NCBI GenBank assembly: GCA_016201275.1
Contig: JACQDB010000149.1
Span: 1 to 64,000, forward strand
Direction of reading: 5' to 3'
Origin: Acidobacteriota bacterium
GTDB taxonomy: Bacteria; Acidobacteriota; Blastocatellia; UBA7656
Length of the DNA: 64,000 nt
Shown: piece by piece, positions 1-64,000 of the stretch
Layout: the number at the start of each line of letters is the position of its first letter
Numbering within the stretch: the stretch's first letter is position 1
Program-made: the position numbers and the translations under genes
Notes under the pieces: generated by a model
Database searches by the model: none
What the model was told of the DNA's origin: nothing
The model's input: only the letters and a program-made list of their open reading frames with translations

Positions 1-258
1 CAACTATTTTGGGCGCGCTTTCTCCTCTTGGCGATGCTCTTGACGCTGGGCTTGACGAGCCTGCAACCGCAAACCTCAGCACAAGCGCCTGCGCCGAAGG
101 TGCAGCAGGAAACGGTTAACTTGGCGAATCCTCACCCCAAGGCTGCTGCTCCGAATTGCGCTCATCAATGTGAACAGGCGTATGTCGAGTGTTTAGCAGG
201 GGGTGGCGGAGGAACCTGCGGCAAACAATACGATGTTTGTATTGCTGGCTGCCAATAA
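1..258 (+). CDS. Cys-rich secreted small protein, 5' end outside window
   Basis: The reading frame is open from the first base, so the true start probably lies upstream. A TTG at 28 is the first start-like codon inside the window, but residues encoded before it are also hydrophobic (FWARFLLLAML), as expected inside a signal peptide. Cleavage is likely near TSAQA. The mature part is about 55 residues with six cysteines, in two C-x3-C pairs (CAHQC and CIAGC) around a Gly-rich loop, which suggests a small disulphide-stabilised exported protein. No family is recognised. The frame ends in TAA followed by about 120 bases without another gene. Confidence 0.6.
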   Translation, partial: QLFWARFLLLAMLLTLGLTSLQPQTSAQAPAPKVQQETVNLANPHPKAAAPNCAHQCEQAYVECLAGGGGGTCGKQYDVCIAGCQ

Positions 259-385
259 TCCGTTGACAGTTAGCCGGTGGGGTAAATCTCTTAGCGATTA
301 ACTAAACATGGAGATTTATCCCACTATCCACCTACCTGATCGCTTGTCTTATAGCGAATTTCATTTGCCCACGACCATGACACCT

Positions 386-467
386 GGTTGAGAGGCGGTC
401 TGTGACTGCTGTACGGCGGTCGGAGACCGCCTCTCAACCAATCGCACACCTCTGCAAGCCGCTATAA
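386..467. repeat. Palindromic dispersed repeat, copy 1
   Basis: A perfect 15-base inverted repeat (386-400 with 425-439, core GAGGCGGTC) is followed by a tail ending GCAAGCCGCTATAA. The 43 bases 425-467 recur in reverse orientation at 55538-55580 with only two mismatches. This is a short mobile or REP-like element, not a simple terminator. The rest of 259-646 has no gene; fragments related to the same motif (TCTGTGACCGCC) recur near 511-530. Confidence 0.75.
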
Positions 468-646
468 CGGCTCAAAAAAATATGTCAGAAAATATATGCG
501 GGTTGTGAGAAGTGGTCTGTGACCGCCTTCCAACCCAACTGATTTTATTCTGCAATTCGGGATTCTTTATAAATTCGGCATTGTGTTCTTGCTCGCGCCT
601 TCTCGATGCTATAATGCCTCATCATTCTGAAGGAGTAAGGAACGCC

Positions 647-3178
647 TTGCTACGAAAATCTTCCTCAAAATTCCTCTTCACATTCGTCGTGACTATCGCT
701 TTGCTGTACGCTGCGAACTCCGATACTTTCGCGCAAGGCGATAACACAGAAACCAAGCGCCAATCATCGGAATCGGCAAGTCAGGCGGAAGCCTTGTTTC
801 AAAACGCTCTGCTTTTATTCGATAAACAAGAGAGCGGGTCAGTGCGGCGGCAATTACAAGAAGCCATGCATTTGTGGGTGCAAATGCGCCAGCCAGCGAA
901 AGCCGGGAAGGCGGCTCTGCAAATGGGGGATCGGTATAAACAAATCAGAAAGTATCAGGAGGCTCTGGAATATTACCAGCAGGCGTTGCAAGTAAAATTA
1001 CTCCCCGGTGTGGTCAGGGCGAATGCTTTGAACGCTATTGCTCTGATTTATGCCGATCTGTATCTGCACGATTTGGCCGTGAGCTATTTCAAACGGGCGC
1101 TCGAATTGTCGCGCAGCTTACACGATCTCCCTATGCAAACATCTGCTTTGATGGGACTGGCCGATATTTCTCTTCAGCGGGGCGCGCTGGAGAATGCCTT
1201 GGAGTTGGTTACCTTGGCGCTGCGGTTAAACAAGCAAGGTAGTGCTGACGCTGACCCGGCCTTGTTACATTTGAAGGGCTTGGTTAATCAGAAACAAGGG
1301 CATATTGAAAATGCGAAAGAGGCTTTTGAAGACGCTCTGGTTATCTATAAAAAGAATGCCAATGTGGGAGGGCAAGTCAAGATTTTATGCGCGATGTCAA
1401 CGCTCTATCTGCTTGCCTCGCAAAAGCAAACCGCCCGCGAATATGCAGAGCAGGCGGTGGCATTAGCGGAAAAGCAGGAGGATCGTACAGTAAGTTACGC
1501 AGATGATGTGAACACTAGAGAATTGCGATGGAGGGCTTGGCTCAGTCGCGCACGCGCTGAACGTGCGCTGGGGCAAAAAGAGCGTGCGCTTGATTCGTAC
1601 TCTTGGGCAAAACATCATATGGCGGGGATGTGGTGGGCCGTTTATATGGCCACCGAAGCCAGCGCCGTTTCTTTTCGAGAAGAAGCGCAGGCGGCTTATC
1701 GGGAATATACAGCTCTCTTAATCGAACTAGGGCGAATTCAAGAAGCTTATGAATTATCCGATGAGGCTAAAGCGCGGACAGTCCTGAACTTCACAGGAGC
1801 GCGGCGAATGCGGCCATCTTCCGTTATGGAGTCGCAAACGGCAACAGAAAACGAGCTATCTCAAACCATCTTGCGCCTGCGTCTGCGCTTGCTCGAGGCG
1901 AGCCTCAACCGGGAACAGCAGGCGAAGTTGCAAAAAGAATTGGAAGAAGCCGAATACCGGAAGCAAGAGGCGCAGGCACAAGCTGAAATGGCGCATTCCG
2001 TAGAGCGTCTGGTTTGGACCAATCTAATCACCGCCGAACAATTGCAAAAGAAGATGGCTCAGGAGCAGATGGCGTTGGCGGAATTCACTTTGGGCGAGAG
2101 CCATTCCTTCGTCTGGCTCTTCACCCGGGGCGAAATTTTTTCGGCCATATTGCCGCCGCGCCGGGAGATCGAAAAAGCGGTCAAGGCATATTTAGACGCT
2201 CTAGCGACGCCTCCCAATCACCTGCAACTTGAAAAAAGTGTAGCGACGCTGAAGCCGCAAGCCGCAGCCTTGTTTGCCATGTTGTTTGGCGACTTGTCCC
2301 TACAGTTAGAGACGGGCAAGCCTTTGCTCATCGTACCGGATGGCCTGCTCCATTATTTGCCTTTCGAGGCGCTGATGCAAAATGGTCATTACCTGATCGA
2401 AGACCACGAGATCAGCTACGCGCCATCGGCGAGTATGCTGGTGTTATTGCAGGAGTCCACTAGCCGTATAGCCAGCCGCGACAGGCTGGAACTTTTGGCC
2501 GTTGGCGATGTCGTCTTTGAGGCGAACGCGACAACCAGCGACGGCAAAGAAGCGCCGCACGGTTTAAGTAAACGCGCCAGACAGATGCTAGCGGCTCGTG
2601 ATTTCCATTTAACCCAACTGCCGAGGACGCGAGATGAAATTTTAGCGATAGCCAACCTCTTTGCCGCTGACCAACGTAAAGTGTTGATGGGAAGTGCCAG
2701 CACGGAAGAGGCGATCAAGCGCGAGCCGCTGCGACGTTATCGGCGCTTGCATTTTGCTACCCACAGCTTGATTGACGAGCATTCACCGTTTCGCTCGGCG
2801 GTGATATTGACTCCGGGAGAGCAGGGCGAAGAAGATGGTTTGCTCGAAGTCAACGAGATTGCCAGGCTTGATCTGGATTGTGATCTGGTGGTGGTGAGCG
2901 CCTGTCAGACCGGACGCGGACAATTATTATCGGGAGAAGGCATCGTCGGATTGAGCCGCGCCTTTTTCTATGCCGGAGCGCGGTCGGTGGTTGTCAGTTT
3001 GTGGAACGTCAGCGATATTTCAACCGGGCAGTTGATGAAAGATTTCTATCAAAATCTAACCGCCGGTCAATGCCACGCGGCAGCGCTGCAAAAGGCCAAA
3101 CTGGAGATGCTGGGCAGCGGCAAATCAACGCGCCATCCGTATTACTGGGCGTCTTTTGTGCTGGTGGGCAAGCCCTAG
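647..3178 (+). CDS. Secreted TPR-CHAT caspase-like protease
   Basis: An exported protein of about 843 residues. TTG at 647 is preferred as start because AAGGAG lies at 630-635 and the product opens directly with a signal peptide (RKSSSKFLFTFVV..., ending near TFAQG); ATG at 614 in the same frame has no visible ribosome site. Residues about 40-380 are tetratricopeptide helices, then a Glu/Gln-rich coiled coil. The C-terminal 300 residues are a CHAT domain, a caspase-clan cysteine peptidase fold: the HFATHS motif gives catalytic His (about 706) and SACQTG gives Cys (about 753), followed by GEGIVGLSRAFFYAGA. Both catalytic residues are present, so proteolytic activity is plausible but the substrate is unknown. 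An ECF sigma factor and an anti-sigma gene follow on the same strand, suggesting one regulatory unit. Confidence 0.9.
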   Translation: MLRKSSSKFLFTFVVTIALLYAANSDTFAQGDNTETKRQSSESASQAEALFQNALLLFDKQESGSVRRQLQEAMHLWVQMRQPAKAGKAALQMGDRYKQIRKYQEALEYYQQALQVKLLPGVVRANALNAIALIYADLYLHDLAVSYFKRALELSRSLHDLPMQTSALMGLADISLQRGALENALELVTLALRLNKQGSADADPALLHLKGLVNQKQGHIENAKEAFEDALVIYKKNANVGGQVKILCAMSTLYLLASQKQTAREYAEQAVALAEKQEDRTVSYADDVNTRELRWRAWLSRARAERALGQKERALDSYSWAKHHMAGMWWAVYMATEASAVSFREEAQAAYREYTALLIELGRIQEAYELSDEAKARTVLNFTGARRMRPSSVMESQTATENELSQTILRLRLRLLEASLNREQQAKLQKELEEAEYRKQEAQAQAEMAHSVERLVWTNLITAEQLQKKMAQEQMALAEFTLGESHSFVWLFTRGEIFSAILPPRREIEKAVKAYLDALATPPNHLQLEKSVATLKPQAAALFAMLFGDLSLQLETGKPLLIVPDGLLHYLPFEALMQNGHYLIEDHEISYAPSASMLVLLQESTSRIASRDRLELLAVGDVVFEANATTSDGKEAPHGLSKRARQMLAARDFHLTQLPRTRDEILAIANLFAADQRKVLMGSASTEEAIKREPLRRYRRLHFATHSLIDEHSPFRSAVILTPGEQGEEDGLLEVNEIARLDLDCDLVVVSACQTGRGQLLSGEGIVGLSRAFFYAGARSVVVSLWNVSDISTGQLMKDFYQNLTAGQCHAAALQKAKLEMLGSGKSTRHPYYWASFVLVGKP

Positions 3179-3379
3179 GGCGCGAAGCTTGGGCGCTATG
3201 AGATGCCGCTGGTTTCATTCACCCTTGGCGAATCTACTCAACCCTTGCTGGGCAAGTTCGCTGCGTCTTTACAGGGCTTTTCATCTGTGTTTATAGGTAT
3301 TCCACTGTGGTTGCTTCTCGGTCTGCACAAACGGCATGACTCTGGCGGATATGGCGCTGGCCGGTCCGTCGGGCAAGAG

Positions 3380-3964
3380 GTGAAGGTGGTCAAAGCGACT
3401 AATGATAAAGAGTGGCTGGCGTGGGTGCAGCGCATTACGACTGGCGATAGAGATGCGGAAGCGGAACTGGTCAGCCGCTATAAAGATGGCATAGCCGTCA
3501 TCATAGGTCGCATCGTGCATAATGAGTCGGTCAGTGAAGACCTCTCACAGGACACTTTTAGAATTGCGTTGGAGAAGATACGCGATGGCGAGGTGCGCGA
3601 GCCGGAAAGGCTTTCGGGGTTTATCTGCGGCGTGGCGCGCTTTGTTGCCATCGAACACATACGCCGAAGGCGACGGGCTATGAATCAGGAGGAGTTGGGC
3701 AACGCCGAGCAGATTCGAGATTCTCAACCGGATCAATTTGATCAACTGTGGCGCAAGGAACGAGCAGCGATTGTGCAGCAGACGCTCACCGAGATGAAGA
3801 TGGAACGCGACCGGCAAGTGCTGCTTCGTTATTTCATCGCCGAAGAGGAGAAAGACCAAATCTGCGCCGACTTGGGTTTGACCAGTTCACAATTTAATAG
3901 CGTCGTTTCCAGAGCGCTCAAGCGCTTCAAGGAACTATACCTGAAACGCTTTGGCAACTTATGA
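3380..3964 (+). CDS. ECF-type RNA polymerase sigma factor
   Basis: A sigma-70 family factor of about 194 residues. The open frame reaches back to an ATG at 3203, but that would add about 60 residues of non-sigma hydrophobic sequence; GTG at 3380 (or 3386) gives the normal ECF length. Region 2 is visible as EDLSQDTFRIALEKI through ERLSGFICGVARFVAIEHIRRRRR. Region 4 is the C-terminal helix-turn-helix, with VLLRYFIAEEEKDQICADLGL and SVVSRALKRFKELY. It sits between the CHAT protein and a zinc-finger anti-sigma protein, the usual pairing for a membrane-controlled ECF factor. The target promoters are not evident. Confidence 0.88.
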   Translation: MKVVKATNDKEWLAWVQRITTGDRDAEAELVSRYKDGIAVIIGRIVHNESVSEDLSQDTFRIALEKIRDGEVREPERLSGFICGVARFVAIEHIRRRRRAMNQEELGNAEQIRDSQPDQFDQLWRKERAAIVQQTLTEMKMERDRQVLLRYFIAEEEKDQICADLGLTSSQFNSVVSRALKRFKELYLKRFGNL

Positions 3965-4049
3965 ATTGTCGTAGGGCGAAAGAATTTCAAACCGGCTGTC
4001 ATAATTGTGCTGGTAAGCACACTTTTAGTTTAGGGTTGAAGAAGTAGCG

Positions 4050-4940
4050 ATGAATCACGATCACATAGACCAATTCGATTTTATTGACCGCTATCTGATG
4101 GGGAAATTGCCGGAAGCGGAGAGCCTCGACTTCGAGGCACATTTCATTGATTGCCCGCAATGTATTACCCGTTTGCAAACAGCAAACCACTTTCGGCAAG
4201 GTCTGCGTCTGGTCGTCACACAGCCACCTCTAACCGGCGCTCGTCCGCAGCCTGGGCGCACCTTTCGGCACGTTCCGCAAAGGCTTTTGCGGCAACCTAT
4301 GGCTTGGGCTGTGGCCGCTATGCTGATCGTAGCGCTGATTGCTGGCCTGATATTTGGCGCTTATACGCGGCGCTTGCGGGCTGAGGTTGGGCAGGCAGAA
4401 CGCTGGTCTGAGCAATGGCAACGCCGCTACGAAGAGGCGCATCAGGCCGCGCAAGCGGCGGCCAACAAGCAGCAGGAAACCGAGGCGCAACACGCCGCGC
4501 AAGTGCAGCAGTTGGCGGCCAAGCTCAAGGATGAGCAAGCCCAACGCGCAAAACTGGCGACCGCCATTAAACAGCAGATGGGGGTAGAAGGAAATGTGCC
4601 GATCTTTGTGTTGACCTCGGTCAGAGGGGTTGACCCCAAGGGTTCTACGGCGGCGAATGCGGTTGCGCTGGCCTCGTCGTCTGCATGGTTTCTCCTCTCT
4701 GTAGCGCTTGAAGGTGAGCGGCGATTTGCCAACTATCGCCTTACGGTTTTTGCTGAACCAGGTCGGCGTATCGGCAAGAGCCGCATCTTGACGCCAGACC
4801 GGAATGACGCTCTAACGCTGCTTCTCCAGGCGAACCGCTTTCGCCCCGGCCACTACTCTCTGCGCGTTGAGGGCATTAATCAGGATGGCAACAGCGAGTC
4901 CTTCGGCATATACCCTTTTGATATACACAAGCTGCACTGA
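4050..4940 (+). CDS. Membrane anti-sigma factor with zinc-finger domain
   Basis: A 296-residue protein. Residues 1-55 carry an anti-sigma zinc-binding motif H-x3-C-x2-C (HFIDCPQC) after the typical IDRYLMGKL segment. One membrane helix lies near residues 88-108 (AVAAMLIVALIAGLIFGAY), followed by an Ala/Gln/Glu coiled coil (about 110-175). The C-terminal 110 residues form an unassigned extracytoplasmic domain rich in beta-type sequence, probably the sensory part. It is placed 85 bases after the ECF sigma gene, so it is very likely its dedicated anti-sigma factor. AAGAAGTAGCG precedes the ATG. Confidence 0.82.
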   Translation: MNHDHIDQFDFIDRYLMGKLPEAESLDFEAHFIDCPQCITRLQTANHFRQGLRLVVTQPPLTGARPQPGRTFRHVPQRLLRQPMAWAVAAMLIVALIAGLIFGAYTRRLRAEVGQAERWSEQWQRRYEEAHQAAQAAANKQQETEAQHAAQVQQLAAKLKDEQAQRAKLATAIKQQMGVEGNVPIFVLTSVRGVDPKGSTAANAVALASSSAWFLLSVALEGERRFANYRLTVFAEPGRRIGKSRILTPDRNDALTLLLQANRFRPGHYSLRVEGINQDGNSESFGIYPFDIHKLH

Positions 4941-5047
4941 TCTCACCTGATTTCGCGCTCTGTTTATTCAAGTTATTCAAGCTGGCGGCACGAACGGGCA
5001 ACCTTGTTGTCTAGGCCACAAGCATTTGATGGACACGCTATAGCTAC

Positions 5048-5222
5048 CCAGCCTGGTTGTGAGAGTTGAACCTTGTGCGGCGGTGCCGCTTTGAGGTGCG
5101 GAAAGGCTGCGCTTTTCCGTAAGCTATGCTCCCAACTCTTGTGGCTACGCCGCCCAGAGGCTGTGCCGCCAAACTTTTTGAGGTACAGCCGCATAAGGTT
5201 CAACTCTCACAACCAGGCTGGG
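5048..5222. repeat. Long-stem palindromic element
   Basis: Arms 5048-5082 and 5188-5222 are 35 bases long with one mismatch (core GTTGTGAGAGTTGAACCTT) and enclose about 105 bases. Small open frames inside are products of the repeat. The stretch 4941-5712 has no supported gene; it contains this element and a second inverted repeat at 5410-5502. Confidence 0.75.
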
Positions 5223-5409
5223 CAGTTATTTTTTTTTCAAGCGCTGCCATTATTTTCCACCCACCGCCACTTTATGATTGTCTGGTGTCCGATTTAAAGC
5301 GCCCACTTAGGGCGGGCTAATCCAAAGATGAGACCGCCACTCCGGTCTGTCAAACCAGAAATCGAACCATGCAGATGGTCGGTTGCTCAAAAGGAGTAGT
5401 GCCAAAAGT

Positions 5410-5502
5410 CTGGTAGAAACCTCACTGTAAGGGTAGTGACTACGCATCGCGAAAGTTTCCGGTGCGACCCAGAGGGTTCCCTTGCTGTGAGGTTTCTACC
5501 AG
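5410..5502. repeat. Inverted repeat, 16-base perfect arms
   Basis: CTGGTAGAAACCTCAC at 5410-5425 is exactly complementary to 5487-5502, with a 61-base spacer containing further partial pairing. It lies upstream of the secreted protein gene at 5713. It could be a MITE remnant or a structured leader; nothing ties it to regulation. Confidence 0.65.
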
Positions 5503-5712
5503 GTGAAAGTTGATCTGCCACATCCTGCAACTCTTCCTGTCGGCCAACGCCTTCGTGCCATGATCTGGTGCTATAGCGGCGGTCTGCTGGTTAAGGAGAA
5601 GCGTAGACGATGATCGCCTGCGGCAGCGGATGCTTTGGCCTACGCGGCCTGATCTATGCCAGATGAGAATTACCTTCAGCAGTTTCCTGCTATCGAAAAG
5701 GAGAATACCGAA

Positions 5713-6327
5713 ATGATGTTAAGACCTTTGACCATTAATCAAAAACGCTCCATGCGAGCGAGTTTATTGAGCCTGTTTTTCCTGATGTTTATGGCTGCGC
5801 CGCTATTGGTTCCGCAGGGTCTGGCCGGAGTCGCCAAGCCCAAAGGGCCGGTATATGACATCGTTCCAGACAACGCGCTTTCCACCTTATCGGCGGCCTC
5901 TTCAAGAGGCGCGACGTTTTATCTGCAAGGCACGATTTATCAATACCGTACCTTTAATCAAGGCGACTGTACTCCACTCTTCAGTGGTAGTGATTTGCAG
6001 AATCGGGTACTGGGCACCTGGCGTGCTTGGGGAACGGTAGCCGATTCAACGGGCAAAATTACTTTGCACCAGACGCTTTCATTCGATTTCAATGCCACCA
6101 TTGAAGTTCAAGGCGTCAACGGATTAATCGCACCCAATGGCGCAGCCTTGGTCGCCGACAATAAAGGCAACACCACAGGCCCCAGCGAAGTCTTGGCAAT
6201 CGTCGGCGGCAGTGGCGAGTTCAGAGGCTTGAGCGGTGAAGCGGTCGTTAGGCCGTATTGCAACCCGACTCCCGCCGGAACCAATCCGTTTCGTTTCGAC
6301 AGAGCGTTTTGCCTAGGAGTTGAATAA
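5713..6327 (+). CDS. Secreted beta-barrel protein, possibly AOC/dirigent-like
   Basis: ATG at 5713 is preceded by AAAAGGAGAATACCGAA, a good ribosome site, so the upstream ATG at 5656 is not needed. The product is about 204 residues with a Sec signal peptide (SLLSLFFLMFMAAPLLV, cleavage near GLAGV). The mature domain has the spacing of allene-oxide-cyclase/dirigent-like eight-stranded barrels: GTIYQY near its start, GTWRAWGTV, TLHQTLSFDF and the closing AIVGGSGEFRGLSGEA. In that fold the last glycine-rich strand motif is typical; the assignment rests on this pattern only. Three cysteines in the mature part may form a disulphide. It appears to be a single-gene unit. Confidence 0.6.
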   Translation: MMLRPLTINQKRSMRASLLSLFFLMFMAAPLLVPQGLAGVAKPKGPVYDIVPDNALSTLSAASSRGATFYLQGTIYQYRTFNQGDCTPLFSGSDLQNRVLGTWRAWGTVADSTGKITLHQTLSFDFNATIEVQGVNGLIAPNGAALVADNKGNTTGPSEVLAIVGGSGEFRGLSGEAVVRPYCNPTPAGTNPFRFDRAFCLGVE

Positions 6328-6521
6328 TTGAACCGCGTGCAACTTGAGTTGGCGCGGCCAACTGCTTTTGTAGGCCGCGCCAACTATTGCGATAAGCTGA
6401 TAAGCAGGAAGGCGTGAAGCGACTCCTCAGCGCGCCACAACAAATCATCAAGCTGAAAAAAAGCCTTGCTGGAAGCGGTTTGGTATTTCGACGGACCGCG
6501 ACATATAGATGGAAGGCCGCT

Positions 6522-7181
6522 ATGATTCCACAACAAGAATTAAAGAGAATAGGGGAAGAATTCCACCATCGTTTAGTGCTGGGGAACGACCGTTTTGTTA
6601 GCGTAGAGCTTTGTGAATTTTTTCTGCCGCTGCTCACCCAGGCGTTGAGTCGGCGTTTTTACCATCTCAAGGATCCTCACCTCGCCGAAACTTTCGCTAT
6701 AGATACCATGTTGAAGTATCTGGCAGCACCGAAAAAATTCCAACCGGAAAAAAGTAGTTTAATCGGTTATCTCTATATTGATGCGTTTGGCGACCTCTTG
6801 AATTATTTGGACAAGCACAAAAAATTTGTCGAACATCATATAGACATTTCCGAAGTTGACCGAAGAGGCATCACGGCTAGTAGCAATCCAGAAGCGACTG
6901 TGGTCGAGAAATCCGCCTCCTTGGTGGATGAGGTGCTTGCCAAAATCACAGACCCTATAGATGTAGAGTTGATTGAATTGCTGTTGCAACGCGAACATCG
7001 TACCGCACGGTTTGCCGAGGTTTTAGGAATTCAAGAGCTATCCAGGGAAAAGAAATTTGCTGAAGTAAAAAAACACAAAGATCGCTTGAAAACCAAGCTC
7101 AAGCGGCAAATAGAAAAAACTTTCGGGAAACACCTTGAGGCACTCTTGCGCTATGCAAAAAGTCAAAAAAGCAATCGCTGA
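6522..7181 (+). CDS. Divergent sigma-70-family sigma factor
   Basis: The frame begins at 6414, but ATG at 6522 follows a GGAAGG-like site and removes an atypical N-terminus, giving 219 residues. The middle resembles sigma region 2 (HLAETFAIDTMLKYL then FQPEKSSLIGYLYIDAFGDLLNYL), the form seen in atypical ECF factors where GDLLN replaces the usual RN motif. The C-terminus (RFAEVLGI followed by EVKKHKDRLKTKLKR) resembles their region 4. No anti-sigma gene is adjacent; the neighbour downstream lies on the opposite strand. Function as a sigma factor is inferred from sequence pattern only. Confidence 0.6.
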   Translation: MIPQQELKRIGEEFHHRLVLGNDRFVSVELCEFFLPLLTQALSRRFYHLKDPHLAETFAIDTMLKYLAAPKKFQPEKSSLIGYLYIDAFGDLLNYLDKHKKFVEHHIDISEVDRRGITASSNPEATVVEKSASLVDEVLAKITDPIDVELIELLLQREHRTARFAEVLGIQELSREKKFAEVKKHKDRLKTKLKRQIEKTFGKHLEALLRYAKSQKSNR

Positions 7182-7301
7182 AACAATGCTTCTATAGCCA
7201 GCGCGCCAAAAGAGATTTCGCGGAGACTCGCAACAGCATTCGCTCATGAGGCGTTTCAAGCGCCAGCCGCGCCAGCGTGCAGCGCGACTTGATGGCGTGC
7301 C

Positions 7302-8195
7302 TCAATGACCGCTGCTGAATTTTTCACTGTCAGCAAGAACTTTGAAGGTGCGTTCGGTGTGGTTGTAATCAAGATGACCAACCATAAACGGCACAGGCTT
7401 GTTGTTCTTGTCCACTAAATCCAGCACCACTTTGTATTCCCCCGGCGGCAACTCTTCCCACTTGATCCACACCGGTTCCCAGCGCGTCACAATCTGTGGC
7501 CGCGAGCCGTTGATCGAATACTGCACCTTGTAATCATTGGCGCTGATCCTGGCATTGGTGACATAAAAATCGAGCATCAAACCGCGCGGGTCATCTTTGA
7601 AACGGTATTCGCCTTTCGGCCTTGAATAGGTCAACAGCGGCTTGGTTTTATCAACCGTGACATTAGGGGTTTTGGCGTTCACATAAAAAGTGAGAAAGGC
7701 GAAATTCGCGCCATCTTCCTGCTTGATGGATTCGTGCCATTCTCTGGAAGGGAAGGCGCGCAAAGTGTGTGTGCCTTCCTTCAAATTCTCAAACCTGCCG
7801 CTCTCCGGTTTGAAAGGCTGCGTCGGTTGATAGTCTGCTTCATACGGCTCGTTATCCAAAATGACGTGTATATGTTGCCCTTTGTTGCGTTCTTCGTCTT
7901 TGTAAATCGGATAGCCGGTGATGTTGAAAATCGGGTTGACGGCGTTGCCGGTCAGGGATTTTTCATTTTCGGGTGCGGCAAAACTCAAAGAGACATTGCC
8001 GTGCGGCCCAGCCGAAAAATATCCGGGGGCGACGCTGCCCATAGGCTTGGCGTCGGCAGGCGTTTTGCCGTTTGCAGGGGTGTTTTTATTTTCAGCATTT
8101 TTATTGGCGACGGGTTGCGAACAACTGATTACGAAAAGCGCGATAAGCATCAGGCTGACCAGCGTCAACCTAGCGGATGCAGATGATCTACACAT
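7302..8195 (-). CDS. Lipoprotein of unknown function
   Basis: The start is ATG at 8195, preceded on the minus strand by GGAGGTTCAAGA; the longer frame to 8231 lacks such a site. The signal peptide ends in a lipobox (LFVISC), followed by an Asn/Lys/Pro-rich linker typical of surface lipoproteins. The remaining 230 residues look like two beta-sandwich modules (GTHTLRAFPSREWHES and ELPPGEYKVVLDLVDKNNKP), resembling domains that hold a ligand-like HIHVILDN loop. No catalytic motif is seen. It is downstream of the carboxyltransferase gene on the same strand but separated by a strong hairpin, so probably a separate unit. Confidence 0.75.
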   Translation of the reverse strand: MCRSSASARLTLVSLMLIALFVISCSQPVANKNAENKNTPANGKTPADAKPMGSVAPGYFSAGPHGNVSLSFAAPENEKSLTGNAVNPIFNITGYPIYKDEERNKGQHIHVILDNEPYEADYQPTQPFKPESGRFENLKEGTHTLRAFPSREWHESIKQEDGANFAFLTFYVNAKTPNVTVDKTKPLLTYSRPKGEYRFKDDPRGLMLDFYVTNARISANDYKVQYSINGSRPQIVTRWEPVWIKWEELPPGEYKVVLDLVDKNNKPVPFMVGHLDYNHTERTFKVLADSEKFSSGH

Positions 8196-8317
8196 TCTTG
8201 AACCTCCATTTTTGCGCGCTGCAACAGGCATTTGCAGGCTAATGTAAGAATGAATCGCCGGTGAGGAAAAAGCAAAGGCCGTAACACGATTTCATTGCTA
8301 CTACGGCGACGAAATTT

Positions 8318-8421
8318 ATGGCTTGCCGGTAGGCTGGGTAAAGGCACTCAACCTATAGGGGTTTACAAGGCAATCGCCTACAACATCTTGGGAGTCTTCA
8401 CGCAACCTACCGGCAAGCCAT
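8318..8421. repeat. Palindromic element downstream of the carboxyltransferase gene
   Basis: Perfect 16-base arms (ATGGCTTGCCGGTAGG at 8318-8333 with 8406-8421) enclose 72 bases. One arm ends two bases from the carboxyltransferase stop codon, so the element forms the 3' end of that transcript. It may terminate transcription, but the long loop and lack of a U-tract fit a MITE-like insertion better. Confidence 0.65.
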
Positions 8422-8423
8422 AA

Positions 8424-10049
8424 TTATTTTGGCAGCACGAAGACGCCCAGATGTGGCCCTGGGTTATTGAGCGTCGCCTGCAAAGCCAGTTGCAGCGCCG
8501 AGCGCGTTTCTTCGGGGGTCAAGATGGCGTCCACGAAACCACGAGCAGCGGCGAATTTGGCATCGAGTTCGCTTTCATACTGGGCGCGCACGCGCTCCAT
8601 CTCGGCCTGCATGGCCGCGTCCGGTTGTCGGTTTTGAGCTTTCAATTTTTCCAGTTCGGTGCTGAACAAAGCCATCACTGCCGAATCGCCTTCCATCACG
8701 CCCATACGTCCGGTCGGCCAGGTGAAAATAAAATCCGGGTCAAAGCCTTGTCCGGCCATAGCGTAATAACCGGCTCCCGAAGCGTGATTGAGAGTCAAAA
8801 CAATTTTGGGAACCGTCGCTGTAGCCATCGCTTCCACGAATCGCGCTCCGGCGCGAATGATGCCGGAATGCTCGGCGTCCGTGCCTACCATAAAACCGGA
8901 CACATCCTGTAGGAAGAGCAGCGGCGTGTTGTGGCGATTGCAGGTCTCTATAAAATAGGCGACCTTTTCCGCTGAATCGGCATAGATGATGCCGCCGAAT
9001 TTTGGCGGCTTGCCGGGTGCGCCGCGAATCAAGCCGCGATTGTTGGCGATGACGCCTACAGGGATGCCGCCTATGCGGGCAAAGCCGGTGATCATCTCTT
9101 TGGCATATTCGGCTTGAAATTCGTTCAACTCGCCGCCGTCCAATAAACACGCCAGCACCTCGCGCATTTCATACGGGTGGCGGTGGTCTTCCGGCATGAT
9201 GGCGTAGAGGTCTATTGCTTCACGCGCCGCCTCAAGAGCAGCGCTGATCTGCACGTTGGGCAATTCTTTCGGCGGCAATTGCGTCACCAGTTGGCGCAGT
9301 TTGGCTATGCACTCTTCATCGTTTTTGGCCATATAATGTGCCACGCCGGAGATTTCATTGTGTACAAGAGCGCCGCCCAGGGTTTCGGCATCAACGGTTT
9401 GTCCGACCGCGCCTTTGACGAGGTTGGGGCCGCCCAAGCCCATAAACGAAGTGCCTTCGACCATGATGATGACATCGGAGAGCGCCGGTAGATAAGCGCC
9501 TCCGGCAACGCATTGCCCCATGACAGCGGCCAGTTGTGGGATTTTCAAATGGCGACGCATCACCGAGTTATAAAAAAAGATGCGTCCGCCGCCGTGTTGA
9601 CCTGGAAAGACTTCGCTTTGATAGGGCAGATTGACGCCCGCCGAATCCACTAAATAAATAATTGGTAGGCGACAACGCATAGCCGCTTCCTGAACCCGCA
9701 AAACTTTCTTGACGGTTTCCGGCCACCACGAACCGGCTTTGACGGTGGCATCATTGGCGACCACTATGACCTCGCGTCCGGCTACCTGACCCAGCCCTGT
9801 GATGACACCAGCGCCGGGAGCCTGCCCATCGTATTTATCATAAGCGACCAGCAGGCCGGTCTCTAAAAAGTAAGAGTCTTGATCGAGCAATAGGCGCAGG
9901 CGTTCTCTGGCGGTCAACTTGCCGCGTTGATGCTCTTTGGCTATGCGTGTAGCGCCGCCGCCTTGACGCAGCTTGTCTTCGAGGCTTCGCAACTCGTTTA
10001 CCAGTCGTTCAAAATGTTTGCGGTTGGTCGTAGCGGTTTGAGTTTCCAT
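8424..10049 (-). CDS. Acyl-CoA carboxylase carboxyltransferase (methylcrotonyl-CoA type)
   Basis: A 541-residue beta subunit with both crotonase-like halves of the carboxyltransferase family. It would transfer CO2 from carboxybiotin to an acyl-CoA in the cytoplasm. Motifs include GKLTARERLRLLLD near the N-terminus, the acyl-CoA oxyanion region around CVAGGAYLPALSD, FMGLGGPNLVKGAVG, and in the second half GFMVGTDAEHSGIIRAGA and NHASGAGYYAMAG. Length and the VNLPYQSEVFPGQHGGGRIF block fit methylcrotonyl-CoA (leucine breakdown) better than propionyl-CoA enzymes, but related acyl-CoAs cannot be excluded. ATG at 10049 is chosen over upstream in-frame starts. The biotin-carrying alpha subunit is not in the window; a possible isovaleryl-CoA-type dehydrogenase is at 36408. 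Confidence 0.88.
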   Translation of the reverse strand: METQTATTNRKHFERLVNELRSLEDKLRQGGGATRIAKEHQRGKLTARERLRLLLDQDSYFLETGLLVAYDKYDGQAPGAGVITGLGQVAGREVIVVANDATVKAGSWWPETVKKVLRVQEAAMRCRLPIIYLVDSAGVNLPYQSEVFPGQHGGGRIFFYNSVMRRHLKIPQLAAVMGQCVAGGAYLPALSDVIIMVEGTSFMGLGGPNLVKGAVGQTVDAETLGGALVHNEISGVAHYMAKNDEECIAKLRQLVTQLPPKELPNVQISAALEAAREAIDLYAIMPEDHRHPYEMREVLACLLDGGELNEFQAEYAKEMITGFARIGGIPVGVIANNRGLIRGAPGKPPKFGGIIYADSAEKVAYFIETCNRHNTPLLFLQDVSGFMVGTDAEHSGIIRAGARFVEAMATATVPKIVLTLNHASGAGYYAMAGQGFDPDFIFTWPTGRMGVMEGDSAVMALFSTELEKLKAQNRQPDAAMQAEMERVRAQYESELDAKFAAARGFVDAILTPEETRSALQLALQATLNNPGPHLGVFVLPK

Positions 10050-10201
10050 AGAAAATCGCATTAATCTGTGTCGAAGAGCAAGAATATCATGTAGGCATTG
10101 GGAGTTGTCCAATCCGTGGTTGGCAAACGGTCAACTTTGTCTGGCATAATTCAAACGAACAGTCCGTGTTTCCATCATTCCAACAAGCGGAGAGTATTTC
10201 G

Positions 10202-11104
10202 ATGCGCTGGTTTTGGCAAACCTCTATCACTTTGGTTCTCGCATTTTTTGTTCTCGTCAATCTGCTGGCCGCTGCACAATCGGGCAAAGGCACAGGCACA
10301 GGGCGACGCAGCGTTACCTTGAACGCCATCGTTCACGCGCCAGATAATAAGCCGGTCAGCAAAGACGATTTCGAGTTGTATGACGCCAGCGTGTTGCAGG
10401 AGGTCGAAAGTTTTTATCGTGTAGATGCCGGTTCGCGCATAGTCTTGATGATAGATGACAGCAGCAATATGCGTATCGAACCCGAAGTGTTGCAGAAAGT
10501 GGTTGCCGCCATCATCAATGAACTCTATGAAGACGACCAGATGATGATCGTAGGTTATAACGAGAGCGCCGATATTCTCGAAGACATGACGCCGGAGATG
10601 GCGAAGTTGCAAACCTGTACGACCAAGCTGACGCGCAAAGGGTTTCCGAATCTCTATGACGCTTTGGTGGCGGTTGCAGATGCGTTGGTGAAGCAGGCCA
10701 AAACCGGCGTCGAAAAACGCGCCATCATTTTAATCAGCGACGGCTATGACAGCGAAAGCAAAACCAAATTTGATGACACCTTGAAGACTTTGCAGGATGA
10801 AAATATTTTGCTTTATGTGATGAAAGCGCCCGACCGCACACGCGGAGCCATGCTGCGCGACAAACCAAAACCGCCTATGGCGTTGGAGAAATTGACCAAA
10901 GGCACAGGCGGCACCATCTTTCCGTTTGATAAATATGCAGAGGCCGCCAAAATCATCGCCGATGATTTGCGGAAGAATTGGTATCGTCTGACCTACAGCC
11001 CTGTGGGCGTCAATACCCTCAATGACCGCCGCCTCTTGATTGTCCCTGACAACAAGAATATCGAAATACACATCAAGGGATCACACCCAGGGAAATACAA
11101 ATAA
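10202..11104 (+). CDS. Secreted VWA-domain protein (acidobacterial type)
   Basis: ATG at 10202 follows GCGGAGAG and opens a signal peptide or N-terminal anchor (MRWFWQTSITLVLAFFVLVNLL). The body is a von Willebrand factor A domain: the metal-site loop reads MIDDSSN, a DxSxN form of the usual DxSxS, then a conserved T is not obvious, and LISDGYDSESK supplies the later MIDAS Asp. The sequence before the domain (VTLNAIVHAPDNKPVSKDDFELYD) matches the layout of the VWFA-related proteins common in Acidobacteriota. About 300 residues. Role probably in extracytoplasmic adhesion or protein assembly; unproven. Convergent with the gene ending at 11248. Confidence 0.8.
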   Translation: MRWFWQTSITLVLAFFVLVNLLAAAQSGKGTGTGRRSVTLNAIVHAPDNKPVSKDDFELYDASVLQEVESFYRVDAGSRIVLMIDDSSNMRIEPEVLQKVVAAIINELYEDDQMMIVGYNESADILEDMTPEMAKLQTCTTKLTRKGFPNLYDALVAVADALVKQAKTGVEKRAIILISDGYDSESKTKFDDTLKTLQDENILLYVMKAPDRTRGAMLRDKPKPPMALEKLTKGTGGTIFPFDKYAEAAKIIADDLRKNWYRLTYSPVGVNTLNDRRLLIVPDNKNIEIHIKGSHPGKYK

Positions 11105-11135
11105 GGTAAAAGACAAATTTCAGAGATAGAGAAAC

Positions 11136-11222
11136 CATAGAGGAACACGGCTACACACAGATAGGTATAGCCGTAGATTTTTCCCGCTTTCTTTTATCTG
11201 TGTGTAGCTGTGTTCCTCTATG
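11136..11222. terminator. Bidirectional hairpin between convergent genes
   Basis: Arms 11136-11163 and 11195-11222 are 28 bases with one mismatch (CATAGAGGAACAC...). The element lies exactly between the ends of two convergent genes, the VWA gene and the rodA-like gene, so it could act as terminator for both. The long stem also fits the repeat elements found elsewhere in the window. Confidence 0.6.
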
Positions 11223-11247
11223 CTTGCCAATTATCCTGCCGTAGGTT

Positions 11248-12906
11248 TCACTGGACCGGCAAAAATTGTGGCTCGCTTTCCACCTGCTTTTCTGCTTGGG
11301 CTTGATTGGTCAAAGCGTTGCGATGCGAAAAGGCCAACAGGATGCCGAGCATGGCAAAGGAGGTGATGAGCGACCAACCGCCGTGACTGACGAAAGGCAA
11401 AGTGATGCCTGTCATAGGCAGAAAGCGCAAGACGCCGCCGATGTTGACGATGGCTTGAAAGCCTATGAAAGCGGTAAAGCCTGCGGCCAGCAATTTGGTA
11501 AACATATCGGTGGCACCTATGCTGATGGCGGTGCCGGAAAAAATGATCACCGCCAGGCCGAGCAAGACCAGGCCTCCTCCCAACAGGCCGGTCTCTTCGG
11601 CAATCGCCGCATAGATGAAATCGGAATCGGAGACCGATATGGTTTCGGGATAGCCCAGCCCTAAACCTGCGCCGGTCACGCCGCCTTCATTGATGCCGAA
11701 CAAACCTTGCGAAGGTTGGCGCACTTTGTCGTTCCAGGCTTCCTGATTGCGTTGCTTGATCTCTTGCTCGTCGTTGGGGTCGGGCTTCAGGTTCTTGTCC
11801 TTTAAATATTTTTCATAACTTTTTTTCCACCACCAGGTATTGGGTGGCGGCGGTTCCCATATATGTTGCCAGGAGTAAAAGCGGAAATAGAGGCGTCCGG
11901 GGATGATGGAACCGGCGGCGATTTTCGAGACGCCCACAAAAATCAGAAACAATAAAGCGACGGCGGCCACTGCATAAGCCAGTTGAATTTTTTTCCGCAC
12001 GGCGATGATGTAGAGCATACAATAGACGGCGAAAAAAACCAGCATCTGGCCGAAATCCGAGAGCGCAAAGAACGGCACTACGGGCATGGCGGCGATGACC
12101 AGAAAGGGAAAGAAATAACGCGCAGGAGGTAAGCCCCAACGGGTTCTTTGCAGGTGGCGAAAGGTGTCGGCAAGCATTCCTGCAAAACTCAGCAGGAAGA
12201 AAATCTTGACGCCTTCCCAAGGCGTGGTCTGGCCTAAAAATTTTCCTTCATCAGAAAAGACCAAGACCAGCAAGGCAAAAGGAATCAGCGTGGCAAGCCC
12301 CAGAATTAATGAATGCTGCTGCAACCAGAGTAAATATTTATCCTCTTTGAAAATTAGAAAGCCTGCTACCAGCGCCAACATGGCGACCATAGGGATATAG
12401 GTATTGGGCGAAGTAGCTATGCCCAATATGGTGATGGCCGAAGCCTTGCCTGTATTGGCAGGCTCTTTAGGCACTTGCTTAGGACTGCCGAACATAAAAG
12501 TTTTTTTCTCATCATCATAAGCCGATTGAATATTGAGCAGACGCACGGCTTGCGCTTTGGCCTTGCGTTCTTCGGCCTGTTTAGCGCCGCGTGCGCCGTA
12601 TTCGGGGTCTGTGAACAGGCGAAACTGCATGAGCATACCGATGGCGAAGAGCAAGATTGCAGCGGTCAGCAGTAGCATTTCACCGCGAAAGCGTTGCTTG
12701 CGGGTCAGCCAGAAGAAGATGCCAAACACCGGCAGCAGAAAACCTAAATTGCGTATGGCGATTAAGGCGCTGGCATCATAGCCGCGCAGGTTGCTGGCCC
12801 ATATGATGGCCAGATAGCCTGCTGCGGAGACCGCCGCAATCAATACGAATAACAATAGGTGCAGCGTAGGGCTGGTGCGTTTCACTTTCAGCTTGGTGGT
12901 TTCCAT
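11248..12906 (-). CDS. rodA: RodA/FtsW/SpoVE family peptidoglycan polymerase
   Basis: ATG at 12906 gives 552 residues with about ten membrane helices. SEDS proteins polymerise lipid II into glycan strands at the inner membrane together with a class B penicillin-binding protein. Family marks are the C-terminal block SVSDSDFIYAAIAEETGLLGG, then GGVLRFLPMTGITLPFVSHGG. It is longer than a typical RodA (about 370-400): roughly 150 extra residues lie between early helices (KQAEERKAKAQAVRLLN, KEPANTGKASA) and in a large loop before the conserved block (about 400-450, WWWKKSYEKYLKDKN). It is the last gene of a minus-strand unit with FHA, PBP and cytochrome genes, 16 bases after the cytochrome stop. 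FtsW-type function cannot be excluded. Confidence 0.85.
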   Translation of the reverse strand: METTKLKVKRTSPTLHLLLFVLIAAVSAAGYLAIIWASNLRGYDASALIAIRNLGFLLPVFGIFFWLTRKQRFRGEMLLLTAAILLFAIGMLMQFRLFTDPEYGARGAKQAEERKAKAQAVRLLNIQSAYDDEKKTFMFGSPKQVPKEPANTGKASAITILGIATSPNTYIPMVAMLALVAGFLIFKEDKYLLWLQQHSLILGLATLIPFALLVLVFSDEGKFLGQTTPWEGVKIFFLLSFAGMLADTFRHLQRTRWGLPPARYFFPFLVIAAMPVVPFFALSDFGQMLVFFAVYCMLYIIAVRKKIQLAYAVAAVALLFLIFVGVSKIAAGSIIPGRLYFRFYSWQHIWEPPPPNTWWWKKSYEKYLKDKNLKPDPNDEQEIKQRNQEAWNDKVRQPSQGLFGINEGGVTGAGLGLGYPETISVSDSDFIYAAIAEETGLLGGGLVLLGLAVIIFSGTAISIGATDMFTKLLAAGFTAFIGFQAIVNIGGVLRFLPMTGITLPFVSHGGWSLITSFAMLGILLAFSHRNALTNQAQAEKQVESEPQFLPVQ

Positions 12907-12922
12907 ATCAGCGCTCGATTCT

Positions 12923-14191
12923 TCACAGTGATTGGAGAAAAATAAGTAAGTCTTGCTGTTTTTCCGCCGACAGTTTTTTATAAGCGGCCATGACGAAAGC
13001 GGCTTCACCTTGATGGCGGGTGATGGCCTGGTCAAGAGTTCTGGCCGAGCCGTCGTGCAGAAAAAGCGCTTGGTTGCCGAGGCGAGCCAGGCGCGTCCCT
13101 ACTCCCCACAAAGGCGCTGTGCGGATTTTATTGCGCGTGCTTTGCCATATGGTTTCGACTATGCCATCGCCGGTTCCGATGTCGTGCAATAAAAAATCGC
13201 TGTAGGGGTGAATGATTTTATTGCCTAGGGCTTCATTGATTTTGAGCTTGCCGCCATTGGTAAGCGTGCCAACAGGCATCGTTTTGATGGTTTGCACATG
13301 ACAAATCGCGCAGCCCAGCGCAGCGAAAATTTTTTCACCGGAGCGCGCCTCAGAGGTTTGCGCCAGCGTGGAATTTCTAGCTGGAGCTTTCGTGGCGCGG
13401 ACGAAGTTGGTAATCAATTCCAGGCGATCAAGCTTTACTTCGGGGTCTGGAACTTTATCGAAGGCGGCCAACGATTTGCCGTTCGAGGTGATTTCTTCAG
13501 GGTACAAAGGGTTGGTCACGCCTAGTTCATTTCGCAGCGCCTCGCCGGTGAAGGTGAGCAGACTGGCGTGAGAATTTTTCCAGCCGAATCGGCCTAGGCG
13601 CGTAGTTTCTGGAGCTTCCAAGACCGGCACGTCTATGGCTTCGCCGTGTATGCGCCCTTGAGAAATTTTCGTTTGCTCAAGGGCGATGGCGCGCAAGGTT
13701 TCATCGGCTATCGCTTCGACAAATCCATCGCCTAGTAAACTGGTTGACAGTCGTTTCGCCACGACATTTTGTTCGGGCAGGATTTTTTCCGTAAGGGTTG
13801 GCGGAATGGCGACGCTGTGAATGATCGTACCACCTGCGGGAGCGATAAACCTTTGGCCGTCGAAGCGCCCGACGCGAGTGACAAAGATTAAACCGGAGCC
13901 GCCGCTGGTAGGGAACTGATGACAGCGCAAACAGGTTTCGAGATTATAGACAGGCCCCAAGCCTTCGCGGTCTATGTAATGTTTGTTGAAAGCCCCCAAG
14001 GCTTTGGTAAACATAGACGGCGAGACGAAGCCGTTGGTCTGATCGTCGAAGCCGCTGGGCGCTTCGCTGGCGGGCGCTGGAGTGCAGGCGTGCAGCGGCA
14101 GGCTTTGGGTTTGCCCTTGCTGGGCAAGAAAGCTCAAGGCTGCGAACAGCGCGCCGAAAAAAAATACTGCTTTGAGATTGCGCTTAGTCAT
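12923..14191 (-). CDS. Di-heme cytochrome c oxidoreductase (DUF1111/DHOR family)
   Basis: A 422-residue exported protein with a signal peptide (VFFFGALFAALSFLAQQGQTQS). It has two c-type heme attachment motifs, CLRCH near residue 88 and CAICH near residue 292, plus the family blocks GFVEAIADETLRA, GRIHGEA, GRFGWKNSHASL and FLLHDIGTGDGI. DHOR proteins are periplasmic redox enzymes of uncertain substrate, distantly like MauG/CcpA peroxidases. Unusually it sits inside a peptidoglycan synthesis operon, between a PBP and RodA. The start chosen is the last of four near-identical start-codon segments (14160-14317). Confidence 0.85.
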   Translation of the reverse strand: MTKRNLKAVFFFGALFAALSFLAQQGQTQSLPLHACTPAPASEAPSGFDDQTNGFVSPSMFTKALGAFNKHYIDREGLGPVYNLETCLRCHQFPTSGGSGLIFVTRVGRFDGQRFIAPAGGTIIHSVAIPPTLTEKILPEQNVVAKRLSTSLLGDGFVEAIADETLRAIALEQTKISQGRIHGEAIDVPVLEAPETTRLGRFGWKNSHASLLTFTGEALRNELGVTNPLYPEEITSNGKSLAAFDKVPDPEVKLDRLELITNFVRATKAPARNSTLAQTSEARSGEKIFAALGCAICHVQTIKTMPVGTLTNGGKLKINEALGNKIIHPYSDFLLHDIGTGDGIVETIWQSTRNKIRTAPLWGVGTRLARLGNQALFLHDGSARTLDQAITRHQGEAAFVMAAYKKLSAEKQQDLLIFLQSL

Positions 14192-14317
14192 GAAAAAATA
14201 TTGCCTTAAGATTGGGTCTGTTCATGAAAAAAAAATACTGCTTTGAGACGTCGCATCTTCATAGAGGCTTGGTGTTGTCAGCAACCCAAATAGTGCTTTG
14301 AGACGGCGTTTGTTCAT
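14160..14317 (-). repeat. Four-fold duplication of the cytochrome gene's start region
   Basis: On the minus strand, four segments each begin with ATG and then read roughly AACAAACGCAATCTCAAAGC followed by AGTATTTTTT. ATGs are at 14317, 14262, 14225 and 14191. They would encode MNKRRLKALF, MKMRRLKAVFFF, MNRPNLKAIFF and MTKRNLKAVFFF. Only the last stays in the cytochrome reading frame; the others stop after about 31, 18 and 13 codons. The first ATG overlaps the PBP stop codon (ATGA), the arrangement expected for the original coupled start. Confidence 0.8.
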
Positions 14318-16089
14318 TTTGTCCTTTGCACTTTTTTCTTCACCTGCGGCAGGTTTGAAGAGTTGGCGTTGCTTCGCACATAGCCTAAAGACTGGGCTTT
14401 TTCGATGAGTTTGGCTGCTATGGGAGCGGCGCTCTTCGCGCCTTGGCCGCCGTTTTCCACCATCACGGCAAAGGCGATTTGTGGATTTTCGGCGGGGGCA
14501 AAACCTACGAACCAACCATCGGTAACGCCCTCTCTTTGGTAATGTGCGCGGCCTTCTTTATCGGTAAACTCAATCATGGGTTTGCCATTGCCATCGTATT
14601 TCAGCACCTCACGATCAGCGGTTCCGGTTTTGCCTGCGGCGCTGAGGCGATTGGCGAACGCGCCAGCAGCGGTTCCGCCAGGGGCGACAACCAGGCGCAT
14701 CAATGCGCGCAGCTTTTCCGCCGATTGCGGTTTAATAAATTCATTGATGACTTTTCTAGGGCCGCCGGTTTCCATAGTGGGCGAAACATAGGCACCGTCA
14801 TTGCTGGCCGCAGCAGCGGCGATGATGGCCATTTCCATCACCGTCAAATCGGCATACCCCTGACCTATGGATTGCAGTGCTATATCGTATTCGCTGGCTT
14901 TGCTGGAAAAATCGAGTTTTTGAATCGGCGGCGCAAAGATGTAATTCAAATCGTCTAGGCTGCCCAGGTCGGTGTGCCAGAAATCCAGAGCGCGGCGGAT
15001 TTTATCATCTGGCGAAATCGAAAAGTGCAAACGCCTGGCATAATTTGCCAGCCGTTCGCGTCCCAATTTCACACCCAATCTGGCGAAGTATTGGTTGCAG
15101 GAGACCTGAAAAGCTTTTCGCAAATCAACCGTGCCATGCACTTCGCCGTGATAATCTTTGATCTCTCTGCCGGAACCGGGCGGTGTGAAGCCTTCGCCTG
15201 TGCATTGATAAACTTCTTCGGTGACGCCGCTATCAATAGCGACGGCGGCGATGAAGGTTTTGAAGGTCGAGCCGGGGCGATAATAAAATGCTGTGCCGCC
15301 GGTCATCAATGTTCCCAGAGCGCGATTGACCAGCGGACTGAGCGGCAGAGCATCTTCGACCTGATTGCTCAGTTTCAACCATTCGGCTTCATTGTGTATT
15401 ACCTGTGGGTCAAAGCTGGGAGCGGTGGCCAAAGCCAGCACTTCATTGTTGGGCAACAACAGCACCACCGCCGCAGCAGGTTTTTTGGTGGCCTGCAATA
15501 AGGAGTAAGCTTCACGTTGCAGGTTGGCATCGAGAGAAGTTTTTAGGTCTTTGCCAACCGGCGTAGGAGATTGCCATTGATTGAGCTTGCTGATAGGAGT
15601 AGTCAGCAAATCCTGATAAGCGCTTTCGAAGCCACCTTGACCGAGTACATAATCGGAAAAGCCGGTCAGATGTACGGCGGCGCTGCCCAAAGGATATTCT
15701 CGCGTGATGACTCCGGCATCGGCGCGATAACGGATCAAGGCATTTTCGGGTTTGCCTGTGCGATCATAGACCCAGCCTTTCAAACCGCTTTCGGCAAGGC
15801 GGCGATGGCGCGCATCCAGGCGTTTGGCTCTATCAAATTCCGGCGTGTGATCGGCGCGGAAAATCCAATAGCCATGCACGACCAGCAAGCTTACCATTAG
15901 CACGACCAGTAACCAACGTAGGCCGCGCAGCCAACGATTGGTCGCTGTTGCGCCTAGTTCTTTCAAGTCATTTAGCCAGGCCGCAGCAGTTTGCGGATTG
16001 CGATGTTTGAACGCCGCTAACAGTAGTAGGGCAGCTAACAGCAAAGCTGTAAAGAGGTAGATCAGCGTAAGGATTTTCGGTATGAGCAT
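14314..16089 (-). CDS. Class B penicillin-binding protein (PbpA-like transpeptidase)
   Basis: ATG at 16089 gives 591 residues. Two N-terminal membrane helices (about 4-26 and 58-78) precede a short non-catalytic domain (GWVYDRTGKPENALIRYR, YPLGSAAVHLTGFSDY). The transpeptidase domain has the complete active site: SxxK in PGSTFKTFIA, SxN in QVSCNQYF and KTG in AGKTGTAD. It crosslinks stem peptides outside the inner membrane and normally works with a SEDS polymerase; the RodA-like gene is two genes downstream. The presence of two helices before the catalytic part differs from the usual single anchor. Its TGA stop overlaps the first duplicated cytochrome start codon. Confidence 0.88.
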   Translation of the reverse strand: MLIPKILTLIYLFTALLLAALLLLAAFKHRNPQTAAAWLNDLKELGATATNRWLRGLRWLLVVLMVSLLVVHGYWIFRADHTPEFDRAKRLDARHRRLAESGLKGWVYDRTGKPENALIRYRADAGVITREYPLGSAAVHLTGFSDYVLGQGGFESAYQDLLTTPISKLNQWQSPTPVGKDLKTSLDANLQREAYSLLQATKKPAAAVVLLLPNNEVLALATAPSFDPQVIHNEAEWLKLSNQVEDALPLSPLVNRALGTLMTGGTAFYYRPGSTFKTFIAAVAIDSGVTEEVYQCTGEGFTPPGSGREIKDYHGEVHGTVDLRKAFQVSCNQYFARLGVKLGRERLANYARRLHFSISPDDKIRRALDFWHTDLGSLDDLNYIFAPPIQKLDFSSKASEYDIALQSIGQGYADLTVMEMAIIAAAAASNDGAYVSPTMETGGPRKVINEFIKPQSAEKLRALMRLVVAPGGTAAGAFANRLSAAGKTGTADREVLKYDGNGKPMIEFTDKEGRAHYQREGVTDGWFVGFAPAENPQIAFAVMVENGGQGAKSAAPIAAKLIEKAQSLGYVRSNANSSNLPQVKKKVQRTK

Positions 16090-16198
16090 AGTGGTGTCGT
16101 CACGAACCTTATGAAAATTCAACGCAAGGGTTTACGACCAAACAGTGAAAATAGTTTAGCCACTGACGGTTCGTGGTGTAGCTGTAGCGGCTTGCCCA

Positions 16199-17041
16199 TC
16201 AACCACCTTCGGTATCTGCGTTGGCTTGTAAATCAACCACAGTGAGACGAACATCGCCCACGGAAATCACATCGCCTTTCTTGAGGCTGCGCGCCTCATG
16301 GGGTTTGATCGCTTGTTGATTGAGCGCCGTGCCATTCGAGCTGTTCAAATCGGCAAGCACCACTTGGCCGTTGCTGTACAAAGAGAAGGAGCAATGCACA
16401 CGCGAGATGCTATGGTCTTCTATACGCAGGCGATTGCCAGCGGCGCGGCCTATGCAGGCGGGTTGAGAACCGGCTTGCAAGGTAAAGCGATACTCTTGAC
16501 CTAGGGCGTCGCGCAAGGTCAGGCTAGAGGTTTCTATGGACGGCGAAGCGGTTTGAGAATTGGTGTTGCGTTCCTGCGTAGGTCGCGCCGGAAAGAGGTT
16601 GTCTGTAGGGTTGACGCTGATCTCTCTGGCATCGTAGGCAGCTTTCACCGTGGTGACTTTGGCAAAGTAATCTCGCGAGAGGGAGATTTGAATTTCGCCC
16701 TTGGTTTCATAACGTCGGTTCGTGATGTACTCAAGAATGGTTGCTTTCAATTCCGGGTAGAGGGTTTCAAAATACTTGCGATTCAAAGTCAAGGTGCGTT
16801 CATATGTGAACATGACCTTGAAGCAATGCGGCGCTATGCGTTTGATGCCGCGTCGGTCGGTCTGTAAGTTGGCGTCAATGGCGTGTTCGATTTTGGTGAG
16901 CAAGTCATCGAGTTCGCGTTTGCTGAGAATTTCCTGAGTGGATTTCGATAGCCGTTCGTCAACCTTTGAACCCAAGCGTTCAAAGACGCGCCGCGCCAAG
17001 GTTTCCGCTTTGTCCAGTATGCTCGTTTTGTCATCCGCCAT
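16199..17041 (-). CDS. FhaA-like protein (DUF3662 + FHA)
   Basis: ATG at 17041 gives about 280 residues. Residues 1-125 match the FhaA-type N-terminal domain (DUF3662), a long-helix and beta region including KRIAPHCFKVMFTYER. A Thr/Ser/Asn-rich linker follows, then an FHA phosphothreonine-binding domain with GRAAGNRLRIEDHSISRVHCSF and NSSNGT. In actinobacteria fhaA clusters with rodA and pbpA and ties cell-wall synthesis to Ser/Thr kinases; the same combination here suggests a comparable role. No kinase gene is in this unit. It is the first gene of the operon, about 110 bases before the PBP start. Confidence 0.82.
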   Translation of the reverse strand: MADDKTSILDKAETLARRVFERLGSKVDERLSKSTQEILSKRELDDLLTKIEHAIDANLQTDRRGIKRIAPHCFKVMFTYERTLTLNRKYFETLYPELKATILEYITNRRYETKGEIQISLSRDYFAKVTTVKAAYDAREISVNPTDNLFPARPTQERNTNSQTASPSIETSSLTLRDALGQEYRFTLQAGSQPACIGRAAGNRLRIEDHSISRVHCSFSLYSNGQVVLADLNSSNGTALNQQAIKPHEARSLKKGDVISVGDVRLTVVDLQANADTEGG

Positions 17042-17225
17042 CACAGCAGAATAATAATGAATAAACGGCAAAATAGAAAAGGCAAAGGCGTGGCAGGGGG
17101 AGAAGGAAATAGACTTGGGCTGATTGCCTTGCCTGGGGGGCGAATTATGGAACTACGAAATCTCTTTCTGCATGGCGTCACTAGCCAAATTTACTTGGCG
17201 ATGATTGGGTTTGGCGGTTTACTCA

Positions 17226-17325
17226 GAGGGTGTCGCCGAATTGGATGTTCTGTCCAGATATTGTAGGTGATAGGGTAATGAACCACAATATCTGGGCGGT
17301 TGCTGAAATTTTGCGATACGCTCTA
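17226..17325. repeat. 95-100 base palindromic dispersed repeat, copy A
   Basis: This copy reads GGTGTCGCCGAATTGGATGT, then CCAGATATTGTAGGTGAT, and ends GCGATACGCTCTA. Related copies are at 20483-20580 and 48904-49005. The termini are inverted repeats of the form TAGAG-(C/T)-GT-(A/G)-TCGC and the centre also pairs (CCAGATATTGT with ACAATATCTGG). On the minus strand the terminal TAG is the stop codon of the LolA-like gene. Confidence 0.8.
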
Positions 17326-18060
17326 ATTGGGCGGATTGATAGCCACGCTGTTGAAGTCGCTGTACCACATAGTGACTTCCATAGAGGGGCTTGATTTAGA
17401 GACTTTCATTTTGCGGGGAATCTGGTCTTCTTCGCCTATCCATAAGAGTACGGAATCGTTGCCTGCATTACCGGCTTTGATCTCGGTGATTTCGTAAAGG
17501 ATGGTTGGGACATTATCAATGCTGGCCTTTCCCAGCATTCTGCCCTGCAATTTCAGATTCGGCGTTGAGGACATGGCGTTAAGGATTTGCTGGGGATCGA
17601 ATTCCGGTTTTGGCAAAGGGCTATTGACTATTTTCCAAGCACCTTTGCCTTCTCTGGAATACAAAGTTGAGCCGATGATGATGGCCTCGCCGGTTTGACT
17701 TTGTATATGATAGCGATTGGGTTTTGCCGTCTCGATTACCATTTCCAAATCGCCTTGCGGTGCGCCATTGATTTTCAGTTTGAAGCGTAAAGAAGAGAGC
17801 GCGGCCAATTTTGAAAAACTATTTTTTACCAGGCTCAAAGCATTAAAAGATTCGCCTCTGCTGTTCTCCGGTTGATTAGGCGGGACAAACGCTTCGGTTT
17901 TGTCTTCAGCGGTGAGGCTGCCGGACTTGCCTGTCATCACATCTTCAGTGGTTAATCTAGGCGTAATGCGGCGTTGTGGCGTGGCTTGCTGCGCTACAGC
18001 TATAGAAGACAAGAGCAAAAACAGCATGAATTTGGCTGGCAGATTAAATAGGATTTTCAT
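17323..18060 (-). CDS. LolA-like outer-membrane lipoprotein carrier-fold protein
   Basis: A 245-residue exported protein with a clear signal peptide (KFMLFLLLSSIAVAQQ). After a Thr/Pro-rich spacer comes a domain with the alternating pattern of LolA/LolB and DUF2092 proteins: LRFKLKINGAPQGDLEMVIE, PNRYHIQS, EAIIIGSTLYSREGKGAWK and a last strand block EDQIPRKMKVSKSSPS...VTMWYSDF. These folds bind acyl chains in the periplasm, but a direct lipoprotein carrier role is uncertain. Its TAG stop codon lies at the very edge of a palindromic repeat. Divergent from the acyltransferase gene at 18244. Confidence 0.65.
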   Translation of the reverse strand: MKILFNLPAKFMLFLLLSSIAVAQQATPQRRITPRLTTEDVMTGKSGSLTAEDKTEAFVPPNQPENSRGESFNALSLVKNSFSKLAALSSLRFKLKINGAPQGDLEMVIETAKPNRYHIQSQTGEAIIIGSTLYSREGKGAWKIVNSPLPKPEFDPQQILNAMSSTPNLKLQGRMLGKASIDNVPTILYEITEIKAGNAGNDSVLLWIGEEDQIPRKMKVSKSSPSMEVTMWYSDFNSVAINPPN

Positions 18061-18243
18061 AAGCGCCCTCCGAAAACTTTTGCAGGTATCTGGGTTTCGC
18101 CAATGGGGACGAAATCCTCTCGAAGATAAGTTGAAAGGTGGTATGGGTCAATACAAAAAACAAACGGCAGAGTGGTTGGCAGAGTGGTTGGCAAATCTGT
18201 GGACTTTGCATTTTGCCTTTGGCGTTGATTATACTCAGCCCCT

Positions 18244-19041
18244 ATGCCTGACGAAGAAATTACCATACGTGAATGTGTGACGAGCAAGGATTTCCAACAA
18301 TGTATAGAGTTGGAGCGCTTAATCTGGAATGATGATGACATAGACATCATGCCTATACGTCTATACATGATTTCTCGCAACTGTAATGCCCCAACCTTCG
18401 GCGCGTTCAACGGCTTCGGCCATCTGTTGGGCTTTGTTCACACCGCTATTGCGTTGATTAATCGTCAAGCGGTGTATCATTCGCACCTTGCAGGAGTGGT
18501 TGAAGAGATGCGTCACCAGGACATAGGCTATCGTTTGAAACTGGCGCAACGCGAACACGCCATTGCCGCAGGGGTAGTGATGATCTTTTGGTCATTCGAT
18601 CCGCTGCAATCGCGCAACGCGCATTTCAATATCAACAAACTAGGAGCCATCATACGCGCCTACAAAGAGAATTATTATGGGGAAGGGGTGTCATCGGTTT
18701 TCGATTCGCATCTGCCTTCGGATCGAGTTATTGCCGAATGGTGGATTCAATCTCCGCACGTTGACAGTACGCTTGCCGGTCAGCGTCCGCTGGTTGAGTC
18801 GCCCACTGTTGCCGTAGAAATCCCCGATCACATAGAGGCTGTTCGTGAACAATCGCTTGACGAACACATCAAATGGAGAATGAAGACGCGGGAGAATTTT
18901 TTACAGGCGTTGGACAAAGGCCGCATTGTGCGCGGTTTTGTACGCGATATGGAGAAGCGCAGCAGTTCGTATCTGTTTGGTGACGACGAAGCGCAATTTC
19001 ATTTTGCGACAGAAGCAGGCGAGCCATTAGGTCAACCGTAG
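18244..19041 (+). CDS. GNAT-family N-acyltransferase (COG3375-like)
   Basis: A 265-residue cytoplasmic protein. The N-terminal half is a GNAT acyltransferase: an IRECVTSKDFQQCIELERLIW start, then the HLAGVVEEMRHQDIGYRLKLAQR block, where QDIGYRLK corresponds to the acyl-CoA pyrophosphate-binding loop, and MIFWSFDPLQSRNAHFNINKLGA. This group characteristically lies next to N-acylamino-acid racemase genes, as here (13 bases to the next start). In Geobacillus-type pathways a GNAT enzyme succinylates D-amino acids before racemisation; that role is inferred from the neighbour. ATG at 18244 is used; no strong ribosome site is visible. Confidence 0.78.
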   Translation: MPDEEITIRECVTSKDFQQCIELERLIWNDDDIDIMPIRLYMISRNCNAPTFGAFNGFGHLLGFVHTAIALINRQAVYHSHLAGVVEEMRHQDIGYRLKLAQREHAIAAGVVMIFWSFDPLQSRNAHFNINKLGAIIRAYKENYYGEGVSSVFDSHLPSDRVIAEWWIQSPHVDSTLAGQRPLVESPTVAVEIPDHIEAVREQSLDEHIKWRMKTRENFLQALDKGRIVRGFVRDMEKRSSSYLFGDDEAQFHFATEAGEPLGQP

Positions 19042-19054
19042 TGGTAAGGAAATT

Positions 19055-20173
19055 ATGCAACTGGAAAAACTTGAACTCAGAGAGATTCGCCTGCCGTTGA
19101 TTCATCCTTTTGAAACCAGTTTCGGCAGGACTACGCACCGCCGTATTTTAATCATACGCGCCTATGATCAATCCGGCGCGTATGGTTATGGCGAATGCAC
19201 TGCGCCGGAAGAGCCTTTCTTCAATCACGAGACTATTGATACGGCTTGGTTGATGATCAGTAAATTTGTTTCGCAGTTGCTGGCGGTAGCTAAAATCGCC
19301 AGGGCGGAACAGGTTAACGAAGCCTTAGCACGCATACGCGGCAATCGTATGGCGAAAGGCGGTGTCGAATGTGCTATATGGGATTTGCAAGCGCGTTTGG
19401 CTGAACAACCTTTGTGGCGGCATCTGGGCGGCACACAGACGATCATCAATTCGGGTGTTTCGATTGGTCTGCAACCCAATCTTGAGATGTTGCTTGACCA
19501 GGTTGATAGGGAATTGAGTGCAGGGTATCAGCGCATCAAGATTAAAATCAAGCCTGGGAGGGATGTGCAACTGGTAAAAGCCATACGCGAAAAGCATCCG
19601 CACATACTGCTATCGGTGGACGCCAATTCCGCTTATACGCTGGCTGACCTGGAGGTGCTGCGCGAGTTGGACGGCTATAATTTGTTGATGATTGAACAGC
19701 CTTTGTCGCCAGGTGATTTGGTAGATCATGCCAAGTTGCAGCGCGTTTTGCAGACGCCTGTCTGTTTAGACGAATCCATCAAAACCTTGAACGATGTGCG
19801 CCATGCGTTGGAACTAGGCTCAGGTAAAATTATCAACATCAAATTGGGGCGCGTAGGCGGCCATAGCGAAGCGCGAGCGATACAGGCTTACTGCGCCGAG
19901 CGTGGCATAGCGGTATGGTGCGGCGGTATGCTCGAAGCCGGAATCGGGCGCGCCCATAATATCGCTATGTCCACGCAACTGGGTTTTACTTTGCCCGGCG
20001 ATGTTTCGGCGTCGCAGCGTTATTGGGATGAAGATATCATCGAGCCAGCTGTGACAGTAAGCAGCAGCGGCACGATCTCCGCGCCGGAAGGGATAGGGTT
20101 AGGCTATGAGGTGAACGAAGCACGCTTGGAAGGACTGGTCGTGCGCCGCGAAATGGTGGCGCTAAACAGCTAG
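19055..20173 (+). CDS. N-succinylamino acid racemase / o-succinylbenzoate synthase
   Basis: A 372-residue enolase-superfamily enzyme of the muconate-lactonising subgroup. Catalytic features are the K-x-K pair in RIKIKIKPG, the metal ligands in SVDANSAY, MIEQPL and LDESI, and the second catalytic lysine in NIKLGRVGG. It would racemise N-acylamino acids or dehydrate SHCHC in menaquinone synthesis; both activities occur in this subfamily. The adjacent GNAT gene and absence of other men genes favour the N-succinylamino-acid route. An N-succinyl hydrolase needed to finish that pathway is not in the window. ATG at 19055 is preceded by GTGGTAAGGAAATT. Confidence 0.85.
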   Translation: MQLEKLELREIRLPLIHPFETSFGRTTHRRILIIRAYDQSGAYGYGECTAPEEPFFNHETIDTAWLMISKFVSQLLAVAKIARAEQVNEALARIRGNRMAKGGVECAIWDLQARLAEQPLWRHLGGTQTIINSGVSIGLQPNLEMLLDQVDRELSAGYQRIKIKIKPGRDVQLVKAIREKHPHILLSVDANSAYTLADLEVLRELDGYNLLMIEQPLSPGDLVDHAKLQRVLQTPVCLDESIKTLNDVRHALELGSGKIINIKLGRVGGHSEARAIQAYCAERGIAVWCGGMLEAGIGRAHNIAMSTQLGFTLPGDVSASQRYWDEDIIEPAVTVSSSGTISAPEGIGLGYEVNEARLEGLVVRREMVALNS

Positions 20174-20287
20174 ATGCCTAGTCAAGCGATTGAGCTTTCT
20201 TATCTTCACTCAAGGTACTGGGATGTTCGTAAACCAGCGTCTGATAACGTCGAGGGATGAGTATGTGATACATCTTATTTTTTTAAG

Positions 20288-20360
20288 ACCACAGGAAGCA
20301 GAGGCGGTGATGTAGTTATGCGGTTCAACGGTACAAGCCACCGCTTCTGCTTCCTGTGGT
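20288..20360. repeat. Palindromic hairpin, 22-base arms
   Basis: Arms 20288-20309 and 20339-20360 pair with one mismatch (ACCACAGGAAGCAGAGGCGGTG). It may terminate the racemase transcript. The 430 bases between the racemase and fabG genes hold this hairpin and a dispersed repeat but no gene. Confidence 0.65.
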
Positions 20361-20482
20361 AGTTGAGTTTTAATCAATAGGGAAGGGGAAATTCTATGGG
20401 GTAATCTATAGGGGGAATTGAATGTGATAAGCTTTGCTTAGAGATGGAGGGCTTAAACAGAAAATCATAAATATGAAATTCG

Positions 20483-20580
20483 CGGGTGTCGCAGAAATGG
20501 ATGTTTTGTCCAGATATTGTGTGCGATGGTCTAAGCATCTACAAGATATAGATTGTTGCTGGAATTCTGCGATACGCTCA
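20483..20580. repeat. 95-100 base palindromic dispersed repeat, copy B
   Basis: Begins GGTGTCGCAGAAATGGATGT and ends GAATTCTGCGATACGCTCA, with the paired core CCAGATATTGT / ACAAGATAT. It lies 20 bases upstream of the fabG start and so would be in its leader or promoter region. The other copies are at 17226-17325 and 48904-49005. Confidence 0.8.
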
Positions 20581-20599
20581 AATTAAAGTGGGAGGAGAT

Positions 20600-21346
20600 A
20601 TGTCTGAGTTTGCGGGGAAAACGGCAATCGTAACGGGTGGGTCGAGAGGTATAGGTAGAGGAATTGTGAAGGAGTTAGCCCGTCGTGGTACGCAAGTCGC
20701 CTTCAGTTACAGCCGGAATCAGGAGATTGCTGAAGCATTGATAGCCGATATTAAAGGCGAAGGCGGTAAGGCTGTAGGGTTTCAAGCTGACGCGGTGGAT
20801 GTGAAGGCAGCTGAAAAGATGGTTCAGGAGGTCAAGGCTGCTTTTGGTTCGGTTGATTATTTGGTAAATAATGCGGGTATCACTCGTGATAATTTGATTA
20901 TGCGTATGAGCGTAGATGATTGGGATGCGGTGATAAATACTAATCTCAAAGGTGTTTTCAATGTTACCAAGCCAGTCGTAGCGCTGATGGTTCGGCAACG
21001 CAAAGGCTCAATTCTAAATATCTCTTCGATCAGCGGTGTTGTGGGTATGGCGGGGCAGACCAATTATTCGGCTTCTAAGGCTGGTTTGATAGGATTTACG
21101 AAAGCTCTTGCCAAGGAGGTAGCGAAACGGCAGGTCACAGTCAACGCGCTGGCGCTAGGGTTGATTGAAACGGATATGACCAACATATTATCCGAAGAGT
21201 ACAGACAGAAGATGATTGAGAGCATACCGCTGGGACGCTATGGCTCGGTGCAGGAGGTCGCAGAGATCGTCGCCTTTCTACTTTCTGACAGCGCCCAATA
21301 CATTACCGGTCAAGTGATACAGGCTGATGGCGGTCTGGCGATTTAA
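20600..21346 (+). CDS. fabG: 3-oxoacyl-ACP reductase
   Basis: A 248-residue short-chain dehydrogenase/reductase; ATG at 20600 follows GGGAGGAGAT, so the longer frame from 20588 is not used. It reduces 3-oxoacyl-ACP with NADPH in fatty acid elongation. Motifs are the cofactor loop GGSRGIGRG (about 12-20), NNAGITRDN, and the catalytic triad Ser in NISSISGV with Tyr/Lys in NYSASKAG. The C-terminus GRYGSVQEVAEIVAFLLSDSAQYITGQVIQADGG is typical of FabG. No acyl-carrier or other fab genes are adjacent, so a role in a specialised hydroxyacyl pathway is also possible. Confidence 0.88.
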   Translation: MSEFAGKTAIVTGGSRGIGRGIVKELARRGTQVAFSYSRNQEIAEALIADIKGEGGKAVGFQADAVDVKAAEKMVQEVKAAFGSVDYLVNNAGITRDNLIMRMSVDDWDAVINTNLKGVFNVTKPVVALMVRQRKGSILNISSISGVVGMAGQTNYSASKAGLIGFTKALAKEVAKRQVTVNALALGLIETDMTNILSEEYRQKMIESIPLGRYGSVQEVAEIVAFLLSDSAQYITGQVIQADGGLAI

Positions 21347-21442
21347 GTTTTGTCTAGTAGTTTACCGGAGGAGAAAATCATCCGACGAAGAGTTAAGGAT
21401 AGAAGAGGCTGAAAGCTACGGCTTAGACATAGAGGTTTCGAC

Positions 21443-22159
21443 ATGAAAGTGTCTGTGCTGGCATACGAACATTTTTATCTTGAATTTGAATCGGAAGCAG
21501 AGCTACAGAAGGAATATGACCACAATATTTCTGCAGGAGGTCTGTCCTTTCATACTACTATGCAACTGCCGGAATTTTCGGCGATGCAAATCACTTTGAA
21601 ATTAACCAATGGCGGGGAGCTTAGTCTCGCCGCAACAGTGGTCAAGGCTTTGCCAGAGGGGTTGGCCGTAGCTTTTGAAACCAAGCCTGATTTGATATGG
21701 GCAACTCTTATGACAAAACCAGATGAGATTAATACGGCGACCACAAGTTCGGAGATCAATGTATGGGAGCGAGTTCGCCATCTGTCTCGCGTGGAAAAAT
21801 TACTACTTGCGCCGAAAGCTGACCGTAGTGAACGCCAGGTATTACTGCAAGACAACGATGCTCAAGTTATTTTTTCGTTGTTGAAGAATCCACGGATTAC
21901 CGTCGAAGAAGTGCTGCGTATCGCAAGGTCGTCACTACTTTCGGCTATCGCAGCAGAGACTATCGCCAAGACTACTATATGGGCAGGGAATTCGGAAATA
22001 CGTGTTGCTCTGGTGCATAATCCGCGAACGCCTACGGCGATAGCCTTGAAGTTATTGCCGACTTTGCCGGAACCCGATATACGCCAAATTGCCAAAGCTA
22101 CTGCGGTTAGTCAGGCGCTCAGACAAGCCGCCTTGAGAATTATCGTAAATCGAAAATAG
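21443..22159 (+). CDS. PilZ-like domain protein with helical C-terminus
   Basis: A 238-residue cytoplasmic protein. The first 90 residues resemble a PilZ-type beta barrel (YDHNISAGGLSFHTTMQLPEFSAMQITLKL), with the NISAGG motif that follows the c-di-GMP-binding arginines in canonical PilZ proteins; the RxxxR motif itself is not evident, so nucleotide binding is doubtful. Residues 105-238 are helical repeats (RITVEEVLRIARSSLLSAIA, NPRTPTAIALKLLPTL) similar to the DUF2336/HEAT-like helices that often accompany PilZ modules. It is 97 bases after fabG, same strand. Two diguanylate cyclases occur later in the window. Confidence 0.6.
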   Translation: MKVSVLAYEHFYLEFESEAELQKEYDHNISAGGLSFHTTMQLPEFSAMQITLKLTNGGELSLAATVVKALPEGLAVAFETKPDLIWATLMTKPDEINTATTSSEINVWERVRHLSRVEKLLLAPKADRSERQVLLQDNDAQVIFSLLKNPRITVEEVLRIARSSLLSAIAAETIAKTTIWAGNSEIRVALVHNPRTPTAIALKLLPTLPEPDIRQIAKATAVSQALRQAALRIIVNRK

Positions 22160-22338
22160 CGATTATGTTGTGTAAGCGCTGGATTTTTTAGGGAATCGGT
22201 AAGATAGAACCAGGGTCTGATAACGAAGTCGAGTTGTCCAGATTATATGAGAGATTTGAATAATTGGGAATCTAAAGTTACCATAGTTACTATTCATATT
22301 TGTTATTGGGATATTTGCTTGAGTAGAGGGATAGAATA

Positions 22339-22623
22339 ATGCCTAAAGTCAACAAGGGAAAGCATCCATCAAAAGATTTAGATATAAGGAGTCAAGGATT
22401 TGGCGTAGCCTCAGGGTATGAAAAAACCTACAATCAAAAAACTAATGCCATAGTAGAAGTATATGGACCGATCCCGCATTCCGGTTACTACGGAACAGGG
22501 ATTGGTCAGCGGCCATTTAAAATTGGACAAGCTGGGTTTTCGGAAGAAACTTCCTGGTATAAGAATCAATATGGGGAATTGACAGCTAATTCAAAGAGTA
22601 TAAAAAAGCCAGATGGCAAATAG
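22339..22623 (+). CDS. Small hypothetical protein
   Basis: A 94-residue protein with no signal peptide or membrane helix. It is Gly/Tyr/Lys-rich, with GFGVASGYEKTYNQ and HSGYYGTGIGQRPFKIGQAGFS, resembling short C-terminal toxin or structural-protein modules, but no family is recognised. AGAGGGATAGAATA precedes the ATG. It is convergent with a small lipoprotein gene only 8 bases away. Codon use is more A/T-rich than in the flanking biosynthetic genes. A real gene is likely but not certain. Confidence 0.5.
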   Translation: MPKVNKGKHPSKDLDIRSQGFGVASGYEKTYNQKTNAIVEVYGPIPHSGYYGTGIGQRPFKIGQAGFSEETSWYKNQYGELTANSKSIKKPDGK

Positions 22624-22631
22624 TCAACAGG

Positions 22632-22973
22632 TTACTTGAGGGCTCCTGCCAATAGGTCTTTAGCCTTTTGCTCATTTAATGTATAGATGGTACTACGCTC
22701 TTGCTTCCATTCTTGGTCTTCATTTTTCAGTATGAATCCGAGATGTTCTTTTTGCGGTTTTCCATCGCTACTTGAGAAATTATAGGTAACGACAAGAGCT
22801 ATATATTTTTTCCCCGGAACTGACGGATTGGTAAATTCAATCTCTTTCTGAATTTCCTGCGCACCATTGCTTCGCAAATATTCCTCAAGAGATTTTGGAA
22901 TACCATTTTGAGATCGCGAACAGTTGACTAGAATGAGAGTAAAAAAGATCAGTAGCAGTGAGAAGACTTTCAT
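22632..22973 (-). CDS. Small lipoprotein
   Basis: A 113-residue protein starting MKVFSLLLIFFTLILVNC, a lipobox ending at Cys18. The remaining 95 residues are polar with no recognised domain (GKKYIALVVTYNFSSSDGKPQKEHLGFIL). It and the small orphan at 22339 converge with only 8 bases between their stops; they may be a jointly acquired accessory pair, though nothing demonstrates interaction. A/T-rich like its neighbours. Confidence 0.6.
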   Translation of the reverse strand: MKVFSLLLIFFTLILVNCSRSQNGIPKSLEEYLRSNGAQEIQKEIEFTNPSVPGKKYIALVVTYNFSSSDGKPQKEHLGFILKNEDQEWKQERSTIYTLNEQKAKDLLAGALK

Positions 22974-23061
22974 TAATTAGGTATTCCTCCGTCTTGATAT
23001 TCGTGTCACGGTAATCGAGTCCGATAACAAAGATTATGTAGTAACGGCAGTTACTTTTTAT

Positions 23062-24228
23062 TTAGCCAAAAGCCGACTGACCAGTAATACTTTGACCTAT
23101 GATCAAAGTATGAATTTCATGGGTTCCTTCGTAAGTATAGACTGACTCCAAATTTGCCATATGCCGCATTATAGGATACTCGCCAGTTATACCATTAGCT
23201 CCTAATATACTACGTGAAGTTCTTGCTACTTCCAGAGCCATTGCCACATTATTCATCTTTGCCATAGAGACTTGAACGGGCTTCAGATTTCCAGTATCTT
23301 TCTTTCTTCCCAAATGTAAGCATAATAGTTGGGCTTTACTGATTCCTGTTACCATTTTAACAAGCTTCTCCTGAGTTAATTGAAACCCGCCTATTGGTCT
23401 GCCGAATTGTACACGTTGCTGAGAGTATCGTAAGGCTGTGTCATAGCATGACATTGCCGCTCCCAATGCTCCCCAAGCAATTCCATAGCGCGCTTGAGTC
23501 AAACACATTAGAGGACTCTTCAAGCCATTACTCTTTTCAAGCAAGTTTTCTTCTGGGATCAAGCAATCTTCAAATAGTAATTCCGAGGTGATTGAAGCTC
23601 TAAGACTTAATTTATGTTTTGTTAATCGCGTTGAGAACCCTCTAGTATCTTTATCAACCAAAAATCCTCTAATTTCTCCATCCAACTTTGCCCAGACAAT
23701 AGCTACATCTGCAATTGAGCCATTGGTAATCCAAGCCTTAGCACCATTCAAGATAAATCCACCAGTAACACGATCCGCTTTAGTCAACATATCGGCTGGA
23801 TTCGAACCAAAATTTGGCTCCGTTAAACCAAAACAACCAATGAGTCTTCCAGCAGCCATTTCCTTTAAGTATTTTCTTCTCTGCTCTTCATTGCCAAACG
23901 CATAGATTGGATACATACAAAGAGCGCCTTGCACGGAAGCGAAACTACGTATGCCAGAATCACAGGCTTCCAGTTCCTGCATTATTAAACCATATGCTAC
24001 GTTGTTTAATCCTGCACAGCCATACTCCTCTGGAAGATTAGCTCCTAAAACTCCTAATTCACCCAACTGTGGAATTAAATGATCTGGAAATTTACCTTCT
24101 TCGTAGCATTCAGCAATTAATGGATTAATTTCTGCTTCTACAAAATCTCTCACAGATTTCCTGGATAGTAATTCTTCTTCTGATAGTAAGGCATCAATCT
24201 CTAAAAAATCCACACTGGTAAATGACAT
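23062..24228 (-). CDS. gcdH: Glutaryl-CoA dehydrogenase
   Basis: A 388-residue acyl-CoA dehydrogenase. It oxidises and decarboxylates glutaryl-CoA to crotonyl-CoA in lysine/tryptophan breakdown. The substrate-binding arginine is in CDSGIRSFASVQ, the FAD/substrate block is GCFGLTEPNFGSNPADM, and the catalytic Glu is in YEGTHEIHTLIIG, the combination diagnostic of GCDH. The GRPIGGFQLTQEKLVKM helix is also characteristic. XdhC lies 9 bases upstream on the same strand, so the two are probably co-transcribed. Wobble positions are more A/T-rich than in the second acyl-CoA dehydrogenase at 36408. Confidence 0.9.
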   Translation of the reverse strand: MSFTSVDFLEIDALLSEEELLSRKSVRDFVEAEINPLIAECYEEGKFPDHLIPQLGELGVLGANLPEEYGCAGLNNVAYGLIMQELEACDSGIRSFASVQGALCMYPIYAFGNEEQRRKYLKEMAAGRLIGCFGLTEPNFGSNPADMLTKADRVTGGFILNGAKAWITNGSIADVAIVWAKLDGEIRGFLVDKDTRGFSTRLTKHKLSLRASITSELLFEDCLIPEENLLEKSNGLKSPLMCLTQARYGIAWGALGAAMSCYDTALRYSQQRVQFGRPIGGFQLTQEKLVKMVTGISKAQLLCLHLGRKKDTGNLKPVQVSMAKMNNVAMALEVARTSRSILGANGITGEYPIMRHMANLESVYTYEGTHEIHTLIIGQSITGQSAFG

Positions 24229-24237
24229 TCTATCTCC

Positions 24238-25002
24238 TTAGTGTTTCTCGTTAATACGCACTGAGTTCATAACTTTTATAATCTGAGCTAGTATAGAGAT
24301 TGCTATCTCTTCAGGCAACCTAGCCCCTATATCAAGACCTATAGGAGCATAGAGTTGCTCCAGTTTTTGCTCCTCTACAGCAGATAACTGCGATTGTTTA
24401 AGACTTTGAATAATACTCAATACTCTTCTTTTACTTCCAATCATACCAATATATTGTGCTTCCGTCTTTAGAGCTTGCCTTAAAGCAACAGAGTCGTATT
24501 GATGGCCTCGAGTGACAATAACTATCGCACTATTTGAATTTGGCGTAAGACTTTCAAATGGTGCTGAAAAGTTTACTAGAGAGCAATTGATACGAGTATC
24601 TAGCTCTATCACTCTCCTTAAAAAAAGTTCACGGTCATCAATCAATACAATATGAAATCCGCTACTTGTACCCAGTACAGCTAGAGCTTTTCCTACATGA
24701 CCAGCGCCAAGAATAAAAATTGTTCGTTGGCCTCCAATGTAGTCAACCACATAATATTTATCTTCCAAAAAAAAGCTATAGGAGGACGCATGATTTTCTA
24801 GGCCCTCTCGAATTTTAGCGAACACTTTATCAGATAAAAGACTGCTATTTTCATTAATCTGACTTAAAAAATCGGATACAGATAAAAGAAATCTCCTTAC
24901 TTTATCACCCGAAGAAAACGAAGTAATACGAATATAATTTCCCTTTTCCTTGCGGTTAGATAAGCTTTCTAATAAGTCTCTATTAGTCTGTGATGCACTC
25001 AT
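24238..25002 (-). CDS. xdhC: XdhC/CoxI-family molybdenum cofactor protein
   Basis: A protein of about 254 residues from ATG at 25002; an alternative upstream start would include a short repetitive N-terminus (KERESKERESEE) produced by a perfect 15-base duplication at 25027-25056. XdhC binds molybdenum cofactor and delivers it to xanthine-dehydrogenase-like enzymes. The dinucleotide-binding fold is seen in TIFILGAGHVGKALAVLG, then VIVTRGHQYD and AQYIGMIGSKRR and the C-terminal APIGLDIGARLPEEIAISILAQI. No molybdenum hydroxylase of that family is in the window; the molybdoenzyme at 45793 belongs to the DMSO-reductase family. Confidence 0.82.
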   Translation of the reverse strand: MSASQTNRDLLESLSNRKEKGNYIRITSFSSGDKVRRFLLSVSDFLSQINENSSLLSDKVFAKIREGLENHASSYSFFLEDKYYVVDYIGGQRTIFILGAGHVGKALAVLGTSSGFHIVLIDDRELFLRRVIELDTRINCSLVNFSAPFESLTPNSNSAIVIVTRGHQYDSVALRQALKTEAQYIGMIGSKRRVLSIIQSLKQSQLSAVEEQKLEQLYAPIGLDIGARLPEEIAISILAQIIKVMNSVRINEKH

Positions 25003-25124
25003 AATAATTATGTATAGCCATTCCTCGGACTCCCTTTCCTTGGACTCCCTTTCCTTCATCCATCGTCAGCACTTTATTCACCGTCATTCTCATCTTTCAT
25101 TCCCATCTTTACTTCAACGCATCT

Positions 25125-26117
25125 CTACTTCACTACTAAAGCACCTCTTGAGCGTACTCTTACCCCCTGTCTATTTACAGAGAATCTAATCTTCCTGTCG
25201 TTATCAGACTCTGCTAACTCAGCCGGGTAGTAGCCCAGTAAATATTGCTGACGCAGTTCGCTGGCGATGTGACTAAAGGCATTGGTTAAATCGCCCAGAC
25301 TATCGGCTCTTTCCAGTTTCCCTCCTGACAAGTCTGCTAGTTTTTCCAGATACTGATCGGCTTGCTGGTAGGTCTGCTCCAAGCCTTGCCGCTTCATTCG
25401 CAACTGCTCTTCTGTATATGCAGAACCAGCTAATACACGTCTTTCCACATCCGCTCTGGTGTTATATCGAATCGGATAAATTATCACATCCTCGCTCTCT
25501 ATAACTGCATCCAACGTATCCTCTTCTTCAATTTCACTGCTCGCGTTATCTATGCCATCGCTGAATAACAACACAGCCTTTCTACCCGCCAAGCGATTTA
25601 GTTTTTCCCACACGGCTGTATAAACGGCTTCATACACCTGCGTAAACCCTCCTGGCCGTATCGCTCGCACTGCCCTCTTTAATACATCCCTGTTTCCAGT
25701 CATCTCACAATGCACCTGCACACTTTCATTGAAGCTGATGACCATTACTTCATCACTCGGTCGCAAGCTATCTATGAAGGCTTCCGCAGCGCGCTTAATC
25801 AATTCTAATTGTTCCGCCGTAGAGCCGCTGGAATCTAACAGCAAAGCTACATGAAAAGGCTGTTCCAACGACCCGAAAAAAGCGATCTCCTGCTCCACTC
25901 CGTCTTCATATAAATGAAAATCCTTAGCCTTCAGATCAGTGATGTAACGCCCCCCCTTATCACTGACCACTACAGGTATCTGCACCAGTGTCGAAGACAG
26001 CTTTATGGTTTCGTCATCCTGATTCTCTTGCTTTTGCGCCTGCCCAAAAGCCTGCACACAGAGATTGAGAATCACAACAAAAAATAGAATCAGAGGAAGT
26101 ATTTTTTTATACGCCAT
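25125..26117 (-). CDS. Secreted VWA-domain protein (acidobacterial type)
   Basis: ATG at 26117 is preceded by GAGGAGGATTGCTG on the minus strand and is preferred to the longer frame. The 330-residue product has a signal peptide (ILPLILFFVVILNLCVQAFG). The following VQIPVVVSDKGGRYITDLKAKDFHLYEDG is the characteristic lead-in of VWFA-related acidobacterial proteins. The VWA domain has an intact metal-ion site: DSSGS, a Thr in GGFTQVYEAV, and SDGIDNAS. The end, QQYLLGYYPA...RKIRFSVNRQGVRVRSR, is a conserved family tail. Its role is unknown; it is upstream-adjacent to a nucleotide-sugar gene cluster on the same strand (the Ugd gene ends 41 bases before it). Confidence 0.85.
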   Translation of the reverse strand: MAYKKILPLILFFVVILNLCVQAFGQAQKQENQDDETIKLSSTLVQIPVVVSDKGGRYITDLKAKDFHLYEDGVEQEIAFFGSLEQPFHVALLLDSSGSTAEQLELIKRAAEAFIDSLRPSDEVMVISFNESVQVHCEMTGNRDVLKRAVRAIRPGGFTQVYEAVYTAVWEKLNRLAGRKAVLLFSDGIDNASSEIEEEDTLDAVIESEDVIIYPIRYNTRADVERRVLAGSAYTEEQLRMKRQGLEQTYQQADQYLEKLADLSGGKLERADSLGDLTNAFSHIASELRQQYLLGYYPAELAESDNDRKIRFSVNRQGVRVRSRGALVVK

Positions 26118-26158
26118 CAGCAATCCTCCTCAAGCGTTTTGCCCCTATAGGTAAATCT

Positions 26159-27460
26159 TTACTGCCTGCCTATCGCTACATAAGCAAAGCCACAAGCTTT
26201 CACCGCTTCCGGTTCATAGATGTTCCGCAAATCTACTATGTTGGCCTGCCGCATCTCTCTTTTTAAGCGCTCTAAATCCAAACTGCGAAATTGATTCCAT
26301 TCCGTCACGATAATCAAAGCATCACTGCCGCGTGCCGCTTCATATTCATCTTCGCAATAAGTAACTTCACGCAATAGCGTAGCCGCAATATTCATCGCCA
26401 CCGGATCAAAGGCTTTCACGAAAGCGCCTTCGCCTTGTAACTGCTCAACAATTTCAAGCGCTGGTGATTCCCGCATATCATCTGTCTCAGGCTTAAATGA
26501 CAAGCCCAGTATCGCAAAAGTTTTTCCGCTTATCATTGGCAACAGCTTTTTTACTTTTCCTATAATTGACGCCTTCTGTTTTTCATTCACTGTCAAAGCC
26601 GCTTCCACTATCTTCACTTCATAGCCAACCGAACGCCCTAGAGCCGCTAGAGCTTTGGCATCTTTAGGAAAACAACTGCCGCCAAAACCCGGACCAGGAT
26701 GCAGAAACTTGCCGCCTATGCGTTCATCCATACCCATGCCTTTTGCCACATCATGAACATCTGCGCCCAGTAAATCACATAGATTGGCAATCTCGTTGAT
26801 GAACGATACCTTGGTTGCCAAAAAAGCATTGGAAGCATACTTAATCATCTCCGCAGACTCCGGCGAAGTAATCACAAACGGCGTCTCAATCAAATATAAG
26901 GGGCGATACAAATCTTTTAATATCGCTCGCGCTTCCTGGTCCATACAACCCAGCACCACTCTATCCGGTCGCATAAAGTCGCTGATCGCTGCGCCTTCAC
27001 GTAAAAATTCAGGATTCGCCGCAACCGAAAATCTACAGGCATTCGGTTTGTGTTCCTCTATAATGCCGCGTATAAAAGCGGCAGCACCGACCGGAACCGT
27101 ACTCTTGGTCACCACCACTTTATAATCATTCATCGCCAGAGCAATCTCATGGGCAACCTGCGAAATTTGTGACAAGTCCGCAGACCCATCGCTCGATGGC
27201 GGCGTACCAACCGCCACAAATACCACTAGAGCCTTCTCTACAGAAGCTTGCAAGTCCACAGTAAATTCCAAACGTCCTTCGCGAACATTTTTACTGACCA
27301 AGGTTTCCAGACCCGGCTCATAGATCGGCATCACTCCTGCATTTAACTTCTTGATCTTCGCCGCATCTTTATCCACACAGGTGACATGATTGCCAAACTC
27401 CGCAAAGCACGCTCCGGTCACCAATCCCACGTACCCTGTTCCGATCACCGCTATATTCAT
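26159..27460 (-). CDS. ugd: UDP-glucose 6-dehydrogenase
   Basis: A 433-residue NAD-dependent enzyme oxidising UDP-glucose to UDP-glucuronate. The N-terminal Rossmann loop is IGTGYVGLVTGACF, and the catalytic Cys lies in HPGPGFGGSCFPKD, preceded by the Lys in NAFLATKVSFINE. Length and motif order match the bacterial UGDH family. The gene is directly followed by a UDP-glucuronate decarboxylase gene upstream on this strand, together making UDP-xylose for capsule or LPS. ATG at 27460. Confidence 0.93.
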   Translation of the reverse strand: MNIAVIGTGYVGLVTGACFAEFGNHVTCVDKDAAKIKKLNAGVMPIYEPGLETLVSKNVREGRLEFTVDLQASVEKALVVFVAVGTPPSSDGSADLSQISQVAHEIALAMNDYKVVVTKSTVPVGAAAFIRGIIEEHKPNACRFSVAANPEFLREGAAISDFMRPDRVVLGCMDQEARAILKDLYRPLYLIETPFVITSPESAEMIKYASNAFLATKVSFINEIANLCDLLGADVHDVAKGMGMDERIGGKFLHPGPGFGGSCFPKDAKALAALGRSVGYEVKIVEAALTVNEKQKASIIGKVKKLLPMISGKTFAILGLSFKPETDDMRESPALEIVEQLQGEGAFVKAFDPVAMNIAATLLREVTYCEDEYEAARGSDALIIVTEWNQFRSLDLERLKREMRQANIVDLRNIYEPEAVKACGFAYVAIGRQ

Positions 27461-27528
27461 TTCTTCACACTACCTTTTTCGATATGTTCAAAAGCCAAGC
27501 TGTCACAATATGTGCAAAAGCCAAGCTG

Positions 27529-28500
27529 TCACAAACTACGAAAATACTCTATGGTGTTCTTCAAGCCTTCATCCAAAGTGATACGCGGTTGCCATGCCAA
27601 TAATTTTTCGGCGCGCCTTATATCCGGCTTTCTCACTCTAGGGTCATCTACAGGCAGCCTATGATATTCAATTGAACTGCGGCTAGACGTCATGGCTAAA
27701 ATCTTATGCGCCAATTCCATAACCGTGAACTCGCCAGGATTCCCTATATTCACAGGCCAGTGAATATCTTCCTCTGATTCATCGTCCACTGATTTTTTTG
27801 CCCTTGAAGCATCAACCGTCAGCAAGCGAAATATACCCTCCACCAGATCGCTCACGTAACAAAATGAGCGCGTCTGACTGCCATCGCCATACAACGTCAA
27901 GGGCTGTTGCGCTAGCGCCTGAACAATAAAATTAGAAACCACACGCCCATCTTGTGGACGCATACGCGGCCCGTAGGTATTGAAGATTCTCACTATGCGT
28001 GTGTCCACTTGATGATACCTGTGATACGCCATAGTCATGGCTTCAGCAAAACGCTTCGCTTCATCATACACCCCTCTGGGACCTACCGGATTGACGTGCC
28101 CCCAATAACTCTCCGGCTGCGGGTGAATCTGCGGGTCGCCATACACCTCTGAGGTGGAAGCTAATAAAAATTTGGCACCCTTTTCTTTAGCCAGTCCCAA
28201 AGCCTTATGAGTTCCCAAGCTGCCGACCTTCAAAGTCTGTATAGGAAGTTGCAAATAATCTATAGGACTGGCCGGTGAAGCAAAATGCACCACCGCATCT
28301 ATAGTTCCTGTATAATGCAGGTACTCCGTAACATCTTGTTTGAAGAAATGAAAATCGTCGCGGCCAAACAGGTGTTCTATATTTGCAACTCTCCCTGTAA
28401 TCAAGTTGTCAAAAACCACTACGCCGAATCCTTCCAACAAAAACCTGTCGGCAAGATGCGAACCCACAAACCCCGCCCCACCCGTAATCAGCACCCTCAT
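27529..28500 (-). CDS. UDP-glucuronate decarboxylase (UDP-xylose synthase)
   Basis: ATG at 28500 starts [20 protein letters not shown], an extended short-chain dehydrogenase with the NAD loop GGAGFVGSH; the frame to 28548 lacks support. 323 residues. The active-site block is the STSEVYGDP threonine/serine and [10 protein letters not shown] (YxxxK). [19 protein letters not shown] and [13 protein letters not shown] are diagnostic for UXS rather than GalE. It should convert UDP-glucuronate from the neighbouring dehydrogenase to UDP-xylose. It is 68 bases from the Ugd gene start and 48 bases from the aminotransferase stop. Confidence 0.9.
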
Positions 28501-28548
28501 GCTTATATGCCCCTTATCAGAGTTCTGAGAACCATAGGTTCCCTTCAT

Positions 28549-29688
28549 CTACACTGCGTAAAATGCTTCTATGCTCTCAACTACATATTGTTGATCTGCT
28601 GCCGTCAGTTCAGGATGAACAGGTATGGCCAGCGCAGTCGCCGCAGCCTTTTCCGAAACCGGAAAATCTCCCCTATGAAAACCCAGATCAGCAAAACAAG
28701 TCTGTAGATGCAACGGCAAAGGATAATAAATCTCTGTGCCTATGCCCTGCTCTTTCAAGTACGCCATCAAACGGTCTCTAGCTTCGACCACAATCACATA
28801 CTGATTATAAACGTGCCGCATTCCAGCTACTTCAACAGGCAGTCTCACTTTGCCTGCCGTTAGCAAATTGGTTTGGCTAAATAAGTTTTGATAGCGCCTT
28901 GCATTTTCGCGTCTGGCCTCTGACCAAACCTCCAAGTACTTCAACTTGACGCGCAATATAGCCGCTTGCAAAGAGTCCAGGCGACTATTCAAACCCACAT
29001 AATCATGAAAGTATTTCTTCCTGGCACCGTGAGCGCGCAAGGCTTGCAACTTTTCGGCAAGCGCGGCATCATCAGTCGTCAGCATACCGCCATCACCAGC
29101 ACCGCCCAAGTTCTTTGACGGATAAAAACTAAAAGCCGCCAACGCCCCCAGCTTGCCCGCACGTTCTCCTTTATACTCCGCGCCTATAGCCTGCGCCGCA
29201 TCTTCTATAACTGGAATTCCTATGCTCTTGGCCAGCGCCTTGATCGGCTCCATATCGGCGCATTGCCCAAACAGATGAATCGGCAGTATGGCTCTGGTCT
29301 TATCGTTAATCAACGCGGCCAACGCTTGCGGGTTCATATTGAAGGTGGATTCTTCTATATCTACAAAGACCGGCTTCGCTCCCAAGCGAACAATAGAACC
29401 GACCGTAGCAAAAAAGGTATAAGGCGTGGTAATCACTTCATCGCCAACGCCTATGTCATAGGCCATCAAGGCCAGCAAAATCGCATCGGAACCGGAGGCG
29501 CAGCCTATCGCATAATCACTATGACAATAAGCGGCAATCTCATGTTCCAACTCCTTGACTTCGCTACCCAATATGAATTGTTTACTGGCAAATACCCGTT
29601 TGATTGCCGTATCAATCTCATCCTGAATTTTTTCATAATGCAGGTGCAGGTCTAGCAGCGCGACCTTTCGGCGTAACTGTGGATTCAT
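28549..29688 (-). CDS. DegT/DnrJ/EryC1/StrS sugar aminotransferase
   Basis: A 379-residue PLP-dependent transaminase of nucleotide-sugar pathways. The PLP lysine is in FYPSKNLGGAGDGG; other marks are GCASGSDAILLAL, TTPYTFFATVGSIVRLGA, HLFGQCADM, VIEDAAQAIGA and the C-terminal YYPLPLHLQTCF. It probably aminates a 3- or 4-keto sugar nucleotide for surface glycans. The substrate is not determinable from sequence. It is the first gene of the minus-strand sugar cluster with UXS and Ugd. Confidence 0.9.
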   Translation of the reverse strand: MNPQLRRKVALLDLHLHYEKIQDEIDTAIKRVFASKQFILGSEVKELEHEIAAYCHSDYAIGCASGSDAILLALMAYDIGVGDEVITTPYTFFATVGSIVRLGAKPVFVDIEESTFNMNPQALAALINDKTRAILPIHLFGQCADMEPIKALAKSIGIPVIEDAAQAIGAEYKGERAGKLGALAAFSFYPSKNLGGAGDGGMLTTDDAALAEKLQALRAHGARKKYFHDYVGLNSRLDSLQAAILRVKLKYLEVWSEARRENARRYQNLFSQTNLLTAGKVRLPVEVAGMRHVYNQYVIVVEARDRLMAYLKEQGIGTEIYYPLPLHLQTCFADLGFHRGDFPVSEKAAATALAIPVHPELTAADQQYVVESIEAFYAV

Positions 29689-29800
29689 GGCGTTAGAATT
29701 TCCCTGTTAAAATTTCTGTATAGCAAAACAAGCGGGGCTATGCACCGGTTAATGGTGAATCATACATTGACCATTGATTCCCGTCAAAGCAGCCTGACCA

Positions 29801-31090
29801 CTACTGATTATGAGCCGCCTTAATGGTTGCAAAGGCATTGGCAATCCAGTGATATTGCTTGATGTAATTTGAGGTTTCGTTGCGGAAGATGGATTGCGTG
29901 AAGCGCTTGGTCACATAAATCGTTTTCACTCGCGACCGCCGACTATTTTTCTGCTTCACACGAACCCGCACAGGCACTGTATAGGCCACCGTTTTGGTCG
30001 GCGCTTTCCCCGCATCCGGCTCTTCCATCCAGCCGATTTCATCATCTGCCAATACCGAGAAGACTCTGCCTACACCACCATTATAAGCCGCCGCCAGAAA
30101 AGGTCCTATGTTCTCTTTAGCAATGCTTTTGCGCGAAGCTATAGATTGCCAGTCCGAATCACACAATAAAATTTGCGCTACGATAGCATTCACCGGATCA
30201 ACCATGCCGCTGGAAAAGTCCGGGTTCAAACCAGCCAGTGGATACTTGTTCATCAACATACGATAGGTCGAAGGAATCATTTGCACCAGCCCACGCGCCC
30301 CTGCCGAACTGACGGAATAGGCATAAGCACGTTCACGGTTGGTAGCAATAATCGTCAACACCTGTTCACTCAAAGGACGCGCCATCATCGGAGATTTGAA
30401 AAAGCTCGGATCAATATGTTCATTGAGGAGCAGAATTTTCAATATATCTTTAGGAATAACCGTAGAGACTTTCTGCGGCGGAAACGCTGCGGACATCACC
30501 TCTCTGGATTTCAAGCGGTCATAAGCTTTGTCTATAAAGTCGGCCTGAATTTTCAGACCTTCCTTGACCATCTCCTCGGTCTTGATTTCCGGCGAGAACG
30601 GCGTGTAGATCGCCTGTATCACCGCCGCACCGCTGCCAAAGCGATTATTTTCGTTCTGCACAGGGTAGCGCACCGCCAGCACTTTGCCATTCGCCGGTTG
30701 CAGACAGGCGATGTCCGAGTTAATGCCATTCTCTCTACGCAAAGAGAGCATCACTCCTGGGGTCACAACTTCCAACTCTTTGCGATGCTCTTTCTTGATG
30801 GCGCGAACGATTTGAATATTGCCTTGTTCATCCATCAAAGCCAGCGCCATCTGTCTAGCGACAACTCCCATCACAGAGATTTCTTTATAGCGATGGCGAC
30901 CAACTTTTATACGCCTGACGGCAACCACATCTTTCAACAGCTCAACCGACTCTGCCTGTAAGCGTGCGCGTGCCTCCTTAATCTTGGCCAACAAATCGGG
31001 CTTTTCCTTATCCTCCGCATAGGTTGAAAAAATCGTGCTACCAAAATAAAAAAGAGCGATCAAAAAATACTGCATAAATCGTTTCATCAT
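29801..31090 (-). CDS. Periplasmic lytic transglycosylase-like protein
   Basis: A 429-residue exported protein; ATG at 31090, or the next Met, precedes a signal peptide (YFLIALFYFGSTIFSTYA). The N-terminal 220 residues are an unassigned beta-rich region. The C-terminal part is an SLT lysozyme-like domain: YSVSSAGARGLVQMIPSTY (catalytic-Glu motifs usually read ES-x-GA-x-GLMQ; here the acidic residue is not evident before SSAGARG) and AAYNGG. An apparent SVSS in place of ES may make this a binding or degenerate member. A Lys/Arg-rich loop (VKQKNSRRSRVKTIYVTKR) follows. Genomic context is surface polysaccharide synthesis. Confidence 0.72.
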   Translation of the reverse strand: MMKRFMQYFLIALFYFGSTIFSTYAEDKEKPDLLAKIKEARARLQAESVELLKDVVAVRRIKVGRHRYKEISVMGVVARQMALALMDEQGNIQIVRAIKKEHRKELEVVTPGVMLSLRRENGINSDIACLQPANGKVLAVRYPVQNENNRFGSGAAVIQAIYTPFSPEIKTEEMVKEGLKIQADFIDKAYDRLKSREVMSAAFPPQKVSTVIPKDILKILLLNEHIDPSFFKSPMMARPLSEQVLTIIATNRERAYAYSVSSAGARGLVQMIPSTYRMLMNKYPLAGLNPDFSSGMVDPVNAIVAQILLCDSDWQSIASRKSIAKENIGPFLAAAYNGGVGRVFSVLADDEIGWMEEPDAGKAPTKTVAYTVPVRVRVKQKNSRRSRVKTIYVTKRFTQSIFRNETSNYIKQYHWIANAFATIKAAHNQ

Positions 31091-31581
31091 ACCTGCGTCT
31101 CCATCTACTGCTAAATCATGATTTCAGAAGGTCAAGTCCGTCACTTGAAGATGACCATTCGACCTCTACTCTAAAGCGTTGAACCCCAGAATACGGTTAA
31201 CCTTATATACCTCTGGAGAGTCAACCAATAGCGTCCACCACTAACCTGCTGCCAACTCCTGCGCTCATCTATTCAGACAACCCTTCAATACAGGTGATGC
31301 TCACCTGTATCAATTTCCGTCCGATGAAAATAGGGAAAAATAGGAGTCAGGCCATTATCATACAATCACGCCTTCCGTGTAAATACACTATCGCCAACTC
31401 CTCTTTCTATACTCAAACCAGACCTACGGCTCTTCATTCTACACCAACCCACTGATAGCGAATTGCATTTGCCCGCCTCTGGAAGCCGCTATATTTCTTC
31501 TCCTCGACGTGATAAGGAGAAAGAAAAAGTAAAATTCTCCGCCGCAAGCAGCGGAACTTTCCAAGGTACTTGATAATTTCT

Positions 31582-31804
31582 GTAACTACCCAGCTTGCTT
31601 TGCCCCGCAAGGGGTGTAGGAAATTAGCCAGTGCGGTAGGCACTGGCATCATGTTTGAGGACAAACGCGGCGCGCCCTGAAAGGGTGAAGGAGATAGATT
31701 GCCGCCAGCCTCCGGCGCTCTGCCAGAGCGCGACCGTCATGCCGCCTGCGTCTTCCCGTGGCTCCACCAAGAGCTACTCTCCTATGCGCCTCTGGCGCAA
31801 AAAC
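31582..31804 (+). repeat. About 225-base dispersed repeat, copy 1
   Basis: Runs from GTAACTACCCAGCTTGCTTT to TCTGGCGCAAAAAC. Nearly the same sequence lies in reverse orientation at 49154-49378, more than 17 kb away. It contains CCAGTGCGGTAGGCACTGG and GGCGCTCTGCCAGAGCGC palindromes. No transposase is encoded, so it is a non-autonomous element or a structured RNA-like repeat. Confidence 0.8.
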
Positions 31805-32255
31805 GAATCCCCGTGGCTTTCCCACTGGCTACTCTCCGCTACGCCTCCGGCGCAAAAACTAAGGGAAAGGGGAAGAACATATAATCCCCTGATCTCGTTG
31901 ACAAGCGGTCAGAGGCCGCTGGCTTGGCTCTCTGGTGCGCCGACGGCGTAACAATGAAGCGACCGGCAATTTTCAAACCGGCTGGGGAGTCACGAATTTC
32001 TTTAGTTCATCGTTTCGAGGCAGTCAGAAACCGCCTCGAAATCAATCGCATTGGCGATGACATAGAGCCTCTCACCAAAATCAGTCCCCCCTCTCCTCCA
32101 CGCACGCCATCGCAGGCCAAAGCGCCTTCAACAAGGTCTGCCACCAAGATCAGCTCTCCCCTCTCTTCCGCGTAGGGCATCAATATATTGCGCTATCCAT
32201 CGCAAAGACATACAACATACGGTACATATAGAACATCTGGAGAGCCAAAACCATT

Positions 32256-32435
32256 ATGCGAATCAAGAGTGGAAATCAACGATAAAGAAGCAACGATTTA
32301 CAGGCGACATCTGGGCAAAAACCCAAAAGCCGAATTCATAAGTCCCTAGTCCTTTCTTTTCCACATGGACATTTTTCCACTCAGCGTGGACATTTTTCCA
32401 CTCAGCGTGGACATTTTTCCACTCTTGATTCGCAT
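32256..32435 (-). repeat. TIR-bounded element, copy 1 (180 bases)
   Basis: Bounded by ATGCGAATCAAGAGTGGAAA at 32256 and its complement ending at 32435. The inside matches the reverse complement of 36197-36327 (GGCAAAAACCCAAAAGCC, GAAGCAACGATTTACAG). This copy is longer because a 21-base segment, TGGACATTTTTCCACTCAGCG, is repeated nearly three times at 32366-32428. It has MITE-like structure without a coding region. Confidence 0.85.
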
Positions 32436-32481
32436 AAATATATACCTCCACGGCGTTATCAGACCCTGGTTGCCCGATAAA

Positions 32482-35400
32482 TCAGGGCGCGCCGACAGTG
32501 ATGACCCGGTCGGTGAAGCCTTCAAAGGCATCATCGTGGCTGATGACAAACAGTTGATTGAAGTCTTTGATGCGACCAATCTGCTGGGCGAGATTGCGGC
32601 GGCGCTCCTCATCCATGTTAGTCGTCGGCTCATCAAAAAATGCTATACGAATTTCCGATAACTCTTTCAACAATGCCAGGCGTATGGATAAGGCCGCCGA
32701 CATCTGCTCGCCACCGGAGAGATTGAGAAACGGTCGCTCGTGACCATCCTCCTCCAACACCACTTCATACCCTGCATCCCAGCGCAAGGACACCATAGGA
32801 TTGCCTGTCACCTCTCTGTACAAGTGATTCGCCTCTATAGTGATGGATTGCAAATGGGCTTCGGTAATAAACGGGCCGGCCTTTTTCAACAACTCGCGTA
32901 TGAAGTCCGAAAGATCGTAAAGATGAGTCAGCCTCTGCTGTTCTCTGACTAACGCTTGGAGCTTTTGTCGCGCTTCTAACAAACGCTCTATGTCTTGATT
33001 CAACTCTTGAATTCTTGATGCGGAACTATTCAACTCCGAAGACAGCGTAGCAATTTTCTGGATTACTTCTTCAAGTTTCTCTCTACATAGGTTCAAGCGT
33101 TTCTCATCGTACTGCGCCAGCGCCTGCTGCAATTGCTCTTGTACCTCTATTAAATTTTGCTGGCAAACTTGCAAGTCGCCTTCGACGATTTTCAACTCCT
33201 GAGTTTTTTGCTCCAACAAGGCGGCTGGCGGTTGATTCACTATATAGATTTGATAGTCTCTGGCAGAGGCGGCGCGCCTCTCTTTCGCTTGCAGAATCTG
33301 CTCGTCCAGATTGGCATAGTTAGCAAGCTCTTGCCACAGCGCCTGCATAGACAACTGGAAATCGGCTTCCTGTTTCTCGGTTGCAGCCAGTAGCTTTTTG
33401 ATTTCCAACTCTCTGTTGATAGCCGTATCCAATTGTCTGGCGCGGCCTTTGGGATCAGCCAATACGTCAAGCCGACCATTGATTAGCTTCAGCTTTTCCT
33501 GTAGTTCACTATCGCCGCTGAGTCTTTCATCCAACTTTGCCAGGCTCTCTTTTTTCGTTTGCCCTGCCATCCGCAAGCGCTCCAAATGCTCCTGCAAAGA
33601 CTGCACCGAAGCAACCTGCGCCAGTGCTTGACGCGCCGGTATTAACTGCTGATCCAACTCGCTCAACTGTTTTTTCAAAGCGCGACAACTCGCTTCGCTC
33701 ACCTTGATGCCATCAATCTCGTTTTGGAGTTTACCCAAGGCTTTGCTTTCCAGTTCGAGTTTCTGCCGCGAGCGCAACAACTGCGTCTGCTGACCGACAA
33801 GCGCAGAGACTTTATGTGAAGCCTCCTTAGCCATCTGCAGCTTTTGCTGTAGAACTTTTTGCGCCCCTTCCAAATGGCGCAATTGCTGTTGCTCATTGCC
33901 CAGTTTTACTTTGAAAAACTGATCCAGCCCCTGCCCTTCCGGCATATTCAAACACCTCTGTGACAGCAAAGGACATAGCCCTTCCTTGACCTCGCCGAGT
34001 ATCTTTTTCTCTCTGGCAACACCTAAGCGAACTTCGGCTATCTGTTCTAAAAATGACTGGTTTTCCTGTTCATACTCAGGTAACGCCTTAGCCTTTGCCT
34101 GCCAATCGGCGAGTCCTTTGAGTTCATGTTCAAGAGTATGTATCTCGCCCTCAAGATTGCCTATACGTTCGGCAAGCATTCTGGCCTCGCGCTTTTTTGC
34201 CTGCAATCTTTCGAGCGCCACTTGAGCGGCTTGATATTCGCCTTCGACCTGTTGGCGTAAGGCTTCCAAGGCCGGAACCTGCGTCGCTAAATCCTTCTGC
34301 TTTTCTGCCTCAGCAAGCCGCGCTTTTACTCCTTGAAAATCATTTCGCAAGCGCAGTATCTCGGCCTCGTCCTCCGCACGTCGCTGTTTTAAGACCGTCA
34401 ACTCTGCCAAGCTGTTTTGCAACTCCTGCCTTTGTTGTTCCAGATTTCCCTGCTCCTCAATCAGCGGCTTGAGACTGCGCCGCAGCGTCTTATAAGCCTC
34501 AAGTTCTTGCAAGCTGTTTTTGATCTGCTCAAGGGCAGCTTCCACTTTGAAAAGCTGGCGCTCTTTTGCCGCCAGCGTGGTTTTCAATTTATCGCGCAGC
34601 AGCGCCTGTGGTTCGAGTTCTTCGAGTTGAGCAATCGCCTGATTATATTGGGTAAAACCTTCCAGCGCCGCCGTCAAAGCCCTCCTTGCCGTTTCACTAC
34701 GCTGCACTTCAGCCGACAAAGCGCGACAACTGGTCTCCAGATTTTCATGGCGTGCGGTCAACTTGGCCACTTCGCTGCTCTTGGTTTCAATCAGTTGGTG
34801 CAGCCGCTCCAAGCTGGCCAACTCCAAGCGTATGACTACCTGTTCCCCTTCCGCTTCCCTGATCTCTTGCTGTAACTTTTTACTGTTGGCCTGATACTTG
34901 GCGCGTTCAGCAAGCAGGCTGTCTAAAATCGCCACTTCGCCTTCAAGTCTGGCCATCTCCGCCTGCTGCTGAGTCTGTTTCGCTTCCACCAATTTCATCG
35001 CGCCGCGCATTTCATCGGCAGCTTTTTGATACTCTTCAACCCGCAGCACTTTATCGAAGCCGACTTTCCGTTTCGCTGCCTGCTCCATGAAATCTATAGT
35101 AAAAGTCCCTTGCGGCACCCCTATGGTGGAGGTGAACAGGGTCTTCAAGTCGGTGCTTGGCTCTACGCCCATATGCTCTTTGATCCAGCCGCAGACTTGA
35201 TTCTTCTGTTCGACCAGGCGGGCTTTGGTGATCGGATCAAAAACATAGTAGCCATTGGCAGTGTCTCTATAAACGGTGTACTCGCGCCCGTCAACCGCAG
35301 AGGCAAAGGTCACGCGCACGCTGCCTTTTTTGCAGCCGCGCTTCACAAAATCCTCTTTTCTATAGGGCAGCGAATCGAATAAACAATAGGCTATGGCTTC

Positions 35401-35520
35401 CAGTATAGTGGTTTTTCCAGCGCCATTCGCACCATTGATAGCGGTCACGCCCGCTTCAAATTCATAGCTTGCCGTATCATAATTTTTGATGTTTTCGATT
35501 TCAACTTTGCGAATCAACAT
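32482..35520 (-). CDS. sbcC: SbcC/Rad50-like SMC ATPase
   Basis: A 1012-residue split ABC ATPase with a very long coiled coil. Walker A is GANGAGKTT (about 31-39), the signature is NLSGGEQMSAALSIRLAL near 910, and Walker B is RIAFFDEPTTNMD. The hairpin apex has GLCPLLSQRC, cysteines 516 and 523 spaced C-x6-C rather than the C-x2-C zinc hook of standard Rad50. Family members process DNA ends with a SbcD/Mre11 nuclease; no sbcD is next to it or elsewhere in the window. It is the only gene on its strand here and, with the small gene at 35724, is flanked by oppositely oriented copies of a short palindromic element. Confidence 0.88.
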   Translation of the reverse strand: MLIRKVEIENIKNYDTASYEFEAGVTAINGANGAGKTTILEAIAYCLFDSLPYRKEDFVKRGCKKGSVRVTFASAVDGREYTVYRDTANGYYVFDPITKARLVEQKNQVCGWIKEHMGVEPSTDLKTLFTSTIGVPQGTFTIDFMEQAAKRKVGFDKVLRVEEYQKAADEMRGAMKLVEAKQTQQQAEMARLEGEVAILDSLLAERAKYQANSKKLQQEIREAEGEQVVIRLELASLERLHQLIETKSSEVAKLTARHENLETSCRALSAEVQRSETARRALTAALEGFTQYNQAIAQLEELEPQALLRDKLKTTLAAKERQLFKVEAALEQIKNSLQELEAYKTLRRSLKPLIEEQGNLEQQRQELQNSLAELTVLKQRRAEDEAEILRLRNDFQGVKARLAEAEKQKDLATQVPALEALRQQVEGEYQAAQVALERLQAKKREARMLAERIGNLEGEIHTLEHELKGLADWQAKAKALPEYEQENQSFLEQIAEVRLGVAREKKILGEVKEGLCPLLSQRCLNMPEGQGLDQFFKVKLGNEQQQLRHLEGAQKVLQQKLQMAKEASHKVSALVGQQTQLLRSRQKLELESKALGKLQNEIDGIKVSEASCRALKKQLSELDQQLIPARQALAQVASVQSLQEHLERLRMAGQTKKESLAKLDERLSGDSELQEKLKLINGRLDVLADPKGRARQLDTAINRELEIKKLLAATEKQEADFQLSMQALWQELANYANLDEQILQAKERRAASARDYQIYIVNQPPAALLEQKTQELKIVEGDLQVCQQNLIEVQEQLQQALAQYDEKRLNLCREKLEEVIQKIATLSSELNSSASRIQELNQDIERLLEARQKLQALVREQQRLTHLYDLSDFIRELLKKAGPFITEAHLQSITIEANHLYREVTGNPMVSLRWDAGYEVVLEEDGHERPFLNLSGGEQMSAALSIRLALLKELSEIRIAFFDEPTTNMDEERRRNLAQQIGRIKDFNQLFVISHDDAFEGFTDRVITVGAP

Positions 35521-35723
35521 TGCCTATGCCCTGCTCTCTCAAAAGGTGTAGTCTATTTCCTGAAGGCAAGATTTTATCATGCCGCCCTACTGGAAGAAGA
35601 AGAATTTACGTTTGAGCGACAAGGCGGATTTGCCAATTCTCAGGCGAGTGTATAACATAGCAGACGAGAACTCCGTCTTGGCTCCATCACCACAAGATTT
35701 TTACAGCAGGTAAGCAGAAGGTT

Positions 35724-36134
35724 ATGAATCTGAGTTTAATTATTCTTGCGGTTATTGCGGGTGCCGCTATTGCCTTTATCATCACGCAACAACTGCGACA
35801 GCTACGCGAAAAACGTATTCTAGGCAATGAATTCAATGCCGCTATGGTTTTGGGAAAGTATGCCAGAAGATTGAAAAATCACTTAGAGGAATCGCGTAAA
35901 CAAGGCTATGCCAAGATTGATTTTCAAAAACTCTCTGTGCCTAACAGTCCGGGCTATAAACTCTCGCTGGAATTATCTGGCTACGTTTTCAAAGTTCACG
36001 GCATTCCCAGAGTTCATAAAAAAACCGGCAGACTGTCGTTTTACATAGACAATTCGCTTACCGTCAAGGCTGGCGACAGAGGCGGTCAATATGCCAGCGA
36101 AAGCGATAACGAATTTGCCATTGCCGCACGATGA
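35724..36134 (+). CDS. Small membrane-anchored pilin-like protein
   Basis: A 136-residue protein; AGGTAAGCAGAAGGTT precedes the ATG. One N-terminal helix (LSLIILAVIAGAAIAFIITQQL) is followed by a charged helix and a beta region ending VHKKTGRLSFYIDNSLTVKAGDRGGQYASESDN. The TGR-SFYID-x-GG pattern is like the C-terminal sheet of pseudopilin-like proteins in this group. A prepilin cleavage motif (G then F-T-L-x-E) is absent, so processing by prepilin peptidase is not expected. Function unknown. Confidence 0.6.
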   Translation: MNLSLIILAVIAGAAIAFIITQQLRQLREKRILGNEFNAAMVLGKYARRLKNHLEESRKQGYAKIDFQKLSVPNSPGYKLSLELSGYVFKVHGIPRVHKKTGRLSFYIDNSLTVKAGDRGGQYASESDNEFAIAAR

Positions 36135-36196
36135 AGGGCGCTGCTGGCAGCGCTAGTTCAAGTTCGCTATCAACTGTCGGAGCGCCGACAGTTGAA

Positions 36197-36327
36197 ATGC
36201 GAATCAAGAGTTGAAAAATGTCCGCGCTGAAAGGAAAGGACTTATTAACCGGGCTTTTGGGTTTTTGCCCAGATGTCGTCTGTAAATCGTTGCTTCTTTA
36301 TCGCTGATTTCCACTCTTGATTCGCAT
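36197..36327 (+). repeat. TIR-bounded element, copy 2 (131 bases)
   Basis: Starts ATGCGAATCAAGAGTTGAAA and ends TTTCCACTCTTGATTCGCAT. It is the inverted counterpart of 32256-32435 and carries only one unit of the segment triplicated there. Lies just upstream of the acyl-CoA dehydrogenase gene. Confidence 0.85.
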
Positions 36328-36407
36328 TTGAAGTATCAAGTTACCGTATCAAGCTATCGTTCCGGTCTTTTCACGTTGACAGCAACCATAAAGGAAAACC
36401 TTAACAA

Positions 36408-37577
36408 GTGGACTTCGCAATTCCGCAAGAGTACAGGGACTTCAAAGAGACGGTCTATCGTTTCGCCAAAGAGCGACTTGCGCCACAGGCGCAGGCACTG
36501 GAAGCCAAAGGCGAATTCAGTTGGGACAACTGGCGACAGCTTGCCGATATGGGATTATTGGGTTTGCCCTTCCCCGAACGCTACGGCGGCAGCGCTGCTT
36601 CCCCTCTGGCAACTTGTCTGGCAATGGAGGCGCTAGCACACGCTGGGGTTGATGCAGGCACCACTTTATCTTGGGGAGCGCATACCATTTTATGCGGCTT
36701 GCCCATATGGTTACTGGGCAGCGAAGAGCAAAAAGCACGCTACCTGCCGAAACTCTGTACGGGCGAATGGGTGGGCGCTTTCGGTTTAACCGAAGCGGGC
36801 AGCGGTTCGGATGCAGCGGCGTTGCAAACCACCGCCCAACGGCAAGGCGACCATTGGTTGCTCAACGGCTCCAAGATGTTCATCACCAATGCGCCTATCG
36901 CTGACCTCTTCATTATCTTCGCCGCCACCAATAAAGCGGCGGGCAATCGCGGCATCTCCACCTTCCTCGTCGAACGCCAGTGCAAAGGCCTTTCCGTAGG
37001 CAAGAATTTGCACAAGATGGGCAACCGCACTTCGCTCACCGCCGAACTCTTCTTCGATCAATGCGAAGTCCCAGCAGAGAATCTTCTAGGCACGCTCCAT
37101 GCCGGTTTTACAGGCGTCGGCAAAGAGACGCTGGAATGGGAACGCAGTTGCATGATCGCTCCTGTAATCGGCGGTATGGAGCATATGCTGGAGGTCTGCG
37201 CTTCTTATGCCAAAGAGCGTCGCCAATTCGGCCAACCCTTAGCTGCGTTTCCAGCTATACAACACAAGCTGGCTAATATGAAGGTCGCTATAGAGGGCAG
37301 CCGCTTGTTGATCTATCGCGTTGCCTGGCTTAAAGAGCAAGGCCAAGCGGCTATGCAGGAAGCCGCCATCGCCAAGTTGATCGCCAGCGAAGCCGCCAAT
37401 CGCGTCGCTTATGACGCGGTGCAGATTTTCGGCGGCTACGGCTACATACAGGATTACCCTGTAGAACGCTTTTACCGCGATACCCGTTTAAGCACGCTTG
37501 GCGCTGGCACCTCCGAGGTGCAAAAAATTATCATCGCCAACGAAATGCTGAAAGCGTTTTGGCAACACGGCGCTTGA
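36408..37577 (+). CDS. Acyl-CoA dehydrogenase, isovaleryl-CoA-type active site
   Basis: A 389-residue FAD enzyme starting at GTG 36408 after AAAGGAAAACC. Family blocks are GAFGLTEAGSGSDAAALQT, WLLNGSKMFITNAPIAD, GFTGVGKETLEWERS, ERRQFGQPLAAFPAIQHKLANM and the C-terminal GAGTSEVQKIIIANE. In most family members the C-terminal motif is YEGTSEIQ with the catalytic Glu; here that residue is Gly. A Glu in ETLEWERSCMI occupies the helix position used as base in isovaleryl-CoA and long-chain dehydrogenases, so the enzyme should be active with branched or long substrates. With the carboxyltransferase at 8424 this may indicate leucine catabolism. SCP2-like gene follows. Confidence 0.85.
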   Translation: MDFAIPQEYRDFKETVYRFAKERLAPQAQALEAKGEFSWDNWRQLADMGLLGLPFPERYGGSAASPLATCLAMEALAHAGVDAGTTLSWGAHTILCGLPIWLLGSEEQKARYLPKLCTGEWVGAFGLTEAGSGSDAAALQTTAQRQGDHWLLNGSKMFITNAPIADLFIIFAATNKAAGNRGISTFLVERQCKGLSVGKNLHKMGNRTSLTAELFFDQCEVPAENLLGTLHAGFTGVGKETLEWERSCMIAPVIGGMEHMLEVCASYAKERRQFGQPLAAFPAIQHKLANMKVAIEGSRLLIYRVAWLKEQGQAAMQEAAIAKLIASEAANRVAYDAVQIFGGYGYIQDYPVERFYRDTRLSTLGAGTSEVQKIIIANEMLKAFWQHGA

Positions 37578-37676
37578 GTTCATCTACTCATAACTGCAAA
37601 GCTTCAACAAGCCTTCGCCAAATCGTCAGGCGAGGCAAGGCACAGACAGTTCGATTACAGAGTTCAACGAGGCACT

Positions 37677-38015
37677 ATGGGATTTCATAGAGGGCAGGTC
37701 ACCGAAGTCAAAGAGGTGTTCAAGCAACTCGAAGAGAATTTTCAAGTCGTTCAATGCCAGCGCCAGGCGTTAGTGCATTTCATCATAGACGCTGAACACT
37801 GGACCGTGTCACTGTCACCGCACCGTTGTGCGATAGCGCAAGGCAATAAAGCTGTAGGCAACGCCGACTGCACTATAGAGATGAGCCGAGAGCTTTTTCT
37901 AGGCTCCTTCAATGGCACCTACAAACCATCGTTGATGGATTTATTGAGCGGACGAATCAAAGTGGATCGCCCAGAAATGCTGCTCGTCTTCAAAGAGTTA
38001 TTCGGCGCTTTTTAA
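37677..38015 (+). CDS. SCP2 sterol-carrier-like protein
   Basis: A 112-residue cytoplasmic protein. The pattern of the second half, VGNADCTIEMSRELFLGSFNGTYKPSLMDLLSGRIKVDRPEMLLVFKELFGAF, matches SCP2 domains, which bind lipids or acyl-CoA in a hydrophobic tunnel (typical D-x-T-I and GKI-K-V-x-G-D elements, here SGRIKVDRPE). It follows the acyl-CoA dehydrogenase by 100 bases and precedes a sensor kinase by 14, so it may be part of one transcript. Assignment rests on pattern alone. Confidence 0.6.
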   Translation: MGFHRGQVTEVKEVFKQLEENFQVVQCQRQALVHFIIDAEHWTVSLSPHRCAIAQGNKAVGNADCTIEMSRELFLGSFNGTYKPSLMDLLSGRIKVDRPEMLLVFKELFGAF

Positions 38016-38029
38016 CCTTTATGTAAGCC

Positions 38030-39901
38030 ATGAAATTTCGTCGCACTGAAAACCGCGCCTATATGGCTTTCACGATCATCGTGGTCGTTTTATTGAGCGT
38101 CATCAGTCTGGTGCTGAGTCTTTATTCCGAATCGCTCAGAGGCAAAAGCGAACTTCATCAACAACAATATAAAATACAAGCGGCCCTACTGGCGGCTCTG
38201 CTCGCGCAAACTCCTGAGACCAGTTCGACACTGCTTAGAGACTTCTTGCAGGCTAATCACATAGTCGCCCAAGCCGCCTTGTTGTCGGCAAACGGCGAGA
38301 CCATAGCCAGCGCCTCCACTACCACCAAGCTTATAGATTTTGCCACGCTACAACTCAATACTGATGATCGCTCCACCATGAAAGAGATTGCTGGAGCGTC
38401 TCCTACAGTCGCTTACGAGGTAAAGTTGCAGACGCGCCAGCAGTTCCACATTGCCGAACTGCCGATTAAAAAAGAGGCGCGCCAGTTGGTGCTGGCCTTT
38501 CCGGTTGAGAGCGATTCCCCATCGCTGACTTACTACATTTTCAGTTATCAGGTGGTCGCCTTAATCATCGGATTATTGTTCATATACTTTTTAATCCGCT
38601 GGTTGATGCGTCCCTATCGCCGCCTGGTAGAGGCCGCTCAAGACAGCCCTGTGCGCGCTTCGGCGGCGCAGAGCGAAAGCGAATTTGTCGTCGAGACCTT
38701 TCAAGCGCTGATTCAACAACTGCAATCCAAAGAGGCCGAACTCGCCCACCTACATGAACTGGCACGCCGTCGAGCGGAAAAATCGGAACGCTTCAGTGAA
38801 CGTCTGGTGGCCAATATCCCTTCCGGTCTGGTGGCGGTCAATTCCAAAGGCCACATCAACGCCGCCAACCGCTACGCTTTGCAGCTTTTTAATTTCCCTG
38901 GCGCTACCGCAAGCCTGGAAAATAGCCAAGACTTCGCCGAACCAAATCATCCAAGCAACTACGAAGCCTACTTTCTGGCCGCCCCTGCTTTGATAGATAT
39001 GATTTCCCAATGCCTGAAAACCGGCATCGCCTTTAAGCGCGAAGAGGTGGAAATCGCCCAAGCCGATGCCCCTGCGCGGCGTCTGGGTTTGAGCGTGTCG
39101 CCAATTTTCGATTCTCAACATCAAGTCGAAGGGGCGCTGTGCATGATGACCGACATCACCGAAGTCACGGAGTTGCGCGAGCGTATCAAATTGCAGGAGA
39201 CGCTGGCCAATCTGGGCGAGATGGCCGCAGGGCTGGCGCACGAATTCAAAAACTCTCTGGCCACGATTCAAGGATACGTGCAGCTTTTCGACTTTCAAAG
39301 CGATGCAGCGACACCTACAGTGCAAAAGCGTCAGACGCTGGATTCCATGTTGAAAGAGGTGGAATTATTAGCCCGTTTGGTGACCGACTTTCTAAACTTC
39401 GCCCGTCCGCAAAGCTTAAATTTTTCCTATGTCAATCTGCGCGCTCTGCTGGAGGATTGCGTTCTCGAACTACAGCCCTTGCTGGAAAAACATGAGGTGG
39501 CCTTAGCCCTGACCGGCGACTTCATCACACTGGCCTGTGATGAATCTTTGTTACGTCGGGTCTTCCTCAATTTGATTCGCAATGCGATTGAAGCCATAGA
39601 CGCGGATGCGCCGGTGAAGCAAATCGAAATCCTCGGCTCAACCGATAAAGGAACTGGCAAACCTTACGCGCACATACGAGTTTTCGACACCGGCAGCGGC
39701 ATCTCCAAAGAAGACTTGCAGAATATTTTTATCCCCTTCTTCACCACGAAGTCGCGTGGCTATGGCATAGGCCTGGCCATCGTGCAAAAGATCATAGTCG
39801 CCCACGGCGGCAGCGTTGCGGTCGAGCGCAGCGATGCCAGCGGCACGGTCTTTCACTGTCGCCTGCCGGTCGCACCCTATCCGCTCAGTGTGAAAAAATA
39901 A
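38030..39901 (+). CDS. Membrane sensor histidine kinase with PAS domain
   Basis: A 623-residue NtrB-like kinase. Helix 1 is about residues 12-32 and helix 2 about 178-196, with a periplasmic sensor of about 145 residues between. A HAMP-like or coiled-coil segment and a PAS domain (about 260-380, IPSGLVAVNSKGHINAAN) follow. The H box is GLAHEFKNSLATIQGYVQLF with His about 404. N, G1 and G2 boxes are FLNLIRNAIEAI, VFDTGSGIS and GYGIGLAIV. All catalytic motifs are intact. No response regulator gene is adjacent, so it is an orphan kinase in this window. Confidence 0.9.
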   Translation: MKFRRTENRAYMAFTIIVVVLLSVISLVLSLYSESLRGKSELHQQQYKIQAALLAALLAQTPETSSTLLRDFLQANHIVAQAALLSANGETIASASTTTKLIDFATLQLNTDDRSTMKEIAGASPTVAYEVKLQTRQQFHIAELPIKKEARQLVLAFPVESDSPSLTYYIFSYQVVALIIGLLFIYFLIRWLMRPYRRLVEAAQDSPVRASAAQSESEFVVETFQALIQQLQSKEAELAHLHELARRRAEKSERFSERLVANIPSGLVAVNSKGHINAANRYALQLFNFPGATASLENSQDFAEPNHPSNYEAYFLAAPALIDMISQCLKTGIAFKREEVEIAQADAPARRLGLSVSPIFDSQHQVEGALCMMTDITEVTELRERIKLQETLANLGEMAAGLAHEFKNSLATIQGYVQLFDFQSDAATPTVQKRQTLDSMLKEVELLARLVTDFLNFARPQSLNFSYVNLRALLEDCVLELQPLLEKHEVALALTGDFITLACDESLLRRVFLNLIRNAIEAIDADAPVKQIEILGSTDKGTGKPYAHIRVFDTGSGISKEDLQNIFIPFFTTKSRGYGIGLAIVQKIIVAHGGSVAVERSDASGTVFHCRLPVAPYPLSVKK

Positions 39902-40073
39902 TGCCAACTTGAATGATTTGGTAACACCTTGTCGCCAGCAAATTGACCAAATCTTGAAACGGGCAGGAAAAATTTTTCGCTATTGGTCAATTCATCCCTC
40001 ATTTTCTGGCTGGCAGGGAAATTGCTTTCAGCAGGGTAGCCTAATCTTTATCCAGGCAAATTCGGAGGTCGAA

Positions 40074-40538
40074 GTGTACAAGCGATTGCAACCCAATTCC
40101 TTGCGGTGCAATGAAACCGGCTTAGGGCTGATGGAAGCCATAGTGGGAGTCTTATTGATTGCCATTGTCGGCTTTGTCGCGCTTCACCTAGTGAATTTAG
40201 GACTGGCCATGTACAAGTTGAGTTCAGGGGCTAAAGATGTCGCCGAAAAACTCGAAAAGGCCAAAGAGTTGGCGGTCAGTCAAAACAAGGATATTACGGT
40301 GCTGTTTGACGCTAAAGAAAATCGTTTTGGCATTGACCGCAATGGCAACGGCAGGCTGGAATCCATCGAAGCCGAAGAGATGCCCGAAGGCGTCAGCCTT
40401 TCCCAGGATGGCCAAATTACTTTTTCGCGTTCCGGCAAGCTCACCAAAGATTCTAAAGAACCCAGTATCGTGATTCGCAATACCCGCGACTCCAAACGTG
40501 TTAGCGTTTCCTCTTTGGGAACAGTTGATATTGAGTAG
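40074..40538 (+). CDS. Type IV pilin-like pseudopilin (GspH/FimT-like)
   Basis: GTG at 40074 follows GGAGGTCGAA and begins a leader of about 16 residues, ending NETG. Cleavage after that Gly would place a Glu at +5 of mature LGLMEAIVGVLLIAIVGFVAL, the type IV prepilin pattern with Leu replacing Phe at +1. The 120-residue globular part contains a Ca-like NRFGIDRNGNGRLESIEAEE loop and ends with KRVSVSSLGTVDIE, typical of minor pseudopilins. The longer frame from 39909 adds unlikely sequence. No pilus assembly gene is near. About 154 residues. Confidence 0.72.
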   Translation: MYKRLQPNSLRCNETGLGLMEAIVGVLLIAIVGFVALHLVNLGLAMYKLSSGAKDVAEKLEKAKELAVSQNKDITVLFDAKENRFGIDRNGNGRLESIEAEEMPEGVSLSQDGQITFSRSGKLTKDSKEPSIVIRNTRDSKRVSVSSLGTVDIE

Positions 40539-40591
40539 TCTGTCGCTAGACGAAACAGCAGAGATGGTTCTCTGCTCCTTTGGGGCGGGAA

Positions 40592-40681
40592 GCAGTGAAA
40601 GTATCTAAACAGTGTATGACCGCTTCGTTACTTCGCCAAAGGTGATACACTGTTCCCCGGTTCTAAAGATAGTTTCACTGC
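40592..40681. repeat. Palindromic element with nested stems
   Basis: Outer arms GCAGTGAAAGTATC (40592-40605) and 40668-40681 pair with one mismatch; inner arms ACAGTGTAT (40609-40617) pair with 40645-40653. It lies in the 330-base gap between the pilin-like gene and the next small gene. Confidence 0.6.
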
Positions 40682-40871
40682 GGCTCGCCCGTTTTTTTCT
40701 TTCCACACGCCAGCCTCGCTCGCCAAGCCTTTTTATGCACACTGGAAAAATCCGGCCTGCTACAGGGATTTTCTTTTTCCTACGGTTGGCAAATCTGCGC
40801 CGTGCAGTGCATAATGGGTGGTTTGGAAAACCGCCTGGTTCCAACCACTTTATTACATCAGGAGATTTATA

Positions 40872-41189
40872 ATGGCAGAAGACAAAATCTTAAAGAGCGG
40901 CCAATTCACCTTTGCGCGACTTCTTTTTCTGGTGGCCGCCGGAACCGTCATCTTTGGCATCGTCGCCCTCGGCGGCAAATTTTTAAGCATCGGCTACATC
41001 TTGCTGACGCTGGCCATATGCGGCCTGCTCTATTTGATCGCCATAGATTACGGCGTCAAGATGGACAAGGTTGATACCTCCGGCCACAGCCAGAACGTCA
41101 GCACTGAACCGACGCTGACCAATGGCAGTGTTGCCGAAGACCTCCGACCGCGAAGAAAAAGCGCCAAGGCTGGCAAGCGCCGACGCTAG
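40872..41189 (+). CDS. Small membrane protein with two helices
   Basis: ATG at 40872 follows AGGAGATTTATA. The 105-residue protein has two membrane helices (about 12-34, ARLLFLVAAGTVIFGIVALGG, and 38-58, IGYILLTLAICGLLYLIAID) and a polar tail rich in Arg/Lys (RPRRKSAKAGKRRR). No domain is recognised. The TAG stop falls in the first unit of a 15-base tandem repeat that starts at 41185. Confidence 0.65.
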   Translation: MAEDKILKSGQFTFARLLFLVAAGTVIFGIVALGGKFLSIGYILLTLAICGLLYLIAIDYGVKMDKVDTSGHSQNVSTEPTLTNGSVAEDLRPRRKSAKAGKRRR

Positions 41190-41250
41190 TCGCGCCGATG
41201 CTAGTCGCGCCGATGCTAGTCGCGCCGATGCTAGTCGCGCCGATGCTAGT
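41185..41250 (+). repeat. 15-base tandem repeat, about 4.4 units
   Basis: The unit GCTAGTCGCGCCGAT (first copy preceded by GAC) begins at 41185, 41200, 41215, 41230 and 41245. Every unit carries a CTAG palindrome. The first unit includes the stop codon of the small membrane protein gene. It is likely a slippage-prone microrepeat. Confidence 0.85.
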
Positions 41251-41361
41251 TCGGATGCCGGTTTCGTTATCATACTCCTTTCCGCGATTCTCTAATTTGC
41301 CTTCTCATAGTCGTGCGTCTTTCAGTTTATCCGGCAAGCGCTATGCGAAAACTATTTTGCT

Positions 41362-42312
41362 ATGAGCCAGTCGCCATCTACCAATTCGCCGACCGCAACC
41401 CTGACCGGCTTGCGAACTCTAGTGGATGCGCCCCACTTGTTATGGTTAGACCTCGACGACCCACTCAGTCCTACACTCGATGACTTGGCGGCAAAATATG
41501 GCTTTCACGAACTCACGGTTGAGGATTGTCGGCAGCGTATCCAACTGGCCAAGATAGATTATTACGACGACTATTCCTTCGTCATCATTAATTCGACGCA
41601 CTACATCAAAGACCCTTGTGAAGTGTTAACCCGCGAGATTGATGTTTATCTCAGCAACGATTTCATCATCACTGTGCATTTCGGCAGGAGCTTGTCTATA
41701 GATGAAATCGCCAAACATGTGCAAGCGCCCAACGGTCATCGCCTGACTCGCCCTGACCTGTTGTTGCACGCCATCATGGATATAGTCGTGGATCGCTATC
41801 TGCCTACGCTCGATCACATAGGCGACACCATAGATGATGTGCAGGATGAGTTGTTGCTCAATCCGCAGCCGAAATTACTCGAAACCATCTTCAGTTTGAA
41901 ACGCGGTCTGTTACAGTTTCGCCGCGCCGTCGCTTCGCAACGCGAATTACTCAATGCCATCATACGCGATCAATCGCCGTTCATTCAGGATGATATGACC
42001 AACTATTTCCGCGATGTCTATGACCATGCGGTGCGCGCTATGGATTTGGTGGAGACCTATCGCGATCTGCTCGCTGGCGGCCTGGACATTTATCTGACAC
42101 AGATGGCCAATCGCACCAATGATATAGTCAAAGGCTTGACGATTCTCGCTACTATTATGTTGCCGTTGACTTTGATTACCGGGTATTTCGGCATGAACTT
42201 TGAGTATATGCCGCTGCTCAAAGACCCCTATGGCATATGGTACATCAGCATAGGGCTGCTGCTTATCTCTGCAGTCATGCTCATCTATTTCAAATTGAAG
42301 AAATGGATTTGA
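41362..42312 (+). CDS. corA: CorA-family magnesium transporter
   Basis: A 316-residue CorA-type divalent cation channel. The large N-terminal cytoplasmic domain is followed by a long stalk helix (LLNPQPKLLETIFSLKRGLLQFRRAVASQRELL) and two C-terminal membrane helices. The selectivity motif GMN is in YFGMNFEYMPLL, and the last helix is WYISIGLLLISAVMLIYFKLKKW. The pentameric channel would import magnesium across the inner membrane. ATG at 41362 is used. It stands alone, with only small gaps to flanking genes. Confidence 0.93.
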   Translation: MSQSPSTNSPTATLTGLRTLVDAPHLLWLDLDDPLSPTLDDLAAKYGFHELTVEDCRQRIQLAKIDYYDDYSFVIINSTHYIKDPCEVLTREIDVYLSNDFIITVHFGRSLSIDEIAKHVQAPNGHRLTRPDLLLHAIMDIVVDRYLPTLDHIGDTIDDVQDELLLNPQPKLLETIFSLKRGLLQFRRAVASQRELLNAIIRDQSPFIQDDMTNYFRDVYDHAVRAMDLVETYRDLLAGGLDIYLTQMANRTNDIVKGLTILATIMLPLTLITGYFGMNFEYMPLLKDPYGIWYISIGLLLISAVMLIYFKLKKWI

Positions 42313-42452
42313 AGCGTGTCGGCTAAACCTGCATACGGCAATCTTGAATTGCTTGACATTCAGGCGCTCACGTATAGACTTGAGGGGTTCCGAGCGAAGG
42401 CCGCAAATCCCGCCGCGCTCCGGCAAATTCCAAAATTTTCAGGTGGGTCAAT

Positions 42453-43037
42453 ATGCGAGTAATAGATACCACAACCGCCTACGCAACCGTATCAGCAGGG
42501 TCTGCTCAAGAATTGACGCTTGCAGAATTGGCGGACTTCATCAACCAACTGCACCGCCTGCCAACCGTCGAGCAGATCACAGCGCAATTCGCTTCGCTGC
42601 TGCCACGGCAACGCGATTATGAAGCCTATCGTTTATTCAGCGCTAAAAAATATGCGCGCAATCTCATAGCACGCAGCGACTACGCCGAGCTATTAATGCT
42701 GTGCTGGCATTCCGGTCAACGCACTCCTATACACGACCACGGCGGCTCCGTCGGTGTGGTGATGGTGATCGAAGGCTCCATGACCGAGACCATGTACGAA
42801 GTCGCGCCCGAAGGTCACGTCAGACCTTACAACACCTTTCGCTGGTGTCCAGGTGGCATCACCGGCGCTGCTGTGCCGGACATTCATCAACTTTTGAATC
42901 TGCAACCGCCAGGCCGCGATCTGGTGACCCTGCATTGTTACGCGCCGCCGCTGACAGTGCTGAACACCTTCAGTCCAAGCAGCAGTCGCCGCAGAAAATG
43001 GCGCGAAGGTTCATTCACCGGCGGCGCAGGAATTTGA
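42453..43037 (+). CDS. Cysteine dioxygenase, type I
   Basis: A 194-residue cupin that oxidises cysteine to cysteine sulfinate with Fe(II) and oxygen. The metal-binding motif is TPIHDHGGSVGVV (H-x-H) with the third His in PDIHQLLN, and Tyr and Trp residues (FRWCPGGITG) as expected of the active site. The CWHSGQRTP segment precedes the metal site, typical of bacterial CDO. It starts sulfur amino-acid breakdown. GGTGGGTCAAT precedes the ATG. Specificity for cysteine over 3-mercaptopropionate cannot be settled from sequence. Confidence 0.85.
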   Translation: MRVIDTTTAYATVSAGSAQELTLAELADFINQLHRLPTVEQITAQFASLLPRQRDYEAYRLFSAKKYARNLIARSDYAELLMLCWHSGQRTPIHDHGGSVGVVMVIEGSMTETMYEVAPEGHVRPYNTFRWCPGGITGAAVPDIHQLLNLQPPGRDLVTLHCYAPPLTVLNTFSPSSSRRRKWREGSFTGGAGI

Positions 43038-43101
43038 GTGGTGTCAGTAGCAGGCTTGATTCAGAAGTCTCTGAAACAGGCCAGGTAAAGAAGGCGAAGA
43101 A

Positions 43102-43773
43102 ATGATGGGCAAAAATAAATTCTTCAACCAATTCTTGCGTTGGCAGCAGCGTTCGTTGATGATGCTGTTGGTGAGCCTGATGCTCTTCCCGTTTGGCAGC
43201 GCCAACGCTCAATCAGGGCGTAAAATCCCCAAAACGCCAACCAAACCGCCGGAAACGACGACCCCGAAAGAGCCGCCGCCATCTCATAACGCCTCGCCAT
43301 CGCCCACCAAAGCACCACAGCTTGCCGTACTCGTCACCTTTCAACTGCAAACTTTTAATTCAGAAATCTACTCCCGCTATGTCGCGCAAGGCTGTCTGGA
43401 GCGTCTGCACCGAGCCCTTGCCGTGAAGGGGCAATCCGGCAGAGAGATGAATCGCAAAGAGGCAGCAGATTTTGCTAAAGCCTCCGCAGAGGTTTATGTC
43501 TTGTGGTTTGAATTGGAATCTGACGCCTTCAATTCCGCTTCTGCTAGTCGCAACGATATATCATCTATGTATGTCAATTATGTGTTGTATGCGCCCAACA
43601 CCGGCAAGCTGCTCTCGTCCGGCCACGTCTATCAAAATCAGCGCGGCGGATTGACCCGGCAACTCCCGCAAAACCTGATGACCGCTGAATATCTCTTGCG
43701 GCGAACCGGCAGCGAACTCGCCGACAGGGTTTTCAAAGTATTGAATTTGCCTTTACCCCCTGAGCGCTTTTAG
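43102..43773 (+). CDS. Secreted protein of unknown function
   Basis: A 223-residue exported protein. The signal peptide (SLMMLLVSLMLFPFGSANAQ) is followed by a Pro/Thr-rich linker (about 38-68: TPTKPPETTTPKEPPP). The C-terminal 150 residues resemble a small periplasmic domain (LAVLVTFQLQTFNSEIYSRYVAQGC and a second half ending LRRTGSELADRVFKVLNLPLPP), with no recognised family. It lies 64 bases after the dioxygenase gene and 68 before the molybdoenzyme subunit gene. Confidence 0.65.
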   Translation: MMGKNKFFNQFLRWQQRSLMMLLVSLMLFPFGSANAQSGRKIPKTPTKPPETTTPKEPPPSHNASPSPTKAPQLAVLVTFQLQTFNSEIYSRYVAQGCLERLHRALAVKGQSGREMNRKEAADFAKASAEVYVLWFELESDAFNSASASRNDISSMYVNYVLYAPNTGKLLSSGHVYQNQRGGLTRQLPQNLMTAEYLLRRTGSELADRVFKVLNLPLPPERF

Positions 43774-43841
43774 AATGCCGGTTTCAAAACCGCAGCGCAA
43801 AACTTTGGAGTGAATCGCTGACCTCGTTCATTTGAGCTTTT

Positions 43842-45380
43842 ATGAAATATGGATTCCTGATTGATCAACGAAAATGTATAGGTTGCCATGCTTGCACAGT
43901 AGCTTGTAAATCTGAAAACGAAGTCGCCATCGGCACCTATCGCACCTGGGTCAAGTACATAGAGAAAGGTATATACCCGGACACCCAAAGATTTTTTTCC
44001 GTCTTGCGCTGCAACCATTGTCAGGAGGCACCGTGCATTACGATTTGCCCGACCACTGCACTGTTCAAACGCGACAATGGCGTGGTGGATTTCGACAACA
44101 GTCGCTGCATAGGCTGCAAATCCTGTATGCAGGCTTGCCCTTATGATGCGCTCTACATAGACCCGTTCAGCAATACTGCAGCGAAGTGCAACTTCTGCGC
44201 GCCCAGAGTGGAAAGCGGTATGCAACCGGCCTGCGAAGTCGTCTGTCCTACGCAAGCGATTTTGTCCGGCGATCTGGACGATTCAACTTCTTTGCTCGCG
44301 CAGATGCTTTCCACGCATAAAACTTCGGTGCGAAAACCCGAAGCTCAGACCAAGCCCAAGCTCTATTACATCAACGTCAATCCTTCATCCATCACGCCCA
44401 CCGAGCAAACTCACACCACTGGTTATTTATGGGCGGAACCACAAATCAGCGCGTTGATGCAAGATGAACAGACGCTGGCCGCTGCCGACGCCAAAGCGCG
44501 CACCACTTACGATGTAGCGCACGATAGACCTTGGGGTTGGAAAGTCTCTGCGTATCTGTGGACGAAGTCGGTTGCGGCGGGAGCCTTTTTCATCGCTGCA
44601 TTGGCCTTGGGTTTGGGATTGACGCGCAGCAACTGGCTGTTCAACACCGCTGCAGCGCCGGTCAGTTTGATTTTTCTGGTCGCTACTCTAGCTCTGTTGA
44701 TTGCAGATTTGAAACGCCCTGAGCGCTTCTTCTACATACTGCTCAAGCCGCAATGGAAATCCTGGTTGGTGATCGGCGGCTATGTGCTGGCGATTTACGG
44801 CGCGCTGTTGACCGCCTGGATAATTTTGCCGATGCTCAAGTTGTACAGCTTATCGCCTTTGGTCTTGTGGGCAGGCGCAATTTTTGCGGTGATGACGGCC
44901 ATCTATTCGGCCTTCTTGTTCAAGCAGGCGCGTGGCCGAGTCTTCTGGAACAGCGGCTTTGTGCCGATTCATCTACTGGTGCAGGCGTTGATTGCCGGGT
45001 CAGGCGTCTTGATGATCGTCGCCGTGATAGATGCCTGGATAACCCGCAGTTGGCTGATGGAATCGCAGTTTGAATTTTTGCAATATGAATTGTTGGGCGC
45101 GTTAATCGCCCACGCAGTGTTAATCGCCGGGGAATTATGGATGCCCGAAGAGAGTATCGAAAAGCAGCGCGCTCAACGCTTCATCAAAAAAGGAATGTTC
45201 AGCAAATGGTTTTGGGGCGGCAGTATCGGCGCAGGCATCATCCTGCCGGTTTTGTCTATCGCCACAGGCATCGCGCAATTCGACATCTTCGCCTTGCTGA
45301 CCGCTATGCTGGCGCTCGGCGGTTTGTTCTTATGGGAACACATATGGGTGCAGGCAGGCCAAGCCGTACCGCTGAGTTAA
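43842..45380 (+). CDS. Fused ferredoxin / NrfD-type membrane subunit of a molybdoenzyme
   Basis: A 512-residue fusion of a DmsB-like iron-sulfur protein and a DmsC/NrfD-like anchor. Residues 1-160 carry four [4Fe-4S] motifs: CIGCHACTVAC, CNHCQEAPCITIC, CIGCKSCMQAC and CNFCAPRV...PACEVVC. A linker (about 165-225) follows, then about eight membrane helices to the C-terminus. The subunit would pass electrons between a quinone pool and the catalytic subunit at 45793. The two parts are usually separate proteins. No Tat signal is present, which suggests the cluster domain faces the cytoplasm. Confidence 0.88.
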   Translation: MKYGFLIDQRKCIGCHACTVACKSENEVAIGTYRTWVKYIEKGIYPDTQRFFSVLRCNHCQEAPCITICPTTALFKRDNGVVDFDNSRCIGCKSCMQACPYDALYIDPFSNTAAKCNFCAPRVESGMQPACEVVCPTQAILSGDLDDSTSLLAQMLSTHKTSVRKPEAQTKPKLYYINVNPSSITPTEQTHTTGYLWAEPQISALMQDEQTLAAADAKARTTYDVAHDRPWGWKVSAYLWTKSVAAGAFFIAALALGLGLTRSNWLFNTAAAPVSLIFLVATLALLIADLKRPERFFYILLKPQWKSWLVIGGYVLAIYGALLTAWIILPMLKLYSLSPLVLWAGAIFAVMTAIYSAFLFKQARGRVFWNSGFVPIHLLVQALIAGSGVLMIVAVIDAWITRSWLMESQFEFLQYELLGALIAHAVLIAGELWMPEESIEKQRAQRFIKKGMFSKWFWGGSIGAGIILPVLSIATGIAQFDIFALLTAMLALGGLFLWEHIWVQAGQAVPLS

Positions 45381-45397
45381 AATCAGGAGTGCTAAAA

Positions 45398-45598
45398 ATG
45401 GCTGAACGAATTCGCACCATTCGCCTTCAAAAACTTGATGAGCAAGGTAGTGCAGACGACCTTCAAAATACAACGCCTGCCGAACGCTTAGAGATGCTGT
45501 GGCAGCTGGCGCTTAATGCTTGGGCATTCACAGGAAAGCGAGTTGCTGAACAAAGACTTCCTAGAGATGTTGTCCGCGTTTTGCGAGGCGAAGGTTGA
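45398..45598 (+). CDS. Small antitoxin-like protein of a nucleotidyltransferase pair
   Basis: ATG at 45398 follows CAGGAGTGCTAAAA. The 66-residue protein (MAERIRTIRLQKLDEQGS, TPAERLEMLWQLALNAWAF) resembles short proteins that commonly precede a nucleotidyltransferase gene in putative toxin-antitoxin modules; assignment rests on my recognition of this pattern. Its end overlaps the next frame by 56 bases. The module lies between two subunit genes of a molybdoenzyme, where it would normally have no place. Confidence 0.6.
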   Translation: MAERIRTIRLQKLDEQGSADDLQNTTPAERLEMLWQLALNAWAFTGKRVAEQRLPRDVVRVLRGEG

Positions 45599-45782
45599 AT
45601 TTATGCTAGTTGGCTCTTATGCGTTTGAGGTAAAGGAAAAAGCGTTGATGCTTTCACCTATTGCCAACTTGGAAAAACTCGTTCGCCGTATTAGCCAAGA
45701 GTTGCGTGCGTTGAAAACAGGTATTGAATCTCTACCTACAACAACGAAAAAATTACCGCTAAAGAAAAAACAGCAAGGTTAG
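45543..45782 (+). pseudogene. Truncated nucleotidyltransferase gene
   Basis: TTG at 45543 would begin LNKDFLEMLSAFCEAKVEFMLVGSYAFEV, the first helix-strand of minimal nucleotidyltransferases (the L-V-G-x-Y-A stretch that ends in the GS-type active-site motif). Then homology stops: the catalytic Asp-x-Asp core is missing and the frame continues into an unrelated Lys/Leu-rich tail (ISQELRALKTGIESL). It is a decayed partner of the small gene at 45398, with the catalytic part deleted. The frame ends 10 bases before the molybdoenzyme gene. Confidence 0.55.
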
Positions 45783-45792
45783 AAAAATAGTT

Positions 45793-48636
45793 ATGCGACG
45801 CAAAGATGACAACGACGCCACCCCAACCGAACAACCGAAGCAGGAGACTCCAAACGGCTGGCGGCTCGCCAATTATCCGCCTTATGAAAAATGGGACGAC
45901 TGGACGGAGTACGACGCCAAGAGCTGGCCGAAAAAAGTTGAGAAGCACTATTCGTTAGTGCCTACGACTTGCTTCAATTGTGAAGCGGCCTGCGGCCTGC
46001 TCGCCTACATAGACAAAGACACTGGCGAAGTCCGCAAGCTCGAAGGCAATCCTCTGCACCCCGGCTCACGCGGGCGCAACTGTGCCAAAGGCCCTGCAAC
46101 GCTCAATCAAATCAACGACCCGGAACGCATACTTTATCCGCTCAAACGCATAGGCAAACGCGGCGAAGGCGGTTGGCAACGCACCACCTGGGATGAAGTG
46201 CTGGATACCTTCGCCGCAAAAATTCGCCAAGCGCTGATCGAAAATCGCCGCGATGAAGTGATCTATCATGTAGGGCGTCCTGGTCACGATGGCTACATCG
46301 AACGAGTGCTGCAAGCTTGGGGCGTTGATGGTCACAACTCGCATACCAATATCTGTTCGTCATCGGCGCGCGTAGGTTATGCGCTATGGCAAGGCGCTGA
46401 CCGCCCTTCCCCCGATCACGCCAATGCCAAATTTATTTTGCTGCTCAGTTCGCATCTCGAAACCGGCCATTATTTCAACCCCCACGCCCAACGCATCATG
46501 GACGGCAAAATGGCAGGCGCGAAAATTGCCACCATTGACCCGCGTTTATCAAATACCGCTTCGATGTCCGATTACTGGTTGTCGCCTTGGCCTGGTACAG
46601 AGGCGGCGCTGTTGTTCGCTATGGCAATGGTCAACTTGAACGATGGCACATTCAATGCCGAGTTCCTGCGTCGTTGGGTGAATTGGGAAGAGTTCTTGCA
46701 AGCCGAGCATCCGCAGTCGCCTTGCACTTTCGACGAATTCATAGCGGCTTTGAAAACAACCTACGCCAAATACACGCCTGAGTATGCAGCGGAAGAATGC
46801 GGCGTACCCGCAGCTAAAATTATCGAAGTCGCCAGAGAGATAGCCAAAGCAGGAACCGCATTTTCCACCCACGTCTGGCGCAACGCGGCGGCGGGCAATT
46901 TGGGCGGCTGGCAGGTGGCGCGCGCTTTGATGTTGTTATGCGCGTTGAACGGCAGCATAGGCACTAAAGGCGGGGTCTCGCCCAACGTCTGGAATAAATT
47001 TGTCGCCGCGCCTTTTTCTCAACCCGCGCCACAGAAGGTTTGGAATGAATTGCTCTACCCGAAAGAATATCCGCTCGCTTATCACGAGTTGAGTTTCTTG
47101 TTGCCGCATTTTCTCAAAGCCGGTCGCGGCAAACTCTCGGCTTACTTCACTCGCGTGTACAATCCTGTGTGGACCAATCCCGATGGCATGAGTTGGGTAG
47201 AGATGCTGCGCGATGAAACCAAAGTCGAACTGCACGCCGCCTTGACGCCAACCTGGAGCGAAACTGCTTGGTTCGCCGATTACGTTTTGCCTATGGGCGT
47301 AGGCGCAGAACGTCACGACTTGATGAGTCAGGAAACCCACGCAGGGCAATGGATTTCTTTCCGGCAACCGGTGCAGAGAGTGCTGCGCGAACGCCAGGGC
47401 GAAACCTTCAACTTCACCTATGAAGCCAATCCCGGCGAGGTGTGGGAAGAGGATGAATTCTGGATAGAGCTTTCGTGGCGCATAGACCCAACCGGCGCAT
47501 TAGGCATACGCAAACATTTTGAGTCGCCTTATCGCCCAGGCGAAAAGATTACCATCAACGAATATTATCAATGGATTTTTGAGAACAGCGTTCCCGGTCT
47601 GCCCGCAGAAGCGGCCAAAGAAAATCTCAAGCCGATAGATTTCATGCGACGGCACGGAGCCTTTGCCGTGCAAAACACGGTTTACGATTTACACGAAGGT
47701 CGCTTGCGTGAAGACGAACTCGCAGGCGCTACGGTTGCAGAAGGCAGTCACAAAATTATCAAAGACGAGAAAGTAATAGGCGTGATGATAGAGGGCGAAG
47801 CGTTGCGCGGTTTTGCTACGCCATCGCGGAAATTGGAATTTTATTCACAGACCATGAAGGATTGGAAATGGCCGGAATACACCGTTCCTGCTTATATCAA
47901 GAGCCATGTCTATTGGCGAAATCTGAATCAGGCGAAGGGCGAATTTTTATTAGTGCCGACCTTTCGCTTGCCAACCTTGATTCACACGCGCTCTGGCAAT
48001 GCCAAATGGCTGTATGAAATTTCGCATACCAATCCTTTATGGATGAACCCAAAAGATGCAGAAAAAATTGGCTTGCAGACCGGCGAGTTGGCGCGTGTCA
48101 ACACCGACATAGGCTATTATGTGTTGCGCGTCTGGGTGACCGAAGGCATACGACCGGGGGTGGTAGCCTGTTCACATCATCTGGGGCGCTGGCGTTTGAA
48201 AGAGGGCGAAGGGGTTGACCGCTGGGCTTCGGCTTTGGTTGATCTACAAGAATTGGGCGAGGGCAAATGGAAGATGCGCCAGTTGACAGGGGTGCAGCCC
48301 TTTGCCAGCGCCGACCCCGATTCCGAGCGCGTCTGGTGGCGAGAAGGCGGCGTGAATCAAAACCTGACCTTTCCTGTGCATCCCGATCCGATCAGCGGTA
48401 TGCACTGCTGGCATCAACAGGTGCGCGTGGAAAAGGCGCAACCGGAGGATAGCTATGGCGACATCGTGGCGGATACCAAACGCTCGCATGAAATATTTAA
48501 AGAGTGGTTGAAGAAGACCCGCCCGGCTCCCGGCCCCGATGGTTTGCGAAGACCCTTGTGGTTGGCGCGAGCCGTCCGCCCAGCCCCGGAAACCTACTTC
48601 TTCAAACAGAAAGAAAGTCCAACGCAAGATGAATGA
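45793..48636 (+). CDS. Molybdopterin oxidoreductase catalytic subunit (DMSO reductase family)
   Basis: A 947-residue cytoplasmic-facing enzyme (no Tat leader). The N-terminal [4Fe-4S] motif is CFNCEAACGLL...RNCAKG, then GQ-like pterin contacts in WQRTTWDEVLDTFA and GRPGHDGYI. The likely molybdenum ligand is the Cys in HTNICSSSARVG, as in polysulfide/thiosulfate or nitrate-type relatives. Other blocks are ATIDPRLSNTASMSDYWL and, in the C-terminal domain, HTNPLWMNPKDAEKIGLQTGELARV. It should be reduced or oxidised through the fused Fe-S/membrane subunit. Substrate is not determinable; a tetrathionate, polysulfide, arsenic or other oxyanion role is possible. No maturation chaperone gene is nearby. 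Confidence 0.85.
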   Translation: MRRKDDNDATPTEQPKQETPNGWRLANYPPYEKWDDWTEYDAKSWPKKVEKHYSLVPTTCFNCEAACGLLAYIDKDTGEVRKLEGNPLHPGSRGRNCAKGPATLNQINDPERILYPLKRIGKRGEGGWQRTTWDEVLDTFAAKIRQALIENRRDEVIYHVGRPGHDGYIERVLQAWGVDGHNSHTNICSSSARVGYALWQGADRPSPDHANAKFILLLSSHLETGHYFNPHAQRIMDGKMAGAKIATIDPRLSNTASMSDYWLSPWPGTEAALLFAMAMVNLNDGTFNAEFLRRWVNWEEFLQAEHPQSPCTFDEFIAALKTTYAKYTPEYAAEECGVPAAKIIEVAREIAKAGTAFSTHVWRNAAAGNLGGWQVARALMLLCALNGSIGTKGGVSPNVWNKFVAAPFSQPAPQKVWNELLYPKEYPLAYHELSFLLPHFLKAGRGKLSAYFTRVYNPVWTNPDGMSWVEMLRDETKVELHAALTPTWSETAWFADYVLPMGVGAERHDLMSQETHAGQWISFRQPVQRVLRERQGETFNFTYEANPGEVWEEDEFWIELSWRIDPTGALGIRKHFESPYRPGEKITINEYYQWIFENSVPGLPAEAAKENLKPIDFMRRHGAFAVQNTVYDLHEGRLREDELAGATVAEGSHKIIKDEKVIGVMIEGEALRGFATPSRKLEFYSQTMKDWKWPEYTVPAYIKSHVYWRNLNQAKGEFLLVPTFRLPTLIHTRSGNAKWLYEISHTNPLWMNPKDAEKIGLQTGELARVNTDIGYYVLRVWVTEGIRPGVVACSHHLGRWRLKEGEGVDRWASALVDLQELGEGKWKMRQLTGVQPFASADPDSERVWWREGGVNQNLTFPVHPDPISGMHCWHQQVRVEKAQPEDSYGDIVADTKRSHEIFKEWLKKTRPAPGPDGLRRPLWLARAVRPAPETYFFKQKESPTQDE

Positions 48637-48695
48637 AGCAGGCTTTGAGAGCGCTTGAGACAAAAGATTTTTCTACTGAATGAATAAAGCGATGA

Positions 48696-48726
48696 GTTGA
48701 GCGGCGATCAAAGACCGCCGCTCAAC
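48696..48726. terminator. Hairpin after the molybdoenzyme gene
   Basis: GTTGAGCGGCG (48696-48706) pairs perfectly with 48716-48726. It lies 60 bases after the stop. The same GTTGAGCGGCGGTC motif recurs as the arms of the element at 58120-58300, so it may belong to a dispersed family rather than being a dedicated terminator. Confidence 0.5.
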
Positions 48727-48903
48727 CAGGTATTGTGGTTGTGGATAAATGAAATTCGTTACAAGTTTGCAGGCAAAAGTCTTTTGCAAAACCATCTTAT
48801 CTATATGCGCGGCCCCCCAAGATTCGGGAGATGAAACTTGGCGCACCGCATGAATGTTCATCTCGTCGCGGCGGTCATACCGAATCTTGGTGTGCCGCCT
48901 CTC

Positions 48904-49005
48904 TAGAGCGTGTCGCAGAAATGGATTTTTTGCCCAGATATTGTATGTGATGGTGTAACTAACCACAAGATATGGACTATTGCTGGAATTTCGCGACACA
49001 CTCTA
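48904..49005. repeat. 95-100 base palindromic dispersed repeat, copy C
   Basis: The most complete copy: begins TAGAGCGTGTCGCAGAAAT and ends ATTTCGCGACACACTCTA, giving inverted termini; inner CCAGATATTGT / ACAAGATATGG also pair. Related to 17226-17325 and 20483-20580. Confidence 0.8.
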
Positions 49006-49040
49006 TCTACCCAGCCGGTTTGAAAATTGCCGGTCGCTTA

Positions 49041-49150
49041 GGATGGTGGAAGAAATCAAGTGCAAGACTTGAGTGCTTTTCAAAGGCCCTGTACGGGCGA
49101 CCCTGCGGTGGTCGCCCGTACAAGGTTGCACTTGATTTCTTCCGCCATCC
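49041..49150. repeat. Nested palindromic element
   Basis: Outer arms 49041-49065 and 49126-49150 pair with one mismatch (GGATGGTGGAAGAAATCAAG). Inside, GTACGGGCGACC (49091-49102) pairs perfectly with 49110-49121. It abuts the 225-base repeat on its right. Confidence 0.7.
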
Positions 49151-49153
49151 TTA

Positions 49154-49378
49154 GTTTTTGCGCCGTAGGCGCATAGGAGAGTAGCTCTTGGTGGAGCCAC
49201 GGGAAGACGCAGGCGGCATGACGGTCGCGCTCTGGCAGAGCGCCGGAGGCTGGCGGCAATCTATCTCCTTCACCCTTTCAGGGCGCGCCGCGTTTGCCCA
49301 AACTTGGTTCCAGTCAGTGCCTACCGCACTGGCTAATTTCCTGCACCCCTTGCGGGGCAAAGCAGGCTGGGTAGCTAC
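49154..49378 (-). repeat. About 225-base dispersed repeat, copy 2 (inverted)
   Basis: From GTTTTTGCGCCGTAGGCGCA to CAGGCTGGGTAGCTAC, matching the reverse complement of 31582-31804. The differences are scattered substitutions and short indels (for example around GTTTGCCCAAACTTGG versus the other copy). No transposase is associated. Confidence 0.8.
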
Positions 49379-49446
49379 AAGTCTTTTACAAAACCATCGC
49401 AAAAACCCTTATTTTTCGGGCTTTTTGATGCGATGTTGAAATGAAT

Positions 49447-49697
49447 TACCCCGCAGCAAGCTGCGGGGTATCAGTCAGCAGTGGAAACCGATGCTTCGCT
49501 TGCGAATTCAACATCCGCAAGCAAAAGGTCAGTTTTACGCAGCAAGCTGCGGGGTATTAAACCCGCAACAGAATAAATTTAATCGGATGTTCAAAAATCT
49601 GGCTATAGAGACCAACAGGCAATTCCAATCTGAAAATTTTGAAGCGCCCCTGACCCCTTGTGAAATATTTGAAGCGCCCCTGACCCCTTGTGAAATA
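49447..49697. repeat. Small repeats upstream of trkA
   Basis: The palindrome TACCCCGCAGCAAGCTGCGG (and following GGTA) at 49447-49470 has a near copy at 49536-49556. A perfect 30-base direct duplication, units 49638-49667 and 49668-49697 (TTTGAAGCGCCCCTGACCCC...), follows. The whole 48637-49953 interval contains repeats and no supported gene. Confidence 0.7.
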
Positions 49698-49953
49698 GAG
49701 GGCAAGCCTTTCTGCATAGAGTACGCTGGCTCAGAAACCGCTCACAAGAATTCAGTCAACAGGCAAAGAGTAAAATCGTTATCAGATTCAGGTTCGAAGG
49801 TTTCCGGTTGGCAGAGCGTGTCGACAGGCGGATAATTCCCTACGCATAGCAGCGCCATAGAAGTGGCGACCGTGGTGGGCTATGCCAGCAGCTTGAGTAG
49901 TTGAAAGCCGGTCGCCTCGCTACATTAATTCAGCATGAAAAGAGAAAACCGTA

Positions 49954-51117
49954 ATGAAAATTGTTGTACTTGGATATGGCAGAGTTGGTTCGCGTACCGT
50001 TAAAGCCTTGCTCGAACGTGGGCATGAAATTTCGTTGATTGATAAGGAAGCCTCGCGCTTGAGTCGGGCGGCGCAGTTTGAAGGCATCGAATTAATTCTA
50101 GGCAATGGCATAGATGTAGATGTACAACGAGAAGCCGGTATGGCCGAGGCCGACATTTTATTGGCCTTGACGCCCGATGACAATGTCAATTTGATGGCCT
50201 CACAGGTGGCGCGCAAACAGTTTCAAGTGCCACGCGCTGTGGCTCGCGTTTATGAACCAAGCCACGCCGAAGCGACACAGGAAGACCCGCAACTCATCGT
50301 CGTTTGCCCGACCTTATTTGCCGTTGACCTGTTGATTGAAGAAGTGGATCGCGGTCTGGTTCATATTCCCAGAGACAGTAACGCGGCGCATCCGCCTGTG
50401 GTCGAGGCGCAGCCGCACGAAACCGCTACCGACGAAGCGCGCTACATCATAGTGGCGGGGGGCGGCAAAGTCGGCATCAATTTGGCGCGTGGGTTACTTT
50501 CCAGCGGTCACGAAGTCGCCGTCATTGAAAGCGACCCGTCGCGTGCGGCGTCATTGTCGAACCGTTTGGAATGCCCGGTTTTTCTGGGCGATAGTTCAAC
50601 TCATGACGTTCTTGAATTGGCTGGGGCCGCACGCGCACGCGTCTTTGTAGCGGCCACCGGCAGCGATCAGGATAATTTGATCGCCTGCCAGTTAGCCAAA
50701 AAAGTTTTCGGCATCCCGCAAACCATCGCCCGCGCTTCAAATCCCAAGAACGAATTGGTGATGGCTAGTCTAGGCGTGGATTCGACGGTCAGCTCTACAG
50801 CAATTATTCAACAGGTCATTGAGCGCGAATTGCCGACCTTGCGTATCAAGACCATGCTGAACCTGCCGGATGGCGCATATCAAATTCTGGAATACCTGTT
50901 GGACGACACCGCGCCGGTTATCGGGCAAGCCGTGCGCGACATCAATTTGCCGCAGGAGAGTAATTTGATTGCTGTACTCAGAGGTAACCAGACCGTCGTT
51001 CCCAGAGGCGATACCCGTTTGAGTCAGAACGATCTGGTGATGGCACTGGTCAGCAAGGAACAAGAGTTTGAATTGCGGAAGGCGCTATTAGGTGACAAAG
51101 ATACGGTCTTTGAATAA
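49954..51117 (+). CDS. trkA: TrkA-type potassium uptake regulatory protein
   Basis: A 387-residue cytoplasmic protein with two RCK_N/Rossmann halves. Half 1 starts VVLGYGRVGSRTVKAL (loop GxGxxG) and half 2 IIVAGGGKVGINLARGLL. NAD-binding acidic residues end strand 2 in both (SLIDKEASRL, AVIESDPSRA). A C-terminal TrkA-C module (APVIGQAVRDINLPQESNLIAVLRGNQTVVPRGDTRLSQND) closes the protein; the first half seems to lack its own. TrkA gates a TrkH-type channel by binding NAD/ATP. No trkH gene is in the window. Confidence 0.88.
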   Translation: MKIVVLGYGRVGSRTVKALLERGHEISLIDKEASRLSRAAQFEGIELILGNGIDVDVQREAGMAEADILLALTPDDNVNLMASQVARKQFQVPRAVARVYEPSHAEATQEDPQLIVVCPTLFAVDLLIEEVDRGLVHIPRDSNAAHPPVVEAQPHETATDEARYIIVAGGGKVGINLARGLLSSGHEVAVIESDPSRAASLSNRLECPVFLGDSSTHDVLELAGAARARVFVAATGSDQDNLIACQLAKKVFGIPQTIARASNPKNELVMASLGVDSTVSSTAIIQQVIERELPTLRIKTMLNLPDGAYQILEYLLDDTAPVIGQAVRDINLPQESNLIAVLRGNQTVVPRGDTRLSQNDLVMALVSKEQEFELRKALLGDKDTVFE

Positions 51118-51145
51118 GCCGTCGGCTCTCAGTGCTGGTCTTTTG

Positions 51146-51197
51146 CAAGCGCTAGAGACAGCGCTTCTGGCGCTGGTCAGGCGTTCTCTAGCGCTTG
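51146..51197. terminator. Hairpin after trkA
   Basis: CAAGCGCTAGAGA (51146-51158) pairs perfectly with 51185-51197. A second pairing (CAGCGCTTCTGGCGCTG) lies in the loop. It is 28 bases after the trkA stop codon. The region 51118-51547 contains this and a short possible gene remnant. Confidence 0.5.
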
Positions 51198-51298
51198 CTT
51201 AACGCTGTCTCTTTCTGTTTCGATTCTTCTACTATTCGATTTCCCTTGCCACGCTTCCAAACCGGCGCGCACCGCCTCGCCGAACGCTCCCGTCAAAT

Positions 51299-51436
51299 AT
51301 ACCTATTCGCGCTGAAGAAACTATTGACGCCTGTGATTACTGGTATTTTAATGATGAAGGTGAGATTTTGCCCTTACTAGCTGTGTTCAAAATCTCTTTC
51401 GATGAAGTTGAAATCACCTGGTTTTCTCAACGGTAG
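51299..51436 (+). other. Possible C-terminal gene remnant
   Basis: An open frame of 45 codons with no start, reading PIRAEETIDACDYWYFNDEG then EILPLLAVFKISFDEVEITWF, ends TAG at 51436. The amino-acid content looks like the end of a globular protein rather than random sequence, but no family is recognised. Confidence 0.25.
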
Positions 51437-51547
51437 AGGCGGTTACGAAACATCTTCCTGTACACGCCTCAAGCGTACTGCACAAGTGGAATACTCCCGG
51501 CACTCCGGTTTTGCAGAGATTCGATCAAGGGTTGCAACGTCTTCATT

Positions 51548-52756
51548 ATGGAAATCAACGTCAGCATTATCGGCCTTATCATACAGTGCGTCGGCATACT
51601 CATCGTCATGGGGCTGTCATCGTTTATGACGCGCTCCATCAAGAGGCTGTCGCTAGAGTATTGGACTTTGGCCTGGGTGGCGCTCTCGGTGTCGCTGGTG
51701 GCGCTCTCGCTGGCTTTTAATGTCCGTGCTTTCGCCAGACTCTATTTTTTCTTTTATTACTTCTCCGAATATCTGTTCGGGTTGCTGTTCATTGCCGGAT
51801 GCCGCAATTTTTCCACCGGCGAAAAACTTACGCGACGCGACTGGAAGTGGGGCGTCGCGGCTCTCGCCATCGCCTTGCTACTGGCAAGCCTGCCGATTCA
51901 TTTCAATAAGCGCTTTATGCTGCATTTTGCCATCGTCGCGTTGCTCTTCTGGTCGGCCTACCGAGCGCTTGCTCCGGCCCGACGCCGCGCCGCTGCCAGT
52001 CCCGGCTTGCGCGTGATGTCCACCGCCTTGATGCTGCTGACCATCAATTTCATTCACTATATTCCGGTATTTGCCATCGTCATCTATTTCAATTTTCCGC
52101 GAATGGCGGCCTATCTCAGCTTCACTTCGATTTACGATATGCTGCTCGAAACTCTGCTCGGCTTCGGCACGGTGATGGTCGTCATGGAAGATTTGCGCCA
52201 CGAAGTCGAAGGCATGAATACGGAATTGTTACTGGCCCAAACTCGACTGGAAACGCTGGCGCGCATAGACCCTTTGACCGAAGCCTTCAACCGCCATGCC
52301 TTCTATTCGCTGACCGAAGCCAAACCCAATCAGCCGCTGGAAAAAGTTTCCGGCTGCGTCGTCGTCATTGACATAGACGATTTGAAACCGATCAACGATA
52401 AGCTTGGGCATACGGTTGGTGATTCGGCCATACGCGAAGTCGCTTCGTCTTTACGCTCGATCATCCGCGCCGAAGATATGTTGTTTCGCTGGGGCGGCGA
52501 TGAATTTCTTATCCTCATGCTCAACAATTCGGAAGAGATGGTGAATCTACGACTTTCCGAATTGCTCCTCAGCCTGCAACCCAATAGCGCTCTCGCTACC
52601 CTTGAACCGATACCTATTCTGTTTTCCTATGGCATCTCGGCGTTTGCCGGTTTGGCAGAGATTGAACAGGCCATTGAAAAAGCCGACACCGCTATGTACA
52701 CCATGAAGAAACGGCGCAAAACCACGTTGACCACTTCCAGTCTTACCTCCTCCTGA
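51548..52756 (+). CDS. Membrane diguanylate cyclase (GGDEF)
   Basis: A 402-residue protein with about six membrane helices in the first 200 residues and a cytoplasmic GGDEF domain. The catalytic loop is FRWGGDEFLILM at about 316-320, and the product-inhibition I-site RAED lies five residues before it, so it should make c-di-GMP and be inhibited by it. IDPLTEAFNRHAF and DIDDLKPINDKLGHTVGD are also intact. The seven-helix-like sensor region has no named domain. A second GGDEF protein, with an FHA sensor, is at 55639. Confidence 0.88.
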   Translation: MEINVSIIGLIIQCVGILIVMGLSSFMTRSIKRLSLEYWTLAWVALSVSLVALSLAFNVRAFARLYFFFYYFSEYLFGLLFIAGCRNFSTGEKLTRRDWKWGVAALAIALLLASLPIHFNKRFMLHFAIVALLFWSAYRALAPARRRAAASPGLRVMSTALMLLTINFIHYIPVFAIVIYFNFPRMAAYLSFTSIYDMLLETLLGFGTVMVVMEDLRHEVEGMNTELLLAQTRLETLARIDPLTEAFNRHAFYSLTEAKPNQPLEKVSGCVVVIDIDDLKPINDKLGHTVGDSAIREVASSLRSIIRAEDMLFRWGGDEFLILMLNNSEEMVNLRLSELLLSLQPNSALATLEPIPILFSYGISAFAGLAEIEQAIEKADTAMYTMKKRRKTTLTTSSLTSS

Positions 52757-53026
52757 AGCCCCGCTATGGCTTTTTCGCTGCACCGTGTCGGCACCATATT
52801 TCCCTATCACCGGCCATTATCCGCTGGCGCAGCGACTACGCTTGCACCATATTTCTACCGCCATCACAAAAAGCGATTTCGTTGCCGCAAGGATTTGCGA
52901 TATGATGAAAAGCAAAATAGATAGAATCGAATTTACCGTTTGAAAAGCAACAACGCTGCTTGTATTATCGCGTTGTCGTTCGCAGCGAATTGGAGAACCA
53001 CAGGTATCTTTTCCGGGAGGATTGTC

Positions 53027-54760
53027 ATGCGTAAATTAATCATTCTCACCTTTGCCCTGCTCTTGGCCGCCACATCCTTAGTCTATAATTTCCCCGTCCA
53101 GGCGCAACAGGTTTCCGAAGGCCAACGCCTGGCCATGTATTCCAAGCCCTCGGTGGTTCGCATTCTGGATGGCTATCTGGGGACTCTCTACTGGACGCGA
53201 AATGGGAAAACCTATCGCGTCTCCTATGTCTCTAGCGGCTCCGGCTCATTCATTGATCCCAATGGCTACATCGCCACCAACGCGCACGTCACCAATACGA
53301 CGCACGAAGGCGATGATAAAGGGAAAGACAAGCTTTTTATTGAATTCATCAAAGAGATCGCGCAGGCCAGTAATAATGACCCCAACTCGATTTTACGTAA
53401 CGCGCCTCTGGTCAATCTAATCTATTCGGAAGTGCAATTTCAGGAAATCCGCCATATTCATCACGTCATCACCCCGGATGGCAGCGTCTTTCCATACGAG
53501 ATCAAAGCCTTCGGCGCACCCATCGGCGATGGCAAGGATGTCTCGATTATCAAGATCGAATTGAAGAACGCGCCCATCCTCAAGCTCGGCAATTCCGATA
53601 AGGTTCAATTGCAGGATCACATTACTGTCGTAGGCTATCCGGCTGCCGCTGACACCGGTCTGCTTGATCAAAAATCGGCGCTCGAAGCTTCAATCACTGA
53701 TGGCAAAGTGTCTGCAAGAAAGAATTCGACCGATGGCGCGCCGGTGCTACAAGTGAGCGCCCCTGCCACCCACGGCAATTCCGGTGGCCCTGTGTTAAAC
53801 GACAAAGGCGAAGTCGTAGGTATGCTCACTTTTCGTGGCGATACGGTAAACGGCCAAGAGGTCAGCGGGTTCTCTTTCGTGGTGCCTTCGTCCACCATAT
53901 CGGAATTCATGAAGCAGGCCGGAGCAACCAACGAAGAAGGCATCGTGGATAAACGCTACCGCGAAGGCTTGGAACTATTCTGGAAGGGGCAATACACTCC
54001 TGCCATCGCCAAGTTCGAAGAAGTGCGCCGCTTGTTTCCGCAACACTCGGAGACCGAAAGGCTCATACGCGATAGCCAGCAAGCTATTTCCGAGGGCAAA
54101 GAATCCACCGTCGGATTAGGTCTCATCGTCATGGTTGGTGGTTTGGTATTGGTGCTGATCGTTGGCGGCGCGCTGGTCGCTTTCCTGGCCATGCGGAAGA
54201 AAAAATCGCCTTCCTTGCCGCCCGCCGCTTATCAACAGGGAGGAATGCAACAAGGTTATCCGGCGCAACCATCCTATCCGCAGCAACAGCCTTATCAGCA
54301 ACCCGCGCCTCAACCATATCAGGCGCAGCAATCGTATCCGCAGCAGGCGGCTTATCCTGCAGCCAATCCGCAGTCCTACCCACAGGCAACGCCTCCGGCC
54401 AAGACCGCCGTCTTTGCCGCGCCCGGTGCAGGCACTTCACCTAGTCAAGCCAACTATGGCGCTATCGCTTGGACAACAGGGCCGCTGGCAGGCAAACGCA
54501 TGGAAGTGCGCCCGGAAGGGTTTTACATTGGCCGCGATTCCGGCAGCGCTCAAGTGGTCATAGAAGACCCGCGAGTATCAAGTCGTCATGCCTGGGTCGG
54601 CGTCAGAAATGGTCGCGTCGTATTGGTAGATTCCGGTTCCACCAACGGCACTTTCCTGAACACCATCGCTTCGGGACGAATTCAGGAAATCGCTCTGAAT
54701 CCTGGCGATACGATCATCGTTTCGGAAGCCGATGTCGCCCGTTTCGTCTATCAAAGTTAA
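53027..54760 (+). CDS. Secreted trypsin-like protease fused to cytoplasmic FHA domain
   Basis: ATG at 53027 follows GGGAGGATTGTC. The 577-residue protein has a signal peptide (LIILTFALLLAATSLVYNF), then a trypsin/HtrA-fold protease with complete triad: His87 in IATNAHVTN, Asp171 in GDGKDVSI and Ser252 in HGNSGGPV. After a helical stretch comes one membrane helix (about 363-387), a Gln/Pro/Tyr-rich repeat linker (QPYQQPAPQPYQAQQSY) of about 65 residues, and an FHA domain (GRDSGS...VSSRHAW, NGTFL). The topology puts the protease outside and the phosphopeptide reader inside, a design for transmembrane signalling. No kinase is adjacent. Confidence 0.88.
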   Translation: MRKLIILTFALLLAATSLVYNFPVQAQQVSEGQRLAMYSKPSVVRILDGYLGTLYWTRNGKTYRVSYVSSGSGSFIDPNGYIATNAHVTNTTHEGDDKGKDKLFIEFIKEIAQASNNDPNSILRNAPLVNLIYSEVQFQEIRHIHHVITPDGSVFPYEIKAFGAPIGDGKDVSIIKIELKNAPILKLGNSDKVQLQDHITVVGYPAAADTGLLDQKSALEASITDGKVSARKNSTDGAPVLQVSAPATHGNSGGPVLNDKGEVVGMLTFRGDTVNGQEVSGFSFVVPSSTISEFMKQAGATNEEGIVDKRYREGLELFWKGQYTPAIAKFEEVRRLFPQHSETERLIRDSQQAISEGKESTVGLGLIVMVGGLVLVLIVGGALVAFLAMRKKKSPSLPPAAYQQGGMQQGYPAQPSYPQQQPYQQPAPQPYQAQQSYPQQAAYPAANPQSYPQATPPAKTAVFAAPGAGTSPSQANYGAIAWTTGPLAGKRMEVRPEGFYIGRDSGSAQVVIEDPRVSSRHAWVGVRNGRVVLVDSGSTNGTFLNTIASGRIQEIALNPGDTIIVSEADVARFVYQS

Positions 54761-54844
54761 TTTGAAAAAGGGCAGCCGTTTCAATAGCGAAGCGGTTGCC
54801 CTTGTCTTGAATTACCGATGCTCGATTTTTCTTCCCGCCCAACC

Positions 54845-55543
54845 ATGTTGAACCTTGCTGACCTTCGCGTTTTAACTTTTGATTGTTACGGCACCCTGAT
54901 TGATTGGGAAAACGGTTTGTGGCATTCCCTGCTGCCGATTTTTGCCGCCCACCATACGGACATCGCGCCGGAAGAATTGCTCAACCGCTACGGCGAGTTT
55001 GAAGCGCGACACGAAGCCCATGACTACATCGCCTACCGCGACGTATTGAAAAATGTGTTACGCGATTTGGGCGCACGATACGGCTTTGTGCCGACCGCGC
55101 AGGAACTCGCGCAGTTTGCCGAATCTATCAAAAACTGGCAACCGTTCCCCGATACCGCTGCCGCTTTGCAGCGTTTGCAAACACGCTTCAAGCTGGCGAT
55201 TATCTCGAATATTGACGATGAACTGTTCGCTTATTCGGCGGTTCATCTACCCGTCAAATTCGACTGGTTAATCACGGCTCAACAACTTCACTCCTACAAA
55301 CCTTCTGTGAATAATTTTCATCAGGCCATCGCCAGAATCGGTTTGCCCTCGTCGCAAATTCTGCACGTCGCGCAAAGCCTCTATCACGACATCGTTCCGG
55401 CGAAAGCGCTCGGCCTGGCTACTGTCTGGATTAACCGACGACATGATAAAGAAGGCTACGGCGCTACGCCTGCGGCCAGCGCTACGCCCGATTTGAGCTT
55501 TCCCGATTTACACAGTTTCGCCAATTTCCTGCTCAACTTATAG
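54845..55543 (+). CDS. HAD-superfamily hydrolase (haloacid dehalogenase type II-like)
   Basis: ATG at 54845 (or upstream at 54818) gives 232 residues. The HAD nucleophile motif is LTFDCYGTLIDWE, with a catalytic Asp and a Thr-Leu-Ile pair typical of 2-haloacid dehalogenase-like enzymes; motif II is LAIISNIDD and motif III/IV are YKPSVNNFHQAI and HVAQSLYHDIVPAKALG. The substrate is a phosphate ester or halogenated acid; not distinguishable. The TAG stop at 55541 is part of a repeat element that also occurs near position 430. Confidence 0.82.
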   Translation: MLNLADLRVLTFDCYGTLIDWENGLWHSLLPIFAAHHTDIAPEELLNRYGEFEARHEAHDYIAYRDVLKNVLRDLGARYGFVPTAQELAQFAESIKNWQPFPDTAAALQRLQTRFKLAIISNIDDELFAYSAVHLPVKFDWLITAQQLHSYKPSVNNFHQAIARIGLPSSQILHVAQSLYHDIVPAKALGLATVWINRRHDKEGYGATPAASATPDLSFPDLHSFANFLLNL

Positions 55544-55580
55544 CGGCTTGCAGAGGCGTGCGATGGGTTGAGAGGCGGTC
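55538..55580 (-). repeat. Palindromic dispersed repeat, copy 2
   Basis: TTATAGCGGCTTGCAGAGGC... to GGTTGAGAGGCGGTC; 41 of 43 bases match the reverse complement of 425-467. Its TATAG includes the HAD gene stop codon. The following 55 bases continue a GC-rich variant of the same family up to the next gene's 3' end. Confidence 0.75.
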
Positions 55581-55638
55581 TGTGGCCGCCGCAAGGAGCG
55601 CCGTTTCGGCTGATCGCGGCATGAAAAGCTGGGTTGAT

Positions 55639-56640
55639 TTATTGCGCGTCGGCGGGGCCATAGATAATGGCCGAAGCATCCACCATCGGGTGCGCGGTGT
55701 CGGGTTTGTCCAGATTGGCGTCAAAGATGCAGGTTTGATTGCGCCCACTGCGTTTGGCGCGGTAGAGCGCTTGATCGGCCTTCTGCACAATATCCAAAGC
55801 GGAAATCCCATCCTGTGGAAAAATCGACACACCGGCGCTGATGGTGATGTGCATGGTCTGTGTCGGGTCGGAAGTCGAAGCCGAAAAGGCATGGCTTGCT
55901 ACCTGTTGACGAATCTTTTCGGCAATGGCAAACCCCTGTTCCGGTTTGCCTATAACATAAGCGAAATATTCTTCACCACCATATCTTGCGGCTCGCTCTG
56001 CACTGCCTACAGCATCGCGTATGATATGTCCGACATCGCGTATGGTATGCGAGCCGATTAAATGACCGCGCCCATCGTTGACCTTTTTGAAATGATCTAA
56101 ATCGAGCATGATGACGGAGATGGTTTTCTGTTCTTTGCGATTTATCGCCTGGGTAATCAGCCGGTCTAAATCGGCAAACAGACTGCGACGCGAACGCAAA
56201 CCGGTCAATTCGTCAGTCTGCGTCAATTGATGCAGACGCTCTTGAAACTCCGCTTCAAATTCATCCAGCAGGGCGAATTTTATCAAGTGATTGCCGACTT
56301 TAATCTTGTCGCCATCTTGCAGCAGTTGACCGGAACTAACCATTTGCCCGTTGAGAAACGTGCCATTCGTCGAACCCAAATCCTTGACATAATATTCTAC
56401 GCAGCCGCCTTCAACCACCAGTTGGTAAATCTCCGCGTGCAAGCGCGAAGCCACTTCATCCCGCAGCACGATGTCACACATAGAGCCGCGCCCGATCACC
56501 ATGCGCTCTTTATCTATGGCCAGCGCCATGCCTATCGGATGCCCCTGCAACACCACCAGCACCGGCCTCTTCGCAGAGGATGGCCGTATGTCTTTGAGTT
56601 CCAGTTTTAAAGTATGTTCCGCGTCGTTCACAGCTATCAA
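55639..56640 (-). CDS. FHA-GGDEF diguanylate cyclase
   Basis: A 333-residue soluble protein. Residues 30-125 are an FHA domain (VIGRGSMCDIVLRDEVASRLHAE, LGSTNGTFLNG), reading phosphothreonine. Residues 145-305 are a GGDEF domain with YGGEEYF at the catalytic loop (an active GGEEF-type variant), DLDHFKKVNDGRGH and DELTGLRSRRSLF intact. The I-site RxxD is replaced by SAERAARYGGEE, so product inhibition is doubtful. It could couple Ser/Thr phosphorylation to c-di-GMP. Start ATG at 56640; opposite strand to ribA. Confidence 0.88.
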   Translation of the reverse strand: MIAVNDAEHTLKLELKDIRPSSAKRPVLVVLQGHPIGMALAIDKERMVIGRGSMCDIVLRDEVASRLHAEIYQLVVEGGCVEYYVKDLGSTNGTFLNGQMVSSGQLLQDGDKIKVGNHLIKFALLDEFEAEFQERLHQLTQTDELTGLRSRRSLFADLDRLITQAINRKEQKTISVIMLDLDHFKKVNDGRGHLIGSHTIRDVGHIIRDAVGSAERAARYGGEEYFAYVIGKPEQGFAIAEKIRQQVASHAFSASTSDPTQTMHITISAGVSIFPQDGISALDIVQKADQALYRAKRSGRNQTCIFDANLDKPDTAHPMVDASAIIYGPADAQ

Positions 56641-56791
56641 CCTTCAGCCACGCTACTATAGCAATAACTCTGGTAGCGGCGCAAACCATTGAAAATCTAC
56701 CGGCGCTATGCCTTGACGCTGACATGAGCGCTCACTACAATCTTTGAGAAAACCGGAAAAAATTTCGCTTCGTATAGTTCACCACTTACTT

Positions 56792-57445
56792 ATGGATGAA
56801 GAAAAAAACATTCCCTCAACGGCACACTCTGAGCGTCCCTGTCACGGCGTTGATCGCCTGGCGCAAGCCATTCTGCCAACCGAATTCGGCTTATTTCAAA
56901 TCATCGGGTTTCGCGGACGCGAGACCGATGAAGACTTTGTCGCTCTGGTCAAGGGCGAACTCTTGCCTGAGCGCGCCAGCCTCGTCCGCATTCATTCGCA
57001 ATGCCTGACCGGCGATGTGTTTCATTCGATCAAATGCGATTGCGGGCCGCAACTACATTATGCGCTCAGGAAAATCGAAGAGGAGGGACACGGCGTTTTG
57101 ATTTATCAACAACAGGAGGGGCGCGGCATCGGCATTATCAACAAGATTCGCGCCTATGCCTTGCAGGACGCCGGACAGGACACCGTTGAAGCTAACCTCT
57201 CTTTAGGCTTTGAAGCCGACCTCAGAAGCTATGAATGCTGTGCCGAGATCTTCAAACAACTGGGATTGAAAAAGGTGCGCTTGATGTCCAATAATCCCGA
57301 TAAAATCGCCGCCGTCAAAGCCGCTGGCCTGGAAGTGGTCGAGCGCGTTTCCATAGAAGTTCAAACCCGCGACAGCTTCATCAACTACATGAAAACCAAA
57401 AAAGAGAAGATGGGTCACATCCTCGAAAAGATTGTCGTGGAGTGA
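56792..57445 (+). CDS. ribA: GTP cyclohydrolase II
   Basis: ATG at 56792 gives 217 residues, the usual size of stand-alone RibA. It opens GTP to formylate-less diaminopyrimidine in riboflavin synthesis. The zinc site is the three cysteines in [17 protein letters not shown]; catalytic residues appear in QQEGRGIG and [14 protein letters not shown]. Family marker [11 protein letters not shown] closes the protein. Only this rib gene is here, so it may be unlinked from the rest of the pathway. Confidence 0.92.
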
Positions 57446-57502
57446 TGAAAGGTGTTTATTGGGTTGTGGATTGGGGAATAAAAACAGACTTGAACGCTGA
57501 AT

Positions 57503-57747
57503 ATGATAACCATATCAGAATTAAGAAAAATTGCCCGAGCAAGACTGAAAGACTCCGAAGTGCTGTATTCCCAGAGGCGTTATGATGGGCTGTCTATCTT
57601 TGCGGCTATGCTGTCGAATTAGTATTAAAGGCACGGATATGTAAGACTTTGAAGTGGGATGGATTCCCAACCACTAGAGGGGAATTTGACGGGCTTCAAT
57701 CTTTCAAAATTCATAAGTTGGAAATGTTACTACATCTCTCATCTTGA
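57503..57747 (+). pseudogene. Frameshifted HEPN-domain gene
   Basis: ATG 57503 starts ISELRKIARARLKDSEVLYS, ending at TAG 57620. A second frame from about 57595 reads YLCGYAVELVLKARICKTL then KWDGFPTTRGEFDGLQSFKIHKLEMLLHLS and stops at TGA 57745. Together they make the usual order of HEPN proteins, with the R-x4-6 family-like GYAVELVLKARI helix; they are joined only after a one-base shift near 57590. It ends short, so it is a truncated, frameshifted relic. HEPN proteins are toxin-type ribonucleases in HEPN-MNT modules. Confidence 0.7.
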
Positions 57748-57780
57748 CTTTGTACATTTTTCAGAAGCGAACCGAGCTTG

Positions 57781-58081
57781 CCAATCCCCCCGATGGCAGT
57801 CGGGGGAGGCTTAAAATTCAGCTTATGAAACGCCGTGCAACCTCAACCAATCCCCCCAACGGTAGTTGGGGGATAGTTAAAGCCCAACCTACGAAACGCT
57901 GCCAACGAGACACCAATCCCCCCGATGGCAATCGGGGGATGGTTAAAGTCCAGCCTTGAGCCTCGAACAAGGTTGGACTTTAACCATCCCCCGATTGCCA
58001 TCGGGGGGATTGCAAAAAAACTTTGCTTGCCGGCGGTGTAGGTTGGACTTTAAGCATCCCCCGATTGCCATCGGGGGGATT
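57781..58081. repeat. Cluster of palindromic units, BIME-like
   Basis: Three direct units beginning CCAATCCCCCCGATGGCAGT at 57781, 57847 and 57913 (66-base period) are followed by two inverted units (57970-58012 and 58040-58081) ending GCCATCGGGGGGATT. Each unit is itself a hairpin (CCCCCGAT / ATCGGGGG). Variants such as CCCCAACGGTAGTTGGGG keep the base pairing, so structure is conserved more than sequence. Confidence 0.85.
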
Positions 58082-58119
58082 CAGACGAGCAGCCTGATTT
58101 CATTGGCTTTTTCAGCACC

Positions 58120-58300
58120 TAGAGCGGTTTTTGTTTGAGATTACGGAAACCTCAAACCCGTTGAGCGGCGGTCAAAGACCTTCGCACGGTCACAGACCTT
58201 CGCACGGTCACAGACCTTCGCACGGTCACAGACCTTCGCGCGGTCGAAGACCGCTGCTCAACGATAAGGTGTTCCGTACACACATACGAAAACCGCTCTA
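58120..58300. repeat. Palindromic element with 18-base tandem core
   Basis: Outer TAGAGCGGTTTTTG (58120) faces CGAAAACCGCTCTA ending 58300. Inside, GTTGAGCGGCGGTC (58160-58173) pairs with 58249-58262 (one mismatch). Between them, AGACCTTCGCACGGTCAC is repeated at 58176, 58194 and 58212, with a variant fourth unit at 58230. The outer arm supplies the stop codon (TAG on the minus strand) of the gene at 58298. Confidence 0.8.
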
Positions 58301-59362
58301 AGCGTTCCAAATTGCACTTTCGATTTCATCTTGATTCAATGCTACACACCCGCCGCTGGTTTTATCGAGCAGCAAAAGAAAACTCCCCTCTTGTTTACTT
58401 GCCAACCGGCCTTCGGAAGTCGCATAAGCTTTTAAAGAAAGAAGGTCGTGGACATCGGCCTCGCTTACCAAAACTTCATCGCCCCATTGCAACAGCCATT
58501 TGCCTTCTGCGACTGTTGCCAACACCGTGCGTATGCTGCCGCGTTCGATTCGTTGCAGACGGTAGGTTGCGATCTCTGATTTTAGTATCGCCGACCACTT
58601 GGCGGCCTCCTTGCGAGTGATCGCAACCTTCACCTTGCCATCACTGATTTTCATGCCTTCAATAGCTTGCATCACCAGCAATTGATAAGCAGGCGTGATC
58701 TCTTCATACGGCGTGAAGGCTCCGGTCTCGGCAAAGGCTTCGAGGCTCTGCTCAAGTTTGATCAGCGACTGCAAAGCAATCTTCGCGCCTTTCAAGATAA
58801 AGGTCGGCGGTTTTGCCGAAGACGTTGGGCTACCTTCACGATTCAGCACATCAAATCGTCGCTCCAACTCCGCATAATGATCCGCGCCAAGCAAAACCCA
58901 GCGCCCATTTCTTTGATCGCTCAACAACAACCTGCCGTCGCCACCGGCAATCGTCAACCATTCCGGCAGGTGTTCCCGCTTGCCTGACGTAGTGTGATGA
59001 AAAGCTTCAAGAAGTGTCGGCAGTGCGTGCGCTTCGACCCACATTTCGGATTGCGGATGCGACAGCAACAGTTGCTTGCCGACGCTGGCAAAAACTACTT
59101 CATCCATTGTGCGCTTTACGTCATACACTTCCTGACGAAATCCTATGGTCGCCAGAAAATGTCCGGCGTCGGCTCTGGTTAAAACCGCTTCATGATTCTG
59201 ATGCCTGAACCATAGCTTGTCTTCGGCACGCACGATGAAGCCGTTTGCCGCCTGTCGAATGACACGCGCAGAAGTTTCGCCGGTTTCTAAAAACGCGGCG
59301 ACGCTTTCCACCAGATAAGGCGCGAAAGTCAGGCCGCATTGAATCGAGAGAAGGTTGATCAT
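58298..59362 (-). CDS. Hypothetical protein, 354 residues
   Basis: A soluble 354-residue protein with no signal peptide, helix or named domain. It is mostly beta-pattern sequence with repeats of similar length: GFIVRAEDKLWFRHQNHEAV, VVFASVGKQLLLSHPQSEMW, GRLLLSDQRNGRWVLL and, later, TVAEGKWLLQWGDEVLVSEADVHDLLSLKAYA, suggesting several copies of a beta module separated by helices. ATG at 59362. It is flanked by repeats and by a nonsense-interrupted gene on the other strand. Confidence 0.6.
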   Translation of the reverse strand: MINLLSIQCGLTFAPYLVESVAAFLETGETSARVIRQAANGFIVRAEDKLWFRHQNHEAVLTRADAGHFLATIGFRQEVYDVKRTMDEVVFASVGKQLLLSHPQSEMWVEAHALPTLLEAFHHTTSGKREHLPEWLTIAGGDGRLLLSDQRNGRWVLLGADHYAELERRFDVLNREGSPTSSAKPPTFILKGAKIALQSLIKLEQSLEAFAETGAFTPYEEITPAYQLLVMQAIEGMKISDGKVKVAITRKEAAKWSAILKSEIATYRLQRIERGSIRTVLATVAEGKWLLQWGDEVLVSEADVHDLLSLKAYATSEGRLASKQEGSFLLLLDKTSGGCVALNQDEIESAIWNA

Positions 59363-59567
59363 CTGTCTTCAAGAGTAACAAACTGCCTGATGAAGCGGCA
59401 AAGCGTCGTCGCCTGTCGAATTGCAAAAACAGCGAATTTATTAAGGAATATTGAGATTTTTGGCCTTGTCTGGCCGCCGATTTTTTTTTAAGATAACGCT
59501 GTTTTGCAAAACCCTGACCGAAGTGTTTCGGTAACGGGATAATTTTACCACACAGGAGACAGAGCAA

Positions 59568-60107
59568 ATGAAGGTTACAGAAATTTTCTGTGGCGGGTTT
59601 CTTCTGTCTGCTATAGGCGGAATCGGTGTGGCGATGAGCCGCGCTCAATTCACCTTAGAAGAAACCTCTATACCAACAGAAACAGAAGCAGTTTTTCCAC
59701 CAACCCACGATATAGAAACCTGGCGAGCGATTCACGGCGTGTCTTTGCTTGCCGAAAAGGATGAAGGATATGGCGTCGCCCGTTTGCCAAACGGAGTTTA
59801 CGGGTTCAGTTGGTCGCCGTAGGAAGAAGCGCCGCTTTATCGGAGTCGAAAGTACCAAAGCTTTGAAGTGCATATTGACGCGGCAAGCGAAGTTCATATC
59901 CTCGGTTATATCACCGTTGAGGAAGCGGCGTCACTGCAGCAAGCCCAAGCTGAACTTGATTTGATGTTGTACCCCGAACCGTTTGCGGATGCCACGCAAC
60001 TGGTCAGTGTAGGACGAAAACAAATCGTCTCGCGCAAGGCTCCTGCAAAAGATAACGGCAACCCTTTGAGACTGAAACTTGAGCCAGTCAAATCCTTGTT
60101 GTCATAA
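59568..60107 (+). pseudogene. Gene interrupted by an in-frame TAG
   Basis: ATG 59568 after CACAGGAGACAGAGC starts a frame that stops at TAG 59820-59822. The same frame continues without interruption from 59823 (EEAPLYRSRKYQSFEVHIDA...) to a TAA at 60105-60107. The combined 179 codons read as one globular protein, with a short hydrophobic N-terminus (FCGGFLLSAIGGIGVAM) and a polar C-terminus (ITVEEAASLQQAQAELDL). No family is recognised. Either a recent nonsense mutation or two adjacent short genes. Confidence 0.5.
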
Positions 60108-60150
60108 CTATTCGGCAGGGCGGCAAGCCCGCCGCACCATTTTGCATAGA

Positions 60151-60199
60151 CGGTTGTTCGGATATGGCAACTCTCACTCGTGCAGTATCCGAACAGCCG
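60151..60199. terminator. Hairpin upstream of dnaG
   Basis: CGGTTGTTCGGATA (60151-60164) pairs with 60186-60199 with one mismatch. It may end transcription of the preceding region. The 390 bases from 60108 to 60496 contain no other supported feature. Confidence 0.45.
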
Positions 60200-60496
60200 C
60201 CTTCTCGCCCCATTCGCGTCGCCAAGTAGGCTCAAGGCCGTCACAATTCTTTTTCCCTATTGCACCCTAAGCGCGCTGCAACGAGCGCCGAAAAATATCA
60301 AAATAAGTCAATGAAATCGGGCTTTTTTCAAGCACTCGCTCAAGGTTTCCCCGGCGCTTGCTGATTCATCACGGCAATTTTCTTTTTATTGAAAGACACT
60401 GCTTGCATACTGGTGAGGTTTCTGTTTAACATTTTCCGGCTTTCGGAAATAGGTTTCCGGTCGCATTTTTTTCAACGAGTAATTTGGATTCAGGTG

Positions 60497-62293
60497 ATGC
60501 GTTTTCCTCGCGGGTTTGCTGACGACGTTAAAAATCAAGCCGATATCGTGCGCGTAGTCTCTGACTATGTGACGCTGAAAAAGCGCGGCGCAAATTATGT
60601 TGCCTGCTGCCCGTTTCATTCCGAAAAAACTCCTTCCTTTGCCGTCAGTCAAACCAAAGGACTATACAAATGTTTTGGTTGTGGCGCAGGCGGCAGCGTC
60701 TTTTCTTTCGTCATGCAAATCGAAGGCTGCGATTTTACCGAAGCGATTCGCATCGTTGCCGAAAAGACCGGCATAGCGATTCCCGCCGCCAACGCATCCG
60801 AAGACTACCAAAAGGTTGAGCACAACCGCGAAGTCGTGTTTCGCTTGAATGAACTGGCGGCAAAATTTTTCGAGCAAGTCCTGCAAGACGAAGAGACCGG
60901 CAAAACTGCCAGAGCCTATTTCGCTGCGCGTGGCATCACTGACGCCACGCAGAAATTATTCCGCCTAGGCTATGCTCCAGATAGCTGGGACGCTCTGCTC
61001 AATCATCTGCGCGAGCAAGGCGCAACGACCGATGAACTAGACCTCAGCGGCTTGGTGGTGTTGAAAGACAGCGGCGGCTTTTATGATCGCTTTCGCCATC
61101 GCGTCATGTTTCCGATAGTGGATTCGCAGGGGCGCGTGATCGCCTTTGGCGGACGCGTGATGGGCGAAGGCGAGCCGAAATATTTGAACTCGCCGGAGAC
61201 CACTATTTATACCAAAGGCCGCAACCTCTATGGCCTGGCTTTTGCCAAAAATGAAATTCGCGCCAAAGGCTTCGCCATACTGGTCGAAGGCTATCTCGAT
61301 TGCATCATGCCATTTCAGGAAGGCATACATAATATCGTCGCCAGTCTGGGAACGGCTTTGACCGATAATCAGGTGCGCCTGTTGCGCCGCTACATGGACA
61401 AGCCGCAAATCATCGTCAACTTCGATTCGGATTCTGCCGGACAGGCCGCCACTATGCGTTCCATAGAGATGCTGCTGGCCGAGGGCTTCAAAATTAACAT
61501 CCTGCAAATGCCCACCGGCAAAGACCCAGATGAGTTCGTGCGAACCCAGGGCGCGAAAGCTTTCGTCGAATTGTTCAAGACCACGCAGCCGTATATTGAA
61601 TACGTCATCGAAAAAACCATCAACGATATAGACACGACGCGACCGGCTGGCAAAGTCGAAGCCATCAATGCGATTCTGCCGCATCTGGCGCGTATGCCCG
61701 ATAAAGTGGCGCGTGCCGATTATGCCGAACAGTTGGCCAATCGCTTGAAAGTGGACAGCCGCGTGATCCGCGACGACATGAAACGCGTGGCGGTCAATCG
61801 GCAACAGACCTTAGACCCGAAGAAGGTTCGCGCCGCTCAGGAAGTCACGCAAGCCGAACGACAATTACTGGAAATCGTTTTAGCAGATGCCGATGTGCGG
61901 CGCGCTATCGTTGCCAATCTGACTGAGGCCGATTACCTGGAACTGGCTACAGGAGCCATTTTCAAGGCGATTATTGATTTGGAGCAGGAGAATATCGAGC
62001 CGGATTTTTCGACTCTCAGCGAACGCCTGGAAGTAGAATCAGAACGTGATTTGCTTCCCACTTTGATGATGAGCGATTTGTCTTGGGCGGGTGGGGACGA
62101 TGTGGATACGTTGTTAAAAAAAGCGACGGAAGCGCTGGCGTCTTTGCGGCGAAAAAAATTCGAGCGGCGACTGGATGCGATTCAACTTGAATTGAGTCAG
62201 GCGGAGCGCGATCAAGATACGCAAAAAGTTTTGTCGCTTTATCAAGAGAAGATGGATTTACAAAAGCGCAAAATGGCGCTGGCATTGTTGTGA
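60497..62293 (+). CDS. dnaG: DNA primase
   Basis: ATG at 60497 (a GTG lies one codon upstream) gives 598 residues starting MRFPRGFADDVKNQADIVRV. The CHC2 zinc domain has CCPFHSEKTPSF and YKCFGCGAGG. The Toprim core is VEGYLDCIMPFQEGIHNIVASLGTALT with NFDSDSAGQAA. The C-terminal 150 residues form the DnaB-binding helical region. The enzyme makes RNA primers at the replication fork. It lies directly before rpoD, the conserved macromolecular-synthesis pairing. Confidence 0.95.
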   Translation: MRFPRGFADDVKNQADIVRVVSDYVTLKKRGANYVACCPFHSEKTPSFAVSQTKGLYKCFGCGAGGSVFSFVMQIEGCDFTEAIRIVAEKTGIAIPAANASEDYQKVEHNREVVFRLNELAAKFFEQVLQDEETGKTARAYFAARGITDATQKLFRLGYAPDSWDALLNHLREQGATTDELDLSGLVVLKDSGGFYDRFRHRVMFPIVDSQGRVIAFGGRVMGEGEPKYLNSPETTIYTKGRNLYGLAFAKNEIRAKGFAILVEGYLDCIMPFQEGIHNIVASLGTALTDNQVRLLRRYMDKPQIIVNFDSDSAGQAATMRSIEMLLAEGFKINILQMPTGKDPDEFVRTQGAKAFVELFKTTQPYIEYVIEKTINDIDTTRPAGKVEAINAILPHLARMPDKVARADYAEQLANRLKVDSRVIRDDMKRVAVNRQQTLDPKKVRAAQEVTQAERQLLEIVLADADVRRAIVANLTEADYLELATGAIFKAIIDLEQENIEPDFSTLSERLEVESERDLLPTLMMSDLSWAGGDDVDTLLKKATEALASLRRKKFERRLDAIQLELSQAERDQDTQKVLSLYQEKMDLQKRKMALALL

Positions 62294-62480
62294 TATTTTT
62301 CTTTTATTTATTCATCAAGATTTTTCTCAGCTTTTCGCTGAAGTTGGATAACTCTTTTGCAATTTATCTAGTAGAATATCTGCACCAGTGAGGGTTGCAT
62401 CTTGACAGGTTCATTTGAGAAGCGTACCAATTCACATTAGATTTTTTACAAGAGTTTTATAGTCCTAAAGGAGAGCCGCG

Positions 62481-64000
62481 TTGTCCGAAATAAGTGAGAA
62501 ATATCATGCAGATGTAGAGAAACTTCTTGAGATGGGCAAGGAGAAGGAGTATCTGACATTTGATGACATCAATCGCTTGTTGCCTACCGATATAAATTCG
62601 GCGGAAGATATAGAAGCGCTCTTTGATGTCATAGGGGCCGAAGGCATTTCCATATCCGACAGTGATGAAAAGTTTTTAGAAAGCGCGGTGGCCAGTGCCG
62701 ATGTAGCACCGGAAAAACTCGACCTGCCTTTTGATGAAGACCCGGATGCCGAAGTCGTCACCGAAGTGGATTCGACCAACGACCCGGTGCGTTTGTATAT
62801 GCGCGAAATGGCGACCGTGGCGCTGTTGACCCGCGAAGGCGAAATCCAGATTGCCAAGCGCGTCGAACGCGGACGCTCGCGGTCATTAAAAGTCACCTCG
62901 CGTTTGCTGGTGTGCGTGGAGGCGCTGATCGAAATCGGCGAAAAAATCCGCAGCGGCGAAATCAGCATACGCGATCTGGTCAGTTTCAATGAACCGGATA
63001 TGGAAGTCGAAGAGCGCGATGAAAAATTCGACGACGCCCAGACCGCCACGCTGGCGGCGATTGACCAATTGAAAAAACGCTACGACATGACCATCAGCCT
63101 TTATCAACAGTTGCTGGACGAACCCAAGAAATCCACCAACCTGGCATTGCTGCGTCACGACCTGGCGCGCTCCAGAGTGTTGACCAGCATACAGGCTCGC
63201 GCTTTGGATGTCGCGCTGCAACAACACAATAAATTGGCCGCCATCGTCCGCGATTGCGCGGCGCAGATTCACGAAGCCAAAACCGGCATCGAAAAAGCCA
63301 AACGCGCTGTTGAAAAACGCAAGTGGAATGAAGACGAACGCGAATTGCGCCGCCATTTGAAAGAGGCAGAGCGCAAACTTGCTGACCTCGAACAGAAATG
63401 GCATACCAGCGCCCTGGAAATCGAGCGCTCGGTTGCCGCCATCAATATCGGCGAACAGGAAGCCAATATCGCCAAACGCGAATTGATTGAAGCCAATCTG
63501 CGGCTGGTGGTTTCGATTGCCAAACGCTACACCAATCGCGGCCTACAGTTTCTGGATTTGATTCAAGAAGGCAACATCGGCTTGATGAAAGCCGTGGATA
63601 AATTCGAGTGGCGACGCGGCTATAAATTTTCGACCTATGCAACGTGGTGGATTCGACAGGCGATCACTCGCGCCATCGCCGATCAGGCGCGCACCATACG
63701 CATACCGGTTCACATGATTGAAACCATCAACAAGATGATTCGCATCTCGCGGGCGCTGGTGCAGGAATTAGGCCGCGAACCCAGCCCCGAAGAGATCGCG
63801 AAACAGATGGATATGCCGGTTGATAAAGTGCGGCAGGTGATGAAGGTGGCACAGGAACCAATTTCGCTCGAAACCCCTATAGGAGAAGAAGACGATTCGC
63901 ATCTAGGCGATTTCATCGAAGACAAAGTGATTACCAATCCCGCCGAAGCGGTGATCTCTTCCAACTTGCGCGAAGTGACCGATGAAGTATTGAAGTCGCT
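62481..64000 (+). CDS. rpoD: Primary sigma factor RpoD/SigA, 3' end outside window
   Basis: TTG at 62481 follows AAAGGAGAGCCGCG, and the frame runs open to the window edge (about 506 codons). Region 1.1 is at the N-terminus ([20 protein letters not shown]), region 1.2 is [21 protein letters not shown], and a long acidic/helical insertion follows. Region 2 is complete: [62 protein letters not shown]. Region 3 has begun ([27 protein letters not shown]). Region 4 is cut off. It directs housekeeping transcription. Confidence 0.95.

Follow-up and report, generated by a model that had tools for sequence, protein, structure and literature searches.

In some bacterial genomes, TPR-CHAT genes with no assigned function number ten or more. 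We analyzed a 64,000-nucleotide stretch (the window) of contig JACQDB010000149.1 from an Acidobacteriota bacterium (GCA_016201275.1) whose genome encodes 14 full-length TPR-CHAT genes, one of which precedes genes for an ECF sigma factor and a membrane anti-sigma factor. What does a caspase relative with an apparent export signal do beside a sigma switch? Our preferred answer, to which we assign a probability of roughly 0.6, is that the three genes form one envelope-signaling switch with the exported TPR-CHAT as its regulatory protease.

A predicted caspase-like protease is encoded beside an ECF sigma factor and a predicted anti-sigma factor

A sequence-only reading of the window had described a caspase-like protease with both catalytic residues and an export signal, followed by an ECF sigma factor and a membrane anti-sigma factor. 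We confirmed this original observation at the locus (Table 1). The protease ORF spans 512-3178 (888 aa), with a probable TTG start at 647 preceded by an AAGGAG-like stretch, and orthologues of the protein share 61, 42, 37 and 38% identity with it. It belongs to the CHAT family (Pfam PF12770, 253.8 bits against a curated cut-off of 24), and both His706 and Cys753 are present. The His-Cys dyad is found at aligned positions in 170/170 CHAT domains, ECF-linked and unlinked alike; this count and the tree described below began with 184 CHAT ORFs, which became 173 after collapsing 11 duplicates, and excluded three TPR-only ORFs. Domain and dyad together predict caspase-like protease activity. The protein also looks exported from its signal-peptide-like N-terminus, as judged by sequence reading and a loose heuristic that also scores 65/191 control genes as positive. 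A promoter scan of the DNA preceding the gene gave no scored sigma-70 site. By eye, a TATAAT lies at about 611-616, and a good -35 element is absent.

Table 1 Features of the locus.
Feature	Position	Strand	Basis or remark
TPR-CHAT caspase-like protease gene (predicted)	647..3178	+	TTG start, 843 aa; CHAT Pfam E 2.9e-75, plus TPRs
Signal-peptide-like N-terminus, residues 1-29	647..733	+	sequence reading and own heuristic
TPR region	803..1570	+	Pfam TPR models (residues 98-353 in the 888-aa ORF); AF2 helices
CHAT protease domain	2258..3172	+	
Catalytic His706 codon	2762..2764	+	invariant in alignment A1
Catalytic Cys753 codon	2903..2905	+	invariant in alignment A1
ECF sigma factor, about 194 aa	3380..3964	+	listed ORF from 3203
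Membrane zinc-binding anti-sigma factor (predicted), 296 aa	4050..4940	+	
HxxxCxxC zinc motif (H31, C35, C38)	4140..4163	+	invariant in A2 (9 sequences) and A4 (15 sequences)
Single transmembrane segment, about residues 84-104	4299..4361	+	hydropathy; helix in AF2 model
Ig-like C-terminal domain, predicted extracytoplasmic	4602..4934	+	AF2 strands 185-295, pLDDT about 90

The second gene is identified as an ECF sigma factor by NCBIfam sigma70-ECF TIGR02937 (54.8 bits, cut-off 42.9) and Sigma70_r2 (31.0 bits, cut-off 24), with region 4 under its cut-off; the ORF at 3203-3964 is over-extended, and orthologues start near GTG 3380. The third protein fits the zinc-binding (ZAS) membrane class of anti-sigma factors and is a predicted inhibitor: it has the HxxxCxxC motif and a single, strongly hydrophobic stretch near residue 84, and its gene adjoins that of the ECF. 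Its zf-HC2 match scores 19.0 bits alone and 22.6 bits with in-frame neighbors, against a cut-off of 22.2. The C-terminus, which the sequence-only reading had called uncharacterized, is modeled by AF2 as an Ig-like beta-sandwich; structure matches to this domain are generic (best VIA Z about 9), with no specific relative among them.

TPR-CHAT genes are linked to ECF/anti-sigma pairs in both directions

The gene order CHAT-ECF-anti-sigma is repeated in relatives G003, G005 and G001. Using a strict ECF profile, seeded solely on ECFs away from CHAT, we found an ECF within 3 kb at 47/80 named CHAT loci, 14/40 class loci, and 7/14 of the full-length CHATs of the window's own genome, and none in 20 control regions totaling 317 kb. 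An iterated profile, which contains some of the sequences it counts, gave 48/80, 21/40 and 9/14, respectively. The own-genome count falls from 9/14 to 7/14 with the strict profile because divergent ECF-like proteins are poorly supported by Pfam: the L039 and L051 ORFs have no Pfam match, and L040 and L043 have sub-cut-off matches only. The 33/80 named loci with no ECF within 3 kb are partly explained by contig ends; where both flanks reach at least 3 kb, 13/42 are still without one.

When loci were instead picked by anti-sigma sequence, a CHAT lay within 2 kb of 29/40 anti-sigma homologues (14/20 and 15/20). These 40 were our choice among about 150 matches listed, mostly those reaching the C-terminal part, with G205:C2 and G144:C1 matching just the N-terminal third. 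Anti-sigma places known to lie beside a CHAT were omitted (for example G002:C1, G016:C15, G000:C76 and G000:C3), so the count is conservative in that respect; other omissions include G000:C79, G008:C27, G016:C42 and G039:C27. At other ECF loci of the same genome (L074-L093), 0/20 fetched loci had a CHAT match. On a tree of CHAT domains, linkage is clustered (29 changes against 51.5 when shuffled, with 0/500 shuffles as low), a starred clade holds 71 linked members among 86 CHATs, and deep clades retain the linkage across phyla.

The neighborhood survey that the sequence-only reading had named as a check is therefore positive in both directions, with controls at zero. The outcome it had listed as a refutation, absence of a conserved neighborhood, did not arise. 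Its proposal of one proteolytic signaling unit stands in part: the data support the three genes behaving as one conserved unit, in which CHAT may be input or output and cleavage of the anti-sigma is a proposed step. The numbers of genes involved could make encounters by chance or shared mobility plausible, as the window's genome holds 17 CHAT places and 33 Sigma70_r2 matches. We consider mere neighborhood very improbable in view of the ECF-free control DNA, the reverse test and the deep-clade linkage, and the control regions lead us to reject chance adjacency.

CHAT proteins and their partners occupy matching compartments

Among CHATs whose ECF partner gene encodes a transmembrane segment, 77/93 scored as exported by our heuristic. 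A second CHAT class pairs with soluble anti-sigma-like proteins: 20/20 lack a signal peptide, and 16/16 called partner proteins lack a transmembrane segment. Compartments thus match, with exported CHATs beside membrane anti-sigmas and signal-less CHATs beside soluble anti-sigma-like partners. This matching rests on few evolutionary switches: one branch of the tree holds both of its signal-less CHATs. A soluble partner from the second class gave a weak alignment to the A2 profile, confined to the zinc-finger stretch (E 0.0091), and a subtilase gene is next door in 15/20 loci of this class.

The protease most likely works on the anti-sigma factor

In Acidobacteriota and their relatives, genes for an apparently exported caspase-like protease recur next to a membrane-held gene switch, an arrangement suggesting that the protease activates the switch by cleaving the anti-sigma factor that restrains it. 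Linkage alone also fits a design in which CHAT is the output: sigma would activate an operon whose product, a stress protease or suicide effector, is exported and leaves the anti-sigma untouched. ECF operons are frequently self-activated, and in the window clade CHAT heads what looks like an operon that also holds the sigma and anti-sigma genes. A pure output would not be expected to match its partner's compartment, however, nor to occur naturally fused to a membrane anti-sigma, as TPR-CHAT does in DdvA of Myxococcus xanthus. Moreover, the two Aminicenantes CHATs flank an ECF-anti-sigma pair on opposite strands and often show TTGAC...TATTAA-like, housekeeping-looking upstream sequences (by eye, unscored). 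This promoter argument is weak at the window, given the promoter scan there, and ECF-type motifs were inspected by eye only, at Aminicenantes-type loci. We therefore hold the output reading to be a serious but minority alternative.

A less probable alternative still is a non-catalytic co-sensor, in which TPR-CHAT binds the anti-sigma ectodomain and DegS/PrsW-type and RseP proteases do the cutting. The active site of DdvA is reportedly incomplete, whereas the window dyad is intact; if so, proven proteolysis is not a prerequisite for a TPR-CHAT to serve an anti-sigma. Retention of both His and Cys in every aligned CHAT domain, linked or not, argues against this role.

We therefore favor an action of the protease on the anti-sigma as most likely. 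Judged by family, the zinc-binding anti-sigma would hold the ECF at the inner membrane in an inactive state. The TPR superhelix of the exported protein may sense a signal or the extracytoplasmic Ig/coiled-coil part of the anti-sigma, in which the caspase-like site would make, or license, the first cut. By analogy with RseA/RsiW, type III-E and DdvA, sigma would then be set free by a general-purpose intramembrane protease along with proteases of the cytoplasm. The protease position may be refillable: in a small set of CHAT-less loci, 3/5 with a Pfam-matched scanned neighbor have another apparently exported peptidase (M16, TPR-S41 or trypsin), with the neighbors of L296, L308, L312, L315 and L320 left unscanned. 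Among 20 scanned neighbors of other ECFs, chosen by size or apparent export, 2/20 were also peptidase-like.

Linking a large share of TPR-CHATs to ECF/anti-sigma switches offers a function for these caspase relatives that can be put to the test: cross-envelope signal transduction rather than cell death. If this is true, two isolated cases, Craspase and DdvA, fall within one broader class. More tentatively, and with the odds against it, exported TPR-CHATs may serve as dedicated site-1 proteases within a bacterial signaling class that is very widespread (Acidobacteriota, Aminicenantota, Calditrichota and more), with DdvA as its fused form, Csx29/Csx30/CASP-sigma as a CRISPR-captured cytoplasmic offshoot, and a protease slot that S41, M16 or trypsin-type exported peptidases can fill.

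Comparison with known systems

Membrane anti-sigmas of the RseA/DegS and RsiW/PrsW type are cut first outside and then within the membrane. An exported caspase-like enzyme is not known to make the site-1 cut in these systems, and the gene for the site-1 protease does not usually adjoin the sigma gene. The Csx29 system of type III-E is cytoplasmic. Like the window, the type III-E CASP/Craspase locus combines a TPR-CHAT protein (Csx29), a sigma inhibitor (Csx30) and an ECF sigma factor (CASP-sigma), and the window CHAT aligns with Csx29 (8eey_B) at Z 30.5 over 613 residues. Csx29 cleaves Csx30 (PMC10028731), and of the protease/sigma circuits with a TPR-CHAT enzyme that have been tested by experiment, this one is the closest. 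The sequence-only reading had treated type III-E merely as a look-alike. Its exclusion of the window from that type holds: the Csx29 model gave no match to the window CHAT at E 0.01, which leads us to reject membership, and an orthologue's CHAT domain scores 24 bits against a cut-off of 300. In a PADLOC scan of the three window proteins, the sole match was to the TPR part. Type III-E is also RNA-guided by Cas7-11, and Csx30 is not known to belong to the zinc-binding membrane anti-sigmas, the type to which we assign the window protein. Kinship between the two was rejected, as none of the 12 PDB matches with E values up to 1 was a Csx30 chain; the anti-sigma matches were both weak, namely 3hug at E 0.037 and 8rlz, the anti-sigma domain of DdvA, at E 0.78.

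In the literature we found, CHAT and ECF appear together in the III-E paper and in a one-sentence ECF54 proposal, and DdvA papers may mention the split class. For ECF54, CHAT, subtilase and carboxypeptidase genes are described in a conserved context, with proteolytic control proposed; this group is described there as being without an anti-sigma (PMC8999054), whereas the window has a membrane ZAS directly downstream of the ECF. The ECF54 context resembles the signal-less class (C125 and C62 of the window's genome, with their relatives) rather than the window triad, and we set this identity aside. Peptidase_S8 was not found in the scanned window proteins up to 8231. In the CalpL-CalpT-CalpS system of type III CRISPR, a dedicated Lon protease is reported to cut an anti-sigma, freeing an ECF (PMC11417357). 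CalpL is a Lon-SAVED protease triggered by a cell-made cyclic nucleotide, whereas the window protease is a predicted exported TPR-CHAT.

DdvA-DdvS (PDB 8rot, 8rw5, 8rlz), in which an ECF is held by a membrane anti-sigma bearing TPR-CHAT, did not figure among the comparisons of the sequence-only reading. Its signal is given as unknown as of 2015 (PMC4374960), and DdvS is reported to govern a defense island (PMC12288465). The window CHAT has the same fold as DdvA 8rw5 (VIA Z 22.6, 578 residues aligned), and CHAT is matched in DdvA 8rot at E 1.6e-4. DdvA is a single fused polypeptide, whereas in the window the anti-sigma, with its Ig-like ectodomain, and TPR-CHAT are encoded by separate genes. 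With those separate genes and 0 anti-sigma/TPR-CHAT fusions among 238 CHAT ORFs searched, we reject a strict DdvA-type identity, in which anti-sigma, transmembrane segment and TPR-CHAT form one polypeptide. The DdvA-like pairing of an extracytoplasmic TPR-CHAT with a membrane ZAS and an ECF is present in the window, with export assigned by heuristic. We read the window system as a widespread relative of DdvA that is split into separate genes and keeps its dyad intact.

A recurrent CHAT, ECF sigma and anti-sigma gene set

Within its 6.84-Mb genome, the window encodes a TPR-CHAT caspase-like protease (CHAT), an ECF sigma factor and a membrane zinc anti-sigma, and the nearest named relatives of its CHAT come from Blastocatellia and Chloracidobacterium bins (Acidobacteriota). 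The mechanically listed sigma ORF (253 aa) is over-long at its 5' end; the orthologues start near the GTG at 3380. The anti-sigma carries an HxxxCxxC motif, a single membrane helix, a long helix and, in an AF2 model, an Ig-like C-terminal domain. The CHAT-ECF-anti-sigma order is common to the window and genomes G003, G005 and G001, where CHAT-to-ECF spacing is 67-74 bp and CHAT identity to the window protein is 61, 42 and 37%, respectively. In genome G006 the same set of three genes stands at the edge of a contig (L073). G003 has a further locus, L057, with CHAT-ECF, and a 279-aa anti-sigma homologue follows both genes in its named twin L096, and more distant relatives (L058-L063) show the order ECF-anti-sigma-CHAT.

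Features of the window and of related loci
Locus	Position	Strand	Feature	Basis or remark
Window	647-3178	+	TPR-CHAT protein, 843 aa, signal-peptide-like start	sequence read
Window	3380-3964	+	ECF sigma factor	start taken from orthologues
Window	4050-4940	+	anti-sigma, 296 aa	HxxxCxxC
Window	5656-6327	+	protein with apparent signal segment	weak similarity to dirigent/allene-oxide-cyclase barrel
Window	6414-7181	+	second ECF-like protein, very divergent	sigma70-ECF 29.9 bits, under 42.9 cut-off
L042	3166-5259		large protein with membrane segment, 697 aa	N-terminus looks like that of L067
L067	3811-5685		large protein with membrane segment, 624 aa	N-terminus looks like that of L042
L075 (own genome, C154)	611-4545		exported-looking TPR protein	Peptidase_C14 caspase domain
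L285			M16 peptidase neighbour
L286			PDZ protein neighbour
L289			TPR + S41 peptidase neighbour
L291 (own genome, C73)	about 49-54 kb		ECF + anti-sigma of window family	adjoining trypsin + tachylectin protein in place of CHAT
L316			penicillin amidase neighbour

The second ECF-like gene of the window lies 1.5 kb 3' of the anti-sigma gene, with the gene of weak dirigent similarity between it and the triad; its homologue in the same genome (L051, contig C78) has a further TPR-CHAT gene and a gene for a membrane protein of 333 aa as neighbours. At L137, L139, L140, L144 and other Aminicenantes/Saccharicenans loci, one ECF-anti-sigma pair sits between two exported TPR-CHAT genes that differ from each other: the upstream one is co-oriented with the pair, and the other is convergent. 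At L040 (own genome, C3) the CHAT gene and the anti-sigma gene are each broken into two ORFs beside an ECF-like gene, through decay or assembly error. The large L042 and L067 proteins adjoin CHAT genes without a recognisable ECF and may represent regulators that have fused or diverged strongly.

CHAT and ECF genes are linked in surveys from either side

The sequence-only reading had proposed surveying other genomes for this neighbourhood, and we found it conserved: an ECF gene lies within 3 kb of CHAT in 47 of 80 named loci by a strict profile, seeded on 19 Pfam-confirmed own-genome ECFs, none a CHAT neighbour (48/80 by an iterated profile), versus no ECF match in 20 own-genome control regions (317,456 bases). 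Among named loci whose two flanks each span 3 kb or more, 31/43 were linked by the iterated and 29/42 by the strict profile, the denominators differing because different models picked the CHAT ORF. Forty loci taken down the class match list gave 21 and 14, and full-length own-genome CHATs 9/14 and 7/14. Linked loci occur in Acidobacteriota, Aminicenantota, Calditrichaceae (L106) and Fermentibacteria (L169), and in Balneola/Gracilimonas (L171, L172) an ECF lies ~2.5 kb from CHAT, although titles of bin records may be wrong.

Starting from the anti-sigma, a profile matched 117 of 247 genomes of the phylum. Forty places were picked from the match list, leaving out those already known to be linked; CHAT lay within 2 kb in 29 (14/20 and 15/20). 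The strict profile placed an ECF no more than 0.6 kb away in 26 of the 40, and the iterated one detected an ECF in 37. None of 20 loci around other own-genome ECFs (L074-L093) gave a CHAT match. On a 170-row CHAT tree, built by a quick method with SH-aLRT as its only support, the linkage label required 29 changes versus 51.5 in shuffles (0/500 as low). One starred clade of 86 CHATs contains 71 linked members, and the window CHAT belongs to another starred clade, whose five members are without exception linked.

Eleven anti-sigma places lacked CHAT within 2 kb, and scanning large neighbour genes at six of them gave the peptidase, amidase and PDZ matches tabulated, with no match at L300. In a control set, two of 20 genes beside other own-genome ECFs were also peptidase-like (a TPR-caspase C14 at L075 and, at L076, a PDZ protein whose trypsin match stays under the cut-off), and a protease swap in the CHAT slot is suggestive only. 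The L075 caspase gene lies directly 5' of genes for an ECF and a zinc anti-sigma of the membrane type, and the three form a similar triad based on a different caspase family.

Catalytic residues and compartments

The catalytic His and Cys, read as intact in the window CHAT from its sequence, are indeed kept in 170/170 aligned CHAT domains, linked or not. The AF2 model of the window CHAT (mean pLDDT 84.6, pTM 0.82) matches Csx29 (8eey_B) at Z 30.5 with 613 residues aligned and an rmsd of 9.8, DdvA (8rw5) at Z 22.6 with 578 residues aligned and an rmsd of 8.4, and separases at a Z of about 27; because rmsd is high over the TPR superhelices, it is domain arrangement rather than detail that is common to them.

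The ECF-adjoining gene could be assigned for 101 of 117 ECF-linked CHAT ORFs. It encodes a membrane segment in 93, and CHAT scores as exported in 77 of these by a heuristic that is also positive for 65/191 control genes; among the 16 that do not, several are truncated where the contig stops or begin with what looks like a signal peptide lacking a basic residue. In eight cases the partner has no transmembrane segment at a 1.7 cut, with CHAT exported in seven, some of whose partners fall just under the cut, and not in one. A second class, retrieved from 48/98 class genomes at E 1e-40 by using the C125 CHAT of the own genome as query, has CHAT without a signal peptide in 20/20 loci inspected, no transmembrane segment in 16/16 called partners, and an adjoining subtilase in 15/20. 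In both classes, therefore, CHAT would share one membrane side with the C-terminal portion of its partner; this fits physical contact between them, although the number of independent switches is small.

CHAT as a putative protease of the anti-sigma

When proteins that are usually encoded apart occur as a natural fusion, this classically points to a common task. Myxococcus DdvA carries anti-sigma and TPR-CHAT on a single chain, according to PDB titles and molecule name, and from this and the type III-E case below we consider CHAT a putative regulatory, probably site-1, protease that would act on the membrane anti-sigma (probability roughly 0.6). The main alternative, that CHAT is purely an output, appears rather unlikely. 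In the DdvA study, the TPR-CHAT is reportedly periplasmic with an incomplete active site, and self-cleavage ahead of RseP is said to have been proposed.

For CHAT, ECF and anti-sigma together, the portions of the literature searched, with the DdvA papers outside it, gave only type III-E CRISPR papers and one sentence on ECF54; EACC2 neighbourhoods combine a different caspase type with an ECF (PMC8195603). In type III-E systems, the TPR-CHAT Csx29 cuts Csx30, relieving an ECF sigma (PMC10028731). Signal-less TPR-CHAT with an ECF and a small soluble zinc-finger-like protein, often plus a subtilase (L045, L048, L264-L283), the second class above, is common in Blastocatellia and resembles the ECF54 context in the literature (PMC8999054).
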